The notes below the pieces were generated by a model. That model searched no databases and had not been told where the DNA came from. It was given only the letters and a program-made list of their open reading frames with translations. A stretch of DNA of 42,828 nucleotides from Lysobacter sp. (GTDB lineage Bacteria > Pseudomonadota > Gammaproteobacteria > Burkholderiales > Usitatibacteraceae): contig JAMPXV010000003.1 in the NCBI GenBank assembly GCA_023700985.1, positions 1 through 42,828 of the forward strand, in the 5' to 3' direction. How positions within the stretch are numbered: the stretch's first letter is position 1; every line of letters starts with the position of its first letter. Positions 1 through 42,828 of this stretch are shown here, in pieces. Both the position numbers and the translations under genes were made by a program.

Positions 1-389
1 CGCGCGAGCGACAGGTGCAGGCTCTTGAAGAGCTTCTCGATGAGGTTGGCGCGCTCGACGAGGTAGCCCATGAACACGAAGAGCGGCACGGCGATCAGGA
101 CGTCGTTGGACATCACCGCGTAGGCGCGCTGGACCATGAGGTCCAGCACCTGCTGCACCGCGATGTCGGGGTTCACGCTGCGGTAGGCGAGCCAGCCGAA
201 GAAGACGCCCATGCCCATCAGCGTGAAGGCCGTCGGGAAGCCCAGCATGATGGCCACGACCACGAGCCCGAGCATGATGAGCCCGAGGTGCCCGTTGGTG
301 AGGTTGGTCCACGGCGTGAAGATGACGAGCGGCGTGAGGATCATCCCCATGAGGATGAAGCCGAACCAGAGCTCCTTGCGGATCTTCAT
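1..389 (-). CDS. dctM: TRAP transporter large permease DctM, N-terminal part (truncated by window edge)
   Basis: This is the start of the large membrane subunit of a TRAP transporter, which moves an organic acid into the cell using an ion gradient. The ORF track lists only an antisense shadow here, but the reverse strand reads MKIRKELWFGFILMGMI and continues with long hydrophobic segments and the typical DctM stretch SNDVLIAIPLFVFMGYLVE. About 129 residues are visible, against roughly 430 to 450 for the family, so the gene continues beyond base 1. The ATG overlaps the dctQ stop in ATGA, so the two are probably translationally coupled. A GGAGGGCGCG-like segment before the ATG may serve as ribosome binding site. 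Family identity is firm; the substrate cannot be read from this part. Confidence 0.9.
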   Translation of the reverse strand, partial: MKIRKELWFGFILMGMILTPLVIFTPWTNLTNGHLGLIMLGLVVVAIMLGFPTAFTLMGMGVFFGWLAYRSVNPDIAVQQVLDLMVQRAYAVMSNDVLIAVPLFVFMGYLVERANLIEKLFKSLHLSLA

Positions 390-1009
390 CGCGCGCCCTC
401 CTGGCGGGTGACGAGCGCGTCGAGCTTCTCGATGTCCTCGGTCTTCACGTTAACCATTTCCTTGAGCTTGTCGACGTCGACTTCCTCGACGTCCTCCTCG
501 CGCGAGGGCCATTCGCCCTGCTTGAGACAGACGATGCAGCGGACGATTTCCACGATCCCCTGCAGCAGCAGGAACGCGCCCGCGACCGGGATGATGGTCT
601 TGAAGGGGTAGATGGGCGGGCCGTCGGCCGTGATGTTGGAGTGCTCGTTGATCGCCCAGCTCTCCGCCGCGTAGGTGTAGCCCGCCCAGCACAGGGCGAT
701 CACGCCGGGGATGAAGAAGACGAAGTACAGGATGAGGTCGACCGTGGCCTGCGTGCGCGGCCGGAAGAAGCCGTAGAGCACGTCGCCGCGGACGTGGCCG
801 TTCTTGGCGAGCGTGTAGGCGCCGGCCATCATGAAGAGCGTGCCGTACAGCATGATCATCACGTCGAAGGCCCACGGGTGCGGGTTGTCGAGCGCGTAGC
901 GCGAGAAGACCTCCCACGAGATGAGCGCCGTGAGCGCGACGATGAGCCACGAGAACGCGTGGCCCACGAAGGTGCTCGTCTTGTCGACGAATAGCAGCAG
1001 CTTTTGCAT
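386..1009 (-). CDS. dctQ: TRAP transporter small permease DctQ
   Basis: This is the small membrane subunit of a TRAP transporter, 207 residues. Four hydrophobic segments are visible at about residues 15-35, 50-70, 90-110 and 140-160. The first carries the family pattern ISWEVFSRYALDNPHPWAFD. The C-terminal 45 residues form a charged tail rich in Glu, Asp and Lys, longer than in many DctQ proteins. The stop overlaps the dctM start (ATGA). It lies downstream of dctP, with a hairpin in the 114-bp gap. DctQ normally packs against DctM and helps dock the loaded binding protein. The length and long tail resemble the TakP/mannitol-chloroaromatic subgroup; that assignment is inference. Confidence 0.92.
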   Translation of the reverse strand: MQKLLLFVDKTSTFVGHAFSWLIVALTALISWEVFSRYALDNPHPWAFDVMIMLYGTLFMMAGAYTLAKNGHVRGDVLYGFFRPRTQATVDLILYFVFFIPGVIALCWAGYTYAAESWAINEHSNITADGPPIYPFKTIIPVAGAFLLLQGIVEIVRCIVCLKQGEWPSREEDVEEVDVDKLKEMVNVKTEDIEKLDALVTRQEGAR

Positions 1010-1076
1010 GGCGGTCTGCCTGTTGCGGTTGCCCGGCGATCGGTCCGCCCGCCCGCAGGCGGCGGCTGAAACGAAA

Positions 1077-1106
1077 CAGCCATCCGGCGGCTTCGCCGGA
1101 TGGCTG
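1077..1106 (-). terminator. Intercistronic hairpin between dctP and dctQ, probable attenuator
   Basis: CAGCCATCCGGC and GCCGGATGGCTG form a perfect 12-bp stem around a 6-base loop. On the transcribed strand it is followed by TTTCGTTTC, a weak U-rich tract. It lies between the binding-protein gene and the permease genes. It could partly terminate transcription or protect the 3' end of dctP mRNA, which would give more DctP than membrane subunits. That role is inferred from position and structure. Confidence 0.65.
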
Positions 1107-1123
1107 TGACGGTTGACGCGCGC

Positions 1124-2248
1124 CTAGCCCTTCTTCGGCGCGGCGGCGGGTTTCGCGAAGTAGTGGTTGTAGGCCATGCGGCGGCCCACCACGGTGTCCA
1201 GTTCCCACTTCACGGCGCGCTCGGCGAACTGCTTCTGGGAAGCCTCGATCTCCTTGAAGAGCGCGTTGCCATCGGCCTTCTTGGCCGCGGCGGCGTCGTA
1301 GCCGGTGAGCTGTTGCTGCAGCACCGGATCCGGCGTCTTGTAGAACTTGACGCCCTTCTTCTGCAGGTCCTGGTAGTCCTTGGAATAGCGGTCGACCGCC
1401 TTCCAGCTCATGTCGGCGGAGGCAGCCTCGACCGCGTTCTCGATGATCGCCCTCATCTTGCCCGGCAGCGCGTCGAACTTGGTCTTGTTGAACATGATCT
1501 CGAACTGCTCGGCGTTCTGGTGGTAGCTCTGCAGCATGCACACCTTGGAGACGTCGGAGAAGCCCAGGAGGTTGTCGGACGAGGCGTTGTTGAACTCGGC
1601 CGCGTCCAGCAGGCCGCGGTCCATGGCCGGGACGATCTCGCCGCCGGGCAGGGCGTTCACCGCGGCGCCCAGCGCCGTGAACACGTCGATCGAGATGCCG
1701 ACCGTGCGGAACTTGAGGCCCTTGAAGTCGGCGGCCTTGGTGATGGGCTTCTTGAACCAGCCCAGGGGCTGGGTGGGCATCGGGCCGTACGGGAAGGACA
1801 CGACGTTGGCGTTGATCGAGCCGTAGAGCTTGCTCAGGAGTTCCTTGCCGCCGCCGTACTTGTGCCAGGCGAGCATCATGTTGGCGTCCATGCCGAAGGC
1901 CGGGCCGGAGCCCCACAGGGCGAGCGCGTTCTGCTTGCCGTAGTGGTACACGAGCACCCCGTGGCCGCCGTCCAGCGTGCCCTTGGAGACCGCGTCCAGC
2001 AGGCCGAAGGCCGGGACCACCGCGCCGGCCGGGAGCACCTCGATCTTGAGGTCGCCGCCGGTCATGTCGTTCACCTTCTTGGCGAAGTCCAGTGCGTACT
2101 CGTGGAAGATGTCCTTCGAGGGCCAGGTGGACTGCCAGCGCATCGCGATCGGGCCCTGGGCCTTGGCGATCATCGGGAAGGCGAGGGTGGAAGCGCCGGC
2201 GGCACCTGCCAGGAAATTGCGTCGCGTGACGCGAGTCTTGTCGGTCAT
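1124..2248 (-). CDS. dctP: TRAP transporter substrate-binding protein DctP with Tat-type signal
   Basis: This is the periplasmic receptor of the TRAP system, 374 residues. I start it at MTDKTRVTRRNFLAG, not at the longer ORF start. AGGAGA lies about 6 bases before this ATG, and the twin-arginine motif TRRNFLAG then falls at the N-terminus, with a hydrophobic stretch and a cleavage region near AKAQG. The mature part contains FPYGPMPTQPLGWFKKP and GLKFRTVGISIDVF, the latter holding the Arg that normally grips the substrate carboxylate. The pattern resembles TakP-like receptors for 2-oxo acids, though the ligand is not certain. It is the first gene of dctPQM, with its own promoter upstream. The C-terminal AAAPKKG tail is unremarkable. 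Confidence 0.93.
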   Translation of the reverse strand: MTDKTRVTRRNFLAGAAGASTLAFPMIAKAQGPIAMRWQSTWPSKDIFHEYALDFAKKVNDMTGGDLKIEVLPAGAVVPAFGLLDAVSKGTLDGGHGVLVYHYGKQNALALWGSGPAFGMDANMMLAWHKYGGGKELLSKLYGSINANVVSFPYGPMPTQPLGWFKKPITKAADFKGLKFRTVGISIDVFTALGAAVNALPGGEIVPAMDRGLLDAAEFNNASSDNLLGFSDVSKVCMLQSYHQNAEQFEIMFNKTKFDALPGKMRAIIENAVEAASADMSWKAVDRYSKDYQDLQKKGVKFYKTPDPVLQQQLTGYDAAAAKKADGNALFKEIEASQKQFAERAVKWELDTVVGRRMAYNHYFAKPAAAPKKG

Positions 2249-2345
2249 TGTGTTTCTCCTCTGGGTTGTTGTTGCGCTCTTCAGAATGCGGCTCTTGCAG
2301 GCGGGGTGACTCGAGGGGGCGGCAAACCCGCCCGGGTGACATGGA

Positions 2346-2374
2346 ATGCTAAAGCCCCGGGCGGGGTAAGGCAA
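2346..2374 (-). promoter_or_regulatory. Predicted sigma70-type promoter for dctPQM
   Basis: On the minus strand TTGCCT (2374-2369) and TAGCAT (2351-2346) are separated by 17 bases, upstream of dctP. The predicted RNA would start near 2339, giving a leader of roughly 90 bases. The spacer is a GC-rich near-palindrome around CCCGCCCGGGG, which could be an operator. Prediction only. Confidence 0.45.
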
Positions 2375-2425
2375 TAGATACCGTGGGGCGACCCCCTTTA
2401 CCCCCACTGCCGATAAAAGCACTGC

Positions 2426-4111
2426 CTACCGGTAGGACAAGAGCAGGAGGCCTGCCAGGACCACCACCACCCAGAGCATCATGGTCCGCGTGGCCCAGCT
2501 GCGGCCGATGGCCCCGGCCGGGCTCCCAATTCGAGCGGCCGTGCCAGCCACCCGCTCCGCCAGGCCCCGGGCCGGGCCCAGGGTGGCCCTTCGCAGCCCG
2601 GCGAGGCCGGCCTCGAGGGGGCCCCACGCGGCAGGCACCAGGCGCCGCCACAGCCAGTCGGTATCCAGCGTGATGGTGAGGGTGCGGCGCAGGAGCGGCA
2701 GGAGCAGGAAGAAGGCGAGCCCGGAAAAGAGCAGCAGCTGCAGCATCGCCACCACGTGCCCGGGCGTGTACGGCACATAGCTCACCGGGTACGGCAGGAG
2801 GGCGTAGAGGGGCCCGGGGGCCATGCCGATGCCGATGCACAGGAAGGCCATCAGCAGCATTGCGGCCCGCATAGGCGCCGGCGGGTCCGGGGGGCGCATC
2901 CCCGAGTCCTTCTGGAAGAAGACGAACCACGGGAACTTGATGCCGGCGTGCAGGAAGACGCCCGCCGAGGCCGCCGCCAGCAGCATCCACACGGCCTGCA
3001 GGTGCCCGTCGGCCGCGGCCTGCGAAATCATGGACTTGGACACGAACCCCGAGGTGAGGGGGAAGGACGAGATCGACAGCGCACCCACGATCCCGCAGGC
3101 CGCCGTGAGGGGCATGCTCTGGAAGAGCCCGCCCAGGTCGGTGCACTTGCGCTTGCCGGTCTGCAGGAGGACGGCGCCGGCCGACATGAGGAGCAGCGCC
3201 TTGTAGATGATGTGCGTGAATGCGTGCGCGGCCGCGCCGTTGACCGCCATGTCCGTGCCGATGCCCGCCCCGGTCACCATGAACCCCACCTGGTTCACGA
3301 TCGAATAGGCGAGGATGCGGCGCATGTCGTTCTCGAGGATCGCGAAGACGATTCCGTAGAACACCATGAAGAGCCCGATGGGGACGAGGATCTCCGTCCC
3401 CGCGAAGCCGCGCAGCAGCACGTAGACCGCCGTCTTCGTGGTGAACGCCGACAGGAACACCATCCCGCTCCACGAGGCCTCCGGGTAGGCGTCCGGGAGC
3501 CACGCCGACAACGGCGGCGCGCCGGCGTTGAGCAGGAACCCGGCGAGGATCAGCGCCTTGGCGACCGTGTCGGGGCGCATCGTCTCGAACGCAAGGGAGC
3601 CGGTCGCCGCCACGTGCCCCACCGTCCCCGCCATGAGGAGCATCCCGCCGAAGAGGTGCATGGCCAGGTAGCGCTGGCTCGCGGAGAAGGCCCGCGGCCC
3701 GGCCGACCAGAGCACGAGCGTGGAGCCGACGGCCATCACTTCCCAGAACACGAAGAGGGTGAGGAGGTCGCCCGCGAGCACCGCGCCGATGGCCGAGCCC
3801 GCGTACAGCAGGGCCGCGGGCACCTCGAGCCGGCTGGGCTGCCCGATCGCGAATAGCGCGCCCGCGAAGGCCATGATCGCGAAGATGGTCGCGAAGAGCC
3901 GCGACAGCCGGTCCAGGCGCACCACCGTCACGTCATAGCCGAGGAAGGCCCAGCGGCCGTAGGTGCCCTCGGGGAACGTCCACAGCAGCGCGAGGGCGAC
4001 GAGGGGCGCGGCGAGCAGCAGCGCCTGGCGCGCCCGGCCGCGAAGGAAGAAGGCCGCGACCCCCGCGAAGGCGAGCCACACGCCCGGATGCAGGAGCGCG
4101 CTAGCGGTCAT
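2426..4111 (-). CDS. Third antiporter-like (NuoN/MrpD-type) membrane subunit of the Mrp operon
   Basis: This 561-residue polytopic protein belongs to the proton-conducting transporter family shared by complex I NuoL/M/N and Mrp antiporters. The TM5 glutamate region is present (LTLFVFWEVMAVGST) and so is a TM8 lysine (SAFTTKTAVYVLLRGFAG). At the usual TM7 Lys position, before the conserved WLPDAYPEA, the sequence reads LLNAGAPPLSAWLPDAY, so Lys appears replaced by Asn. The C-terminus extends about 100 residues beyond the core and ends in a final hydrophobic segment. It is the last gene of the operon, and its start overlaps the 99-residue gene by 11 bases. Probably an ion-channel module of the complex. 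Whether it still pumps protons with the changed TM7 is open. Confidence 0.85.
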   Translation of the reverse strand: MTASALLHPGVWLAFAGVAAFFLRGRARQALLLAAPLVALALLWTFPEGTYGRWAFLGYDVTVVRLDRLSRLFATIFAIMAFAGALFAIGQPSRLEVPAALLYAGSAIGAVLAGDLLTLFVFWEVMAVGSTLVLWSAGPRAFSASQRYLAMHLFGGMLLMAGTVGHVAATGSLAFETMRPDTVAKALILAGFLLNAGAPPLSAWLPDAYPEASWSGMVFLSAFTTKTAVYVLLRGFAGTEILVPIGLFMVFYGIVFAILENDMRRILAYSIVNQVGFMVTGAGIGTDMAVNGAAAHAFTHIIYKALLLMSAGAVLLQTGKRKCTDLGGLFQSMPLTAACGIVGALSISSFPLTSGFVSKSMISQAAADGHLQAVWMLLAAASAGVFLHAGIKFPWFVFFQKDSGMRPPDPPAPMRAAMLLMAFLCIGIGMAPGPLYALLPYPVSYVPYTPGHVVAMLQLLLFSGLAFFLLLPLLRRTLTITLDTDWLWRRLVPAAWGPLEAGLAGLRRATLGPARGLAERVAGTAARIGSPAGAIGRSWATRTMMLWVVVVLAGLLLLSYR

Positions 4112-4400
4112 AGTAGGTGTCCCCGCGCTTCAGCAGGAACCCCAGCAGCTTCGAGGCCACGACCATCGCCACGCAGGCGAGGAAGCCGTAGAGCGCGAAG
4201 AAAGCGGGCCAGCGCTCGACCTCGAAGTGCGGGTGCAGGTCCACCGCGAACCCGGCGGCCACCGTCGCGGCCAGCACGGCGATGAAGCCGATCCAGAGGC
4301 CGCGGATGGTCCGGGGGCGCATGAGCCAGTGGACCTCGCCCCCGCCGCCCCGCGGGGCGGGGGCGCTTGCGTCGGCTCGAGCCTTGGGCGACTTGGCCAT
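4101..4400 (-). CDS. Small two-helix membrane protein inside the Mrp operon
   Basis: This is a 99-residue protein of no family I can name. I start it at MAKSPKARADASAP, where the ATG follows the preceding gene's TGA by two bases; the longer ORF in the track runs out of frame into that gene. The N-terminal 25 residues are basic and Ala/Pro/Gly-rich. They are followed by two hydrophobic segments (about residues 34-53 and 66-90) and a polar end KRGDTYYDR. The 11-base overlap with the next gene and its place between two antiporter-like subunits suggest an accessory subunit of the complex. It is not MrpC, E, F or G, all of which are encoded separately upstream. Confidence 0.75.
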   Translation of the reverse strand: MAKSPKARADASAPAPRGGGGEVHWLMRPRTIRGLWIGFIAVLAATVAAGFAVDLHPHFEVERWPAFFALYGFLACVAMVVASKLLGFLLKRGDTYYDR

Positions 4401-4402
4401 GG

Positions 4403-5860
4403 TCAACCTCCGATCAGGGCGCGCGCGAAGGCGATCGCGAGGCCCGGGAACAGGAACAGCGCCACGCAGGCGGCGGCCGTGAGCGCCTGCGCGATCACCA
4501 TGGGCGCGGGCGCCTCGTGCCCGTGGCCGTCGCGCTCCGGCGCCGGCAGGAAGAAGGCCCGCCAGACGATGGGCAGGAAGTACGCCGCGTTGAGGAGCGT
4601 GCTGGCCGCGAGCGCGCCCACAGCCAGCCAGTCCCGCGTGGCCATCGCGCCGGTGAGGATGAACCACTTCGAGACGAAGCCCGCGAGCGGCGGCAACCCG
4701 ATCATGGACAGGGCCCCGATCGCGAACGCGCCCATCGTCCACGGCATCGCGCGTCCGATGCCGTCGAGCTGGCTCACCTCGGTCTTGTGCGCCGCCGTGT
4801 AGATCGAGCCCGCCGCGAAGAAGAGCGTGATCTTGCCGAAGGCGTGCGCCACGAGGTGCAGCGCCGCGCCCATGATCGCCGCGGGCGTGAGGAGCGAGGC
4901 GGCCATCGTCACGTAGGCGAGCTGGCTCACCGTGGAGTAGGCCAGCCGGCGCTTGAGGTTGTCGGCGCGAAGCGCCACGGCGGAGGCGGCGACGAGCGTG
5001 AAGGCGGCCACGGCGGTAAGCCAGCCCGCGCCGCCAAGCGCCGCCAGCGCGTCGGTCCCGAAGACGTAGACGATCACCTTCACCACGCAGAAGACGCCCG
5101 CCTTCACCACCGCCACGGCGTGCAGCAGTGCCGATACCGGGGTGGGCGCGACCATCGCGGCGGGAAGCCACCGGTGGAAGGGCATGAGCGCCGCCTTGCC
5201 GATGCCGAACATGAAGAGCGCCAGCAGGATCGCCGCGGCCGTCGCGTCGACGCGCCCGCCGAGGATGCCCCCGGTGCGGAAGTCGAGCGTACCCGCGAGG
5301 ACCCAGGTCGCGATGATCGCGGGGAGCAGGAAGACGACCGACGTGCCCAGGAGCACGCCGAGGTACACGCGCCCGGCGCGCCGCGCCTCGTCGGTGCCGT
5401 GGTGCGTCACCAGCGGGTAGGTGACGAGGGTGAGGAGCTCGTAGAAGAGGAACAGCGTGAGGAGGTTGCCGGCGAACGCGATGCCGATGGCCGCGCCGAT
5501 GGCGCCCGCGAAGCAGACGAAGAAGCGCGTCTGGTTCTCCTCGCCGTTGCCGCGCAGGTAGCCGATCGAGTAGGCCGTGCTCACCACCCAGAGCGTCGAG
5601 GCCACGGCGGCGAAGAGCCAGCCGAGCGGCTCCACCACGAGCGCCACCTGCAGGCCGGGCAGCATCTCGAAGAGCGTGGCCGACGGCCTCTCGCCCGCCA
5701 GCACCGCCGGCGCGAGAGAGACCACCACGAAGAAGAGCATGGCCGCCGTCGCGAAGGTGGCGGCCTCGCGGAGATCCGGCTTGCGCCGCGCCAGGAGCAC
5801 GAGCGCGATGCCGGCGAACGGTATGCAGAGCGCGGCGAGCGCGAGTCCGCCGTTCGTCAT
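4403..5860 (-). CDS. Second antiporter-like subunit (NuoL/MrpA-core or MrpD-type)
   Basis: This is a 485-residue membrane protein of the proton-conducting transporter family. I start it at MTNGGLALAAL, which overlaps the previous stop as ATGA; the longer ORF is a frame artefact. All key polar residues are visible: the TM5 Glu in LTLFLFYELLTL, the TM7 Lys in GIGKAALMPFHRWLP, the TM8 Lys in HAVAVVKAGVF, and a His pair in HLVAHAFGK. The segment MVAPTPVSALLHAVAVVKAG resembles NuoL/MrpA more than NuoM/N. It may therefore stand in for the N-terminal half of MrpA, whose C-terminal half is encoded separately as the DUF4040 gene. That equivalence is inference. Confidence 0.87.
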   Translation of the reverse strand: MTNGGLALAALCIPFAGIALVLLARRKPDLREAATFATAAMLFFVVVSLAPAVLAGERPSATLFEMLPGLQVALVVEPLGWLFAAVASTLWVVSTAYSIGYLRGNGEENQTRFFVCFAGAIGAAIGIAFAGNLLTLFLFYELLTLVTYPLVTHHGTDEARRAGRVYLGVLLGTSVVFLLPAIIATWVLAGTLDFRTGGILGGRVDATAAAILLALFMFGIGKAALMPFHRWLPAAMVAPTPVSALLHAVAVVKAGVFCVVKVIVYVFGTDALAALGGAGWLTAVAAFTLVAASAVALRADNLKRRLAYSTVSQLAYVTMAASLLTPAAIMGAALHLVAHAFGKITLFFAAGSIYTAAHKTEVSQLDGIGRAMPWTMGAFAIGALSMIGLPPLAGFVSKWFILTGAMATRDWLAVGALAASTLLNAAYFLPIVWRAFFLPAPERDGHGHEAPAPMVIAQALTAAACVALFLFPGLAIAFARALIGG

Positions 5861-7338
5861 CGCCCGGCCCCCATCAGCGCCGCGGCGGCGCGCGTCGCGG
5901 CGTCGAGAACGGGTGTCGCGTGCAGGCCCAGCGCGACCACCGCGGCGGTCATCGCGAGCGCCGGCGCCGTCATCTCCCACGGTGCCTCGCCCGGCGACGG
6001 GGCGCCCGCCGGGGGCTCCCGGAAGTACGCGCATTCGACGAAGCGCCACACGTAGGCGACCGCGAGAAGCGAACTGAGGAGCACCGCCGCGACGATCCAC
6101 CACTGCCCGGCCCCCATGGCCGCGGCCACCAGCGCCCACTTGCTCGCGAATCCGGCGGTTCCGGGCACGCCGATGAGGCTCAGGCCCCCGAGGACGAAGG
6201 CGAAGGCGGCCACGGGCATGGTGCGGCCCAGCCCCGCCAGACGGTCGAACCCCGTCCCGCCGAGGCGCAGCGCCATCGCGCCGGCCAGCAGGAAGAGCGC
6301 CCCCTTGGTGATGCCGTGGTTCACCACGTGGGCCATGGCCGCGGCGAGCCCCGTCGCGCTGCCGAGCGAGATGCCGAGCGTGATGTAGCCGATCTGCCCC
6401 ACGCTCGAGAAGGCGAGCAGGCGCTTGAGGTCCTTCTGCACGATGGCCGCGGCGGAGGCGACGAAGAGCGCGGCCACCGACAGGACCGCGAGCACGGGCC
6501 CGATCGGCAGGTCGCGGAACACCGCGTCCGCCCCGAAGACCGAGAAGTACACGCGCATGAGCACGTAGAGGGAGACCTTCGTGGCCGTCGCCGCGAGGAA
6601 GGCGGACACGACCGACGGCGCGTAGGTGTAGGCGTTGGGCAGCCACGCGTGCAGCGGGAAGAGTGCCAGCTTCAGGCCGATGCCCGCGGTGATGAACGCG
6701 AGCCCGACCACCAGCGGCCGCGTGTCCGCCACCCCGTCGAGCCGCGCGGCCATGTCGGCGAAGTTGAGCGTCCCCGTGGCGAGGTAGAGCATGCCCACGC
6801 CGATGATGTAGAGCGTGGCGCCCGTCGTGCCCAGGATGAGGTACTGGTAGGCGGCGGTGAGCGCGCGGCGGTCGCGCCCCAGCGCGATGAGCACGTAGGT
6901 GGCGAGCGACGAGATCTCGAGGAACACGAACAGGTTGAACGCGTCCCCCGTGAGCGCGATGCCGAGCAGCCCCGACAGGCAGAGCATCAGCAGCGCATAG
7001 AAGAGGTACTGGCGCTCCTGGCCGATCTCCGCCGTGACGCTGCGGCGGGCGTACGGCATGGCCACGAGCGCCATCGCGCTCACGAGGAGGGCCACCAGGG
7101 CGTTGGCGGCGTCGACGCGGTACTCGATCCCCCAGGGCGGCGGCCAGCTGCCGATCGCGTAGGAGATCGTGCCCTCGACGGTGACGCGCGCGAGGAGCGA
7201 GGCCGACATCGCCGCCGTGGCCGCCGCCACGGCGAACGCGATCGCCCAGCCGAGGAAGCCGCTCCTCGCCACCACGATGAGCGGGGCGGCGACGAGCGGC
7301 ACGACGGCGAGGAGGACGGGAAAGTGTTCGGCGGGCAA
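5857..7338 (-). CDS. mrpD: Mrp-type Na+/H+ antiporter subunit D
   Basis: This is a 493-residue polytopic protein of the MrpD/NuoN/NuoM family, with 13 to 14 predicted helices. The proton-path residues are in place: Glu in NLFVFLEISSLATYV, Lys in GIGLKLALFPLHAWLPNAY, and a second Lys in AATATKVSLYVLMRVYF. It follows mrpC after 10 bases and overlaps the next antiporter-like gene by ATGA. MrpD works with the A subunit to exchange Na+ (or K+) for protons across the inner membrane. Length and motifs fit the family well. Its position directly after mrpC makes it the best candidate for the true MrpD among the three. Confidence 0.9.
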   Translation of the reverse strand: MPAEHFPVLLAVVPLVAAPLIVVARSGFLGWAIAFAVAAATAAMSASLLARVTVEGTISYAIGSWPPPWGIEYRVDAANALVALLVSAMALVAMPYARRSVTAEIGQERQYLFYALLMLCLSGLLGIALTGDAFNLFVFLEISSLATYVLIALGRDRRALTAAYQYLILGTTGATLYIIGVGMLYLATGTLNFADMAARLDGVADTRPLVVGLAFITAGIGLKLALFPLHAWLPNAYTYAPSVVSAFLAATATKVSLYVLMRVYFSVFGADAVFRDLPIGPVLAVLSVAALFVASAAAIVQKDLKRLLAFSSVGQIGYITLGISLGSATGLAAAMAHVVNHGITKGALFLLAGAMALRLGGTGFDRLAGLGRTMPVAAFAFVLGGLSLIGVPGTAGFASKWALVAAAMGAGQWWIVAAVLLSSLLAVAYVWRFVECAYFREPPAGAPSPGEAPWEMTAPALAMTAAVVALGLHATPVLDAATRAAAALMGAGR

Positions 7339-7348
7339 GGTGGGCGCT

Positions 7349-7705
7349 TCAGTCGTCTTTCGCGTCGGCGGCGAGGAGCTCGTCCTCGTCGACCGTGCCG
7401 TAGGCCTCGCGGATGCGCACCACCAGCGCGAGGCCCAGCGCGAGGGTGGCCACGCCCACGACGATGGCGGTGAGGATGAGCACGTGCGGCAGGGGGTTGG
7501 AGTAGAGCGTGATGCCCGGGGTGACGATGGCCGCCGTGCCGCCGATGAGCTTGCCGGGCGCGACGTAGAGCAGGTACACGGAGGTCTGGAAGATCCCCAG
7601 CCCGACCAGCTTCTTCACGAGGTTGCCGCGCGAGATGACGATGTAGAGCCCGGTCATCATCACGAAGACCGTGGCCCAGTAGCTGAAGTGCCCGAGGAAG
7701 CTCAA
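7349..7705 (-). CDS. mrpC: Mrp-type antiporter subunit C (NuoK-like)
   Basis: This is a 118-residue three-helix protein, homologous to complex I subunit NuoK. It shows TGLYIVISRGNLVKKLVGLGIFQTSVYLLYV and TAIVVGVATLALGLALVVRIRE, the typical second and third helices. The usual conserved Glu of the NuoK middle helix is not obvious, which is common for Mrp C subunits. I use a TTG start at 7705 because it overlaps the mrpB stop as TTGA, matching the coupling style of the whole operon. The next in-frame ATG would remove half of the first helix. The C-terminus is acidic (DEDELLAADAKDD). Confidence 0.88.
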   Translation of the reverse strand: MSFLGHFSYWATVFVMMTGLYIVISRGNLVKKLVGLGIFQTSVYLLYVAPGKLIGGTAAIVTPGITLYSNPLPHVLILTAIVVGVATLALGLALVVRIREAYGTVDEDELLAADAKDD

Positions 7706-8136
7706 CTGTCCTCCTCGAAGTCGCGCCCCCGGCCGGCGAAGATGTAGAAGATCTTGAGCATGACGCCGCTCACCGTGATGCCCACCCCGGCCTCCACCCA
7801 GAAGATGCCGCGGTGCTGGCCGTGCACGGGGTCGGGGTCGAGCACGAAGTAGTCGAGGAAGTTGCCGCCCAGGAGCAGCCCCGCGATGCCCACGCCGGCG
7901 TAGACCAGCACGCCCAGGGCGACCATCGACTCGACGACCGGCTCGGGCACCGCGCGCCGCGCCGCGGCCAGCCCGAAGATCACTGCGTAGAACACGACAG
8001 CCGCCGCGATCACCACGCCCGCCTGGAACCCGCCGCCGGGCCCGTAGTCGCCGTGGAACTGGACATAGAGCGCGAACATCAGCGCGAAGGGGATGAGGAT
8101 CTTCGCGACGACGCGAAGGATGATGTCGGACTTCAC
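7702..8136 (-). CDS. mrpB: Mrp-type antiporter subunit B (MnhB)
   Basis: This is a 144-residue membrane protein of the MnhB family. The diagnostic segments are FALYVQFHGDYGPGGGFQAG near residue 22 and IFWVEAGVGITVSGVMLKIF near residue 111. Four hydrophobic segments are visible. It starts with GTG at 8136, which overlaps the previous stop as GTGA, and ends in a TTGA overlap with mrpC. The ORF track merges it into a longer open frame, but the upstream part has no membrane or family features. MrpB is an essential part of Mrp complexes, but its chemistry is not settled. Confidence 0.9.
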   Translation of the reverse strand: MKSDIILRVVAKILIPFALMFALYVQFHGDYGPGGGFQAGVVIAAAVVFYAVIFGLAAARRAVPEPVVESMVALGVLVYAGVGIAGLLLGGNFLDYFVLDPDPVHGQHRGIFWVEAGVGITVSGVMLKIFYIFAGRGRDFEEDS

Positions 8137-8681
8137 GGGCCGCCCTCCCCGTCCTTGCGCCGCCGGCGCCGCAGCAGCGCGATGACGCCGATGCCGGCGG
8201 CGAAGACGACGGTGGTCTCGCCCAGCGTGTCGTAGCCGCGGTAGCTCGCGAGCACCGCGGTCACCACGTTGGGCACGCCGGTCTCCCTCGGCCCGTCCTC
8301 CAGGTAGCGGGGCGCCACGTGCCGGTGGATGGGCGATTGCGGGTCCGAGAACGCGGGCAGCCCGTGAGTGCCGTAGGCGACCAGCAGCCCCGTGAAGATC
8401 ACGACCGCGAGGGGCCAGGCGGGGCGCCTCGCGGGCTTGGCCTCCAGGCTCCCGACCAGGTGCAGCGCGCCCAGCAGCAGCACGGTGGAAATCCCCGCGC
8501 CCACTGCCGCCTCGGTCATCGCGACGTCGGCCGCGTCGAGTGCGGCCAGCGCCGTGGCCATGATGAAGCTGTAGGCCCCCGAAAGCACGACCACGCCGAA
8601 GAGGTTGCGGATACGGGCAATGGCCACGCCGACGATGGCGAGCATCGCGAGGAGGGCGGCGACGGCGCCGGTCTCGATCAC
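8133..8681 (-). CDS. DUF4040 / MbhD-MbhE-like subunit, equivalent to the C-terminal part of MrpA
   Basis: This 182-residue membrane protein matches the region which, in canonical MrpA, is fused behind the NuoL-like domain. The DUF4040/MbhD signature is clear: SGAYSFIMATALAALDAADV followed by MTEAAVGAGISTVLLLGAL, resembling NuoJ. The C-terminal part, with ASYRGYDTLGETTVVFAAG, is the MbhE-like piece. It starts with GTG in a GTGA overlap with mrpG and ends in another GTGA overlap with mrpB. Separate MbhD/E-type genes are typical of membrane-bound hydrogenase-related and some proteobacterial Mrp systems, so this operon lacks a single large MrpA. Confidence 0.87.
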   Translation of the reverse strand: MIETGAVAALLAMLAIVGVAIARIRNLFGVVVLSGAYSFIMATALAALDAADVAMTEAAVGAGISTVLLLGALHLVGSLEAKPARRPAWPLAVVIFTGLLVAYGTHGLPAFSDPQSPIHRHVAPRYLEDGPRETGVPNVVTAVLASYRGYDTLGETTVVFAAGIGVIALLRRRRRKDGEGGP

Positions 8682-9001
8682 TTCTCATCCCCGGATGCGT
8701 CGCCCTCGAGGACGGGGACGATGCCGCGCTCGTGGGCGGCCTTGGCGAGGGCGTGGGTGGCGGTGGGGCTCGCGAAGAAGATGAGCAGGCCCAGGATCGC
8801 GAGCTTGGCGGTCGCGAGCGTGAGCCCCGCGAGCAGCATGAGGCCCGCGATCACCAGCCCCGCGCCCAGCGTCTCGATCACGCTCGCGGCGTGCATTCGC
8901 GTGTAGAAGTCCGGCATGCGCAGCAGCCCCACCGCGCCGATCACGCAGAAGAGCCCGCCGAGCGCGAGCAGCACCATCGCCAGGATCTCGACCGGCGTCA
9001 T
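8678..9001 (-). CDS. mrpG: Mrp-type antiporter subunit G
   Basis: This is a 107-residue three-helix protein of the MnhG family. The hallmark RMPDFYTRMHAASVIETLG lies at residues 28-46, preceded by one hydrophobic segment and followed by two. The C-terminal tail, KAAHERGIVPVLEGDASG, is cytoplasmic and a little longer than usual. The ATG start overlaps the mrpF stop (ATGA). It assembles with MrpE and MrpF in the peripheral part of Mrp complexes. Confidence 0.9.
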   Translation of the reverse strand: MTPVEILAMVLLALGGLFCVIGAVGLLRMPDFYTRMHAASVIETLGAGLVIAGLMLLAGLTLATAKLAILGLLIFFASPTATHALAKAAHERGIVPVLEGDASGDEK

Positions 9002-9288
9002 CGCATCTCCTCGTCGTCGACGGGGCTCGCGTGGCCGAGATCCCCGAGCCGGAAGAACTTGAGCACCGCGATCGTCCCCACCACGTTGAGGAGACCGTAG
9101 ACCAGCGCGAGGTCGGTGTACTCGGGGCGCCCGGTGAGGAACTCCAGCACGGCGAGGAGCAGCATCGCCACGGTGCCGATCGCGTTCACCGCGAGGGCCC
9201 TGTCGAAGAGCGTCGGGCCCAGGAACGCGCGCACCAGGGCGAGCGCCAGGGTCACGAGGAGGGCCACGATGGCGGGCGCGTAGATCAC
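8998..9288 (-). CDS. mrpF: Mrp-type antiporter subunit F
   Basis: This is a 96-residue protein of the MnhF family with three hydrophobic segments. The recognisable core is RAFLGPTLFDRALAVNAIGT around residues 20-39, and EYTDLALVYGLLNVVGTIAV follows. The start is GTG at 9288, overlapping the mrpE stop in GTGA; no in-frame ATG lies upstream. Size fits the family (about 90 residues). The longer ORF in the track is an out-of-gene extension. Confidence 0.9.
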   Translation of the reverse strand: MIYAPAIVALLVTLALALVRAFLGPTLFDRALAVNAIGTVAMLLLAVLEFLTGRPEYTDLALVYGLLNVVGTIAVLKFFRLGDLGHASPVDDEEMR

Positions 9289-9758
9289 TGCGCACCCTCG
9301 AAGCGGGTGACGCGGCGGTCCATGTCGCCCTCCGCCAGGCTCTCGGCCCCGGCGCGGGTGAGGGCGTGCACGAGGAACTCGTCGCGGCCGGCCACGATCG
9401 TCACGGTGCCGGGCGTGAGCGTGATGGAATTGGCGTAGACGACGCGCCCCAGCGCGGATACCTGCGTGTTCTTCACGCGCACGAGCGCGGGGCTGATGGG
9501 AAGCTTCGGGTGGACGATGATCTTCGAGACGTCCCACGCGCTCTTCACGATCTCCACGCCGAGCCAGGGCCAGTAGCGCAGGGCCGAGCCCGAGAAGTCC
9601 ACCGGGTGCCCCTCGGGATCGACGACCTCGAGGCGCCGCGCGACGGCGACCACGGCGATCGCGCTCAGGGCGCCGGCCGTGAGCAGGAACGGCGTGAAGT
9701 ACCCCGACAGGAGCACCCAGAAGACGAAAAGCGAGACGGCGGCGCTGACCTTGCGCAT
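9285..9758 (-). CDS. mrpE: Mrp-type antiporter subunit E
   Basis: This is a 157-residue MnhE family protein and the first gene of the operon. Two N-terminal hydrophobic segments are followed by the cytosolic domain with ALRYWPWLGVEIVKSAWDV and the strong family signature ANSITLTPGTVTI at about residues 109-121, ending DEFLVHALT. The ATG at 9758 follows MRKVSAAVSLF with basic residues before the first helix, as expected. A putative promoter sits about 40 bases upstream. Having subunit E first, before F and G, differs from the A-B-C-D-E-F-G order of Bacillus-type operons. Confidence 0.92.
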   Translation of the reverse strand: MRKVSAAVSLFVFWVLLSGYFTPFLLTAGALSAIAVVAVARRLEVVDPEGHPVDFSGSALRYWPWLGVEIVKSAWDVSKIIVHPKLPISPALVRVKNTQVSALGRVVYANSITLTPGTVTIVAGRDEFLVHALTRAGAESLAEGDMDRRVTRFEGAQ

Positions 9759-9798
9759 GGGATGACCCGGGAATCCTGTGGCGGCTGGCAGGTGGCCG

Positions 9799-9828
9799 AT
9801 TCTAACCAGCGCGCCGCTGCGCGGCCAA
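9799..9828 (-). promoter_or_regulatory. Predicted promoter of the Mrp operon
   Basis: On the minus strand TTGGCC (9828-9823) and TAGAAT (9804-9799) are 18 bases apart. The predicted start is near 9792, which gives a leader of about 35 bases. The 89-bp gap after lutC shows no convincing terminator, so read-through from the lut operon is possible. Confidence 0.5.
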
Positions 9829-9847
9829 GCGTTTTCGGGCCGGGCGC

Positions 9848-10504
9848 CTAGGCCACGATCACGATGTGGACGCGATAAGGCCCGTGCGCGCCGATGACGA
9901 TCGTCTGCTCGATGTCCGCCGTGCGCGACGGACCCGACACGAAGAACACGGCACGCGGCGGCTCGCCGACCTCCGTGCGCAGGAGCGCGAAGGAGTCCTC
10001 CATCGTGTCCAGCAGCCGCGAGGCGCGCACGACGCAGACGTGCGTCTCGGGCAGCAGCGCGGTCACCTTGGGCGCGGCCGGCGAGGAGAGCAACAGCACC
10101 GTGCCCGTCTCGGCGATGGCGCAGAACGACCCCGTGAGCCCCGTCGCGTCGTCCGCGTTCGCGGGGCGATTGCGAAACTCGATGCCCGCGCCCGCCCAGT
10201 CGAGCCCGGCGAACTCGCTCCAGCCCGCCAGCGCCGGCGCGAGCCTGCCGGCCGCGAGGTACCGCGCCACCTCGGCCGGTATGTCCCCCTCCGATGCGAG
10301 CGTCGCGTGCGTGGTGCCCAGGCGCTCGCATTCCTTGCGGAACTGCGCCAGGCGGTCGGGCGCGTGCGCGAACGGCGGCTGCGGGCCCACCTCGTGGCGC
10401 GCGATCGCCTCGCGCACCATCGCCATCTCCGCCTCGGTCGGCTCGGAGCCGCTGCGCCCCTGCGCCTTGCGGATCCTCGCGAGGATGTTTTCCCTAGCTC
10501 CCAT
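9848..10504 (-). CDS. lutC: Lactate utilisation protein C (LUD domain)
   Basis: This is a 218-residue LutC/YkgG family protein of the LUD domain superfamily. In LutABC systems it is the non-iron-sulphur component of the complex that oxidises L-lactate to pyruvate. Visible family segments are GSFCAIAETGTVLLLSSPA at about residue 124, TALLPETHVCVV, and the C-terminal VFFVSGPSRTADIEQTIVIGAHGP. The start MGARENILARIRKAQG is standard. It lies 47 bases after lutB. That gap is occupied by a dispersed repeat whose last short frame ends just inside lutC, so the two genes may still be coupled. The identity is reliable from the gene trio. Confidence 0.92.
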   Translation of the reverse strand: MGARENILARIRKAQGRSGSEPTEAEMAMVREAIARHEVGPQPPFAHAPDRLAQFRKECERLGTTHATLASEGDIPAEVARYLAAGRLAPALAGWSEFAGLDWAGAGIEFRNRPANADDATGLTGSFCAIAETGTVLLLSSPAAPKVTALLPETHVCVVRASRLLDTMEDSFALLRTEVGEPPRAVFFVSGPSRTADIEQTIVIGAHGPYRVHIVIVA

Positions 10505-10520
10505 GCACCGTCACCCGAGC

Positions 10521-10576
10521 CTCATCCGTGTTCATCCGCCGTTATCCGTGTTCATCCGTGTTCCCGGGACTTTTGC
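10521..10576 (-). repeat. Dispersed GGATGAACAC-type repeat, single copy (copy E)
   Basis: On the minus strand a head AAAAGTCCCGGGAA is followed by four decamer-like units: ACACGGATGA, ACACGGATAA, CGGCGGATGA and ACACGGATGA. It has the same plan as the copies at 11980-12222, 30637-30787 and 42747-42802. It covers the 3' end of lutB and most of the lutB-lutC gap, and provides the lutB stop codon. Within the repeat each GGATGA carries a stop/start overlap. Confidence 0.9.
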
Positions 10577-11964
10577 TTGTATAACTCCCTGAAGGTTCTG
10601 CCTTGGGGCGCCGGCATGTCCCGCCCCTTCGTCCACCCGTCGATCCCGGGCAGGGAATGGATCAGCCCCTCCCGCCCGCCCAGCCAGCTCCCCACCCGCG
10701 CCCCCACCTTCGCGAAGAGCGCGTAGAGCGCCGGCCGGGTCGCCATGAAGCTCCACCCCGCGATCGCCATGCGCTCCGCCCAGGGCCTGAGCTTGCGGTC
10801 GAACTGCTGCTCGCGCAGCTTCCTCATCAGGTCCGGGAGCGGGATCTTCACCGGGCAGGCCACCGCGCACTCGCCGCAGAAGGTCGCCGCGTTGGGGAGG
10901 TCGCCCGCGTTCTCCAGGCCCACGTACACCGGGGTGAGGATCGACCCCATGGGGCCGGGGTAGACCCAGCCGTAGGCGTGGCCGCCCACGTTCTGGTACA
11001 CGGGGCAGTGGTTCATGCAGGCGCCGCAGCGGATGCAGCGCAGCATCTCCTGCAGGTCGCTTCCCACGAGCTTCGTGCGCCCCGCGTCGACGAGCACGAT
11101 GTGCATCTGCTCCGGGCCGTCGGCGTCGCCGGGCATCTTCAGGCCCGTCGTGAGCGTGAGGTAGTTGGTGATCGTCTGGCCGATGGCGGAACGGGGCAGC
11201 AGGCGGATGAGGGAGGCGAAGTCCTCGAAGGTGCCGATCACCTTCTCGATCCCGGTGATCACGCAGTGGATGCGCGGCAGCGTGGTCACCATGTCCGCGT
11301 TGCCCTCGTTGGTGACCGTGAGGGTCGTGCCCGTCTCGGCGATGACGAAGTTGGACCCGGAGATGCCCATGTCCGCCGTGAGGAAGTGGTCGCGCAGCGC
11401 CTCGCGCGCCTCGCGCGTCATGGCCGGGATCTCGGTCAGCCGCGGCTTGCCGTGCGCCTGCACGAAGAGCTCGGCCACCTGCTCCTTCGACTTGTGCACC
11501 GCGGGTGCCACGATGTGCGAGGGGGGCTCCTTGGCGAGCTGCAGGATGTACTCGCCGAGGTCCGTCTCCACCACCTGTATCCCGGCCTCCTCCAGGCGCT
11601 CGTTGAGGTTCACCTCCTCGGAGACCATCGACTTCGACTTGGCGACCTTCTTCACGCCGTTGCGGGTCGCGATGTCGACGATGATGCGGCAGGCGTCCTC
11701 CGCGCTCTCGGCCCAGTGCACCACCGCGCCGCGCCTGGTGGCGTTCCTCTCGAACTCCACCAGGTAGGCGTCGAGGTTGGCGAGCGCGCGGTCGCGGATC
11801 ATCGCCGCGTGCGTGCGCAGCTCCTCCCACACGCCGAACTCCGCCACCGCCCGCGCACGGCCGTCGACGAACTTGCCCTTGGCCTTCTTCATGTTCCCCT
11901 GCAGCAGGGCGTCGCCGAGCTTCTCGGTGGCGCGCTGCTTGAAGAACATGCTCTGGATTTGCAT
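10552..11964 (-). CDS. lutB: Lactate utilisation iron-sulphur protein B
   Basis: This is a 470-residue LutB/YkgF homologue. The N-terminal LUD domain (about residues 1-270) includes KSKSMVSEEVNLNERLEEAG and FVIAETGTTLTVTNEGNADM. It is followed by two [4Fe-4S] motifs, CIRCGACMNHCPVYQ near residue 317 and FCGECAVACPVKIPLPDLM near residue 367, and a C-terminal helical part. I start at MQIQSMFFKQRA, with GAGG upstream; the longer ORF start lies in repeat sequence. The last residues, KSREHG, and the stop are encoded by the dispersed repeat, so the native C-terminus has probably been replaced. It should pass electrons from lactate through its clusters together with LutA and LutC. Confidence 0.93.
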   Translation of the reverse strand: MQIQSMFFKQRATEKLGDALLQGNMKKAKGKFVDGRARAVAEFGVWEELRTHAAMIRDRALANLDAYLVEFERNATRRGAVVHWAESAEDACRIIVDIATRNGVKKVAKSKSMVSEEVNLNERLEEAGIQVVETDLGEYILQLAKEPPSHIVAPAVHKSKEQVAELFVQAHGKPRLTEIPAMTREAREALRDHFLTADMGISGSNFVIAETGTTLTVTNEGNADMVTTLPRIHCVITGIEKVIGTFEDFASLIRLLPRSAIGQTITNYLTLTTGLKMPGDADGPEQMHIVLVDAGRTKLVGSDLQEMLRCIRCGACMNHCPVYQNVGGHAYGWVYPGPMGSILTPVYVGLENAGDLPNAATFCGECAVACPVKIPLPDLMRKLREQQFDRKLRPWAERMAIAGWSFMATRPALYALFAKVGARVGSWLGGREGLIHSLPGIDGWTKGRDMPAPQGRTFRELYKQKSREHG

Positions 11965-12221
11965 TAGCTGCCTCGAGTGATGCGGGCGAAAATCTGTGGA
12001 AACGCCGATGAACGCCGATGCCCCGCCGATGAACGCCGATAAGGCAAGGTCGGGATCATGCGCCGACATTTCGCGAATGCAGTCGAGTCCAGCATCGCCG
12101 AACGCTCTGTGTCGAATTTATCGGCGTTCATCGGCGGGGCATCGGCGTTCATCGGCGTCTCCAAAGACTCTCGCCCGCATAACTTCGCAGCGTCCATCGG
12201 AGTTCCCAAAGACTTTCGCAT
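11964..12221 (-). CDS. Linking ORF of 85 codons between lutA and lutB, built on the repeat pair
   Basis: This open frame starts three bases after the lutA stop (TGA CGG ATG) and ends in TAATG, where the TAA overlaps the lutB start. Its sequence contains repeat translations such as TPMNADAPPMNADK. It has no family I know and no globular look. I doubt the peptide has a function of its own; the frame may keep ribosomes moving from lutA to lutB. It could also be chance in a high-GC region. Confidence 0.3.
   Translation of the reverse strand: MRKSLGTPMDAAKLCGRESLETPMNADAPPMNADKFDTERSAMLDSTAFAKCRRMIPTLPYRRSSAGHRRSSAFPQIFARITRGS
11980..12180. repeat. 63-bp inverted repeat pair (copies A and B) of the CGCCGATGAA family
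   Basis: The arms are 11980-12042 (plus) and 12118-12180 (minus). They read ATGCGGGCGARARTCTKTGG, then four decamer-like units (ACGCCGATGA, ACGCCGATGC, CCGCCGATGA, ACGCCGATAA). They differ at four of 63 positions and enclose a 75-bp unrelated loop. A transcript would fold into a very long hairpin between lutA and lutB. This two-armed arrangement resembles REPIN-type doublets. Confidence 0.93.
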
Positions 12222-12222
12222 C
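12181..12222 (-). repeat. Degenerate third copy (C) of the repeat adjoining the inverted pair
   Basis: On the minus strand this stretch reads GATGCGAAAGTCTTTGGGAA, then a decayed unit CTCCGATGGACGC. It has the same head as copy B, in direct orientation to it, and starts immediately after lutA. It looks like an older copy that has drifted. Confidence 0.65.
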
Positions 12223-12224
12223 CG

Positions 12225-12947
12225 TCAGCCCTCCCCCGCGATCACCTGCGCGAAGTGCAGCACCTTCGTCTCCCTGTCCCCGGTGCGGCGCAGGCGCCCC
12301 TCGATGTTCAGGAGGCACCCGAGGTCGCCGCCCACGATGGCGCCGGCGCCCGTGGCGCGGATCGACTCGCACTTGTTCTCGCACATGCGCGTCGAGATGT
12401 CGCCCAGCTTGATGGAGAAGGTGCCGCCGAAGCCGCAGCAGCGCTCGGCGCCGTCCATTTCGGCGACCTTCGCGCCGGCCATCTGCAGCAGGTAGCGCGG
12501 CTGCATCTTCACGCCCAGTTCGCGAAGCCCCGAGCAGCTGTCGTGGTAGGTGACGGTGCCGTCGAACCGGCCGGGCACCTTGTCGACCTTGAGCACGTCG
12601 ACGAGGAACTGGGAGAGCTCGTGCCACTTCGCCGCGAGCTTCTCGAATTCCGGCAGGTCGGGCTCGCCCTTGAAGAGGTCGTGCACCGTGGCGACCTTCA
12701 TCTGCCCCGAGCAGGATCCCGAGGGGGCCACGACGTAGTCGCAGTCGCGGAACTCGGCCAGCACCTTGCGCGCGAGCGCCTTCGCGACCTCGCGCCCGCC
12801 CGAGTTGTAGCCGGGCTGGCCGCAGCAGGTCTGGGATCCGGGCACCACGACCTCGCATCCCGCGCCCTCCAGGAGCTTCAGCGCCGCGAACCCGATCCCG
12901 GGCCGGGAGAGGTCCACGAGGCAGGTGACGAAGAGGCCGACTTTCAT
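12225..12947 (-). CDS. lutA: Lactate utilisation protein A (CCG-domain Fe-S oxidoreductase)
   Basis: This is a 240-residue LutA/YkgE homologue. It contains two cysteine-rich CCG motifs: TCCGQPGYNSGG near residue 41 and RCCGFGGTFSIK near residue 169. The spaced single cysteines VTCLVDL and YHDSCSGLREL complete the cluster-binding set, as in heterodisulfide-reductase-type CCG domains. It is the first gene of lutABC, which oxidises L-lactate to pyruvate at the membrane. The ATG has no leader with a ribosome site; a TGCTACACT -10 element ends only seven bases upstream, so the mRNA is probably leaderless. Repeat sequence begins right after the stop. Confidence 0.93.
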   Translation of the reverse strand: MKVGLFVTCLVDLSRPGIGFAALKLLEGAGCEVVVPGSQTCCGQPGYNSGGREVAKALARKVLAEFRDCDYVVAPSGSCSGQMKVATVHDLFKGEPDLPEFEKLAAKWHELSQFLVDVLKVDKVPGRFDGTVTYHDSCSGLRELGVKMQPRYLLQMAGAKVAEMDGAERCCGFGGTFSIKLGDISTRMCENKCESIRATGAGAIVGGDLGCLLNIEGRLRRTGDRETKVLHFAQVIAGEG

Positions 12948-12953
12948 GCTGCC

Positions 12954-12959
12954 AGTGTA
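12954..12959 (-). promoter_or_regulatory. -10 element giving a predicted leaderless lutA transcript
   Basis: TACACT with an upstream TGC (extended -10) lies at 12959-12954 on the minus strand. A start seven bases downstream falls on the A of the lutA ATG at 12947. No strong -35 is visible. Confidence 0.45.
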
Positions 12960-12971
12960 GCAGCGGGCCGG

Positions 12972-15062
12972 CTAGAAGGAGGCCGTGGCCGTGGCGCCGA
13001 GAGTCCAGGTGCGGCCCGCGGCCGGCTCGAAGTAGCGCCCGCGCGCCTCGGCCACGATCACCGAGCCTGCGTAGGCGTGTCCCCCCGCGTTGTCGAGGCG
13101 CGCGAAGGCGGAAAGGCGCCACGTCGCGAACCGGCGCTCGAAGCCTGCGCGAAGGTTCACCACCGCGTAGCCGGCGGCCGCGTCGGTGTTGGCGTCGTTC
13201 ACGTACACCCTGCCCGAGGCCTGGAGCTCCGCGCCGGCGTGAAAGCCGCTGGCCGCGTGCCGCCACACCGCTTCCGCGTGAAGCATCGATCCCGGCACGC
13301 CCGGGAGCCTCGAGCCCGCGGGCACGGGGATGGGCGGCGTGCCCGAGGTGAAGCCCTCGACGAAGCGCGCGTCGAGCCAGGTCCACGCCACGCTCGCCTC
13401 GAAGCCCGCGCCGAAACGGCCCTGCGCCGCGAGCTCGAGGCCGTCGCGCCTTGTCCGGGAGGCGTTCCGGAAGGTCGTGCGGCCGGCCGAGGAGGAGTCG
13501 ACGACGATCTCGTCTCGCGTGTCGATGCGGAAGAGCGCCGCGGTGAAGCGACCGCCCTCCCCGAGCCTCGCCTTGGCGCCGGCTTCCGCGTGGCGGCTGC
13601 GCGCGGGCCCGAGCTCGAGGTTGAGCCCCGTCGCGCCGCCGGGACGATAGGCGAGCTCGGCGAAGGTCGGCGTCTCGAACCCGCGGCCCGCGTTCGCGTA
13701 GAAGCTCCATGCGGGGTTCGCCTTGAAGAGGAGCCCCGCCACCGGCGTGACCTGCGTGTATTCCACGCGGCCGCTGTCGTCGGGGTTGGGCCCGGTGACG
13801 TAATGGTCGCGCGACTCGAAGGCCACGCGGCTGCGCCGCACGCCCGCGGCCGCGACCCACGCCGGCGCGAACCGCCACTCGCCCTGCGCGTAGAAGTCCG
13901 TGTTCGCGACGAGATCGTCCTCGTCGCGGCGAAGCTCGCCGCGGGTGCCGAATTCGTTCACGTAGCCTCGGCGCCGCTCTTCCAGCCCGTCGCGCTCGGC
14001 GCCCGCCGTGAGCGTGAGCGGCCGCTCTCCGGGAACCTGGCGCGTCCAGCGAAGCCCCGCGCCGCCGAAGCGGCGGTCGAGGTCGACCACGCCGCCCGAG
14101 GCGAGCGGCGCATCGCCGGCCTGCGCGAGGAACTGCAGCACGGTCCGCGACCCGCCGTGGACGCGCAGCTGGAGCGAGTCGTGCGAACCGAGATCGACCT
14201 CGTGCACCGCGCCGATCTGGCCCTGGCGAACGCTCTTGCGCGTGTCGAACAGCAGGGCGGCGGCGGCGGCCTGGCCCGGGTCGGCCTCGAACTGCGCCCG
14301 CGTGAGCCCCAGCGGATCCTGCGACTCCGGCTGGTCGAGGCCATTGGCGACGAGCGTGAGCCGGCCTCCCCCGAGGGGGGACGAGAGCTTCGCGTTGAAC
14401 TGCTCGCGAACGGCCGCGCCATGGGCGCGATGGCCGTCCGTCCGGAACCGCGACAGGCCGGCCAGGTAGTTCAGGTCCCCGCGCTGCCCGCCGAACCGCA
14501 GTGCCGCCCGCCGCGTGCCGTGCGAGCCGGCGAAGAGCGACGCGTCGAGCGTCGGCTCGGGCGGCCCGTCCGCGGTGAAGACCTGGATCACCCCGCCGGA
14601 TGCGTTTCCGTAGAGCGTCGCGAAGGGGCCGCGCAGCACCTCGACGCGATCGGCCGTCGCGAGGTCGAAGGAGGCCGCCTGGCCCTGCCCGTCCGGCATC
14701 GTCGCCGGGATCCCGTCGGCGATCAGGCGCACGCCTCGCACGCCGAAGCTCGCGCGCCCGCCGAAGCCGCGCAGCGACACCTGCAGGTCCTGCGCGTAGT
14801 TGTGGCGGTTGCGCACCGCCAGCCCGGGCACGCGGCCCATCGCCTCGGAGAGGTTCACCTGCAGGCGGTCCTGCGCGATGTCCCGCGCGTCGACGCGGTC
14901 GATCGCCGCCGGGATGTCGAGGAGGCCTTGCGGCAGGCGCGTGGCCGTCACCACCAGGTCGGCGATGCGGTCCTCGGCTTCGGCGGGGGCGTGCTGCGCG
15001 AACGCGCCGTTCGCCGCGAAGAGGAGTGCGGCGAGCGGGACCGGCGGGGCGACGGGGATCAG
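12972..15062 (-). CDS. TonB-dependent outer membrane receptor, probable CTG start
   Basis: This is a receptor of about 696 residues that imports a scarce ligand (iron chelate, vitamin or metal) across the outer membrane. The N-terminus looks like a signal peptide (VAPPVPLAALLFAANGAFAQ), followed by a TonB-box-like DLVVTATR, a plug domain (VPGLAVRNRHNYAQDLQVS, VEVLRGPFATLYGNASGGVI) and a 22-strand barrel ending in the expected terminal Phe (LGATATASF). No ATG, GTG or TTG is usable near the N-terminus. CTG at 15062 forms a CTGA overlap with the upstream DD-peptidase stop and is my preferred start. The first GTG lies about 60 codons upstream, inside that gene. The ligand is unknown; a frameshift at the junction is the alternative. 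Confidence 0.85.
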   Translation of the reverse strand: MIPVAPPVPLAALLFAANGAFAQHAPAEAEDRIADLVVTATRLPQGLLDIPAAIDRVDARDIAQDRLQVNLSEAMGRVPGLAVRNRHNYAQDLQVSLRGFGGRASFGVRGVRLIADGIPATMPDGQGQAASFDLATADRVEVLRGPFATLYGNASGGVIQVFTADGPPEPTLDASLFAGSHGTRRAALRFGGQRGDLNYLAGLSRFRTDGHRAHGAAVREQFNAKLSSPLGGGRLTLVANGLDQPESQDPLGLTRAQFEADPGQAAAAALLFDTRKSVRQGQIGAVHEVDLGSHDSLQLRVHGGSRTVLQFLAQAGDAPLASGGVVDLDRRFGGAGLRWTRQVPGERPLTLTAGAERDGLEERRRGYVNEFGTRGELRRDEDDLVANTDFYAQGEWRFAPAWVAAAGVRRSRVAFESRDHYVTGPNPDDSGRVEYTQVTPVAGLLFKANPAWSFYANAGRGFETPTFAELAYRPGGATGLNLELGPARSRHAEAGAKARLGEGGRFTAALFRIDTRDEIVVDSSSAGRTTFRNASRTRRDGLELAAQGRFGAGFEASVAWTWLDARFVEGFTSGTPPIPVPAGSRLPGVPGSMLHAEAVWRHAASGFHAGAELQASGRVYVNDANTDAAAGYAVVNLRAGFERRFATWRLSAFARLDNAGGHAYAGSVIVAEARGRYFEPAAGRTWTLGATATASF

Positions 15063-15961
15063 CCCGCGCGCAGGGCGCCGGCGAGGCGGGCGGGGTTCTT
15101 CTCGAGCCAGCGCTTGATGCGGTTGGCGTCCCCGATGCGCGTGAGGCGGCCCCAGGAATCCAGGAGCACGATCACGACGGGGGTGTTGGCGATCATCGCC
15201 TGCATGACGAGGCACTTGCCGGACTCGCTGATGTAGCCGGTCTTGGAGACGCCGATTTCCCAGTCGCCCGCGCGCACGAGCGCGTTGGTGTTCACGTAGG
15301 CGAGCTTGCGGCCGGTGGTCGGCAGCGTCACGTCGATGGCCGGCGTGGTGGAGTACTCGCGGATGACGTCGTACTTGGAGGCCTCGGCCACCAGGCGCGC
15401 GAGCTCCGCGGGGCTGGAGACGTTGCCGGGGGCGAGCCCGCTCGCGTCCACGAAGCGCGTGGAATCGAGGCCCAGCAGCTTCGCCTTGGCGTTCATGGCG
15501 TCCACGAAGGCGCCGGTGCCGCCCGGGTAGGCGCGCCCCAGCGCGGCCGCGGCGCGGTTGTCGGAAGCCACCAGCGCGATGCGGATGAGGTCGTCGCGGC
15601 GGAAATGGGCGCCCACGGGAAGGCGCGACCGCGTTCCCTTGAGGAGGTCGAGGTCGTCGGTGGTGATCTGGACGGGCTCGTCGAGCGGCAGCTTCGAGTC
15701 GAGGATCACCATCGCCGTCATCAGCTTGGTGATCGAGGCGATGGGATGCACCGTGTCGGCGTTCTTGGCGAAGAGCGTCTCGCCCGTCTTCGCGTCGAGC
15801 ACGAGGGCCGCCGTCGACATGAGGTTCGGGTCGCCGTCCTTGTCCACGTCCGCGACGGCCCGCGTGGCCTTCGTCGCCTTGGCGCGCGATACGGGCTTGT
15901 CCGCCGCGACGGCCGCGGTGGCAAGGGCGAGCAGGGCGAAAAGGGCTGCGAGGCGCTTCAT
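15059..15961 (-). CDS. Low-molecular-weight penicillin-binding protein (PBP7/DacF-type DD-peptidase)
   Basis: This is a 300-residue secreted serine peptidase that trims or cleaves peptidoglycan cross-links. A signal peptide is evident (MKRLAALFALLALATAAVAA). The three active-site motifs are present: SITK near residue 76 (SxxK), SDN near residue 133 (SxN), and KTG near residue 241 in VSKTGYISESGK. The length and lack of a C-terminal amphipathic anchor favour the PbpG endopeptidase group over DacA/DacC. The longer ORF upstream is not coding-like. A promoter (TGCTATGGT) is predicted 30 bases upstream. The stop overlaps the TonB receptor start, so the two are probably one operon, though I see no functional link. 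Confidence 0.9.
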   Translation of the reverse strand: MKRLAALFALLALATAAVAADKPVSRAKATKATRAVADVDKDGDPNLMSTAALVLDAKTGETLFAKNADTVHPIASITKLMTAMVILDSKLPLDEPVQITTDDLDLLKGTRSRLPVGAHFRRDDLIRIALVASDNRAAAALGRAYPGGTGAFVDAMNAKAKLLGLDSTRFVDASGLAPGNVSSPAELARLVAEASKYDVIREYSTTPAIDVTLPTTGRKLAYVNTNALVRAGDWEIGVSKTGYISESGKCLVMQAMIANTPVVIVLLDSWGRLTRIGDANRIKRWLEKNPARLAGALRAG

Positions 15962-15990
15962 GGGAACCGATCCGGAGCGGGGCAAGCCGC

Positions 15991-15996
15991 ACCATA
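15991..15996 (-). promoter_or_regulatory. Extended -10 element upstream of the DD-peptidase gene
   Basis: TATGGT preceded by TGC is found on the minus strand in the 99-bp divergent gap between the DD-peptidase and metY-like genes. Predicted start near 15984, with a leader of about 22 bases and no obvious ribosome site. Confidence 0.35.
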
Positions 15997-16060
15997 GCAA
16001 AGATATGGCGTCCGTGACAAGATAAGCCGTCTCAAGAAGAAATCCCAAATCCCTGATTCC

Positions 16061-17359
16061 ATGGCTCATTCCTCTCCGAAGACCCCGCACGCGGATACGC
16101 TGGCCGTGCACGCCGGCCAGTCGCCCGACCCGGCCACCGGCGCGCGCGCCGTGCCGATCTACCAGACGGCGAGCTACGTGCTGCCCGACACGGACACCGC
16201 CGCGGCGCTTTTCAACATGGAACTGCCGGGGCACGTCTACTCGCGGCTGTCGAACCCGACGGTCGCCGTCTTCGAGGAACGCATGGCGGCGCTGGAGGGC
16301 GGCGTGGGCGCGATCGCCACCGCGAGCGGCCAGGCCGCCCTGCACCTGGCCATCGCCACGCTCATGGGCAAGGGCGGCCACATCGTCTCTTCGGCGAGCC
16401 TCTACGGCGGCTCGCACAACCTCCTGCACTACACCCTGCCCCGTTTCGGCATCGAGACCACGTTCGTCGACTCGCGCGACCCGGAGGCCTGGCGGCGCGC
16501 CATCCGGCCGCAGACGCGGCTCCTCTTCGGCGAGACGGTCGGCAACCCGTCGGTGGACGTGCTGGACATCCCGGCCCTCGGGGCGCTGGCCGGGGAGCAC
16601 GCCATTCCGCTCCTCGTCGACGCGACGGTGACCACGCCCTACCTCGGGCGGGCTCTCGACATGGGCGCGCACCTGGTGATGCATTCCGCGACGAAGTTCC
16701 TGTCGGGGCACGGCGTCGTCATCGGCGGCGTCCTCGTGGACGGGGGCCGGTTCGACTGGGACGCCTCGGGCAGGTTCCCGACGCTCACGGCGCCCTACGA
16801 GGGATTCCACGGCATGGTGTTCAGCGAGGAATCCACGGTCTCGGCCTTCCTGCTTCGCGCGCGCCGCGAGGGGCTGCGCGACTTCGGCGCCTGCATGTCG
16901 GCGATGACCGCCTTCCAGATCCTGCAGGGGCTCGAGACGCTGCACCTGCGCATGCCGAGGCACGTGCAGACGGCCGCGAGGCTGGCGGCCTTCCTCGAGA
17001 GCCACGACGCCGTGGAGCGCGTGCACCACCCCGGCTGCGCCACGCACCCGGACCACGCGCTCGCCGCGCGGCTCTACCCGCAGGGCTGCAGCGCGATCCT
17101 GTCGTTCGAGCTGAAGGGCGGGCGCGAGGCCGGGCGCCGGTTCATCGAGGCGCTCACGCTCTTCTCGCACCTCGCCAACATCGGCGACGCCAAGTCGCTG
17201 GTGATCCACCCCGCCTCGACGACGCACTTCCGCATGGACGACGCGGCGCTCCGGGCGGCGGGCATCACGGCCGGGACGGTGCGCCTGTCGGTCGGCCTCG
17301 AGCATCCCGACGACCTCGTCGAGGATCTCTCGCGGGCGCTGCGGACCTCGCAGAAATGA
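16061..17359 (+). CDS. O-acetylhomoserine sulfhydrylase-like Cys/Met metabolism PLP enzyme
   Basis: This is a 432-residue enzyme of the Cys/Met metabolism PLP family. MetY-type members make homocysteine (or methionine) from O-acetylhomoserine and sulphide. Seen here: the N-terminal HADTLAVHAGQSPDPATGAR, the phosphate-binding ATASGQAALHLAIATL near residue 87, the PLP-stacking loop SSASLYGGSHNLL, and the PLP lysine in HSATKFLSGHG near residue 210. The C-terminal SLVIHPASTTH is also typical of O-acetylhomoserine enzymes. Length is normal. The stop overlaps the next gene (ATGA). Cystathionine gamma-synthase or a methionine gamma-lyase-like activity are alternatives that the sequence alone does not exclude. 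Confidence 0.9.
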   Translation: MAHSSPKTPHADTLAVHAGQSPDPATGARAVPIYQTASYVLPDTDTAAALFNMELPGHVYSRLSNPTVAVFEERMAALEGGVGAIATASGQAALHLAIATLMGKGGHIVSSASLYGGSHNLLHYTLPRFGIETTFVDSRDPEAWRRAIRPQTRLLFGETVGNPSVDVLDIPALGALAGEHAIPLLVDATVTTPYLGRALDMGAHLVMHSATKFLSGHGVVIGGVLVDGGRFDWDASGRFPTLTAPYEGFHGMVFSEESTVSAFLLRARREGLRDFGACMSAMTAFQILQGLETLHLRMPRHVQTAARLAAFLESHDAVERVHHPGCATHPDHALAARLYPQGCSAILSFELKGGREAGRRFIEALTLFSHLANIGDAKSLVIHPASTTHFRMDDAALRAAGITAGTVRLSVGLEHPDDLVEDLSRALRTSQK

Positions 17360-18147
17360 ACTTCATCGTGCAGGGCTACCCGGCCTACGCCTACACGGGG
17401 GGCAGGCCCTTCGACCCGAAGCTCCCCGCCGCCGTCTTCGTCCACGGCGCGGCGCTCGACCACAGCGCCTGGCAGTGGCAGTCGCGCTACCTCGCGCACC
17501 ACGGCTTCGCCGCGCTCGCCGTCGACCTGCCCGGCCACGGCCGCAGCCCCGGGGCGCTGCGCACCACCATCGAGGCGATGGCGGACTGGGTGGCCGCGTT
17601 CATCGAGGCCGCGTGCCTGGAGCGCGCGCACGTGGCGGGCCACAGCATGGGTTCCCTCGTGGCGCTGGAGACCGCGATCCGCCATCCGGCGCGCGTCGCG
17701 AGGCTGGCCCTCCTGGGCACCTCGGCGCCCATGCCGGTGGGGGAGGCCTTCCTCGCCGCGGCGAAGGACGACTCGCCCGCCGCGTTCGACATGCAGACCG
17801 CCTGGGGCCACGCGCGCCAGGTGGCGCTCGCGACGAGCGCGATTCCCGGCCAGGCGCTCGCCGGGGCCAGCCGGCAACTGGTGGCGCGCTCGGGACCGGG
17901 CGTGCAATACGCCGACCTCGCGGCCTGCCACGCCTGGGCGCCCTCCCCGGACGCGATCCGCGCCCTGGCGGCCCCGACGCTGGTCGTCGCCGGGCAACGC
18001 GACCAGATGACGCCGTGGAAGGCCGGCCAGGCGCTCGCGCGGGAGATCCCGGGCGCGCGCTTCGTGGCCCTGGAGGCGGGACACTCGATGATGAGCGAGG
18101 CGCCGCGCGAGGTGCTCGCGGCCCTGCGCGCCCACCTCGCCGGCTGA
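17356..18147 (+). CDS. Alpha/beta hydrolase
   Basis: This is a 263-residue alpha/beta hydrolase fold protein. The oxyanion-hole motif VHGAALDHSAW, the strand/turn DLPGHGRS, the nucleophile elbow GHSMGS (Ser at about 97), a likely acid in GQRDQMTPW, and a terminal His in EAGHSMMSE are all visible, so the catalytic triad is intact. It has no signal peptide and is probably cytoplasmic. The ATGA overlap with the MetY-like gene suggests joint expression. Since homoserine acetyltransferases are also alpha/beta hydrolases, a link to acyl-homoserine chemistry is tempting, but the protein is shorter than MetX and lacks its recognisable motifs. I would call it a hydrolase of unknown substrate. Confidence 0.88.
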   Translation: MNFIVQGYPAYAYTGGRPFDPKLPAAVFVHGAALDHSAWQWQSRYLAHHGFAALAVDLPGHGRSPGALRTTIEAMADWVAAFIEAACLERAHVAGHSMGSLVALETAIRHPARVARLALLGTSAPMPVGEAFLAAAKDDSPAAFDMQTAWGHARQVALATSAIPGQALAGASRQLVARSGPGVQYADLAACHAWAPSPDAIRALAAPTLVVAGQRDQMTPWKAGQALAREIPGARFVALEAGHSMMSEAPREVLAALRAHLAG

Positions 18148-18149
18148 CA

Positions 18150-18166
18150 CGCGGCTAGGCGCCGCG
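18150..18166. terminator. Short GC hairpin between convergent genes
   Basis: CGCGGC-TAGGC-GCCGCG forms a 6-bp stem with a 5-base loop in the 21-bp gap between two convergent genes. No T-tract follows on either side, so a terminator role is only suggested by position. Confidence 0.3.
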
Positions 18167-18168
18167 GG

Positions 18169-18561
18169 CTAGAAGACCGGCGGGACGCACTTGAAGATGG
18201 CGCTCACGCCGGCCGGGCTGTCGCGCAGGCTGGCCGGCGACACGAGCCTCGCGCCGCCGTCGCACTTGCCACGGGCGCGGAGCTCGCGCTCGGCATCGAG
18301 CTCCATCGCCGTGACTTCCGCGGTCGGCAGATCCCCTTCGAAGCGGTCCCGGGCCAGCGTCGCCGCGTTCCGGGCGATCTCGCGGACCCGCACGGCGTCG
18401 AACTCCACGCGATACAGGTTCGCCTCGACGGCCGTGTTCCACCCGCGGCGTTCAGCCGGGACGATGCGGACCTCGCCCGGCACGGGCGCCGGCGCCGGTA
18501 CCAGCGCCGCGCACCCCGTGGCGAGCGCGGCGGCCGCGAGAACCAGGTCGATTTTTCTCAT
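18169..18561 (-). CDS. Small putative lipoprotein
   Basis: This is a 130-residue protein that I do not recognise by family. The N-terminus is a lipoprotein signal (MRKIDLVLAAAALATGC, lipid Cys at 17), followed by a Pro/Ala-rich linker (PAPAPVPGEV) and a small mixed domain containing two further cysteines (RGKCDGG and IFKCVPPVF) that could form a disulphide in the periplasm. The residue after the acylated Cys is Ala, which favours sorting to the outer membrane. The start overlaps the ABC exporter stop (ATGA), so it is probably co-expressed with the exporter. Function unknown. Confidence 0.8.
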   Translation of the reverse strand: MRKIDLVLAAAALATGCAALVPAPAPVPGEVRIVPAERRGWNTAVEANLYRVEFDAVRVREIARNAATLARDRFEGDLPTAEVTAMELDAERELRARGKCDGGARLVSPASLRDSPAGVSAIFKCVPPVF

Positions 18562-20393
18562 GACGTCTCCTTTCCGGTGGCGGGCACGGCGTCCTCCTCG
18601 GACTCCTCCTGCTGCTGCAGTCGCCACATCTCCGCGAACAGGCCCTCCCGCGCGATGAGCTCGCGGAAGGTGCCCCGCTCCACGATGCGCCCGGCATCCA
18701 TCACCAGGATCTGGTCGGCGTCGACGACGGTCGACAGCCGGTGGGCGATGACGAGCGTCGTGCGGTTCCTCGAGATCTCCGCGAGCTCGGCCTGGATCGC
18801 CTTCTCGGTCCCCGAGTCCAGCGCCGAGGTCGCCTCGTCGAAGATGAGGATGGGCGGGTCCTTGAGCACCGTGCGCGCGATCGACACGCGCTGCTTCTCG
18901 CCGCCGGAGAGCTTGAGGCCCCGCTCGCCAACCATCGTCTCCCACTTGTCCGGCAGCGACTCGATGAAGTCGAAGATGTGCGCGACCCTGGCCGCCTCCT
19001 CCACTTCCTCGCGCTTCGCCTGGGGGCGGCCGTAGGCGATGTTGTAGTAGATCGTGTCGTTGAAGAGCACGGTGTCCTGCGGGACGATGCCGATGGCGGT
19101 CCGCACCGAGAGCTGCGTGACGTCGCGGATGTCCTGCCCGTCGATGAGGATGCGGCCCTCCTGCACGTCGTAGAAGCGGAAGAGGAGGCGCCCCAGCGTC
19201 GACTTCCCCGAGCCGCTCGCCCCAACGACGGCGACCGTCCTGCCCGCGGGCACCTCGAAGTCCACGCCGGAGAGGATCTGCCGTCGCGCATCGTAGGCGA
19301 AGTCCACGCCCTCGAAGCGGATCGAGCCGCCGGCCACCGCGAGCGCGGGCGCGCCCGGCTTGTCCTCGATCTCGCGGTTCACCGCGAGCAGGCGGAACAT
19401 CTTCTCCATGTCGGTCAGCGACTGCTTGATCTCGCGGTAGAGCACGCCCAGGAAGTTGAGCGGGATGTAGAGCTGGATGAGGAGCGCGTTCACCATCACC
19501 AGGTCGCCCAGCGTGAGCGCGCCGTGCACGATGCCGTCGGCCGCGCGCCACATGAGGAGCGAGACGGTGACCGCGATGATGGCGGCCTGCACGGTGTTCA
19601 GGAGCCCGAGCGAGGTCTCGCTCGTGACCACGGCCGACTCGTAGCGCGACAGGTTCTCGTCGTAGCGCCGCGCCTCGAAGGCCTCGTTGCCGAAGTACTT
19701 CACCGTCTCGTAGTTGATGAGCGAGTCGATGGCGCGCGTGTTGGCCTTCGAGTCCGACTCGTTCATGGCGCGGCGGTGGTGGATGCGCCGCTCCGAGATG
19801 AGGAAGGTCGCGGAGATGTAGAGGAGCAGCGCGCCCACGGTGATGACGCCGAACCAGACGTCGAAGCGCACGATGAGGAACCCGGTCACCAGCGCGATCT
19901 CGAAGAAGGTCGGCAGCACGCTGAAGACCATGAAGTTCAGGAGCGTGGAGATGCCGCGCGTGCCGCGCTCGATGTCGCGCGTGAGGCCGCCCGTCTGGCG
20001 CTCCAGGTGGAAGCGCAGCGACAGCGAGTGCATGTGCTCGAAGACCTGCAGCGCCACGCGCCGCATGGCGCGCTGCGCCACCTTCACGAACACGACGTCG
20101 CGCAGCTCGTTGAAGAGCGTGGAGGACATGCGCAGCAGCCCGTAGGCCGCCAGCAGCGCGAAGGGGACGGCGAGCACCGCCTTGGGCGCCGACAGCCCGT
20201 CGACGATGGCCTTCATGAGGAGCGGCACCGCGAGGTTCGCGAACTTGGCGGTGACCAGGAAGGCGATCGCCAGCAGGACGCGCCCGCGGTACTCCCACAG
20301 GTAGGGCAGGAGCTTCGCGATGACGCCGGCGTCGCCCGTGACGGGCGGCTCGGCTGGCTTGGGGGAGTCCTGCGGGAGGGTGGCGGTGCTCAT
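18558..20393 (-). CDS. Atm1/HMT-type ABC exporter (fused permease and ATPase)
   Basis: This is a 611-residue half-transporter of the Atm1/heavy-metal-tolerance type. The N-terminal membrane domain (about residues 40-320) carries the characteristic RGTRGISTLLNFMVFSVLPTF and YRREIKQSL-like coupling region (VLYREIKQSLTDMEKMF). The ATPase follows with Walker A VGASGSGKST, signature LSGGEKQRVSIAR, Walker B ILIFDEATSALDSG and the H-loop VIAHRLST. I start at MSTATLPQDSP because the longer ORF start would overlap the divergent hyi-like gene. Relatives export glutathione-linked compounds or metals from the cytoplasm; the exact substrate is not readable. It precedes the lipoprotein gene. Confidence 0.9.
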   Translation of the reverse strand: MSTATLPQDSPKPAEPPVTGDAGVIAKLLPYLWEYRGRVLLAIAFLVTAKFANLAVPLLMKAIVDGLSAPKAVLAVPFALLAAYGLLRMSSTLFNELRDVVFVKVAQRAMRRVALQVFEHMHSLSLRFHLERQTGGLTRDIERGTRGISTLLNFMVFSVLPTFFEIALVTGFLIVRFDVWFGVITVGALLLYISATFLISERRIHHRRAMNESDSKANTRAIDSLINYETVKYFGNEAFEARRYDENLSRYESAVVTSETSLGLLNTVQAAIIAVTVSLLMWRAADGIVHGALTLGDLVMVNALLIQLYIPLNFLGVLYREIKQSLTDMEKMFRLLAVNREIEDKPGAPALAVAGGSIRFEGVDFAYDARRQILSGVDFEVPAGRTVAVVGASGSGKSTLGRLLFRFYDVQEGRILIDGQDIRDVTQLSVRTAIGIVPQDTVLFNDTIYYNIAYGRPQAKREEVEEAARVAHIFDFIESLPDKWETMVGERGLKLSGGEKQRVSIARTVLKDPPILIFDEATSALDSGTEKAIQAELAEISRNRTTLVIAHRLSTVVDADQILVMDAGRIVERGTFRELIAREGLFAEMWRLQQQEESEEDAVPATGKETS

Positions 20394-20414
20394 CGGTGGC
20401 GGCGCTTCGTCCGT

Positions 20415-20420
20415 TATAGT
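20415..20420 (+). promoter_or_regulatory. -10 element of a near-leaderless promoter for the hyi-like gene
   Basis: TATAGT lies 10 bases before the ATG at 20431 in a divergent gap of only 37 bases. A start seven bases downstream leaves a leader of about four bases and no room for a ribosome binding site. Confidence 0.45.
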
Positions 20421-20430
20421 AGCAGCGACC

Positions 20431-21198
20431 ATGCCCCGCTTCGCCGCTAACCTGGGTTTCCTGTTCCCCGAGGTTCCCCTCGCGGAGCGCTTCGGCGCCG
20501 CGGCGGCCGCGGGCTTCGGGGCGGTGGAGTTCGCCCAGCCCTACGAGCTGGAGGCGCGCGAGATCGCCGAGCTGCTCGAGGCCAACGGCCTCGAGATGAT
20601 CCTCTTCAACCTGCCCATGGGCGACAAGGCCGCCGGCGACTTCGGCATCGCCTGCCTGCCCGGGCGCGAGGACGAGTTCCGGGAGGGCGTGGCCCGCGCC
20701 ATCGCCTACGCGGGCGTGCTGGGCAACGAGCGCGTCAACTGCATCGCCGGCAAGGCGCCCGCCGGGGCGGACGCGGCGGCGCTGCGCGCAACGCTCGTCG
20801 CCAACCTGCGCCACGCCGCGCGGGAGATGGGCCGCGCCGGCCTCACCCTCGTCCTCGAGCCGATCAACACCGTGGACGTGCCGGGCTTCGTCGTCGCCCG
20901 GCCGGCCGAGGGCGCGGCCCTGCTGGCGGAGACGGGCGCGCCCAACGCGGGCCTGCAGTACGACATCTACCACGCCGCCATGATGGGCGAGGACCCCGTC
21001 GAGGGCCTCGCGCGCTTCGCCCCCGTGATCCGGCACGTCCAGTTCGCCGACGCCCCCGGGCGGCACGAGCCCGGAACGGGGCGTGTCGACATCGCCGCCT
21101 GCTTCGCGCGCCTCGACGCCCTGGGCTACGCGGGCTGGACCGCCGCCGAGTACCGGCCCACGAAGGCCACCGTCGAGACCCTCGGCTGGCTCGCCTGA
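20431..21198 (+). CDS. hyi: Hydroxypyruvate isomerase-like TIM-barrel protein
   Basis: This is a 255-residue xylose-isomerase-like TIM-barrel protein of the Hyi family, which interconverts hydroxypyruvate and tartronate semialdehyde in glyoxylate metabolism. Visible family segments: MPRFAANLGFLFPEVPL at the start, FNLPMGDKAAGDFGIACLPG, then the metal-ligand Glu in LVLEPINTVDVPGF, GLQYDIYHAAMMGEDP, RHVQFADAPGRHEPGTG, and the final Glu in AAEYRP. All are where E. coli Hyi has them. I start at this MPRF; the longer ORF runs back into the divergent ABC gene. Isolated Hyi paralogues may act on other hydroxy-keto acids, so the exact substrate is not certain. Confidence 0.88.
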   Translation: MPRFAANLGFLFPEVPLAERFGAAAAAGFGAVEFAQPYELEAREIAELLEANGLEMILFNLPMGDKAAGDFGIACLPGREDEFREGVARAIAYAGVLGNERVNCIAGKAPAGADAAALRATLVANLRHAAREMGRAGLTLVLEPINTVDVPGFVVARPAEGAALLAETGAPNAGLQYDIYHAAMMGEDPVEGLARFAPVIRHVQFADAPGRHEPGTGRVDIAACFARLDALGYAGWTAAEYRPTKATVETLGWLA

Positions 21199-21204
21199 AG
21201 GTGC

Positions 21205-21232
21205 TTGCGCCCGCCGGGCGCGGTGCTAGGAT
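21205..21232 (+). promoter_or_regulatory. Predicted promoter of the HtrA-like gene
   Basis: TTGCGC (21205-21210) and an extended -10, TGCTAGGAT (hexamer 21227-21232), are separated by 16 bases. The predicted leader is about 32 bases and contains the GAGGAGA ribosome site. Confidence 0.45.
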
Positions 21233-21270
21233 GGACCGGCCTTGCCCCCCGCATTCCCGAGGAGACGACC

Positions 21271-22314
21271 GTGCTGCCGATTCGTGCCGCGCTGCGCTTC
21301 GCGATCCTGCTCCTCGCCGCGGCACTCCCGGCCGCCGGCGCCTCGATCCCCGCGGCCCCGGAGAAGCCCGCCGCGCCCGCCAAAGAGGAGGAAGCCACCC
21401 GCCGGCAACTCGAGGATGCCGCCGGTGCCGTCGTCGCCGTTCGCACCCGCGCCATCGGCAACGCGCGCTCGAAGGAGAGCCTGGGCGCCGAGCGTACCGG
21501 CTCCGGAATCCTCATCGCGCCCTCCGGGCTCGTCCTCACCATCGGCTACCTCATCCTCGAGGCCGACCAGGTGGAGATCACCGACTCCGGCGGCCGGTCG
21601 CTGCCGGCGACCGTCGTGGCCTACGACCACGCCACCGGGTTCGGCCTGCTGCGCCCCTTCGGGCCGCTCACGCCGAAGCCGGTCCGCCTCGGCGCCTCGG
21701 ACAAGGTCGAGCAGCTCGACCGCCTCATGATCGCCTCGGGCGGCGAGGGCGGCCTGTCGGTGGCCACGGTGGTCTCGAAGCGGCCCTTCGCCGGTTACTG
21801 GGAGTACCTCATCGACGGGGCCATCTTCACCGCGCCGCCGCGCATGGACCACAGCGGCGCGGCGCTGATCAACCGCGACGGCGAGCTGGTGGGCATCGGC
21901 TCGCTCTTCGTCATGGACGCGATGACGCCGGGAGAGCGCCTGCCGGGCAACATGTTCGTCCCCATCGACCTCATCAAGCCCATCCTCGCGGAGATGATCG
22001 AGACGGGCCGGCAGAAGGCCGGCCGGCGGCCGTGGATCGGCGTGAACACCGCCGAGGACGACGGGAGGCTGAAGGTCCTGCGCGTGACCGCCGAGGGCCC
22101 GGCGGAGGCCGCGGGCCTGCGGGCCGGCGACCTCATCCTCGCGGTGGGTGGCGAGAAGGTGCGCGACCTCGCGGACTTCTACCGCAAGCTGTGGGCCGCG
22201 GGGGAGCCGGGGGTGGAAGTCGGGCTCACGGTGCTGCAGGGCGCCGACCTCAGGGAGCTGAAGGTGCGCTCCATCGACCGGCTCGACTTCCTGCGCCGCA
22301 AGCCCACCATCTGA
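21271..22314 (+). CDS. HtrA/DegP-like trypsin-fold protein with PDZ domain, catalytic triad degenerate
   Basis: This is a 347-residue secreted protein with a trypsin-like domain (about residues 45-240) and one PDZ domain (about 250-340: WIGVNTAEDD, GPAEAAGLRAGDLILAVGG). I start at GTG 21271, preceded by GAGGAGACGACC, which puts the signal peptide (IRAALRFAILLLAAALPAAGA) at the N-terminus. Aligned by eye with DegP, the catalytic His position (TNNHVV) reads TIGYLI (Tyr93), the Asp position (RSDIAL) reads ATGFGLL (Gly123), and the Ser remains in MDHSGAAL (Ser195). The protein therefore probably does not cleave peptides. It may bind misfolded or partner proteins in the periplasm. It precedes an MFS gene by 18 bases. 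Confidence 0.85.
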   Translation: MLPIRAALRFAILLLAAALPAAGASIPAAPEKPAAPAKEEEATRRQLEDAAGAVVAVRTRAIGNARSKESLGAERTGSGILIAPSGLVLTIGYLILEADQVEITDSGGRSLPATVVAYDHATGFGLLRPFGPLTPKPVRLGASDKVEQLDRLMIASGGEGGLSVATVVSKRPFAGYWEYLIDGAIFTAPPRMDHSGAALINRDGELVGIGSLFVMDAMTPGERLPGNMFVPIDLIKPILAEMIETGRQKAGRRPWIGVNTAEDDGRLKVLRVTAEGPAEAAGLRAGDLILAVGGEKVRDLADFYRKLWAAGEPGVEVGLTVLQGADLRELKVRSIDRLDFLRRKPTI

Positions 22315-22320
22315 GCCGCG

Positions 22321-22326
22321 TATGAT
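22321..22326 (+). promoter_or_regulatory. -10 element of a predicted leaderless promoter for the MFS gene
   Basis: TATGAT ends seven bases before the GTG at 22333, which would therefore be the first transcribed codon. There is no ribosome site between the previous stop and the GTG. Confidence 0.4.
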
Positions 22327-22332
22327 CGCCGC

Positions 22333-23547
22333 GTGACCCCTGCCGCGGCGCGCGTTCGCCGCATCCTCTACACCGCCGCCTTCCTGCGCGCGCTCGCCAT
22401 CGGGATGATGGCGGTGCTGATCGGGCTGTACTGCGCCCGGCTCGGATTCACGGCGACGCAGATCGGCATGGTCCTCTCCGCGGCTCTGTGGGGGGCCGCG
22501 CTCGCCACCCTGCTCACCATGGTCGCCGGCAGCCGCCTGCCGGAGCGCGCGCTCCTCGTGACGCTCTCGGGGCTGCCCGTCCTGGGTTGCGCCCTCCTCC
22601 TCGCGACCGACGCGTTTCCGGTGATCGCCGCCGCGGCCTTCGTGGGCATGTTCAACGTGAACGGCCGCGACCGGGGCGCCATCCCGATCCTCGAGCAGGC
22701 GATGTTCCCCGCGACCACCACGGACACGGACCGCACGCGCGTCTTCGCCTGGTACAACGTGCTGCTCGACCTGGGCTATGCGGCGGGGGGTCTCCTGGCG
22801 GGGCTGCCCACGCTGCTCGAGATGGCCGCGGGGCTGGCCCCGCTGGCCGCGATGAAGGCGGCGCTGGTGATCTTCTGCGCGCTCTATCTCGCCTCCGCCG
22901 CGCTCTATGCCCGGCTGCCCGCCCGGGTGGGCGAGGCCGCGCCGTCGCGGCTGCGCGACCTCTCGCCGGAGAGCCGGCCCATCATCGCGAAGATCTCGGC
23001 GCTCTTCTTCGTCGACGCCTTCGCCGGCGGCTTCATCGGCTCGGCGATCTTCGCCTACTGGTTCTCCGAGCGGTTCGGGGCGACCGCCGCCACCGTGGCC
23101 GTGCTCTTCAGCGCCGGACGGCTGCTCTCGGCGGCTTCCCACATCGCGGCGGCGTGGCTCGCGAAGCGCATCGGGCTCATCAACACGATGGTCTACACGC
23201 ACATCCCCTCGAGCGCGCTCCTCTTCACGATCGTCGCCTCCGACGAGTTCGCGTGGGCCGCGTTCTTCTTCCTGCTGCGCGAGGCGCTCAACGAGATGGA
23301 CGTGCCCACGCGCCAGTCCTACGTGATGGCGGTGGTGAAGCCCGCCGAGCGCCTGGCCGCGGCCGGCGTGACGAACCTCGTGCGTTCCGGCGGTTGGGCG
23401 CTTGCGCCGATGTTCGCGGGGGCGCTGATGCAGACGGCGGGCCTGGGCGTGCCGCTGGTGCTCGCGGGGGTCGCCAAGATCGGCTACGACCTCGCGCTGT
23501 GGCGCGAATTCCGGCGGGTGAAGCCGCCGGAGGAGCGCGAGGCGTGA
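22333..23547 (+). CDS. MFS transporter
   Basis: This is a 404-residue major facilitator superfamily protein with about 12 hydrophobic segments. The first helix pair reads RILYTAAFLRALAIGMMAVL, followed by ARLGFTATQIGMVLSAALWGAA. The cytosolic loop between helices 2 and 3 is AGSRLPERALL rather than a classical GxxxDRxGRR. Helices 4-5 contain FVGMFNVNGRDRGAIPILEQ, and helix 10 contains REALNEMDVPTRQSYVM. This last pattern recurs in bacterial MFS proteins of unknown substrate. The start is GTG at 22333. It ends 13 bases before the convergent diguanylate cyclase gene. Substrate unknown. Confidence 0.87.
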   Translation: MTPAAARVRRILYTAAFLRALAIGMMAVLIGLYCARLGFTATQIGMVLSAALWGAALATLLTMVAGSRLPERALLVTLSGLPVLGCALLLATDAFPVIAAAAFVGMFNVNGRDRGAIPILEQAMFPATTTDTDRTRVFAWYNVLLDLGYAAGGLLAGLPTLLEMAAGLAPLAAMKAALVIFCALYLASAALYARLPARVGEAAPSRLRDLSPESRPIIAKISALFFVDAFAGGFIGSAIFAYWFSERFGATAATVAVLFSAGRLLSAASHIAAAWLAKRIGLINTMVYTHIPSSALLFTIVASDEFAWAAFFFLLREALNEMDVPTRQSYVMAVVKPAERLAAAGVTNLVRSGGWALAPMFAGALMQTAGLGVPLVLAGVAKIGYDLALWREFRRVKPPEEREA

Positions 23548-23560
23548 GCCGCCCTCGCAC

Positions 23561-24784
23561 TCAGGCGACGCTCGCCACCCGGTCGCGGCCGCCCTCCTTG
23601 GCGCGGTACATGCCTTCGTCCGCGCGTTGGAGCGCTTTCTCCTCGTCCTCGTCGGCATCGCTCGATTCCGAAACGCCGAAGCTCGCCGTGACCTGCAGCG
23701 CCTTTCCATCGAGGTAGATCGGCGTCTCCCGGATCGCGAGGCGCATGCGTTCGGCGACGGCCTTCGCCGCCTCGATGCCGGTGTGCGGCAGCATGACCAG
23801 GAACTCCTCGCCGCCGTAGCGCCCGATCACGTCGTAGGCGCGCAGGCTTGCCTTCAGCCGATTGGACGCCTGCCGCAGCACCTCGTCGCCTCCCAGGTGC
23901 CCGTGCGAGTCGTTGATCGACTTGAAATGGTCGATGTCGGCCATGATGAAGCCGATCCGGTCGACGCGCGTGACGCTTCGGCGATCGCGCGCCATCCGGC
24001 GGTACTCCTCGCCGATCCGCGTGAAAAGGTGCCGGCGGTTGAACAGGCCCGTCAACAGGTCGGTGGCTGCCAGCTCGGCGAGCCTTTTCTGCACCCGTTC
24101 GAGCCCCAAGGTGCCCTGCCGCATCGGCACGTAGAGCGCGGTGAACACGAGAACCAGCACCGACAGCAGCACCGCGAGCGAGAGCTGCAACGCCACGATG
24201 ATCCGCTCGTAAGCCGGCGACACGTCCAGGTACACCTCGAAGCTGCCGACGATTTCACCGCCCACGCGCACGGGCACGTACGTCTCCACCACATCGACGA
24301 GGAATCGGTCCTTGCCGTGCAGGTCGGCCACCTTCTCCTTCTTCACCAGTTTCGAGTCGAGCTCGCCCGTGCGAAGCACGCGCTCGAGCTTCGGATTGTT
24401 GGCGTCGACCTGGCCGATGATCGAGGCGTCCGTGCTGTAAGCGACCTTGCTCCCGCCGTCGTATACCTTGATCTTGACGATGCCGAAGGGGGCGAGAAAG
24501 GCGCGCATGCGCTGGTCCAGGCCGGTGAAATCGTCCTGGGAGAGGGCGATGCGGTTTCCCGCTGCGCTCGTCTGCACGAGCACCCGCTTTTCCTGGGCGA
24601 AGAGGGCTTGGGCCACCGCGACCGCATTGCCCTGGGCCGCCTCGATCACCTGGTTGCGGTAGATCGCGTGGACCCCCACACCGACCAGCAGCAGGATCGC
24701 CACGACCGAAACCGCGGACAGGATCGCGAAGCGCTTGAGCAAGCCCCGGTGACCGGCCTCCTGCAGGTCCTTGCTGTCATCCAC
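23561..24784 (-). CDS. Membrane-anchored diguanylate cyclase (GGDEF)
   Basis: This is a 407-residue enzyme that makes cyclic di-GMP. A first transmembrane segment (about residues 18-41, FAILSAVSVVAILLLVGVGV) is followed by a periplasmic sensor region of about 155 residues and a second transmembrane segment (about 196-217). The GGDEF domain is at about 240-405. The active-site loop is RYGGEEF, and the inhibitory site RAYD lies five residues before it, so product feedback is likely. FIMADIDHFKSINDSHGHLGG is the usual metal and substrate region. The start is GTG at 24784; AGGAG lies rather far (about 12 bases) upstream. The signal sensed by the periplasmic part is unknown. Confidence 0.92.
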   Translation of the reverse strand: MDDSKDLQEAGHRGLLKRFAILSAVSVVAILLLVGVGVHAIYRNQVIEAAQGNAVAVAQALFAQEKRVLVQTSAAGNRIALSQDDFTGLDQRMRAFLAPFGIVKIKVYDGGSKVAYSTDASIIGQVDANNPKLERVLRTGELDSKLVKKEKVADLHGKDRFLVDVVETYVPVRVGGEIVGSFEVYLDVSPAYERIIVALQLSLAVLLSVLVLVFTALYVPMRQGTLGLERVQKRLAELAATDLLTGLFNRRHLFTRIGEEYRRMARDRRSVTRVDRIGFIMADIDHFKSINDSHGHLGGDEVLRQASNRLKASLRAYDVIGRYGGEEFLVMLPHTGIEAAKAVAERMRLAIRETPIYLDGKALQVTASFGVSESSDADEDEEKALQRADEGMYRAKEGGRDRVASVA

Positions 24785-25191
24785 GGTCCGCCCGCGCTCC
24801 TAAGGTTGCGATCGACGTCAATTTCGCCGATTGCAGCTTCAGTGCCCTTGCGATTGGTCAATTGCAACTCAACCCGGCTGCGCCTTGCCGACGTATCGGC
24901 CACGTCTGCCTTTTCTTGAATCCGCGACCCCATCCCTTGAACGCCGTCGGCAAGATGACCCCGCGTCCTCCCGAGCCCGATCCGGCCGTGCTCGCGCGCG
25001 CGCTGGCGCTCTTCCGGCGTCGGCACACGAACACGATGGCGAGCCTCTTTCTCCTGGACCTCGCCACGACGGGGGTGCTCACGCTCGTGAGCATGCGCCG
25101 GACGGCCTTCCTCGCGGCGCTCGCGCTCTCCGCCGTCGCCTTCGGCCTGGTGGGCGCCGCCGGCGCGCCGGGTCCGGCCCGGCGCGCGGCG
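24785..25191 (+). other. 407-bp stretch with no settled gene; possible small membrane ORF from 24955
   Basis: The first 170 bases are relatively AT-rich and look intergenic, with repeated CAATTG/GCAAT-like words. From ATG 24955 a plus-strand frame reads MTPRPPEPDPAVLARALALF and then two hydrophobic stretches (ASLFLLDLATTGVLTLVSM and AFLAALALSAVAFGLVGAAG). Third codon positions are nearly all G or C, as in real genes here. The frame does not stop before the antisense of the downstream dehydrogenase gene, so no credible 3' end exists. It may be a small gene truncated by rearrangement, or chance. No family recognised. Confidence 0.3.
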
Positions 25192-26256
25192 TCAGCCCAG
25201 CGCGGAGATCGCCGCGTCCGTCGTCTCGGCCATGCGCGCCTTGCCGCCGATGTCCGCCGGGAGGAACTTCCCCTCAGCGCACACGCGCTCGATGGCGCCC
25301 ATGATCGCGTCCGCCCCCGCCTGCTCGCCCAGGTGCTCGAGCATCATCGCCACCGTCCAGAAGGTGGCAATGGGGTTGGCGACGCCCTGGCCCATGATGT
25401 CGAATGCCGAGCCGTGGATGGGTTCGAACATCGAGGGAAAGAGCCGCTCGGGATTGAGGTTGGCCGTGGGCGCGATGCCCAGGCTCCCGGCAAGCGCACC
25501 CGCGAGGTCCGAGAGGATATCCGCGTGCAGGTTGGTCGCCACGATCGTGTCGAGCGAGCGCGGGTCCTTCACCATCACCGTGGTCGCGGCATCCACCAGC
25601 AGCTTTCGCACCGTGACCTCAGGGAATTCCTTCGCGATGTCCGCGGCGATCTCGTCCCACATCACCATGCCGTGGCGCTGCGCGTTGGACTTGGTGATGA
25701 CGGTGAGGTGCTTGCGGGGGCGCGAGGCGGCCAGCCGGAAGGCGAAGCGCATCACGCGCTCCACTCCCGCGCGCGTGAAGATGGACGTCTCCGCGGCCAC
25801 CTCGATAGGCAGGCCGCGGTGCGCGCGTCCGCCGATACCGGAATACTCGCCCTCGGTGTTTTCGCGCACGATGACCCAGTCGATGTCGCCGGGGCCACGG
25901 CCCGCGAGCGGGCTCGGGACACCGGGAAAGATGCGCGTAGGCCGCACGTTGGCGTACTGGTCGAAGCCCTGGCAGATCTTGAGGCGCAGGCCCCAGAGCG
26001 TGAGGTGGTCCGGCAATTCCGGATCGCCCACCGCGCCGAAGAGAATCGCGTCGAAGGGCTTCAGGGTCGCATTGCCTTCCTCCGGCATCATGATCCCGTG
26101 CTCGCGGTAGTAGTCCGAGCCCCAGGGGAAATGCGTCGGCTCGCAGTGGAATCCGCCGACCGTCCTCTCCACGGCCGAGAGGAGCCTCAGCCCCTCGGGC
26201 ACCACCTCCTTGCCGATGCCGTCGCCGGGGACGACGGCGATGCGATGCACGCGCAT
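25192..26256 (-). CDS. Tartrate/D-malate dehydrogenase-type member of the isopropylmalate dehydrogenase family
   Basis: This is a 354-residue NAD-dependent beta-decarboxylating dehydrogenase. The N-terminal IAVVPGDGIGKEVVPEGLRL, the substrate-arginine region NVRPTRIFPGV, the motif VIVRENTEGEYSGIGG, KSNAQRHGMVMW with the catalytic Lys, and the metal site VDAATTVMVKDP...TNLHADILSDL are present. HTLWGLRLKICQGFDQYANV-like spacing (LTLWGLRLKICQGFDQY) and YYREHGIMMPEEG match the tartrate/D-malate dehydrogenase (TtuC/DmlA) branch rather than LeuB. The start MRVHRIAVV shares one base with the upstream gene's stop (TGATG). Its operon partner is a Bug-type binding protein, which fits use of a hydroxy-dicarboxylic acid. 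Confidence 0.88.
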   Translation of the reverse strand: MRVHRIAVVPGDGIGKEVVPEGLRLLSAVERTVGGFHCEPTHFPWGSDYYREHGIMMPEEGNATLKPFDAILFGAVGDPELPDHLTLWGLRLKICQGFDQYANVRPTRIFPGVPSPLAGRGPGDIDWVIVRENTEGEYSGIGGRAHRGLPIEVAAETSIFTRAGVERVMRFAFRLAASRPRKHLTVITKSNAQRHGMVMWDEIAADIAKEFPEVTVRKLLVDAATTVMVKDPRSLDTIVATNLHADILSDLAGALAGSLGIAPTANLNPERLFPSMFEPIHGSAFDIMGQGVANPIATFWTVAMMLEHLGEQAGADAIMGAIERVCAEGKFLPADIGGKARMAETTDAAISALG

Positions 26257-27233
26257 CAATCCCCCGCCTTGATCTTGTTGTCCTTGACGACCTTGGCCCA
26301 CCGCGCGATCTCGGACTTCAGGAACCGGTCCATCTCCTCGGGACCGCCGCCGACGATCTCCATGCCCTGCGCCGTGAGCTTCTCCGCGACGGCCGGCACC
26401 TTGAGCGCCTTGGCGAGCTCCTCGTGCATGCGCTTGACGATGGGCGCGGGCGTGCCGGCCGGGGCGATCACGCCCCACCAGGCGAGCGCCGAGAAGCCGG
26501 GCACGCCCTGGTCGGCGATGGGCGCCACGCCCGGCATCTGCGGGGAGGCCTTCGCGGACGTCACGCCCAGCGCCTTCACCTTGCCGCCCTTCACGTGCGG
26601 GTTCACCAGGAACACGGTGCCGATGGCCAGGGGCACCTGCCCGCCGACCGCGTCGATCATGAGCGGCCCGCCGCCCTTGTAGGGGATGTGGTTGAACTCG
26701 AGCCCGAGCTGGTTGCCCGCCTGCGCCATGGCGAGGTGGCCGAGGCTGCCGGTGCCGATGGAGCCGAAGCTCACGGCGCCCGGCTTCGCCTTGGCGGCGG
26801 CGAGCACGTCCCGGAAGTCCTTGTAGGGCTGGCCCGCGTGCGCCACGATCGCCATGGGCGAGGTGCCCACCAGCATCACGGGCGCGAGGTCCTTCGTGGT
26901 GTCGAAGGACATGTTGGGGATCAGCGAGGGGTTCACGCCGTGCGTGTCGAACACGAGGCCGAAGGTGTAGCCGTCCGGCGCGGCCTGCGCGACGGCCGCC
27001 GCGCCGATGGAGCCCGAGGCGCCGCCCTTGTTCTCGACGACGAACTGCTGGCCGAGCTGCGTGGTGAGCTGCGCGGCGAAGATGCGCGAGACCTGGTCGA
27101 CGGAGCCGCCGGGCGGGAAGACGGCGATGATCCGGACCGACTTGGCGGGCCAGGCCTGGGCCTGCGCCAGGGGGGCCGACAGGGCGGCCAGGGCAACCGC
27201 GAAGGACGCGGCGAGGCGAGCGGCGTTGCGCAT
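26256..27233 (-). CDS. Bug-family (TctC-type) periplasmic solute-binding protein
   Basis: This is a 325-residue receptor of the Bordetella uptake gene family, which is greatly expanded in betaproteobacteria. It has a signal peptide (LAASFAVALAALSAPLAQAQ), the N-terminal KSVRIIAVFPPGGSVDQVSR that binds a carboxylate, FVVENKGGASGSIGAAAVAQ, and AAPDGYTFGL. CCAGGAGACACAA before the ATG is a good ribosome site. No TctA/TctB membrane subunits are nearby, which is usual for Bug proteins. The TGATG junction with the tartrate-dehydrogenase-like gene suggests that both deal with the same kind of acid. Ligand not determined. Confidence 0.92.
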   Translation of the reverse strand: MRNAARLAASFAVALAALSAPLAQAQAWPAKSVRIIAVFPPGGSVDQVSRIFAAQLTTQLGQQFVVENKGGASGSIGAAAVAQAAPDGYTFGLVFDTHGVNPSLIPNMSFDTTKDLAPVMLVGTSPMAIVAHAGQPYKDFRDVLAAAKAKPGAVSFGSIGTGSLGHLAMAQAGNQLGLEFNHIPYKGGGPLMIDAVGGQVPLAIGTVFLVNPHVKGGKVKALGVTSAKASPQMPGVAPIADQGVPGFSALAWWGVIAPAGTPAPIVKRMHEELAKALKVPAVAEKLTAQGMEIVGGGPEEMDRFLKSEIARWAKVVKDNKIKAGD

Positions 27234-27264
27234 TTGTGTCTCCTGGAATGGACTTGGAACAGTA

Positions 27265-27762
27265 TCAGAACGCGAGGCGCATGACGTGCTCGCCCTCGCT
27301 CACCTCGCCGGTGCGCTCGAAGCCGAGCCGGCGGTAGAAGGCCTCGGGGCTGCCCTCTCCCTCGACGAAGCTGAGGAGCATCGCCTGCGTTCCCGGCACG
27401 GCGCGCGCGTGGTCGATGAGCAGGCGAAGCGCCTGCGCGCCGAAGCCCATCGACTGCCACCGCTGGTCGATCATGAACCGCCAGAGGCCCACGTAGGGCT
27501 CGCGCGACCAGTCCCCGGGCGCCGATTCCGGGCACTGGTGCCAGTCCTCCAGCATCGCGAACCCCACGGCCGTGCCGCCGGCGGCGATGCCGCGGAACCA
27601 GGCCTCCGGGTGGAAGTGCGCCTGCGCGATCGACACCGCGTTGGACGCGACGAACCCCTCCTGCGACGGCGCGACCTTCAGCCGCAGGTAGTCGCGCAGG
27701 TTCTCCTTCGTGATCTCGCGGAGCGAGACGCGCGAGGAGCGGTCTGGATCCAGCCCGGCCAA
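27265..27762 (-). CDS. GNAT-family N-acetyltransferase (spermine/diamine-type)
   Basis: This is an acetyltransferase of about 165 residues. The N-terminal part VSLREITKENLRDYLRLKV and EGFVASNAVSIAQAHF resembles BltD/PaiA-like polyamine acetyltransferases. The acetyl-CoA loop follows as QRWQSMGFGAQALRLLIDHA (a variant of Q/RxxGxG/A), and the C-terminus reads FYRRLGFERTGEV. No ATG or GTG fits; I use TTG at 27762, which starts 28 bases after the fdsA stop. The start is the weakest point. The palindromic element lies immediately upstream. It probably shares the formate dehydrogenase transcript, with no clear functional tie. Confidence 0.78.
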   Translation of the reverse strand: MAGLDPDRSSRVSLREITKENLRDYLRLKVAPSQEGFVASNAVSIAQAHFHPEAWFRGIAAGGTAVGFAMLEDWHQCPESAPGDWSREPYVGLWRFMIDQRWQSMGFGAQALRLLIDHARAVPGTQAMLLSFVEGEGSPEAFYRRLGFERTGEVSEGEHVMRLAF

Positions 27763-27766
27763 GTGC

Positions 27767-27820
27767 GCGAACCCGGTTCGTGAACCCGGGTCACGAAACC
27801 GGTTCGGGAACCGGGTCCGC
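27767..27820. repeat. Compound palindrome at the end of fdsA
   Basis: GCGAACCCGGTTC (27767-27779) and GAACCGGGTCCGC (27808-27820) are inverted with one mismatch. Between them lie further self-complementary pieces (GTGA..TCAC, ACCCGGGT, ACCGGTTC). Several alternative hairpins are possible. It encodes the last residues of FdsA and fills the gap to the acetyltransferase gene. It may be an mRNA end or a small mobile palindromic repeat; no T-tract follows. Confidence 0.6.
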
Positions 27821-30625
27821 GAAGGACTGCCCGCCGCCGTAGCTCGCCAGCTCCGCGAGCGTGCCGCCCTTGCGCACCGCCACCGCGCAGTACTTGAGCT
27901 CGGCGATCTTGCCGAACGGGTCCAGCGCCGGGTTGGTGAGGAGGTTGGCCGCCGCCTCGTAGAAGGCGAAGGGGATGAAGACCGACCCACGCGGCGTGCC
28001 GTCGTCGGCGCGCGCGGCGAGCGAGATCGCGCCGCGGCGCGAGGCCACCGTGATCACGTCGCCGGGGAGCGCGCCGATGGCGTCGAGGTCCAGCGGGTGC
28101 ATCGAGACGACGGCGCGCGGCTCGATCGCGTCGAGCACGGAGGCGCGGCGCGTCATCGACCCGGTGTGCCAGTGCTCGAGCTGCCGGCCGGTGATGAGGA
28201 CGTAGGGGTAGTCGGCGTCGGGCCGCTCGTCGGCCGGGATGAGGTCCGCGGGCACGAACTTCGCCCTTCCGTCCTTCGTCGGGAACCGGTCGGTGAACAC
28301 CACCGACTGCCCGGGGTCGTCCTCGGTGCGGCACGGGTAGGTCACGCTCGACTGCGCCTCGAGCCTTTCCCACGAGATGCCGCCGATGGAGTTCATGGCC
28401 CCGCGCATCTCCTCGTAGACCTGCGCCACGCCGCTTTCCGGCCCCCCGTAGTTCCAGTCGAGGCCGAGGCGCCTGGCGATCTCCTGGATGATCCACAGGT
28501 CCTGGCGCGCGTCCCCCGGGGGGTCGAGCGCGCGGCGGCCCATCTGCACGATGCGGTCGGTGTTGGTGACGGTGCCCGTCTTCTCCGGCCAGGCGGAAGC
28601 CGGCAGCACGACGTCGGCCAGGTAGGCCGTCTCGGTGAGGAAGATGTCCTGCACGACGAGGTGCTCGAGCTTCGCCAGGCCCTCGCGCGCGTGGTGCGCG
28701 TTGGGGTCCGACATCGCCGGGTTCTCGCCCTCGACGTACATTGCCCTGATCCGGCCCTCGCAGGCGGCATCCATGATCTCGACGACGGTGAGGCCGGGCT
28801 TCGTGTCGAGCTTCTGCCCCCAGTACTTCTCGAAGCGCGCGTTGGCCTCGGGGTTGTCCACGCGCTGGTAGTCCGGGAACATCATCGGGATGAGGCCGGC
28901 ATCCGACGCCCCTTGCACGTTGTTCTGGCCGCGCAGCGGGTGCAGGCCCGTGCCGGGCCGCCCGATCTGCCCGGTCATGAGCGTGAGCGCGATGAGGCAG
29001 CGCGCGTTGTCGGTGCCGTGCACGTGCTGCGAGATGCCCATGCCCCAGAGGATCATCGAGCCCTTCGACGTCGCGTAGGCGCGCGCCACCTCGCGGATCG
29101 TCTCCGCGGGGATGCCGCACAGCGGCGCCATCGCCTCGGCGCTGAAGCCCTTCGCGTTCTCCTTGAGCGCCTCGAAGCCCGTGGTGCGCTCCCGGATGAA
29201 CTCCGGGTCCACGAGCTTCTCCTCGAGGATGGTGTGGATCATCGCGTTGAGGAGGGCCACGTCCATGTCGGGCTTGAACTGCAGCACCCGCCACGCGTGC
29301 CGCGCGATGTCCGTGCGGCGCGGATCGGCCACGACGAGCTTCGCGCCGCGCTTCACCGCGTTCTTGATCCAGGTCGCCGCCACCGGGTGGTTCGAGGTCG
29401 GGTTGGAGCCGATGAGGAAGATCAGTTCGGCCTTCGCGACGTCGGATACCTGGTTCGACACCGCGCCGGAGCCGATCCCTTCCAGCAGCGCCGCGACCGA
29501 CGAGGCGTGGCACAGGCGAGTGCAGTGGTCGACGTTGTTCGAGCCGAAGCCGGTGCGCACCAGCTTCTGGAAGAGGTAGGCCTCCTCGTTGGAGCCCTTG
29601 GCGCTGCCGAAGCCGGCGAGCGCCTCGCCGCCGTGGGCGTCACGGACCTTCCTGAGCCCCCCCGCGGCGAAATCCAGCGCCTCCTCCCACGTGGCCTCGC
29701 GGAAGACCTCGCTCCAGCGCGTGGGATCGACGGTGAAGTCGCCTTGCTTGGGCGCGCCGGGCTTGCGGATGAGCGGCTTCGTGAGGCGGTGCGGGTGGTG
29801 CGCGTAGTCGAAGCCGTAGCGGCCCTTCACGCACAGCCGGTCGTGGTTGGCGGGGCCGTCGCGGCCGTCCACGCGCACGATCGTGTTGTCCTTCACGTGG
29901 TAGGTGAGCTGGCATCCCACGCCGCAGAACGGGCAGACCGAGTCGACCGTCCTGTCCGCCTTGATCGCGTAGGCGCCCTTGGCGGGTGCCAGCGCCCCCG
30001 TGGGGCACGCCTGCACGCATTCGCCGCAGGCCACGCACGTGGACTCCCCCATCGGGTCGTCGAAATCGAACGTGATCTTCGCGTGCGAGCCGCGCCACGA
30101 GTAGCCGATCACGTCGTTCACCTGCTCCTCGCGGCAAGCCCTCACGCAGCGCGTGCACTGGATGCAGGCGTCGAGGTTCACCGCCATGGCCGGGTGCGAG
30201 ACGTCGGCGGCCGGTTGCGCGCGCGCCCCGAAGCGCGGCTTGCCGACGCCCAGCTTCGCGCTCCAGAACGAGAGCTCGTTCATCTCCGGCTTGAGGTCCG
30301 CCGCCGGGGCGTCGGCCTTCAGGAGCTCGAGCACCATCTTCTGGGAGTGCACGGCGCGCGGCGAGACGCTGGAGACCTCCATGTCCTTCGCGGGGGCGCG
30401 GCAGCACGACGGCGCCAGCACGCGCTCGCCCTTGATTTCCACCATGCAGGCGCGGCAGTTGCCGTCGGGGCGGTAGCCCTCCTTGTAGCAGAGGTGCGGG
30501 ATGTCCACGCCGTGCCGCTTCGCGGCCTGGATGATCGTCTCCCCGGCCTGCGCGGAGACGGTCTCGCCGTTCAGCTTGAAGTCGATCGCTTCGGCTTGCG
30601 CAACCGGTTCGTTCATCGCATTCAT
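27791..30625 (-). CDS. fdsA: NAD-dependent formate dehydrogenase alpha subunit (molybdopterin, Fe-S)
   Basis: This is a 944-residue catalytic subunit that oxidises formate to CO2. Domains in order: a 2Fe-2S ferredoxin domain (Cys in HLCYKEGYRPDGNCRACM), two [4Fe-4S] motifs (CIQCTRCVRACREEQ and CVACGECVQACPTGAL), the Mo-domain cluster CPFCGVGCQLTY, then the bis-MGD domain. The Mo ligand is a normal Cys in HCTRLCHASS; there is no in-frame TGA, so it is not a selenoprotein. I do not see the NuoG-type His-Cys3 cluster between the ferredoxin domain and the first [4Fe-4S] motif. I start at MNAMNEPVAQ, with AAGGGG upstream. The last eight or so residues (DPVPEPVS) lie in a palindromic repeat. It works with the fused FdsGB. 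Confidence 0.92.
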   Translation of the reverse strand: MNAMNEPVAQAEAIDFKLNGETVSAQAGETIIQAAKRHGVDIPHLCYKEGYRPDGNCRACMVEIKGERVLAPSCCRAPAKDMEVSSVSPRAVHSQKMVLELLKADAPAADLKPEMNELSFWSAKLGVGKPRFGARAQPAADVSHPAMAVNLDACIQCTRCVRACREEQVNDVIGYSWRGSHAKITFDFDDPMGESTCVACGECVQACPTGALAPAKGAYAIKADRTVDSVCPFCGVGCQLTYHVKDNTIVRVDGRDGPANHDRLCVKGRYGFDYAHHPHRLTKPLIRKPGAPKQGDFTVDPTRWSEVFREATWEEALDFAAGGLRKVRDAHGGEALAGFGSAKGSNEEAYLFQKLVRTGFGSNNVDHCTRLCHASSVAALLEGIGSGAVSNQVSDVAKAELIFLIGSNPTSNHPVAATWIKNAVKRGAKLVVADPRRTDIARHAWRVLQFKPDMDVALLNAMIHTILEEKLVDPEFIRERTTGFEALKENAKGFSAEAMAPLCGIPAETIREVARAYATSKGSMILWGMGISQHVHGTDNARCLIALTLMTGQIGRPGTGLHPLRGQNNVQGASDAGLIPMMFPDYQRVDNPEANARFEKYWGQKLDTKPGLTVVEIMDAACEGRIRAMYVEGENPAMSDPNAHHAREGLAKLEHLVVQDIFLTETAYLADVVLPASAWPEKTGTVTNTDRIVQMGRRALDPPGDARQDLWIIQEIARRLGLDWNYGGPESGVAQVYEEMRGAMNSIGGISWERLEAQSSVTYPCRTEDDPGQSVVFTDRFPTKDGRAKFVPADLIPADERPDADYPYVLITGRQLEHWHTGSMTRRASVLDAIEPRAVVSMHPLDLDAIGALPGDVITVASRRGAISLAARADDGTPRGSVFIPFAFYEAAANLLTNPALDPFGKIAELKYCAVAVRKGGTLAELASYGGGQSFADPVPEPVS

Positions 30626-30636
30626 CGAGCAGTACC

Positions 30637-30787
30637 CCTTTGGAACACGGATGAACACGGATGGACACGGATAAAGGCGGATGAATGCAGGGCCGGACGC
30701 GGCGCCAAATGGATCGAGACCGCGCTTTGACTCCCTTCAATCAAACATCCGTGTTCATCCGTGTTCATCCGTGTCCCCGTCTTTGGG
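30637..30787. repeat. Inverted pair (copies F1 and F2) of the GGATGAACAC repeat between fdsGB and fdsA
   Basis: F1 (30637-30687, plus) reads CTTTGGAACACGGATGA, then ACACGGATGG, ACACGGATAA and AGGCGGATGA. F2 (30746-30787, minus) has a head CCCAAAGACGGGG, then three ACACGGATG units. The two arms pair over about 31 bases around a 58- to 70-base loop. They fill the 182-bp gap between two subunits of one enzyme and should form a hairpin in the mRNA. Confidence 0.9.
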
Positions 30788-30807
30788 TCATTCCGTGCGA
30801 AGGCGCA

Positions 30808-32490
30808 TCAAACTTCGTGAGGGAAATGCTTGATCACGCAGCGGATCGGGTTCGGCGCCGCCTGCCCCAGCCCGCAGATGGACGCGTCCGCCATCGCCTG
30901 CGACAGCTCCTCCAGGAGCGCGGCATCCCACGCCGGCGCCTCCATGAGCTTCGCCGCCTTTGCGGTGCCCGCCCGGCAGGGCGTGCACTGGCCGCAGGAC
31001 TCGTCCTCGAAGAAGCGCATCATGTTGAGCGCCGCGTCCCGCGCCTTGTCGTGGTCCGAGAGCACGATCACGGCCGCCGAGCCGATGAAGCAGCCGTGCG
31101 GCTGGAGGGTATCGAAGTCGAGCGGGATGTCGCCCATCGACGCCGGCAGGATGCCCCCGGAGGCGCCGCCGGGGAGGTACGCGTAGAACTCGTGGCCCTC
31201 CAGCATCCCGCCGCAGTGCTCGGCGATGAGCTCCTTCACGGTGATGCCCGCCGGCGCGAGGTGCACGCCGGGCCGGTTCACGCGGCCCGACACCGAGAAG
31301 GAGCGCAGGCCCTTGCGGCCGTTGCGGCCCTGGGAGGCGAACCAGCCCGCCCCCTTCTCCAGGATCTCGCGCACCCAGTAGAGCGTCTCGAAGTTGTGCT
31401 CGAGCGTCGGGCGGCCGAAGAGGCCGACCTGGGCGACGTAGGGGGGCCGAAGCCGCGGCATGCCCCGCTTGCCCTCGATCGACTCGATCATCGCGGACTC
31501 CTCGCCGCAGATGTAGGCGCCGGCGCCGCGGCGAAGGTGGATCTCGGGAAGCGGCCCCGGCGGGTCGGCCTGCAGCAGCGCGATCTCCTTCTCGAGGGCC
31601 TCGCGGCAGGCGTGGTACTCGTCGCGCAGGTAGATCCAGATCCTCTCGATGCCCGTCGCCCAGGCGGCCACGAGCATGCCCTCGAGGAAGCGGTGCGGGT
31701 CGCGCTCGAGGTAGTGGCGGTCCTTGAACGTGCCGGGCTCGCCCTCGTCGATGTTCACCGCCATGTAGCGCGGGCCGGCCTCGGCGCGCACGATGCGCCA
31801 CTTGCGCCCGGTGGGGAAGCCCGCGCCGCCCAGCCCGCGCAGCCCGGCATCCTCCATGGTCTTCAGCACGACCTCCAGGTCGCGCTTTCCCGCGAGGCAC
31901 TCGGCCCACAGCGCGTATCCGCCGGCCTCGCGGTATTCCGCGTACCCGGTGTGCGAGGTGCGCGGCGGCCGCACGACCCCTTCCTTCACGACCGTCGCGA
32001 CCTTCTCGGCGGTGGCGTCGCCGAAGGCGTTCTGGCCCACGCAGACGGCGGGGGCCTCGGCGCAGCGCCCGATGCACGGCGCCGCCAGCACCCGCACGTT
32101 CGGGCCCAGCGTCACCTTCAGCCGCTCCAGGAGACCCTCGGCCCCGGCCATCCGGCAGGAAAGCGTGTCGCAGACGCGCACGGTGAGCTTCGCGGGCGCT
32201 TCCTCGCCCTCCTTCACGACATCGAAGTGGTGGTAGAAGGTCGCGACCTCGAAGACCTCGGCCTGCGAGAGCTTCATGGCCTCGGCCAGCGCCGCGAGGC
32301 GGGCGGCCGAGAGGCTGCCGAAGTGGTCCTGCACCTTGTGCAGGTTCTCGATGAGGTACTCGGGCGCGCGCGGCGCCTCGCCCAGGAGGGAGGCGATCTC
32401 CTCGCGGGCGACGGCGTCCACGGAGCGGCCCTTGGGAGTCGGGCGGGCCTTGCGGATCTTCGAGAGCGGAATGGCGACGCGGTCGTTCAT
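30808..32490 (-). CDS. fdsB: Fused gamma-beta (NuoE-NuoF-like) subunit of NAD-dependent formate dehydrogenase
   Basis: This is a 560-residue fusion. Residues 1-165 are FdsG/NuoE-like, with a thioredoxin-like 2Fe-2S site (VCDTLSCRMAG and APCIGRCAEAPAV). Residues 190-560 are FdsB/NuoF-like: the NAD/FMN part GLRGLGGAGFPTGRKW and NIDEGEPGTFKDRH, GAGAYICGEESAMIESIEG, then the [4Fe-4S] motif ESCGQCTPCRAGT and a late Cys in ASICGLGQAAPNPI. It takes electrons from FdsA and reduces NAD+. I start at MNDRVAIPLSK. FdsG and FdsB are separate proteins in the best-known bacterial systems, so the fusion is notable. No fdsC or fdsD maturation genes lie in the window. Confidence 0.92.
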   Translation of the reverse strand: MNDRVAIPLSKIRKARPTPKGRSVDAVAREEIASLLGEAPRAPEYLIENLHKVQDHFGSLSAARLAALAEAMKLSQAEVFEVATFYHHFDVVKEGEEAPAKLTVRVCDTLSCRMAGAEGLLERLKVTLGPNVRVLAAPCIGRCAEAPAVCVGQNAFGDATAEKVATVVKEGVVRPPRTSHTGYAEYREAGGYALWAECLAGKRDLEVVLKTMEDAGLRGLGGAGFPTGRKWRIVRAEAGPRYMAVNIDEGEPGTFKDRHYLERDPHRFLEGMLVAAWATGIERIWIYLRDEYHACREALEKEIALLQADPPGPLPEIHLRRGAGAYICGEESAMIESIEGKRGMPRLRPPYVAQVGLFGRPTLEHNFETLYWVREILEKGAGWFASQGRNGRKGLRSFSVSGRVNRPGVHLAPAGITVKELIAEHCGGMLEGHEFYAYLPGGASGGILPASMGDIPLDFDTLQPHGCFIGSAAVIVLSDHDKARDAALNMMRFFEDESCGQCTPCRAGTAKAAKLMEAPAWDAALLEELSQAMADASICGLGQAAPNPIRCVIKHFPHEV

Positions 32491-32588
32491 GGCGGGCTCT
32501 GGGTTGTCTGCGGCGGGGCCGGCTTGGCTGGCGGCGCCCGGGGGCATGCCCTCGCGTCGCGGGCGATGGGCCTGGGAGTCAGGTGGTT

Positions 32589-32632
32589 AGACTACCGAAG
32601 GGGAGGCGAGTTTGGGCTTGACCCGAGTCAAG
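32589..32632 (-). promoter_or_regulatory. FNR/CRP-type palindrome with a downstream -10 for the formate dehydrogenase operon
   Basis: CTTGACCCGAGTCAAG (32617-32632) is a perfect TTGA-N6-TCAA palindrome of the Crp/Fnr operator type. On the minus strand a possible -10, TAGTCT, lies at 32594-32589. The predicted start near 32582 puts the palindrome centre at about -42, the classical activating position. It also lies about 55 bases upstream of the divergent amidotransferase gene. The regulator is unknown. Confidence 0.5.
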
Positions 32633-32666
32633 CGGCCCCCGTCCCGGCCGGGAGCGGGCGCTGTGC

Positions 32667-32672
32667 CAGAAT
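32667..32672 (+). promoter_or_regulatory. Extended -10 for a leaderless amidotransferase transcript
   Basis: TGCCAGAAT (hexamer 32667-32672) ends seven bases before the likely start at 32680, so the mRNA would begin at or one base before the ATG. Confidence 0.4.
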
Positions 32673-32679
32673 GCGCCCC

Positions 32680-33603
32680 ATGTGCCGCGCCCTCCTCTAC
32701 CTCGGCGAGCCCGTCCTGCTGGACAACCTGCTGTACCAGCCCGATTCGGCGCTGGTGCGGCAGAGCTACATGCCGAAGATGCTGCACATGATGAACCTCG
32801 CCGGCTTCGGCATGCGCGCCTGGGACCGGCAGTCGCGCGCCCCCGGGAAGCCCTGGGCCTACGGCTCCACGGAGCTGCCGGTCTTCGACCGCAACCTCAA
32901 GAACCTCGCGGAAAAGGTCGAGGCCTCGGCCGTGCTGGCCCACGTGCGCGGGGTGGCCTACAGCACGGCCGTGGAGATCTCGCCCGCCAATGTGCACCCG
33001 TTCCAGTTTCCGGGCTCGCCGCTTGCCATGGCCCACAACGGCGACCTCGCCCGCTTCGCCGACCTGAGGCCGGCGCTGGCGTCCCACGTGCCGGAGAGCC
33101 TCGTCCGGCACATCCGGGGAACGACGGACAGCGAGTGGATCTACGCGCTCGTTCTCTCCGGCCTGCGCGATCCCCTCGCCGTGCCCGGGGGCGACGAGCT
33201 CGCCGAGGCGATCGCACGGGCGCTCGCCATCATCCGGCGCGAGCGGGAGCGCCTCGGCATCGACGTTTCGTCCTCGGTGAACCTGTTCTTCGCGGACGGC
33301 ACGCAGCTCGCGGCCGTGCGCTACTGCTTCGACTTCGGCCGCTACGCCACGGCGGACGCCGCGCGCGTGCACGAGGCGAACCTGAGCTTCCTGAGCCTGT
33401 GGTACACGCTGGGCCGCGACTACGGCCTGCACGACGGCGAGTGGCGGATGACGGGCGGGGCGCAGGCGGCCGACTCGATCCTCGTGGCCTCCGAGCCGCT
33501 CACGCGCGACGTCGCCTCCTGGGTCGAGGTGCCCGAGTACGCCGTGCTCCACGCCCGCCTGCGCGAGGGCCGGCCCGACGTGACGCTGCGCTACCTGGAC
33601 TAG
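32680..33603 (+). CDS. Class II glutamine amidotransferase (YafJ/EgtC-like)
   Basis: This is a 307-residue enzyme of the N-terminal-nucleophile glutaminase family. Cys2 becomes the N-terminal nucleophile once Met is removed, which fixes the start at MCRALLYLG rather than three codons upstream. Visible are the substrate Arg/glutamine region AVLAHVRGVAYST, NVHPFQFPGSPLAMAHNGDLA (the Asn-Gly oxyanion pair), and GTTDSEWIYALVLSGL (the glutamate-binding Asp). No synthase domain is attached. Stand-alone proteins of this kind act on small amides such as gamma-glutamyl compounds (EgtC) or are of unknown role. No egtB or egtD neighbour is present. It converges on the next gene, and the two stop codons share CTAG. 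Confidence 0.88.
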   Translation: MCRALLYLGEPVLLDNLLYQPDSALVRQSYMPKMLHMMNLAGFGMRAWDRQSRAPGKPWAYGSTELPVFDRNLKNLAEKVEASAVLAHVRGVAYSTAVEISPANVHPFQFPGSPLAMAHNGDLARFADLRPALASHVPESLVRHIRGTTDSEWIYALVLSGLRDPLAVPGGDELAEAIARALAIIRRERERLGIDVSSSVNLFFADGTQLAAVRYCFDFGRYATADAARVHEANLSFLSLWYTLGRDYGLHDGEWRMTGGAQAADSILVASEPLTRDVASWVEVPEYAVLHARLREGRPDVTLRYLD

Positions 33604-34637
33604 CCGGGCGCCCCGCCTTCCGCCCAGAGCTGCGCGGCGCCGGCCTCCTCGATCAGCGCCGCCTCGCGGTCGCGCGAGGCCAGGCGGGCATGGGCCGCCA
33701 GGCGAGTGAGCGCGCGGTTGGTGCGCCCCAGCGCCTCGAGGAGGCTGCGCTGCACGGCCGAGCGCACGCGCGAGGCTGCGGGGCTCTCGCCGAAATAGAG
33801 GGCGCGAAAGGCGTCGGCCGGGATCTCCAGGAGCGTGGAAGCCTCGCGGGCGAAGGCCCACGTGCCGTGCGCGCTGCCGAGCAGCACCCCCATGAACCCC
33901 AGGGGCTTGCCCGGGCCGAGGACCGCCACGCGCCGCTCCATCCCGTCCACCGGGCGCACGACCTCCACCGCGCCGCGGGCCACTACCAGCACGGCGTGCG
34001 CCGCGCCGCCGGGCGCGTGCAGCAGCGCGCCGCGCGGAGCCTCGAGCACCCGGGCCGGCGCGATCACCTCGTCGATCTCGTCGGGGGGAAAGCGCTCGAA
34101 GAAGGCGAGGCGCGGCAGGAAGGACGCGAGGTCGAAGGGCGCCCGGCGCGGGCGCGCCACGTCCGCCAGGGGAACCGCGCCCTCCCGGGCGCGCGACGGC
34201 CGGTCCTCGGGCGAGGCGATCGCCGCCAGCCGCTCGTTCAGGGCGCGCAGCCTCCCGGCGAGCACGATCGTCACCCCGTGCTGCAGCTCGCGCGCGGCGG
34301 GGTGGCGCTGCGAGACCACGGCCCGGAAGTCCTCGAAGGTGAGGAACCAGCCGTCCACGTGCGACGTGGCGACGACCGTCGCCGTGCACGTGCCGGCCTC
34401 CACGAGGGCCATCTCGCCGAAGATGTCGCCGCCCGCGAGGCGCGCGACCACGATGCACTCGCCGCCCGGCGCCGGGATGCGGGCCTCGGCCCCGCCCTCG
34501 CGGAGCACGAAGGCGCCGCGGGCCGCATCCCCGTGCCGCACGAGGGTCGCGCCCTTCACGAAGGAGACGGGGCGGGCGGCGGCGAGCAGCAGCCCGCGCG
34601 CCTCGGGGGAAAGGGACTCCAGGAACGGCTGCGGCAT
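33600..34637 (-). CDS. Tandem cyclic-nucleotide-binding-domain protein without DNA-binding domain
   Basis: This is a 345-residue protein with two CNB folds. The first spans about residues 5-120 (FVKGATLVRHGDAARGAFVL, LAGGDIFGEMALVEAGTCTATVVA, the phosphate-binding cassette region). The second spans about 180-300 (FFERFPPDEIDEVI, APGGAAHAVLVVARGAVEV, GKPLGFMGVLLGSAHGTWAFA). The first keeps the GEMAL core but lacks a clear Arg at the usual place (TCTATV); the second is more divergent. No HTH, kinase, channel or cyclase domain follows; the C-terminus is helical and Ala-rich. It may be a sensor acting through protein contact, or an orphan regulatory subunit. Its stop overlaps the convergent amidotransferase stop. 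Confidence 0.82.
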   Translation of the reverse strand: MPQPFLESLSPEARGLLLAAARPVSFVKGATLVRHGDAARGAFVLREGGAEARIPAPGGECIVVARLAGGDIFGEMALVEAGTCTATVVATSHVDGWFLTFEDFRAVVSQRHPAARELQHGVTIVLAGRLRALNERLAAIASPEDRPSRAREGAVPLADVARPRRAPFDLASFLPRLAFFERFPPDEIDEVIAPARVLEAPRGALLHAPGGAAHAVLVVARGAVEVVRPVDGMERRVAVLGPGKPLGFMGVLLGSAHGTWAFAREASTLLEIPADAFRALYFGESPAASRVRSAVQRSLLEALGRTNRALTRLAAHARLASRDREAALIEEAGAAQLWAEGGAPG

Positions 34638-34657
34638 GGCGTCGCCCCGATCGATTG

Positions 34658-34742
34658 ACCCTCACCCCCGACCCCTCTCCCGCAAGCGGGAGAGGGGAGA
34701 AGTTCTCCCTTCTCCCTTGGGAGAAGGGCCGGGGATGAGGGT
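34658..34742. repeat. Compound palindromic intergenic repeat after sucD
   Basis: Outer arms ACCCTCA/TGAGGGT enclose two hairpins: a perfect 12-bp stem CCCCTCTCCCGC/GCGGGAGAGGGG with an AA loop (34672-34697), and a perfect 10-bp stem CCCTTCTCCC/GGGAGAAGGG with a TT loop (34707-34728). It begins four bases after the sucD stop. This kind of C/T-rich composite palindrome recurs between genes in many high-GC proteobacteria. Here it may end or stabilise the sucCD mRNA. Confidence 0.85.
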
Positions 34743-34746
34743 GCTG

Positions 34747-35622
34747 CTAAAGCACCGACTTGAGGAGCTTGCCCATCTCGGCCGGGTTGCGCGTCACCTT
34801 GATGCCGCACTCCTCCATCACGGAAAGCTTCTCCTGCGCCGTCCCCTTGCCGCCGGAGATGATGGCGCCCGCGTGCCCCATGCGCTTGCCGGGGGGCGCG
34901 GTCACGCCCGCGATGAAGCCCACGACGGGCTTCTTCATGTTGCCCTTGATCCAGCGGGCGCACGTCTCCTCGTCGGAGCCGCCGATCTCGCCGATCATGA
35001 TCACCGCATCGGTGTCGGGATCGTCGTTGAAGAGCCTGAGCACGTCGATGTGCTTGAGGCCGTTCACCGGGTCCCCGCCGATGCCCACGGCCGAGGACTG
35101 GCCGAGCCCCAGGGCGGTGAGCTGCCCCACGGCCTCGTAGGTGAGCGTGCCGGAGCGCGAGACCACGCCGATGCGGCCCTTCCTGTGGATGTGGCCGGGC
35201 ATGATGCCGATCTTGATCTCCTCGGGCGTGATCGTGCCGGGACAGTTGGGCCCGAGGAGGATCGTCTTCCTGCCCTTCATGCGGTCGCGCGTGCGGATCA
35301 TGTCGCGCACCGGGATGCCCTCGGTGATGCAGATCACCAGGTCCAGCTCCGCGTCCACCGCCTCGTCGATGGCGGCTGCCGCGAAGGGCGGCGGCACGTA
35401 GATCACGGAGACGGTCGCGCCCGTCTGCTTCTTCGCCTCCGCCACCGAGCCGTAGATCGGGATGCCCTCGAAGTCCTCGCCGGCCTTCTTGGGATTCACG
35501 CCGGCCACGAAGCAGTTCCTGCCGTTCGCGTAGTCGCGGCACATCTTCGTGTGGAACTGGCCGGTCTTGCCCGTGATGCCCTGCGTGATGACCTTGGTGT
35601 CCTTGTTGATGAGGATGCTCAT
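34747..35622 (-). CDS. sucD: Succinyl-CoA synthetase alpha subunit
   Basis: This is the 291-residue alpha subunit, which is phosphorylated on His during conversion of succinyl-CoA to succinate with ATP or GTP formation. The CoA site [14 protein letters not shown] is near residue 13, [16 protein letters not shown] follows, and the phospho-His is in [15 protein letters not shown] near residue 245. Length is standard (289-291). I start at [11 protein letters not shown]. It follows sucC after 13 bases, the usual order. The ORF track extension upstream is out of gene. Confidence 0.97.
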
Positions 35623-35635
35623 GTCGTTTTCCCTG

Positions 35636-36799
<1,164 letters not shown>

Positions 36800-36831
36800 T
36801 GTCGTGGGGAGCCTGAGTGATGAGCCCGGCC

Positions 36832-36837
36832 ATTCTA
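36832..36837 (-). promoter_or_regulatory. Extended -10 element of the sucCD promoter
   Basis: TGCTAGAAT on the minus strand (hexamer 36837-36832) gives a predicted start near 36825, with a leader of about 26 bases. A CAAGGC at a spacing of about 21 bases is a poor -35. A GGGGCCCTCTGCCCC palindrome overlaps the spacer and could be an operator. Confidence 0.45.
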
Positions 36838-36897
36838 GCAGCCGGGGCAGAGGGCCCCGCCTTGACGCCGGTCAGTCGCGCGCGGGGATTCGCGCGC

Positions 36898-37470
36898 TCA
36901 GTGGTTCTCGGTCGGCCCGCCTTGCGCGGCCGGGGTGCCCCCCCGGTACCAGCGCGGATAGAACCGCGCCACGACCTCCCCGTGCGAGTCGAGCGCGTGG
37001 CAGCGGTCGAGCTGCGGGGGCTTGCGGTCGGGCGGGGCGAGGCCCTGGCCGGCGAAGGTCTGGAAGGCGGCCGTCGCGAGCGACCCGGCGAGCTCCGTGA
37101 GGTGCGTGCACCCGTTCACGCCGCCGAGGCGTTCCTTCACGTGCCGGAGGTAGCCGGGGCCGATGGAAAGGCCGACGAGCTTCGCGTAATCGGGCGTGAT
37201 CGCGTCGCACGCGCCGGCGTAGGGCATGGCGTCAGTGGCCGCGGCCGCGTCGACGATGCGCAGCTCCCGGTCCACGGTGATCCTGAGCCACATGTCGTGG
37301 ACCGCCTCGCCGGGGGGCCTGCGGCGGCCGCCCACGGGGAACTCCACGTCCTTGCGGTCGAAGAGGCGCCCCTCGATGTCGTAGAGGCCGTCCTCGCGCC
37401 GGTAGCCGACGATCTCGATCGTGCGCCTGTGCAGGGGCTCTCGCTTCGCGCCGGAATCGGGCAGCGGCAT
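36898..37470 (-). CDS. DUF2889 family protein
   Basis: This is a 190-residue soluble protein that fits the DUF2889 family: an N-terminal [22 protein letters not shown], then DRKDVEFPV and [16 protein letters not shown], then [26 protein letters not shown]. The conserved GVNGCTHL segment with Cys and His could be a ligand or metal site, but this is unproven. The start [12 protein letters not shown] lies 17 bases after the kinase stop, so co-transcription with the kinase is likely. DUF2889 proteins often sit beside other genes in betaproteobacteria and have no assigned function that I know. Confidence 0.82.
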
Positions 37471-37487
37471 CGCGTCCGGCTCGCGCC

Positions 37488-40076
37488 TCAGCCCTTGCGC
37501 GCCTGGCGGATCGCCTCGGCGAACTCCTGGCCCGTCTGGTAGCGCTGGTTGAAGTCCTTGGCGAGCGCCTTGTCGATGATGGCGTCGATCCAGGGCGGCA
37601 GGTCGGGGTTGATCTCGCGGATGCGGGGGTGCGGGTTGCTCGCGATGGCGAACATGAGCTGCGTCATCGACTCGCCCTCGAAGGGCAGGCGCCCGCACAG
37701 CATCTGGAAGAGCGTCACGCCGAGCGAGAAGAGGTCGGAGCGGCCGTCGATCTTCTTGCCGGCGAGCTGCTCGGGCGACATGTAGGACGGCGTGCCCAGC
37801 ACCATGCCGGTCTTCGTCCTGGACGAGTCCGTGATGCGCGCGATGCCGAAGTCCGTCACCTTGGCGGTGTCGCTCTCCGGCTCGTACATGATGTTGGCGG
37901 GCTTGATGTCGCGGTGCACGACCCCCATCGAGTGCGCGTAGCCCAGGGCGTCCGCCACGCGCTCGACGATCGAGAGCACGCGGTCGGCCGGCAGCAGGTT
38001 GGGCTGCTTCACGTAGGGCACGAGGTCCTTGCCCTTCAGGAACTCCATGGCGATGTAGGCGAGGTCGTGCTCCTCGCCCGCGTCGTAGATGGTGACGATG
38101 TTGGGGTGGGTGAGGCGCCCGGCCGTCTCCGCCTCGCGGAAGAAGCGCTCCTTGGCCTCCTGCAGCTCGTCGCCCTCGAATTCCGCGGACAGCGCCATCG
38201 TCTTGATGGCCACCGTGCGCCCGATCTTCGGGTCCTTGCCGAGGTAGACCACGCCCATGGCGCCCTTGCCGAGTTCCTTCTCCACCTGGTAGCGGCCGAG
38301 CATCGGCTTCTCCGCCTGCCCGCCCTGCAGGACCATGGTCGCCGCGTTGGAGCGCGCGGCCGACGAGCCGCCGAGGATGATGGTCTCGCTCATCGCCTTG
38401 GCGCGCTGCATGCGCTCGGCCACGTCCTTGAACCCGGGGTCGGAACGGTGGATGAACCCGAACACCGATTCCGCCTTGTTGAACTGGCGGCGCCGCTCGA
38501 AGTCGAGGGCCAGCGCGTAGAGGTTCTCGCCCAGCTGCTCGTCGTAGGGGCACTTGCGGAACTTGTCGAACGCCATGTCGAGCTGGCCCTGCTGCTGGAA
38601 GGCGAGCCCGAGCATGCGGTTGGACTCCGCGCCCTCGAGGTCGGCCCTCTCCTTGCCGCGCTCGGTGACGAGGAAGCGCTTGGTGGTGAGGAGGAGGTGC
38701 CCGACGACGAGCAGGGTGGCGGGCAGCATGAGCTGCAGCCACAGCCCCGCGCCCGTCATGAGGCCCAGGTGCGCGCCGAACAGCGCCACGAGGAGCAGCG
38801 CCGTGAGAACCGCGCCCATGCCCGCGCCCAGGCGCGGCAGGAGCAGCACCAGGTAGGCGGCGATGAGCACGTAGACCGCAAGCGATGCCCAGGGGCCCCA
38901 GGTCGGCGCGACGAAGAAGTGCTCCTGGAGGAGCGAGGAGACGGAGTGCGCGAGGGTGGTGACCGGGTGCATCTGCGCCGAGATCGGCGTCACCTGGTTG
39001 TTGCCGATTCCCGCGGCGACCGCCCCGATGAGCACGATCTTGTCGGCGTACTTGGCCGCCGGGATCTTGCCGGTGTAGACGTCGAAGAACGAGTCGACCG
39101 GGAAGGCCGTGCGGCCGTCGCGGTCCTTGTAGAAGTACGTGAACATCTTGGACTGCTCGTCGGTGCGCAGGATCTTGCTGCCCAGCGCCACGCTCTCGCC
39201 GACGTTCACCTTGATGTCCTTCGGGCCCAGGTTGAGGCTGCGCGCGGCGATCGTCAGCGCGAGCGAGGGAAAGAGCTGGCCGTAGTGGTCGATGACCAGG
39301 GGCTCGGTGCGGATGGCGCCGTCGGCCGGGTCCGGGTAGGCGTTGAGGTGGCCCATCGCGGCCACGTTGGCGCCGATCTGCTCGATGGGGGCGATGAGCG
39401 ATACGCCGTAGATGGGGGAGGCGTCCACGCGCGAGTTGCCGCCGATCGCGTTGCGGGCGACGTAGTCGGGCAGCGGCTTGTCCGGCTTGCCCGGCGGGGC
39501 GGCGCCCATCAGCTCGTCGAAGACCATGGGCACCACGACGTTGCCTGCCTTCTTCACGCTCGCGGCAAGGCGGATGTCGTTGTTGAGCGAGACGGAGGCC
39601 TCGCGCAGGAGCTTGCCGATCTCGGCGACCTCGCCGGCGGGCTGCGCCACCTGGGCGGCGGGCGTCGCCCCGCCGATGACGCCGACGCCGGGCGCCTCCT
39701 GGGGCGCGGCCTGCGGATAGGCCTTGTCGTAGATGTCGAGCATCTTCTCGACGTAGGCGAGGCCCGGGTCGATCTGCGGCTCGAAGAAGAAGACGGTGTT
39801 GCCGATGACCTTGGCCTTCGCGGCGGAGAGCTGGTCGATCAGCTTGGCGTGGACCTCGCGCGGCCAGGGCCAGCGGCCGATGTTGGCGATCGACTGCTCG
39901 TCGATCGCGACCACGGCGATCTTGTCGCTCGGGTTCTTGGAGGTCATGCGGACGCCGAGGTCGTAGGCCCAGCGCTCGAAGCCGGGTATCAGGTTCGACG
40001 TCATGCTGAAGGCGAACATGGCGACGGCGATCACCACGCCGAGGAACCAGTCGGCCTTCCAGAATTGGCTCTTCAT
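37488..40076 (-). CDS. CHASE2-sensor serine/threonine protein kinase
   Basis: This is an 862-residue membrane receptor kinase. Order: TM1 (about residues 13-32), an extracytoplasmic CHASE2 domain (about 40-385, with VVAIDEQSIANIGRWPWPRE and the C-terminal FYKDRDGRTAFPVDSFFDVY), three TM segments (about 390-475), a TPR-like helical part (about 490-570, AFQQQGQLDMAFDKFRKCP), and a C-terminal kinase (about 597-862). The kinase has the glycine loop LGKGAMGVVYLG, VAIK, HRDIKPANIMY, DFGIAR and GTPSYMSPEQL, so it should be active. The start MKSQFWKADW has AGGGAG upstream. It probably phosphorylates cytosolic targets in response to a periplasmic signal. DUF2889 follows. Confidence 0.92.
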   Translation of the reverse strand: MKSQFWKADWFLGVVIAVAMFAFSMTSNLIPGFERWAYDLGVRMTSKNPSDKIAVVAIDEQSIANIGRWPWPREVHAKLIDQLSAAKAKVIGNTVFFFEPQIDPGLAYVEKMLDIYDKAYPQAAPQEAPGVGVIGGATPAAQVAQPAGEVAEIGKLLREASVSLNNDIRLAASVKKAGNVVVPMVFDELMGAAPPGKPDKPLPDYVARNAIGGNSRVDASPIYGVSLIAPIEQIGANVAAMGHLNAYPDPADGAIRTEPLVIDHYGQLFPSLALTIAARSLNLGPKDIKVNVGESVALGSKILRTDEQSKMFTYFYKDRDGRTAFPVDSFFDVYTGKIPAAKYADKIVLIGAVAAGIGNNQVTPISAQMHPVTTLAHSVSSLLQEHFFVAPTWGPWASLAVYVLIAAYLVLLLPRLGAGMGAVLTALLLVALFGAHLGLMTGAGLWLQLMLPATLLVVGHLLLTTKRFLVTERGKERADLEGAESNRMLGLAFQQQGQLDMAFDKFRKCPYDEQLGENLYALALDFERRRQFNKAESVFGFIHRSDPGFKDVAERMQRAKAMSETIILGGSSAARSNAATMVLQGGQAEKPMLGRYQVEKELGKGAMGVVYLGKDPKIGRTVAIKTMALSAEFEGDELQEAKERFFREAETAGRLTHPNIVTIYDAGEEHDLAYIAMEFLKGKDLVPYVKQPNLLPADRVLSIVERVADALGYAHSMGVVHRDIKPANIMYEPESDTAKVTDFGIARITDSSRTKTGMVLGTPSYMSPEQLAGKKIDGRSDLFSLGVTLFQMLCGRLPFEGESMTQLMFAIASNPHPRIREINPDLPPWIDAIIDKALAKDFNQRYQTGQEFAEAIRQARKG

Positions 40077-40146
40077 TGGCACTCCCTGTGCGTTCCCCCG
40101 GCCGCCGGGCGGGTGGCTCCAGCGGGCGGCCGCTGCGAGAGCCGGA

Positions 40147-40152
40147 ATCTTA
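40147..40152 (-). promoter_or_regulatory. Possible -10 element upstream of the kinase gene
   Basis: TAAGAT preceded by GTG lies on the minus strand in the 121-bp gap, about 70 bases from the kinase ATG. No good -35 is seen. Confidence 0.3.
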
Positions 40153-40197
40153 CACGGTGTGCGAGGCGGGCGTGTGCCGCCGCGGCCATCGCGCGTT

Positions 40198-40698
40198 TCA
40201 GGTCCCGTGCCGGGAAAGGGCCGCCCGGATCGCCTCCACGCGGTCGCGGTTGACGGAGAAGTCGCGCACCCCGAGGCGCGCGGCGCTCTTCACGTGGATC
40301 ACCCCGGACGCGGCGACCAGCGCGAACTCCGTGTCGTCGACGAAGCCCATCGCCCGGCTGGCGAACTCCGCGTGGAGGTAGGAAGGCGTGCGCGTGACCA
40401 CCGTCGCGCGAGGCATCGACGCGACGGCGGCCTCGAGGGCGGCCCAGGCCCGAGCGGGGTCGCCCTGGAAGGCGATGGGCGCGACGTGGTGCGTCGCGTC
40501 CTCCCGCGGCGCCGTGGAGGAGACCCAGTTCGGCCGCCAGCCGCCGTCGGCGAACCGGCCGCCCGCGAACCCCAGGGAGGCCGGCCGCGTTCCGGAGAAA
40601 AGGCCCATTGTCGGTCCGGCGAGGGCGGCGGCGAGCACGGCCAGGGCGAGGGCCGCGGTGCCGGTCGCGGCAACGCGGCGCACCCGCCCGGCGTTCAC
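40198..40698 (-). CDS. DUF1499 family membrane-anchored or secreted protein
   Basis: This is a 166-residue protein with an N-terminal hydrophobic segment (about residues 9-30, possibly an uncleaved anchor), followed by a DUF1499 domain: PNWVSSTAPREDATHHVAPI near residue 56, VVTRTPSYLHAEFASRAMGFVDDTEF, and SAARLGVRDFSVNRDRVEAI. These match the conserved core of the family, whose role is not known to me. The start is GTG at 40698, overlapping the quinone oxidoreductase stop as GTGA, so it is the downstream partner in that small operon. Confidence 0.82.
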   Translation of the reverse strand: MNAGRVRRVAATGTAALALAVLAAALAGPTMGLFSGTRPASLGFAGGRFADGGWRPNWVSSTAPREDATHHVAPIAFQGDPARAWAALEAAVASMPRATVVTRTPSYLHAEFASRAMGFVDDTEFALVAASGVIHVKSAARLGVRDFSVNRDRVEAIRAALSRHGT

Positions 40699-41669
40699 GG
40701 CACCAGGATGGTGGACCCGGTCGTCTTGCGGGCCTCGAGGTCGCGGTGGGCCTGCGCCGCGTCCTTGAGGGCGTAGGACTGCCGCGGATCGATCTTGATG
40801 CGCCCGGCGACGACGTGGTCGAAGAGTTCCTTCGTGGCGGCGAGCAGCTCCTCGCGCTTGCCGACGTGGGTGTCGAGCGTGGGGCGCGTGACGTAGAGCG
40901 AACCCTTGGCCGCGAGGACGCCGAGGTTCAGCGCGTCGACGGGCCCCGTGGCGTTGCCGAAGCTCACCATGAGGCCGCGCGGCTGCAGGCAGTCGAGCGA
41001 CTTCATGAAGGTGTCCTTGCCGATCGAGTCGTACACCACCGGCACGCCCTTGCCGCCCGTGATCTCCTTCACGCGGGCGAGGAAGTCCTCCTTCGTGTAG
41101 ATGATCGTGTGCGCGGCGCCATGCGCCCGGGCGATCGCCGCCTTCTCTTCAGAGCCCACGGTGCCGATGAGATTCGCGCCCAGCGCCTTCGCCCACTGGC
41201 AGGCGATGAGGCCCACGCCGCCGGCGGCCGCGTGGAAGAGGATCGTCTCGCCCGCCTTCACGGGATAGGTGCGGCGCAGCAGGTACTGGACCGTGAGGCC
41301 CTGCAGCATCATGCACGCCGCCTGCTCGAACGAGATCGCGTCGGGGAGCTTCACCAGGCGCTCGGCCGGATGGATCTTCACCTCGGCGTAGGTTCCCAGC
41401 GGGCCCGTGGTCCAGGCCACCCGGTCGCCCGCCTTGATCTCGGTCACGCCGGGGCCGACCGCCTCGACGACGCCGGCGCCCTCGCGACCGATGGCCGCGG
41501 GAAGGGGCAGCGGGTAGAGGCCGCTGCGGTGGTAGGTATCGATGTAGTTGAGGCCGATGGCCTTCAGGCGGATGCGCGCCTCGCCGGGGCCGGGGTCGCC
41601 GACGGCGACTTCCTCCCACTGGAGGACTTCGGGACCGCCGGTCTTGTGGAATCGGATCGCGTGGGGCAT
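40695..41669 (-). CDS. qorA: NADPH:quinone oxidoreductase (zinc-free MDR family)
   Basis: This is a 324-residue medium-chain reductase of the QOR type. It shows AIRFHKTGGPEVLQWEEV at the start, the substrate-side GLNYIDTYHRSGLYPLPLP, GREGAGVVEAVG, and the nucleotide motif HAAAGGVGLIACQWAKALGA (AxxGGVG). The structural and catalytic zinc cysteines of alcohol dehydrogenases are missing, as in QOR. It reduces quinones with NADPH in one-electron steps. Length is normal (about 325). The stop overlaps the DUF1499 gene (GTGA). Confidence 0.93.
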   Translation of the reverse strand: MPHAIRFHKTGGPEVLQWEEVAVGDPGPGEARIRLKAIGLNYIDTYHRSGLYPLPLPAAIGREGAGVVEAVGPGVTEIKAGDRVAWTTGPLGTYAEVKIHPAERLVKLPDAISFEQAACMMLQGLTVQYLLRRTYPVKAGETILFHAAAGGVGLIACQWAKALGANLIGTVGSEEKAAIARAHGAAHTIIYTKEDFLARVKEITGGKGVPVVYDSIGKDTFMKSLDCLQPRGLMVSFGNATGPVDALNLGVLAAKGSLYVTRPTLDTHVGKREELLAATKELFDHVVAGRIKIDPRQSYALKDAAQAHRDLEARKTTGSTILVP

Positions 41670-41799
41670 GGGGAGCTCGGAAGAGGTTGGGGTACGGAGG
41701 CGATATTGTGAACCGAAAACGCCCGGGGAACGGGGACGCGGCGGCAGGCGCACCGCCTGCGCGCGGGAATGCGCCTCCCGGGACTTCGCGCGAGGCGCG
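41670..41799. other. Intergenic region upstream of qorA
   Basis: These 130 bases hold no gene I can support. On the minus strand TTCACAATATCGCC lies about 35 bases before qorA and may hold its -10. There is no clear terminator for the formyltransferase-like gene that ends at 41800. Confidence 0.4.
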
Positions 41800-42732
41800 T
41801 CAGGTGCCGAGGATCGTGCCGGGGCCCGCGCCCGCGGCCCTGGCCCACTCGGCGGCGGAGACCTTCTTGCCCTCCTCCGGCTTCACCTTGGCGATCTCGA
41901 CCTGGCCGCCCTGGGCGGTGACGCGAATGGACTCGGCGCCGACCTCGGTGATCTCGCCGATCTTGCCCTTCACCGCGCCGAAGGTGCGCACGAGGTGCTT
42001 GCGCGAGCCGAAGAGCTGCAGCTTCCTTCCGCCGATGGTGGTCCACGCGCCCGGCGCGGGATCGGCGCCGCGGATCGTGTTGTGGATCCAGTCCACGTGC
42101 TGGTTCCAGTACACCCGCGCCTCGGCGGCGCGGAACCAGCCCTCGTAGGAGGCCTGCGACTCGTCCTGCACGACTTCCGCGTGCTTGCCGGCGACCACGA
42201 GGTCGGCGGCCTCGAGCATCGCCTGCACGCCCATCGGGAAGAGGCGGTCGAAGTAGACCGTGCCGAGCGTGTCGTTCTCCGAGACCGGCGTGCGCTTCTG
42301 CAGGATCACCGCGCCCTCGTCCAGCCCGTCGGTGGGGCGGAAGATCGTGAGCCCGGTCTCCGTCTCCCCCCTGGTGATGGGCCAGTTGATGGAACTGGGG
42401 CCGCGGTACTTCGGCAGGAGCGACGGGTGGAACTGGATCGTGCCGTGCGTCGGGATGCTCACGAACTCCTGCGGCGCGAACTGCAGCACGAAGGCCATGA
42501 TGCCGATGTCGGCACCGAGCTTCTTCATCGCCGCGGTCGCCTCCGGCGCCTTGAGCGAGGGGAACTGGAAGACCTCGAGGCCCTTCTCGAGGGCCGTGAC
42601 CTTCATGGGGTCGGGCCTGGCGCCCTCCTTCTCGGGGGCGCAGAAGACGCCGGCGACGGTGTCGCCGCGGGCGAGGAAGGCTTCGAGGACGGCTTTGCCG
42701 AAATCCTGCTGTCCGATGATCGCAATGCGCAT
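41800..42732 (-). CDS. Formyltransferase-fold protein resembling the 10-formyl-THF hydrolase domain
   Basis: This is a 310-residue protein with an N-terminal formyl-transferase domain and a C-terminal OB-like domain (about residues 205-310). It starts IAIIGQQDFGKAVLEAFL. The loop THGTIQFHPSLLPKYRG (His102) and SSINWPITRGETETG, followed by DGLDEGAVILQK (Asp138), match the hydrolase part of 10-formyltetrahydrofolate dehydrogenase better than methionyl-tRNA formyltransferase. The Asn two residues before the His in Fmt is Gln here. The likely substrate is 10-formyl-THF or a formylated or sugar-nucleotide compound. It probably controls one-carbon units and releases formate, which the nearby formate dehydrogenase could oxidise; that link is inference. 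Confidence 0.85.
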   Translation of the reverse strand: MRIAIIGQQDFGKAVLEAFLARGDTVAGVFCAPEKEGARPDPMKVTALEKGLEVFQFPSLKAPEATAAMKKLGADIGIMAFVLQFAPQEFVSIPTHGTIQFHPSLLPKYRGPSSINWPITRGETETGLTIFRPTDGLDEGAVILQKRTPVSENDTLGTVYFDRLFPMGVQAMLEAADLVVAGKHAEVVQDESQASYEGWFRAAEARVYWNQHVDWIHNTIRGADPAPGAWTTIGGRKLQLFGSRKHLVRTFGAVKGKIGEITEVGAESIRVTAQGGQVEIAKVKPEEGKKVSAAEWARAAGAGPGTILGT

Positions 42733-42746
42733 GAGAGTTATCCGAT

Positions 42747-42802
42747 CGAAAGTCCTGGGAAACGCCGATGAACGCCGATGTCACGCCGATGAACGCCGAT
42801 GG
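42747..42802 (+). repeat. Dispersed CGCCGATGAA repeat (copy D) near the window end
   Basis: The head CGAAAGTCCTGGGA is followed by units AACGCCGATGA, ACGCCGATGT, CACGCCGATGA and ACGCCGATGG. Same plan as copies A and B but in plus orientation, just upstream of the minus-strand formyltransferase-like gene. A partner arm at the usual 60- to 75-base distance would lie beyond base 42828. Confidence 0.88.
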
Positions 42803-42828
42803 CCTGGCGGCAATTCAATGAGCGCTCA

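Follow-up and report, generated by a model that had tools for sequence, protein, structure and literature searches.

Proteases of the HtrA group (DegP, DegQ, DegS and HtrA; MEROPS S1C, with DegQ 3stj/4a8a and H. pylori HtrA 7xs0 as solved structures) possess a signal peptide, a chymotrypsin-fold domain and a C-terminal PDZ domain with a W/Y-[IL]-G-[VI] loop. The carboxylate-binding loop motif of the HtrA PDZ domain has been described, sensor loop L3 is central to DegS activation, and HtrA mutants without catalytic activity keep the ability to suppress aggregation and to rescue stress phenotypes (PMC11642142). Of 247 trypsin-like proteins counted in a survey of 91 prokaryotic genomes, only 2 were inactive homologues (PMC2605481). 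One HtrA pseudoprotease, MamO, is already published: it is HtrA-derived, its protease domain is dead and it is kept beside an active relative (PMC4794232), it retains His116 and Asp149 with Thr at the Ser position, and it belongs to the magnetosome island and carries a TauE domain. Another bacterial protease fold offers the pseudo-orthocaspases, caspase homologues of bacteria in which Tyr replaces the catalytic His across a group and Cys is exchanged for Ser (PMC6426788); the fold and family are unrelated to those of the protein considered here, and the likeness is an analogy only. The present case is a subfamily of HtrA pseudoproteases that is widespread and bears a misleading annotation, and for which no describing paper was found in the open-licence literature (subscription journals being outside the scope of the search).

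The window, i.e., the whole stretch of 42,828 nucleotides that was analyzed, encodes a member of this subfamily on the forward strand at 21271..22314, in an undamaged frame of 347 aa plus a stop codon that ends at 22314. A Shine-Dalgarno-like AGGAG (21260..21264) lies 6 nt ahead of the GTG start at 21271. By eye, the N-terminus (MLPIRAALRFAILLLAAALPAAGA, followed by S) has the features of a probable Sec signal peptide covering residues 1–24 (21271..21342) with an AGA|S site, and pLDDT is low for residues 1–25; the protein is probably exported and would reside in the periplasm. It contains a chymotrypsin-fold Trypsin_2 domain at residues 77–209 (21499..21897; Pfam PF13365, 7.3e-15) and a single PDZ domain at residues 255–332 (22033..22266; PDZ_2, 4e-15), both matches exceeding the curated Pfam cut-offs. 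The PDZ carboxylate-binding loop is retained as RPWIGV (22027..22044) and is conserved as RPW[IL]GV in the aligned family, Trp255 and Gly257 being near-invariant. The C-terminal tail (22267..22311) has a conserved D336-R337 and a short helix (DSSP, residues 337–342 of the model). The cut-offs of the described HtrA subfamilies are not reached, neither for TIGR02037 (HtrA/Do; 75.4 of 416 bits) nor for TIGR02038 (DegS; 73.9 of 423 bits).

A single-chain AlphaFold2 model of the whole protein, built from 54 family sequences, had a mean pLDDT of 86.7 and a pTM of 0.83, and its Foldseek matches were DegQ, Deg1, DegP, HtrA1 and DegS, at low TM-scores (~0.5). As domain orientation depresses the whole-chain TM-score, a separate model was made of the protease domain (pLDDT 91.5), and this gave TM-scores of ~0.75–0.79 against DegQ, DegP and DegS (~0.78 for DegQ/DegP). 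With E-values of about 1e-12 to 1e-21 for the DegQ/DegP matches, the protein belongs to the HtrA/S1C fold, at about 20–25% identity to its structural matches. The comparison with DegP/DegS that the sequence-only reading had proposed thus returned an HtrA fold for the whole protein and for the protease domain. That reading had also considered the fold, the PDZ domain and the signal peptide intact and the frame free of damage; models, Pfam and the translation bear this out for fold, PDZ domain and frame, and the signal peptide stands as a call made by inspection. Its coordinates, frame and motif calls were all correct in the translation and the HMMER alignments.

Catalytic positions were assigned from HMMER alignments of the window protein to DegQ and H. 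pylori HtrA. Tyr93 (21547..21549) falls on the catalytic His (VLTIGYLI vs. VLTNNHVI in the solved HtrAs), Gly123 (21637..21639) on the catalytic Asp (ATGFGLL vs. QSDIALL) and Ser195 (21853..21855) on the catalytic Ser (DHSGAAL vs. GN[S/A]GGAL). In a family alignment of 125 rows from Beta-, Gamma- and Alphaproteobacteria, including a few near-duplicates, Tyr93 and Gly123 are each invariant (125/125), hence the loss of His and Asp is not a chance event, and none of the aligned orthologues has a His-Asp-Ser triad at these positions. Position 195 is occupied by Gly (52 rows), Ser (41), Asn (17), Gln (8) or Ala (7), with Ser replaced in 84 of the 125 rows, and as it varies in this way Ser195 is not a retained nucleophile. 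Of the initial claim that His and Asp were lost and Ser was kept, the first half therefore extends to every aligned row and the second applies to the window protein and its near relatives, not to the family. The GNSG[GS] nucleophile/oxyanion motif is replaced by DHSGA in the window protein and by [HWFY][SGNQA]G[ATSC] in the family, where intact paralogues carry GNSGG. Compared with DegP, moreover, one residue is missing between the conserved Thr and the Ser, and so is the Gly-Asn that precedes the Ser, which makes an oxyanion hole in the window protein unlikely.

These differences set the family apart from DegP/DegQ/DegS/HtrA: His and Asp are replaced in every member, Ser is variable, loop L3 has become a WEY hairpin and there is a single PDZ domain. 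They also set it apart from MamO, as the window protein has lost the His and Asp that MamO keeps and carries a PDZ domain. Membership in MamO was considered and rejected (20.1 bits vs. the NCBIfam NF040961 cut-off of 800, with a different residue pattern), and no conserved His pair of the kind forming the MamO di-histidine metal site is present in the family alignment. Judged from the aligned residues, it is very highly probable that the window protein belongs to an HtrA subfamily incapable of serine protease work.

A cryptic protease, in which Ser195 would be activated by H194, H120 or another non-canonical base, is very improbable. Its basis is the conservation of D193-H194 and Ser195 in a DHS clade of 26 rows that includes the window protein, but H194, the sole fully conserved His of this clade, adjoins Ser195 in sequence and triad geometry is not expected from it, while H120 is His in only 16 of the 26 rows. 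The clade alignment contains no conserved His/Asp pair able to serve Ser195, and the replacement of this residue in most of the family, together with the lost GN before it, argues further against such an activity.

A tree was built without the three catalytic columns from 97 family rows and six intact-triad HtrAs of the window's bacterial family. All 97 family rows lie on one side of a long-stem branch (SH-aLRT 100) that separates them from the six HtrAs, and position 195 changed between Ser and non-Ser at least eight times. The pseudoprotease family is an old, monophyletic HtrA (S1C) subfamily, and the loss of the triad is old as well, not a decay in the window's genome. The dN/dS against close orthologues is 0.24–0.42, near the top of the range of neighboring genes in the same genomes (0.04–0.45) or a little higher, and clearly < 1, showing that the gene is under purifying selection. 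Catalytic residues have thus been lost in a conserved, maintained lineage, as is generally expected of a pseudoprotease, and the proposal of a maintained pseudoprotease made from the letters alone gains support from the invariant Tyr93 and Gly123, the HtrA-fold models and the dN/dS < 1.

At least 447 relatives came out of a scan of genome contigs; the best 80 of them stem from Beta-, Gamma- and Alphaproteobacteria, among them Azospirillum, Azohydromonas, Aquincola and Denitrobaculum. The carriers of the family are bacteria of soil and water. Of 398 near-complete Pseudomonadota genomes drawn evenly, 42 had a member scoring > 330 bits; below the family the matches dropped to about 113 bits, and the four inspected were HtrAs with intact catalytic motifs. 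Within the window's class the pseudoprotease was present in 8 of 370 drawn genomes; it is patchily distributed in that class, and its carriers are concentrated in certain alphaproteobacterial families. Within the window's bacterial family it occurs in two genera (7/8 sampled genomes of the window's own genus, 5/6 of another). It is absent from 13/13 genomes of a third genus and 1/1 of a fourth, where only weaker matches of ordinary HtrAs were obtained, and from one sampled genome of the window's own genus; given its absence from the 13 genomes of the third genus and from this last one, the gene is dispensable at clade level. Such gaps could be read as signs of a recent pseudogene on the way to loss, or of an assembly artefact, a reading whose probability is negligible: the same substitutions stand at positions 93 and 123 in all aligned rows, the dN/dS is well < 1, the frames in the genomes searched were open and free of internal stops, and the gene also occurs in several complete single-contig genomes. 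It is refuted by the conserved homologues. Annotated plasmid copies are mostly named ‘S1C family serine protease’ (RefSeq), and the ‘serine protease’ annotation of family members is almost certainly wrong.

As to function, our best overall explanation, to which we give a probability of about 0.5, is that this old subfamily of dead HtrAs works as a periplasmic client-binding adaptor or holdase beside an active DegP. Taken separately, the mode of action, that of a periplasmic binding protein (adaptor or holdase), is put forward tentatively. Since dead HtrA mutants still act as chaperones (PMC11642142), it is reasonable by analogy to suggest a holdase role for a naturally dead HtrA. With the triad His and Asp lost, along with the GN before Ser and a residue from the oxyanion-hole stretch, the protein would perform no serine protease catalysis, and the sensor loop L3 has become a tight hairpin with an invariant Trp-Glu-Tyr. 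The PDZ groove may bind client envelope proteins by their hydrophobic C-termini or by segments that lie exposed, a second binding surface could be provided by the rebuilt protease cleft, and the clients might be shielded or handed over, beside a separate active DegP/MucD in the same cell. Handling clients in the manner of DegP would call for a trimer. An HtrA lineage that is dead, so old and so widespread implies a selected, non-cutting envelope job in many soil and plant-associated bacteria, and the family offers a natural test of which HtrA parts (PDZ domain, L3, cleft) function without proteolysis.

Active relatives are indeed found in the same cells. Next to an RseB-like gene, the window's genome encodes a DegP of the MucD type in which the motifs TNAHVI, RSDVALL and GNSGG are intact. 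Additional Trypsin_2 proteins are encoded by all ten complete or near-complete carriers examined, and most of those read have the motifs intact. The smallest carrier, a complete alphaproteobacterium-like genome of 1.2 Mb and 30% GC, encodes two Trypsin_2 proteins and no more, an intact DegP and a pseudoprotease of the family; within its order, the pseudoprotease occurs only in its genus (2/118 sampled genomes). Pseudoenzymes often regulate their active paralogues. The family could accordingly supply a regulatory pseudo-subunit that forms mixed oligomers with the cell's active DegP/MucD or tunes it allosterically, in line with the constant presence of further Trypsin_2 proteins in the ten carriers, with the pairing of one intact and one dead protein in the smallest of them, and with the selection for pairing active and inactive HtrAs inferred in the MamO study (PMC4794232). 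Yet an active DegP is nearly universal and co-occurrence with it says little, most of the genomes sampled in the class and the phylum lack the family despite the wide occurrence of active DegP, no linkage of the pseudoprotease with degP was seen at the loci surveyed, and inter-subunit signalling loops such as L3 are replaced. On balance we regard a regulatory pseudo-subunit as unlikely, and favor the client-binding adaptor or holdase.

Family-specific residues bear on a further alternative. Residues R75, Y93, E97, G123, F124, F173, W177, E178, Y179, G210, N227 and W308 are fully or almost fully conserved in the family but not in the six intact-triad HtrAs; G77, G79, T90, D119, P189, G196, G208, P231, G257, P277 and D287 are common to both groups and mark the common fold. 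W177-E178-Y179 (21799..21807) is an invariant, family-specific motif that the model places at the turn of a hairpin joining strands 162–175 and 179–188, where HtrAs have sensor loop L3. In the old cleft, R75, Y93, E97, E178, Y179 and N227 might form a new site for a ligand or a metal, or another catalytic center. The (near) invariance of these polar residues in the family and their absence or rarity in the six intact-triad HtrAs would fit this, and MamO is a precedent of an HtrA domain turned metal binder (PMC4794232); on the other hand, the same residues may serve fold stability, and no His or Cys that could bind a metal is invariant in the family alignment. We judge such a site improbable. 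The broader proposal that widespread HtrA descendants rebuilt both cleft and L3 (R75, Y93, E97, W177-E178-Y179, N227) into a new binding or catalytic site is likewise doubtful; if true, it would mean a new periplasmic function behind the ‘S1C family serine protease’ label in Azospirillum, rhizobia and betaproteobacteria.

The gene neighborhood was surveyed by gene calls and Pfam scans around about 100 loci. No neighboring gene was conserved throughout the family across these loci; contexts are clade-specific, no pathway is indicated, and none of the functional readings (adaptor or holdase, DegP regulator, rebuilt ligand site) is favored by them. In the window's bacterial family, a hydroxypyruvate isomerase gene lies upstream and an MFS gene downstream. 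Azospirillum loci have NUDIX and PALP neighbors, Rhizobiaceae loci DUF992 and glycerate kinase, and other alphaproteobacterial loci uvrD and a CLC channel gene. A link to a glycerate pathway, suggested by hydroxypyruvate isomerase in one clade and glycerate kinase in another, fails in other clades and was discarded. Defence-system models gave no match.

On two Rhizobiaceae megaplasmids, the DUF992 gene is just upstream and the glycerate kinase gene just downstream on the opposite strand, and both loci adjoin pca genes (aromatic catabolism). At six alphaproteobacterial loci (L061, L066, L080, L088, L091, L172), the pseudoprotease gene is preceded by a divergently oriented gene for a UvrD-type helicase, and at five loci (L066, L072, L080, L088, L112) it is followed by a CLC-channel cluster gene on the opposite strand. 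In the window, the MFS gene (22333–23547) comes directly after the pseudoprotease, an arrangement common to five relatives (L034–L038); beyond it the window has a GGDEF gene and these relatives have other genes. Elsewhere in the window, a 1007-aa TonB-dependent receptor ORF on the reverse strand (12972–15995) resembles PqqU from about residue 355 onward only (649 bits vs. a cut-off of 1200), its first 350 residues being an extension or a false start.
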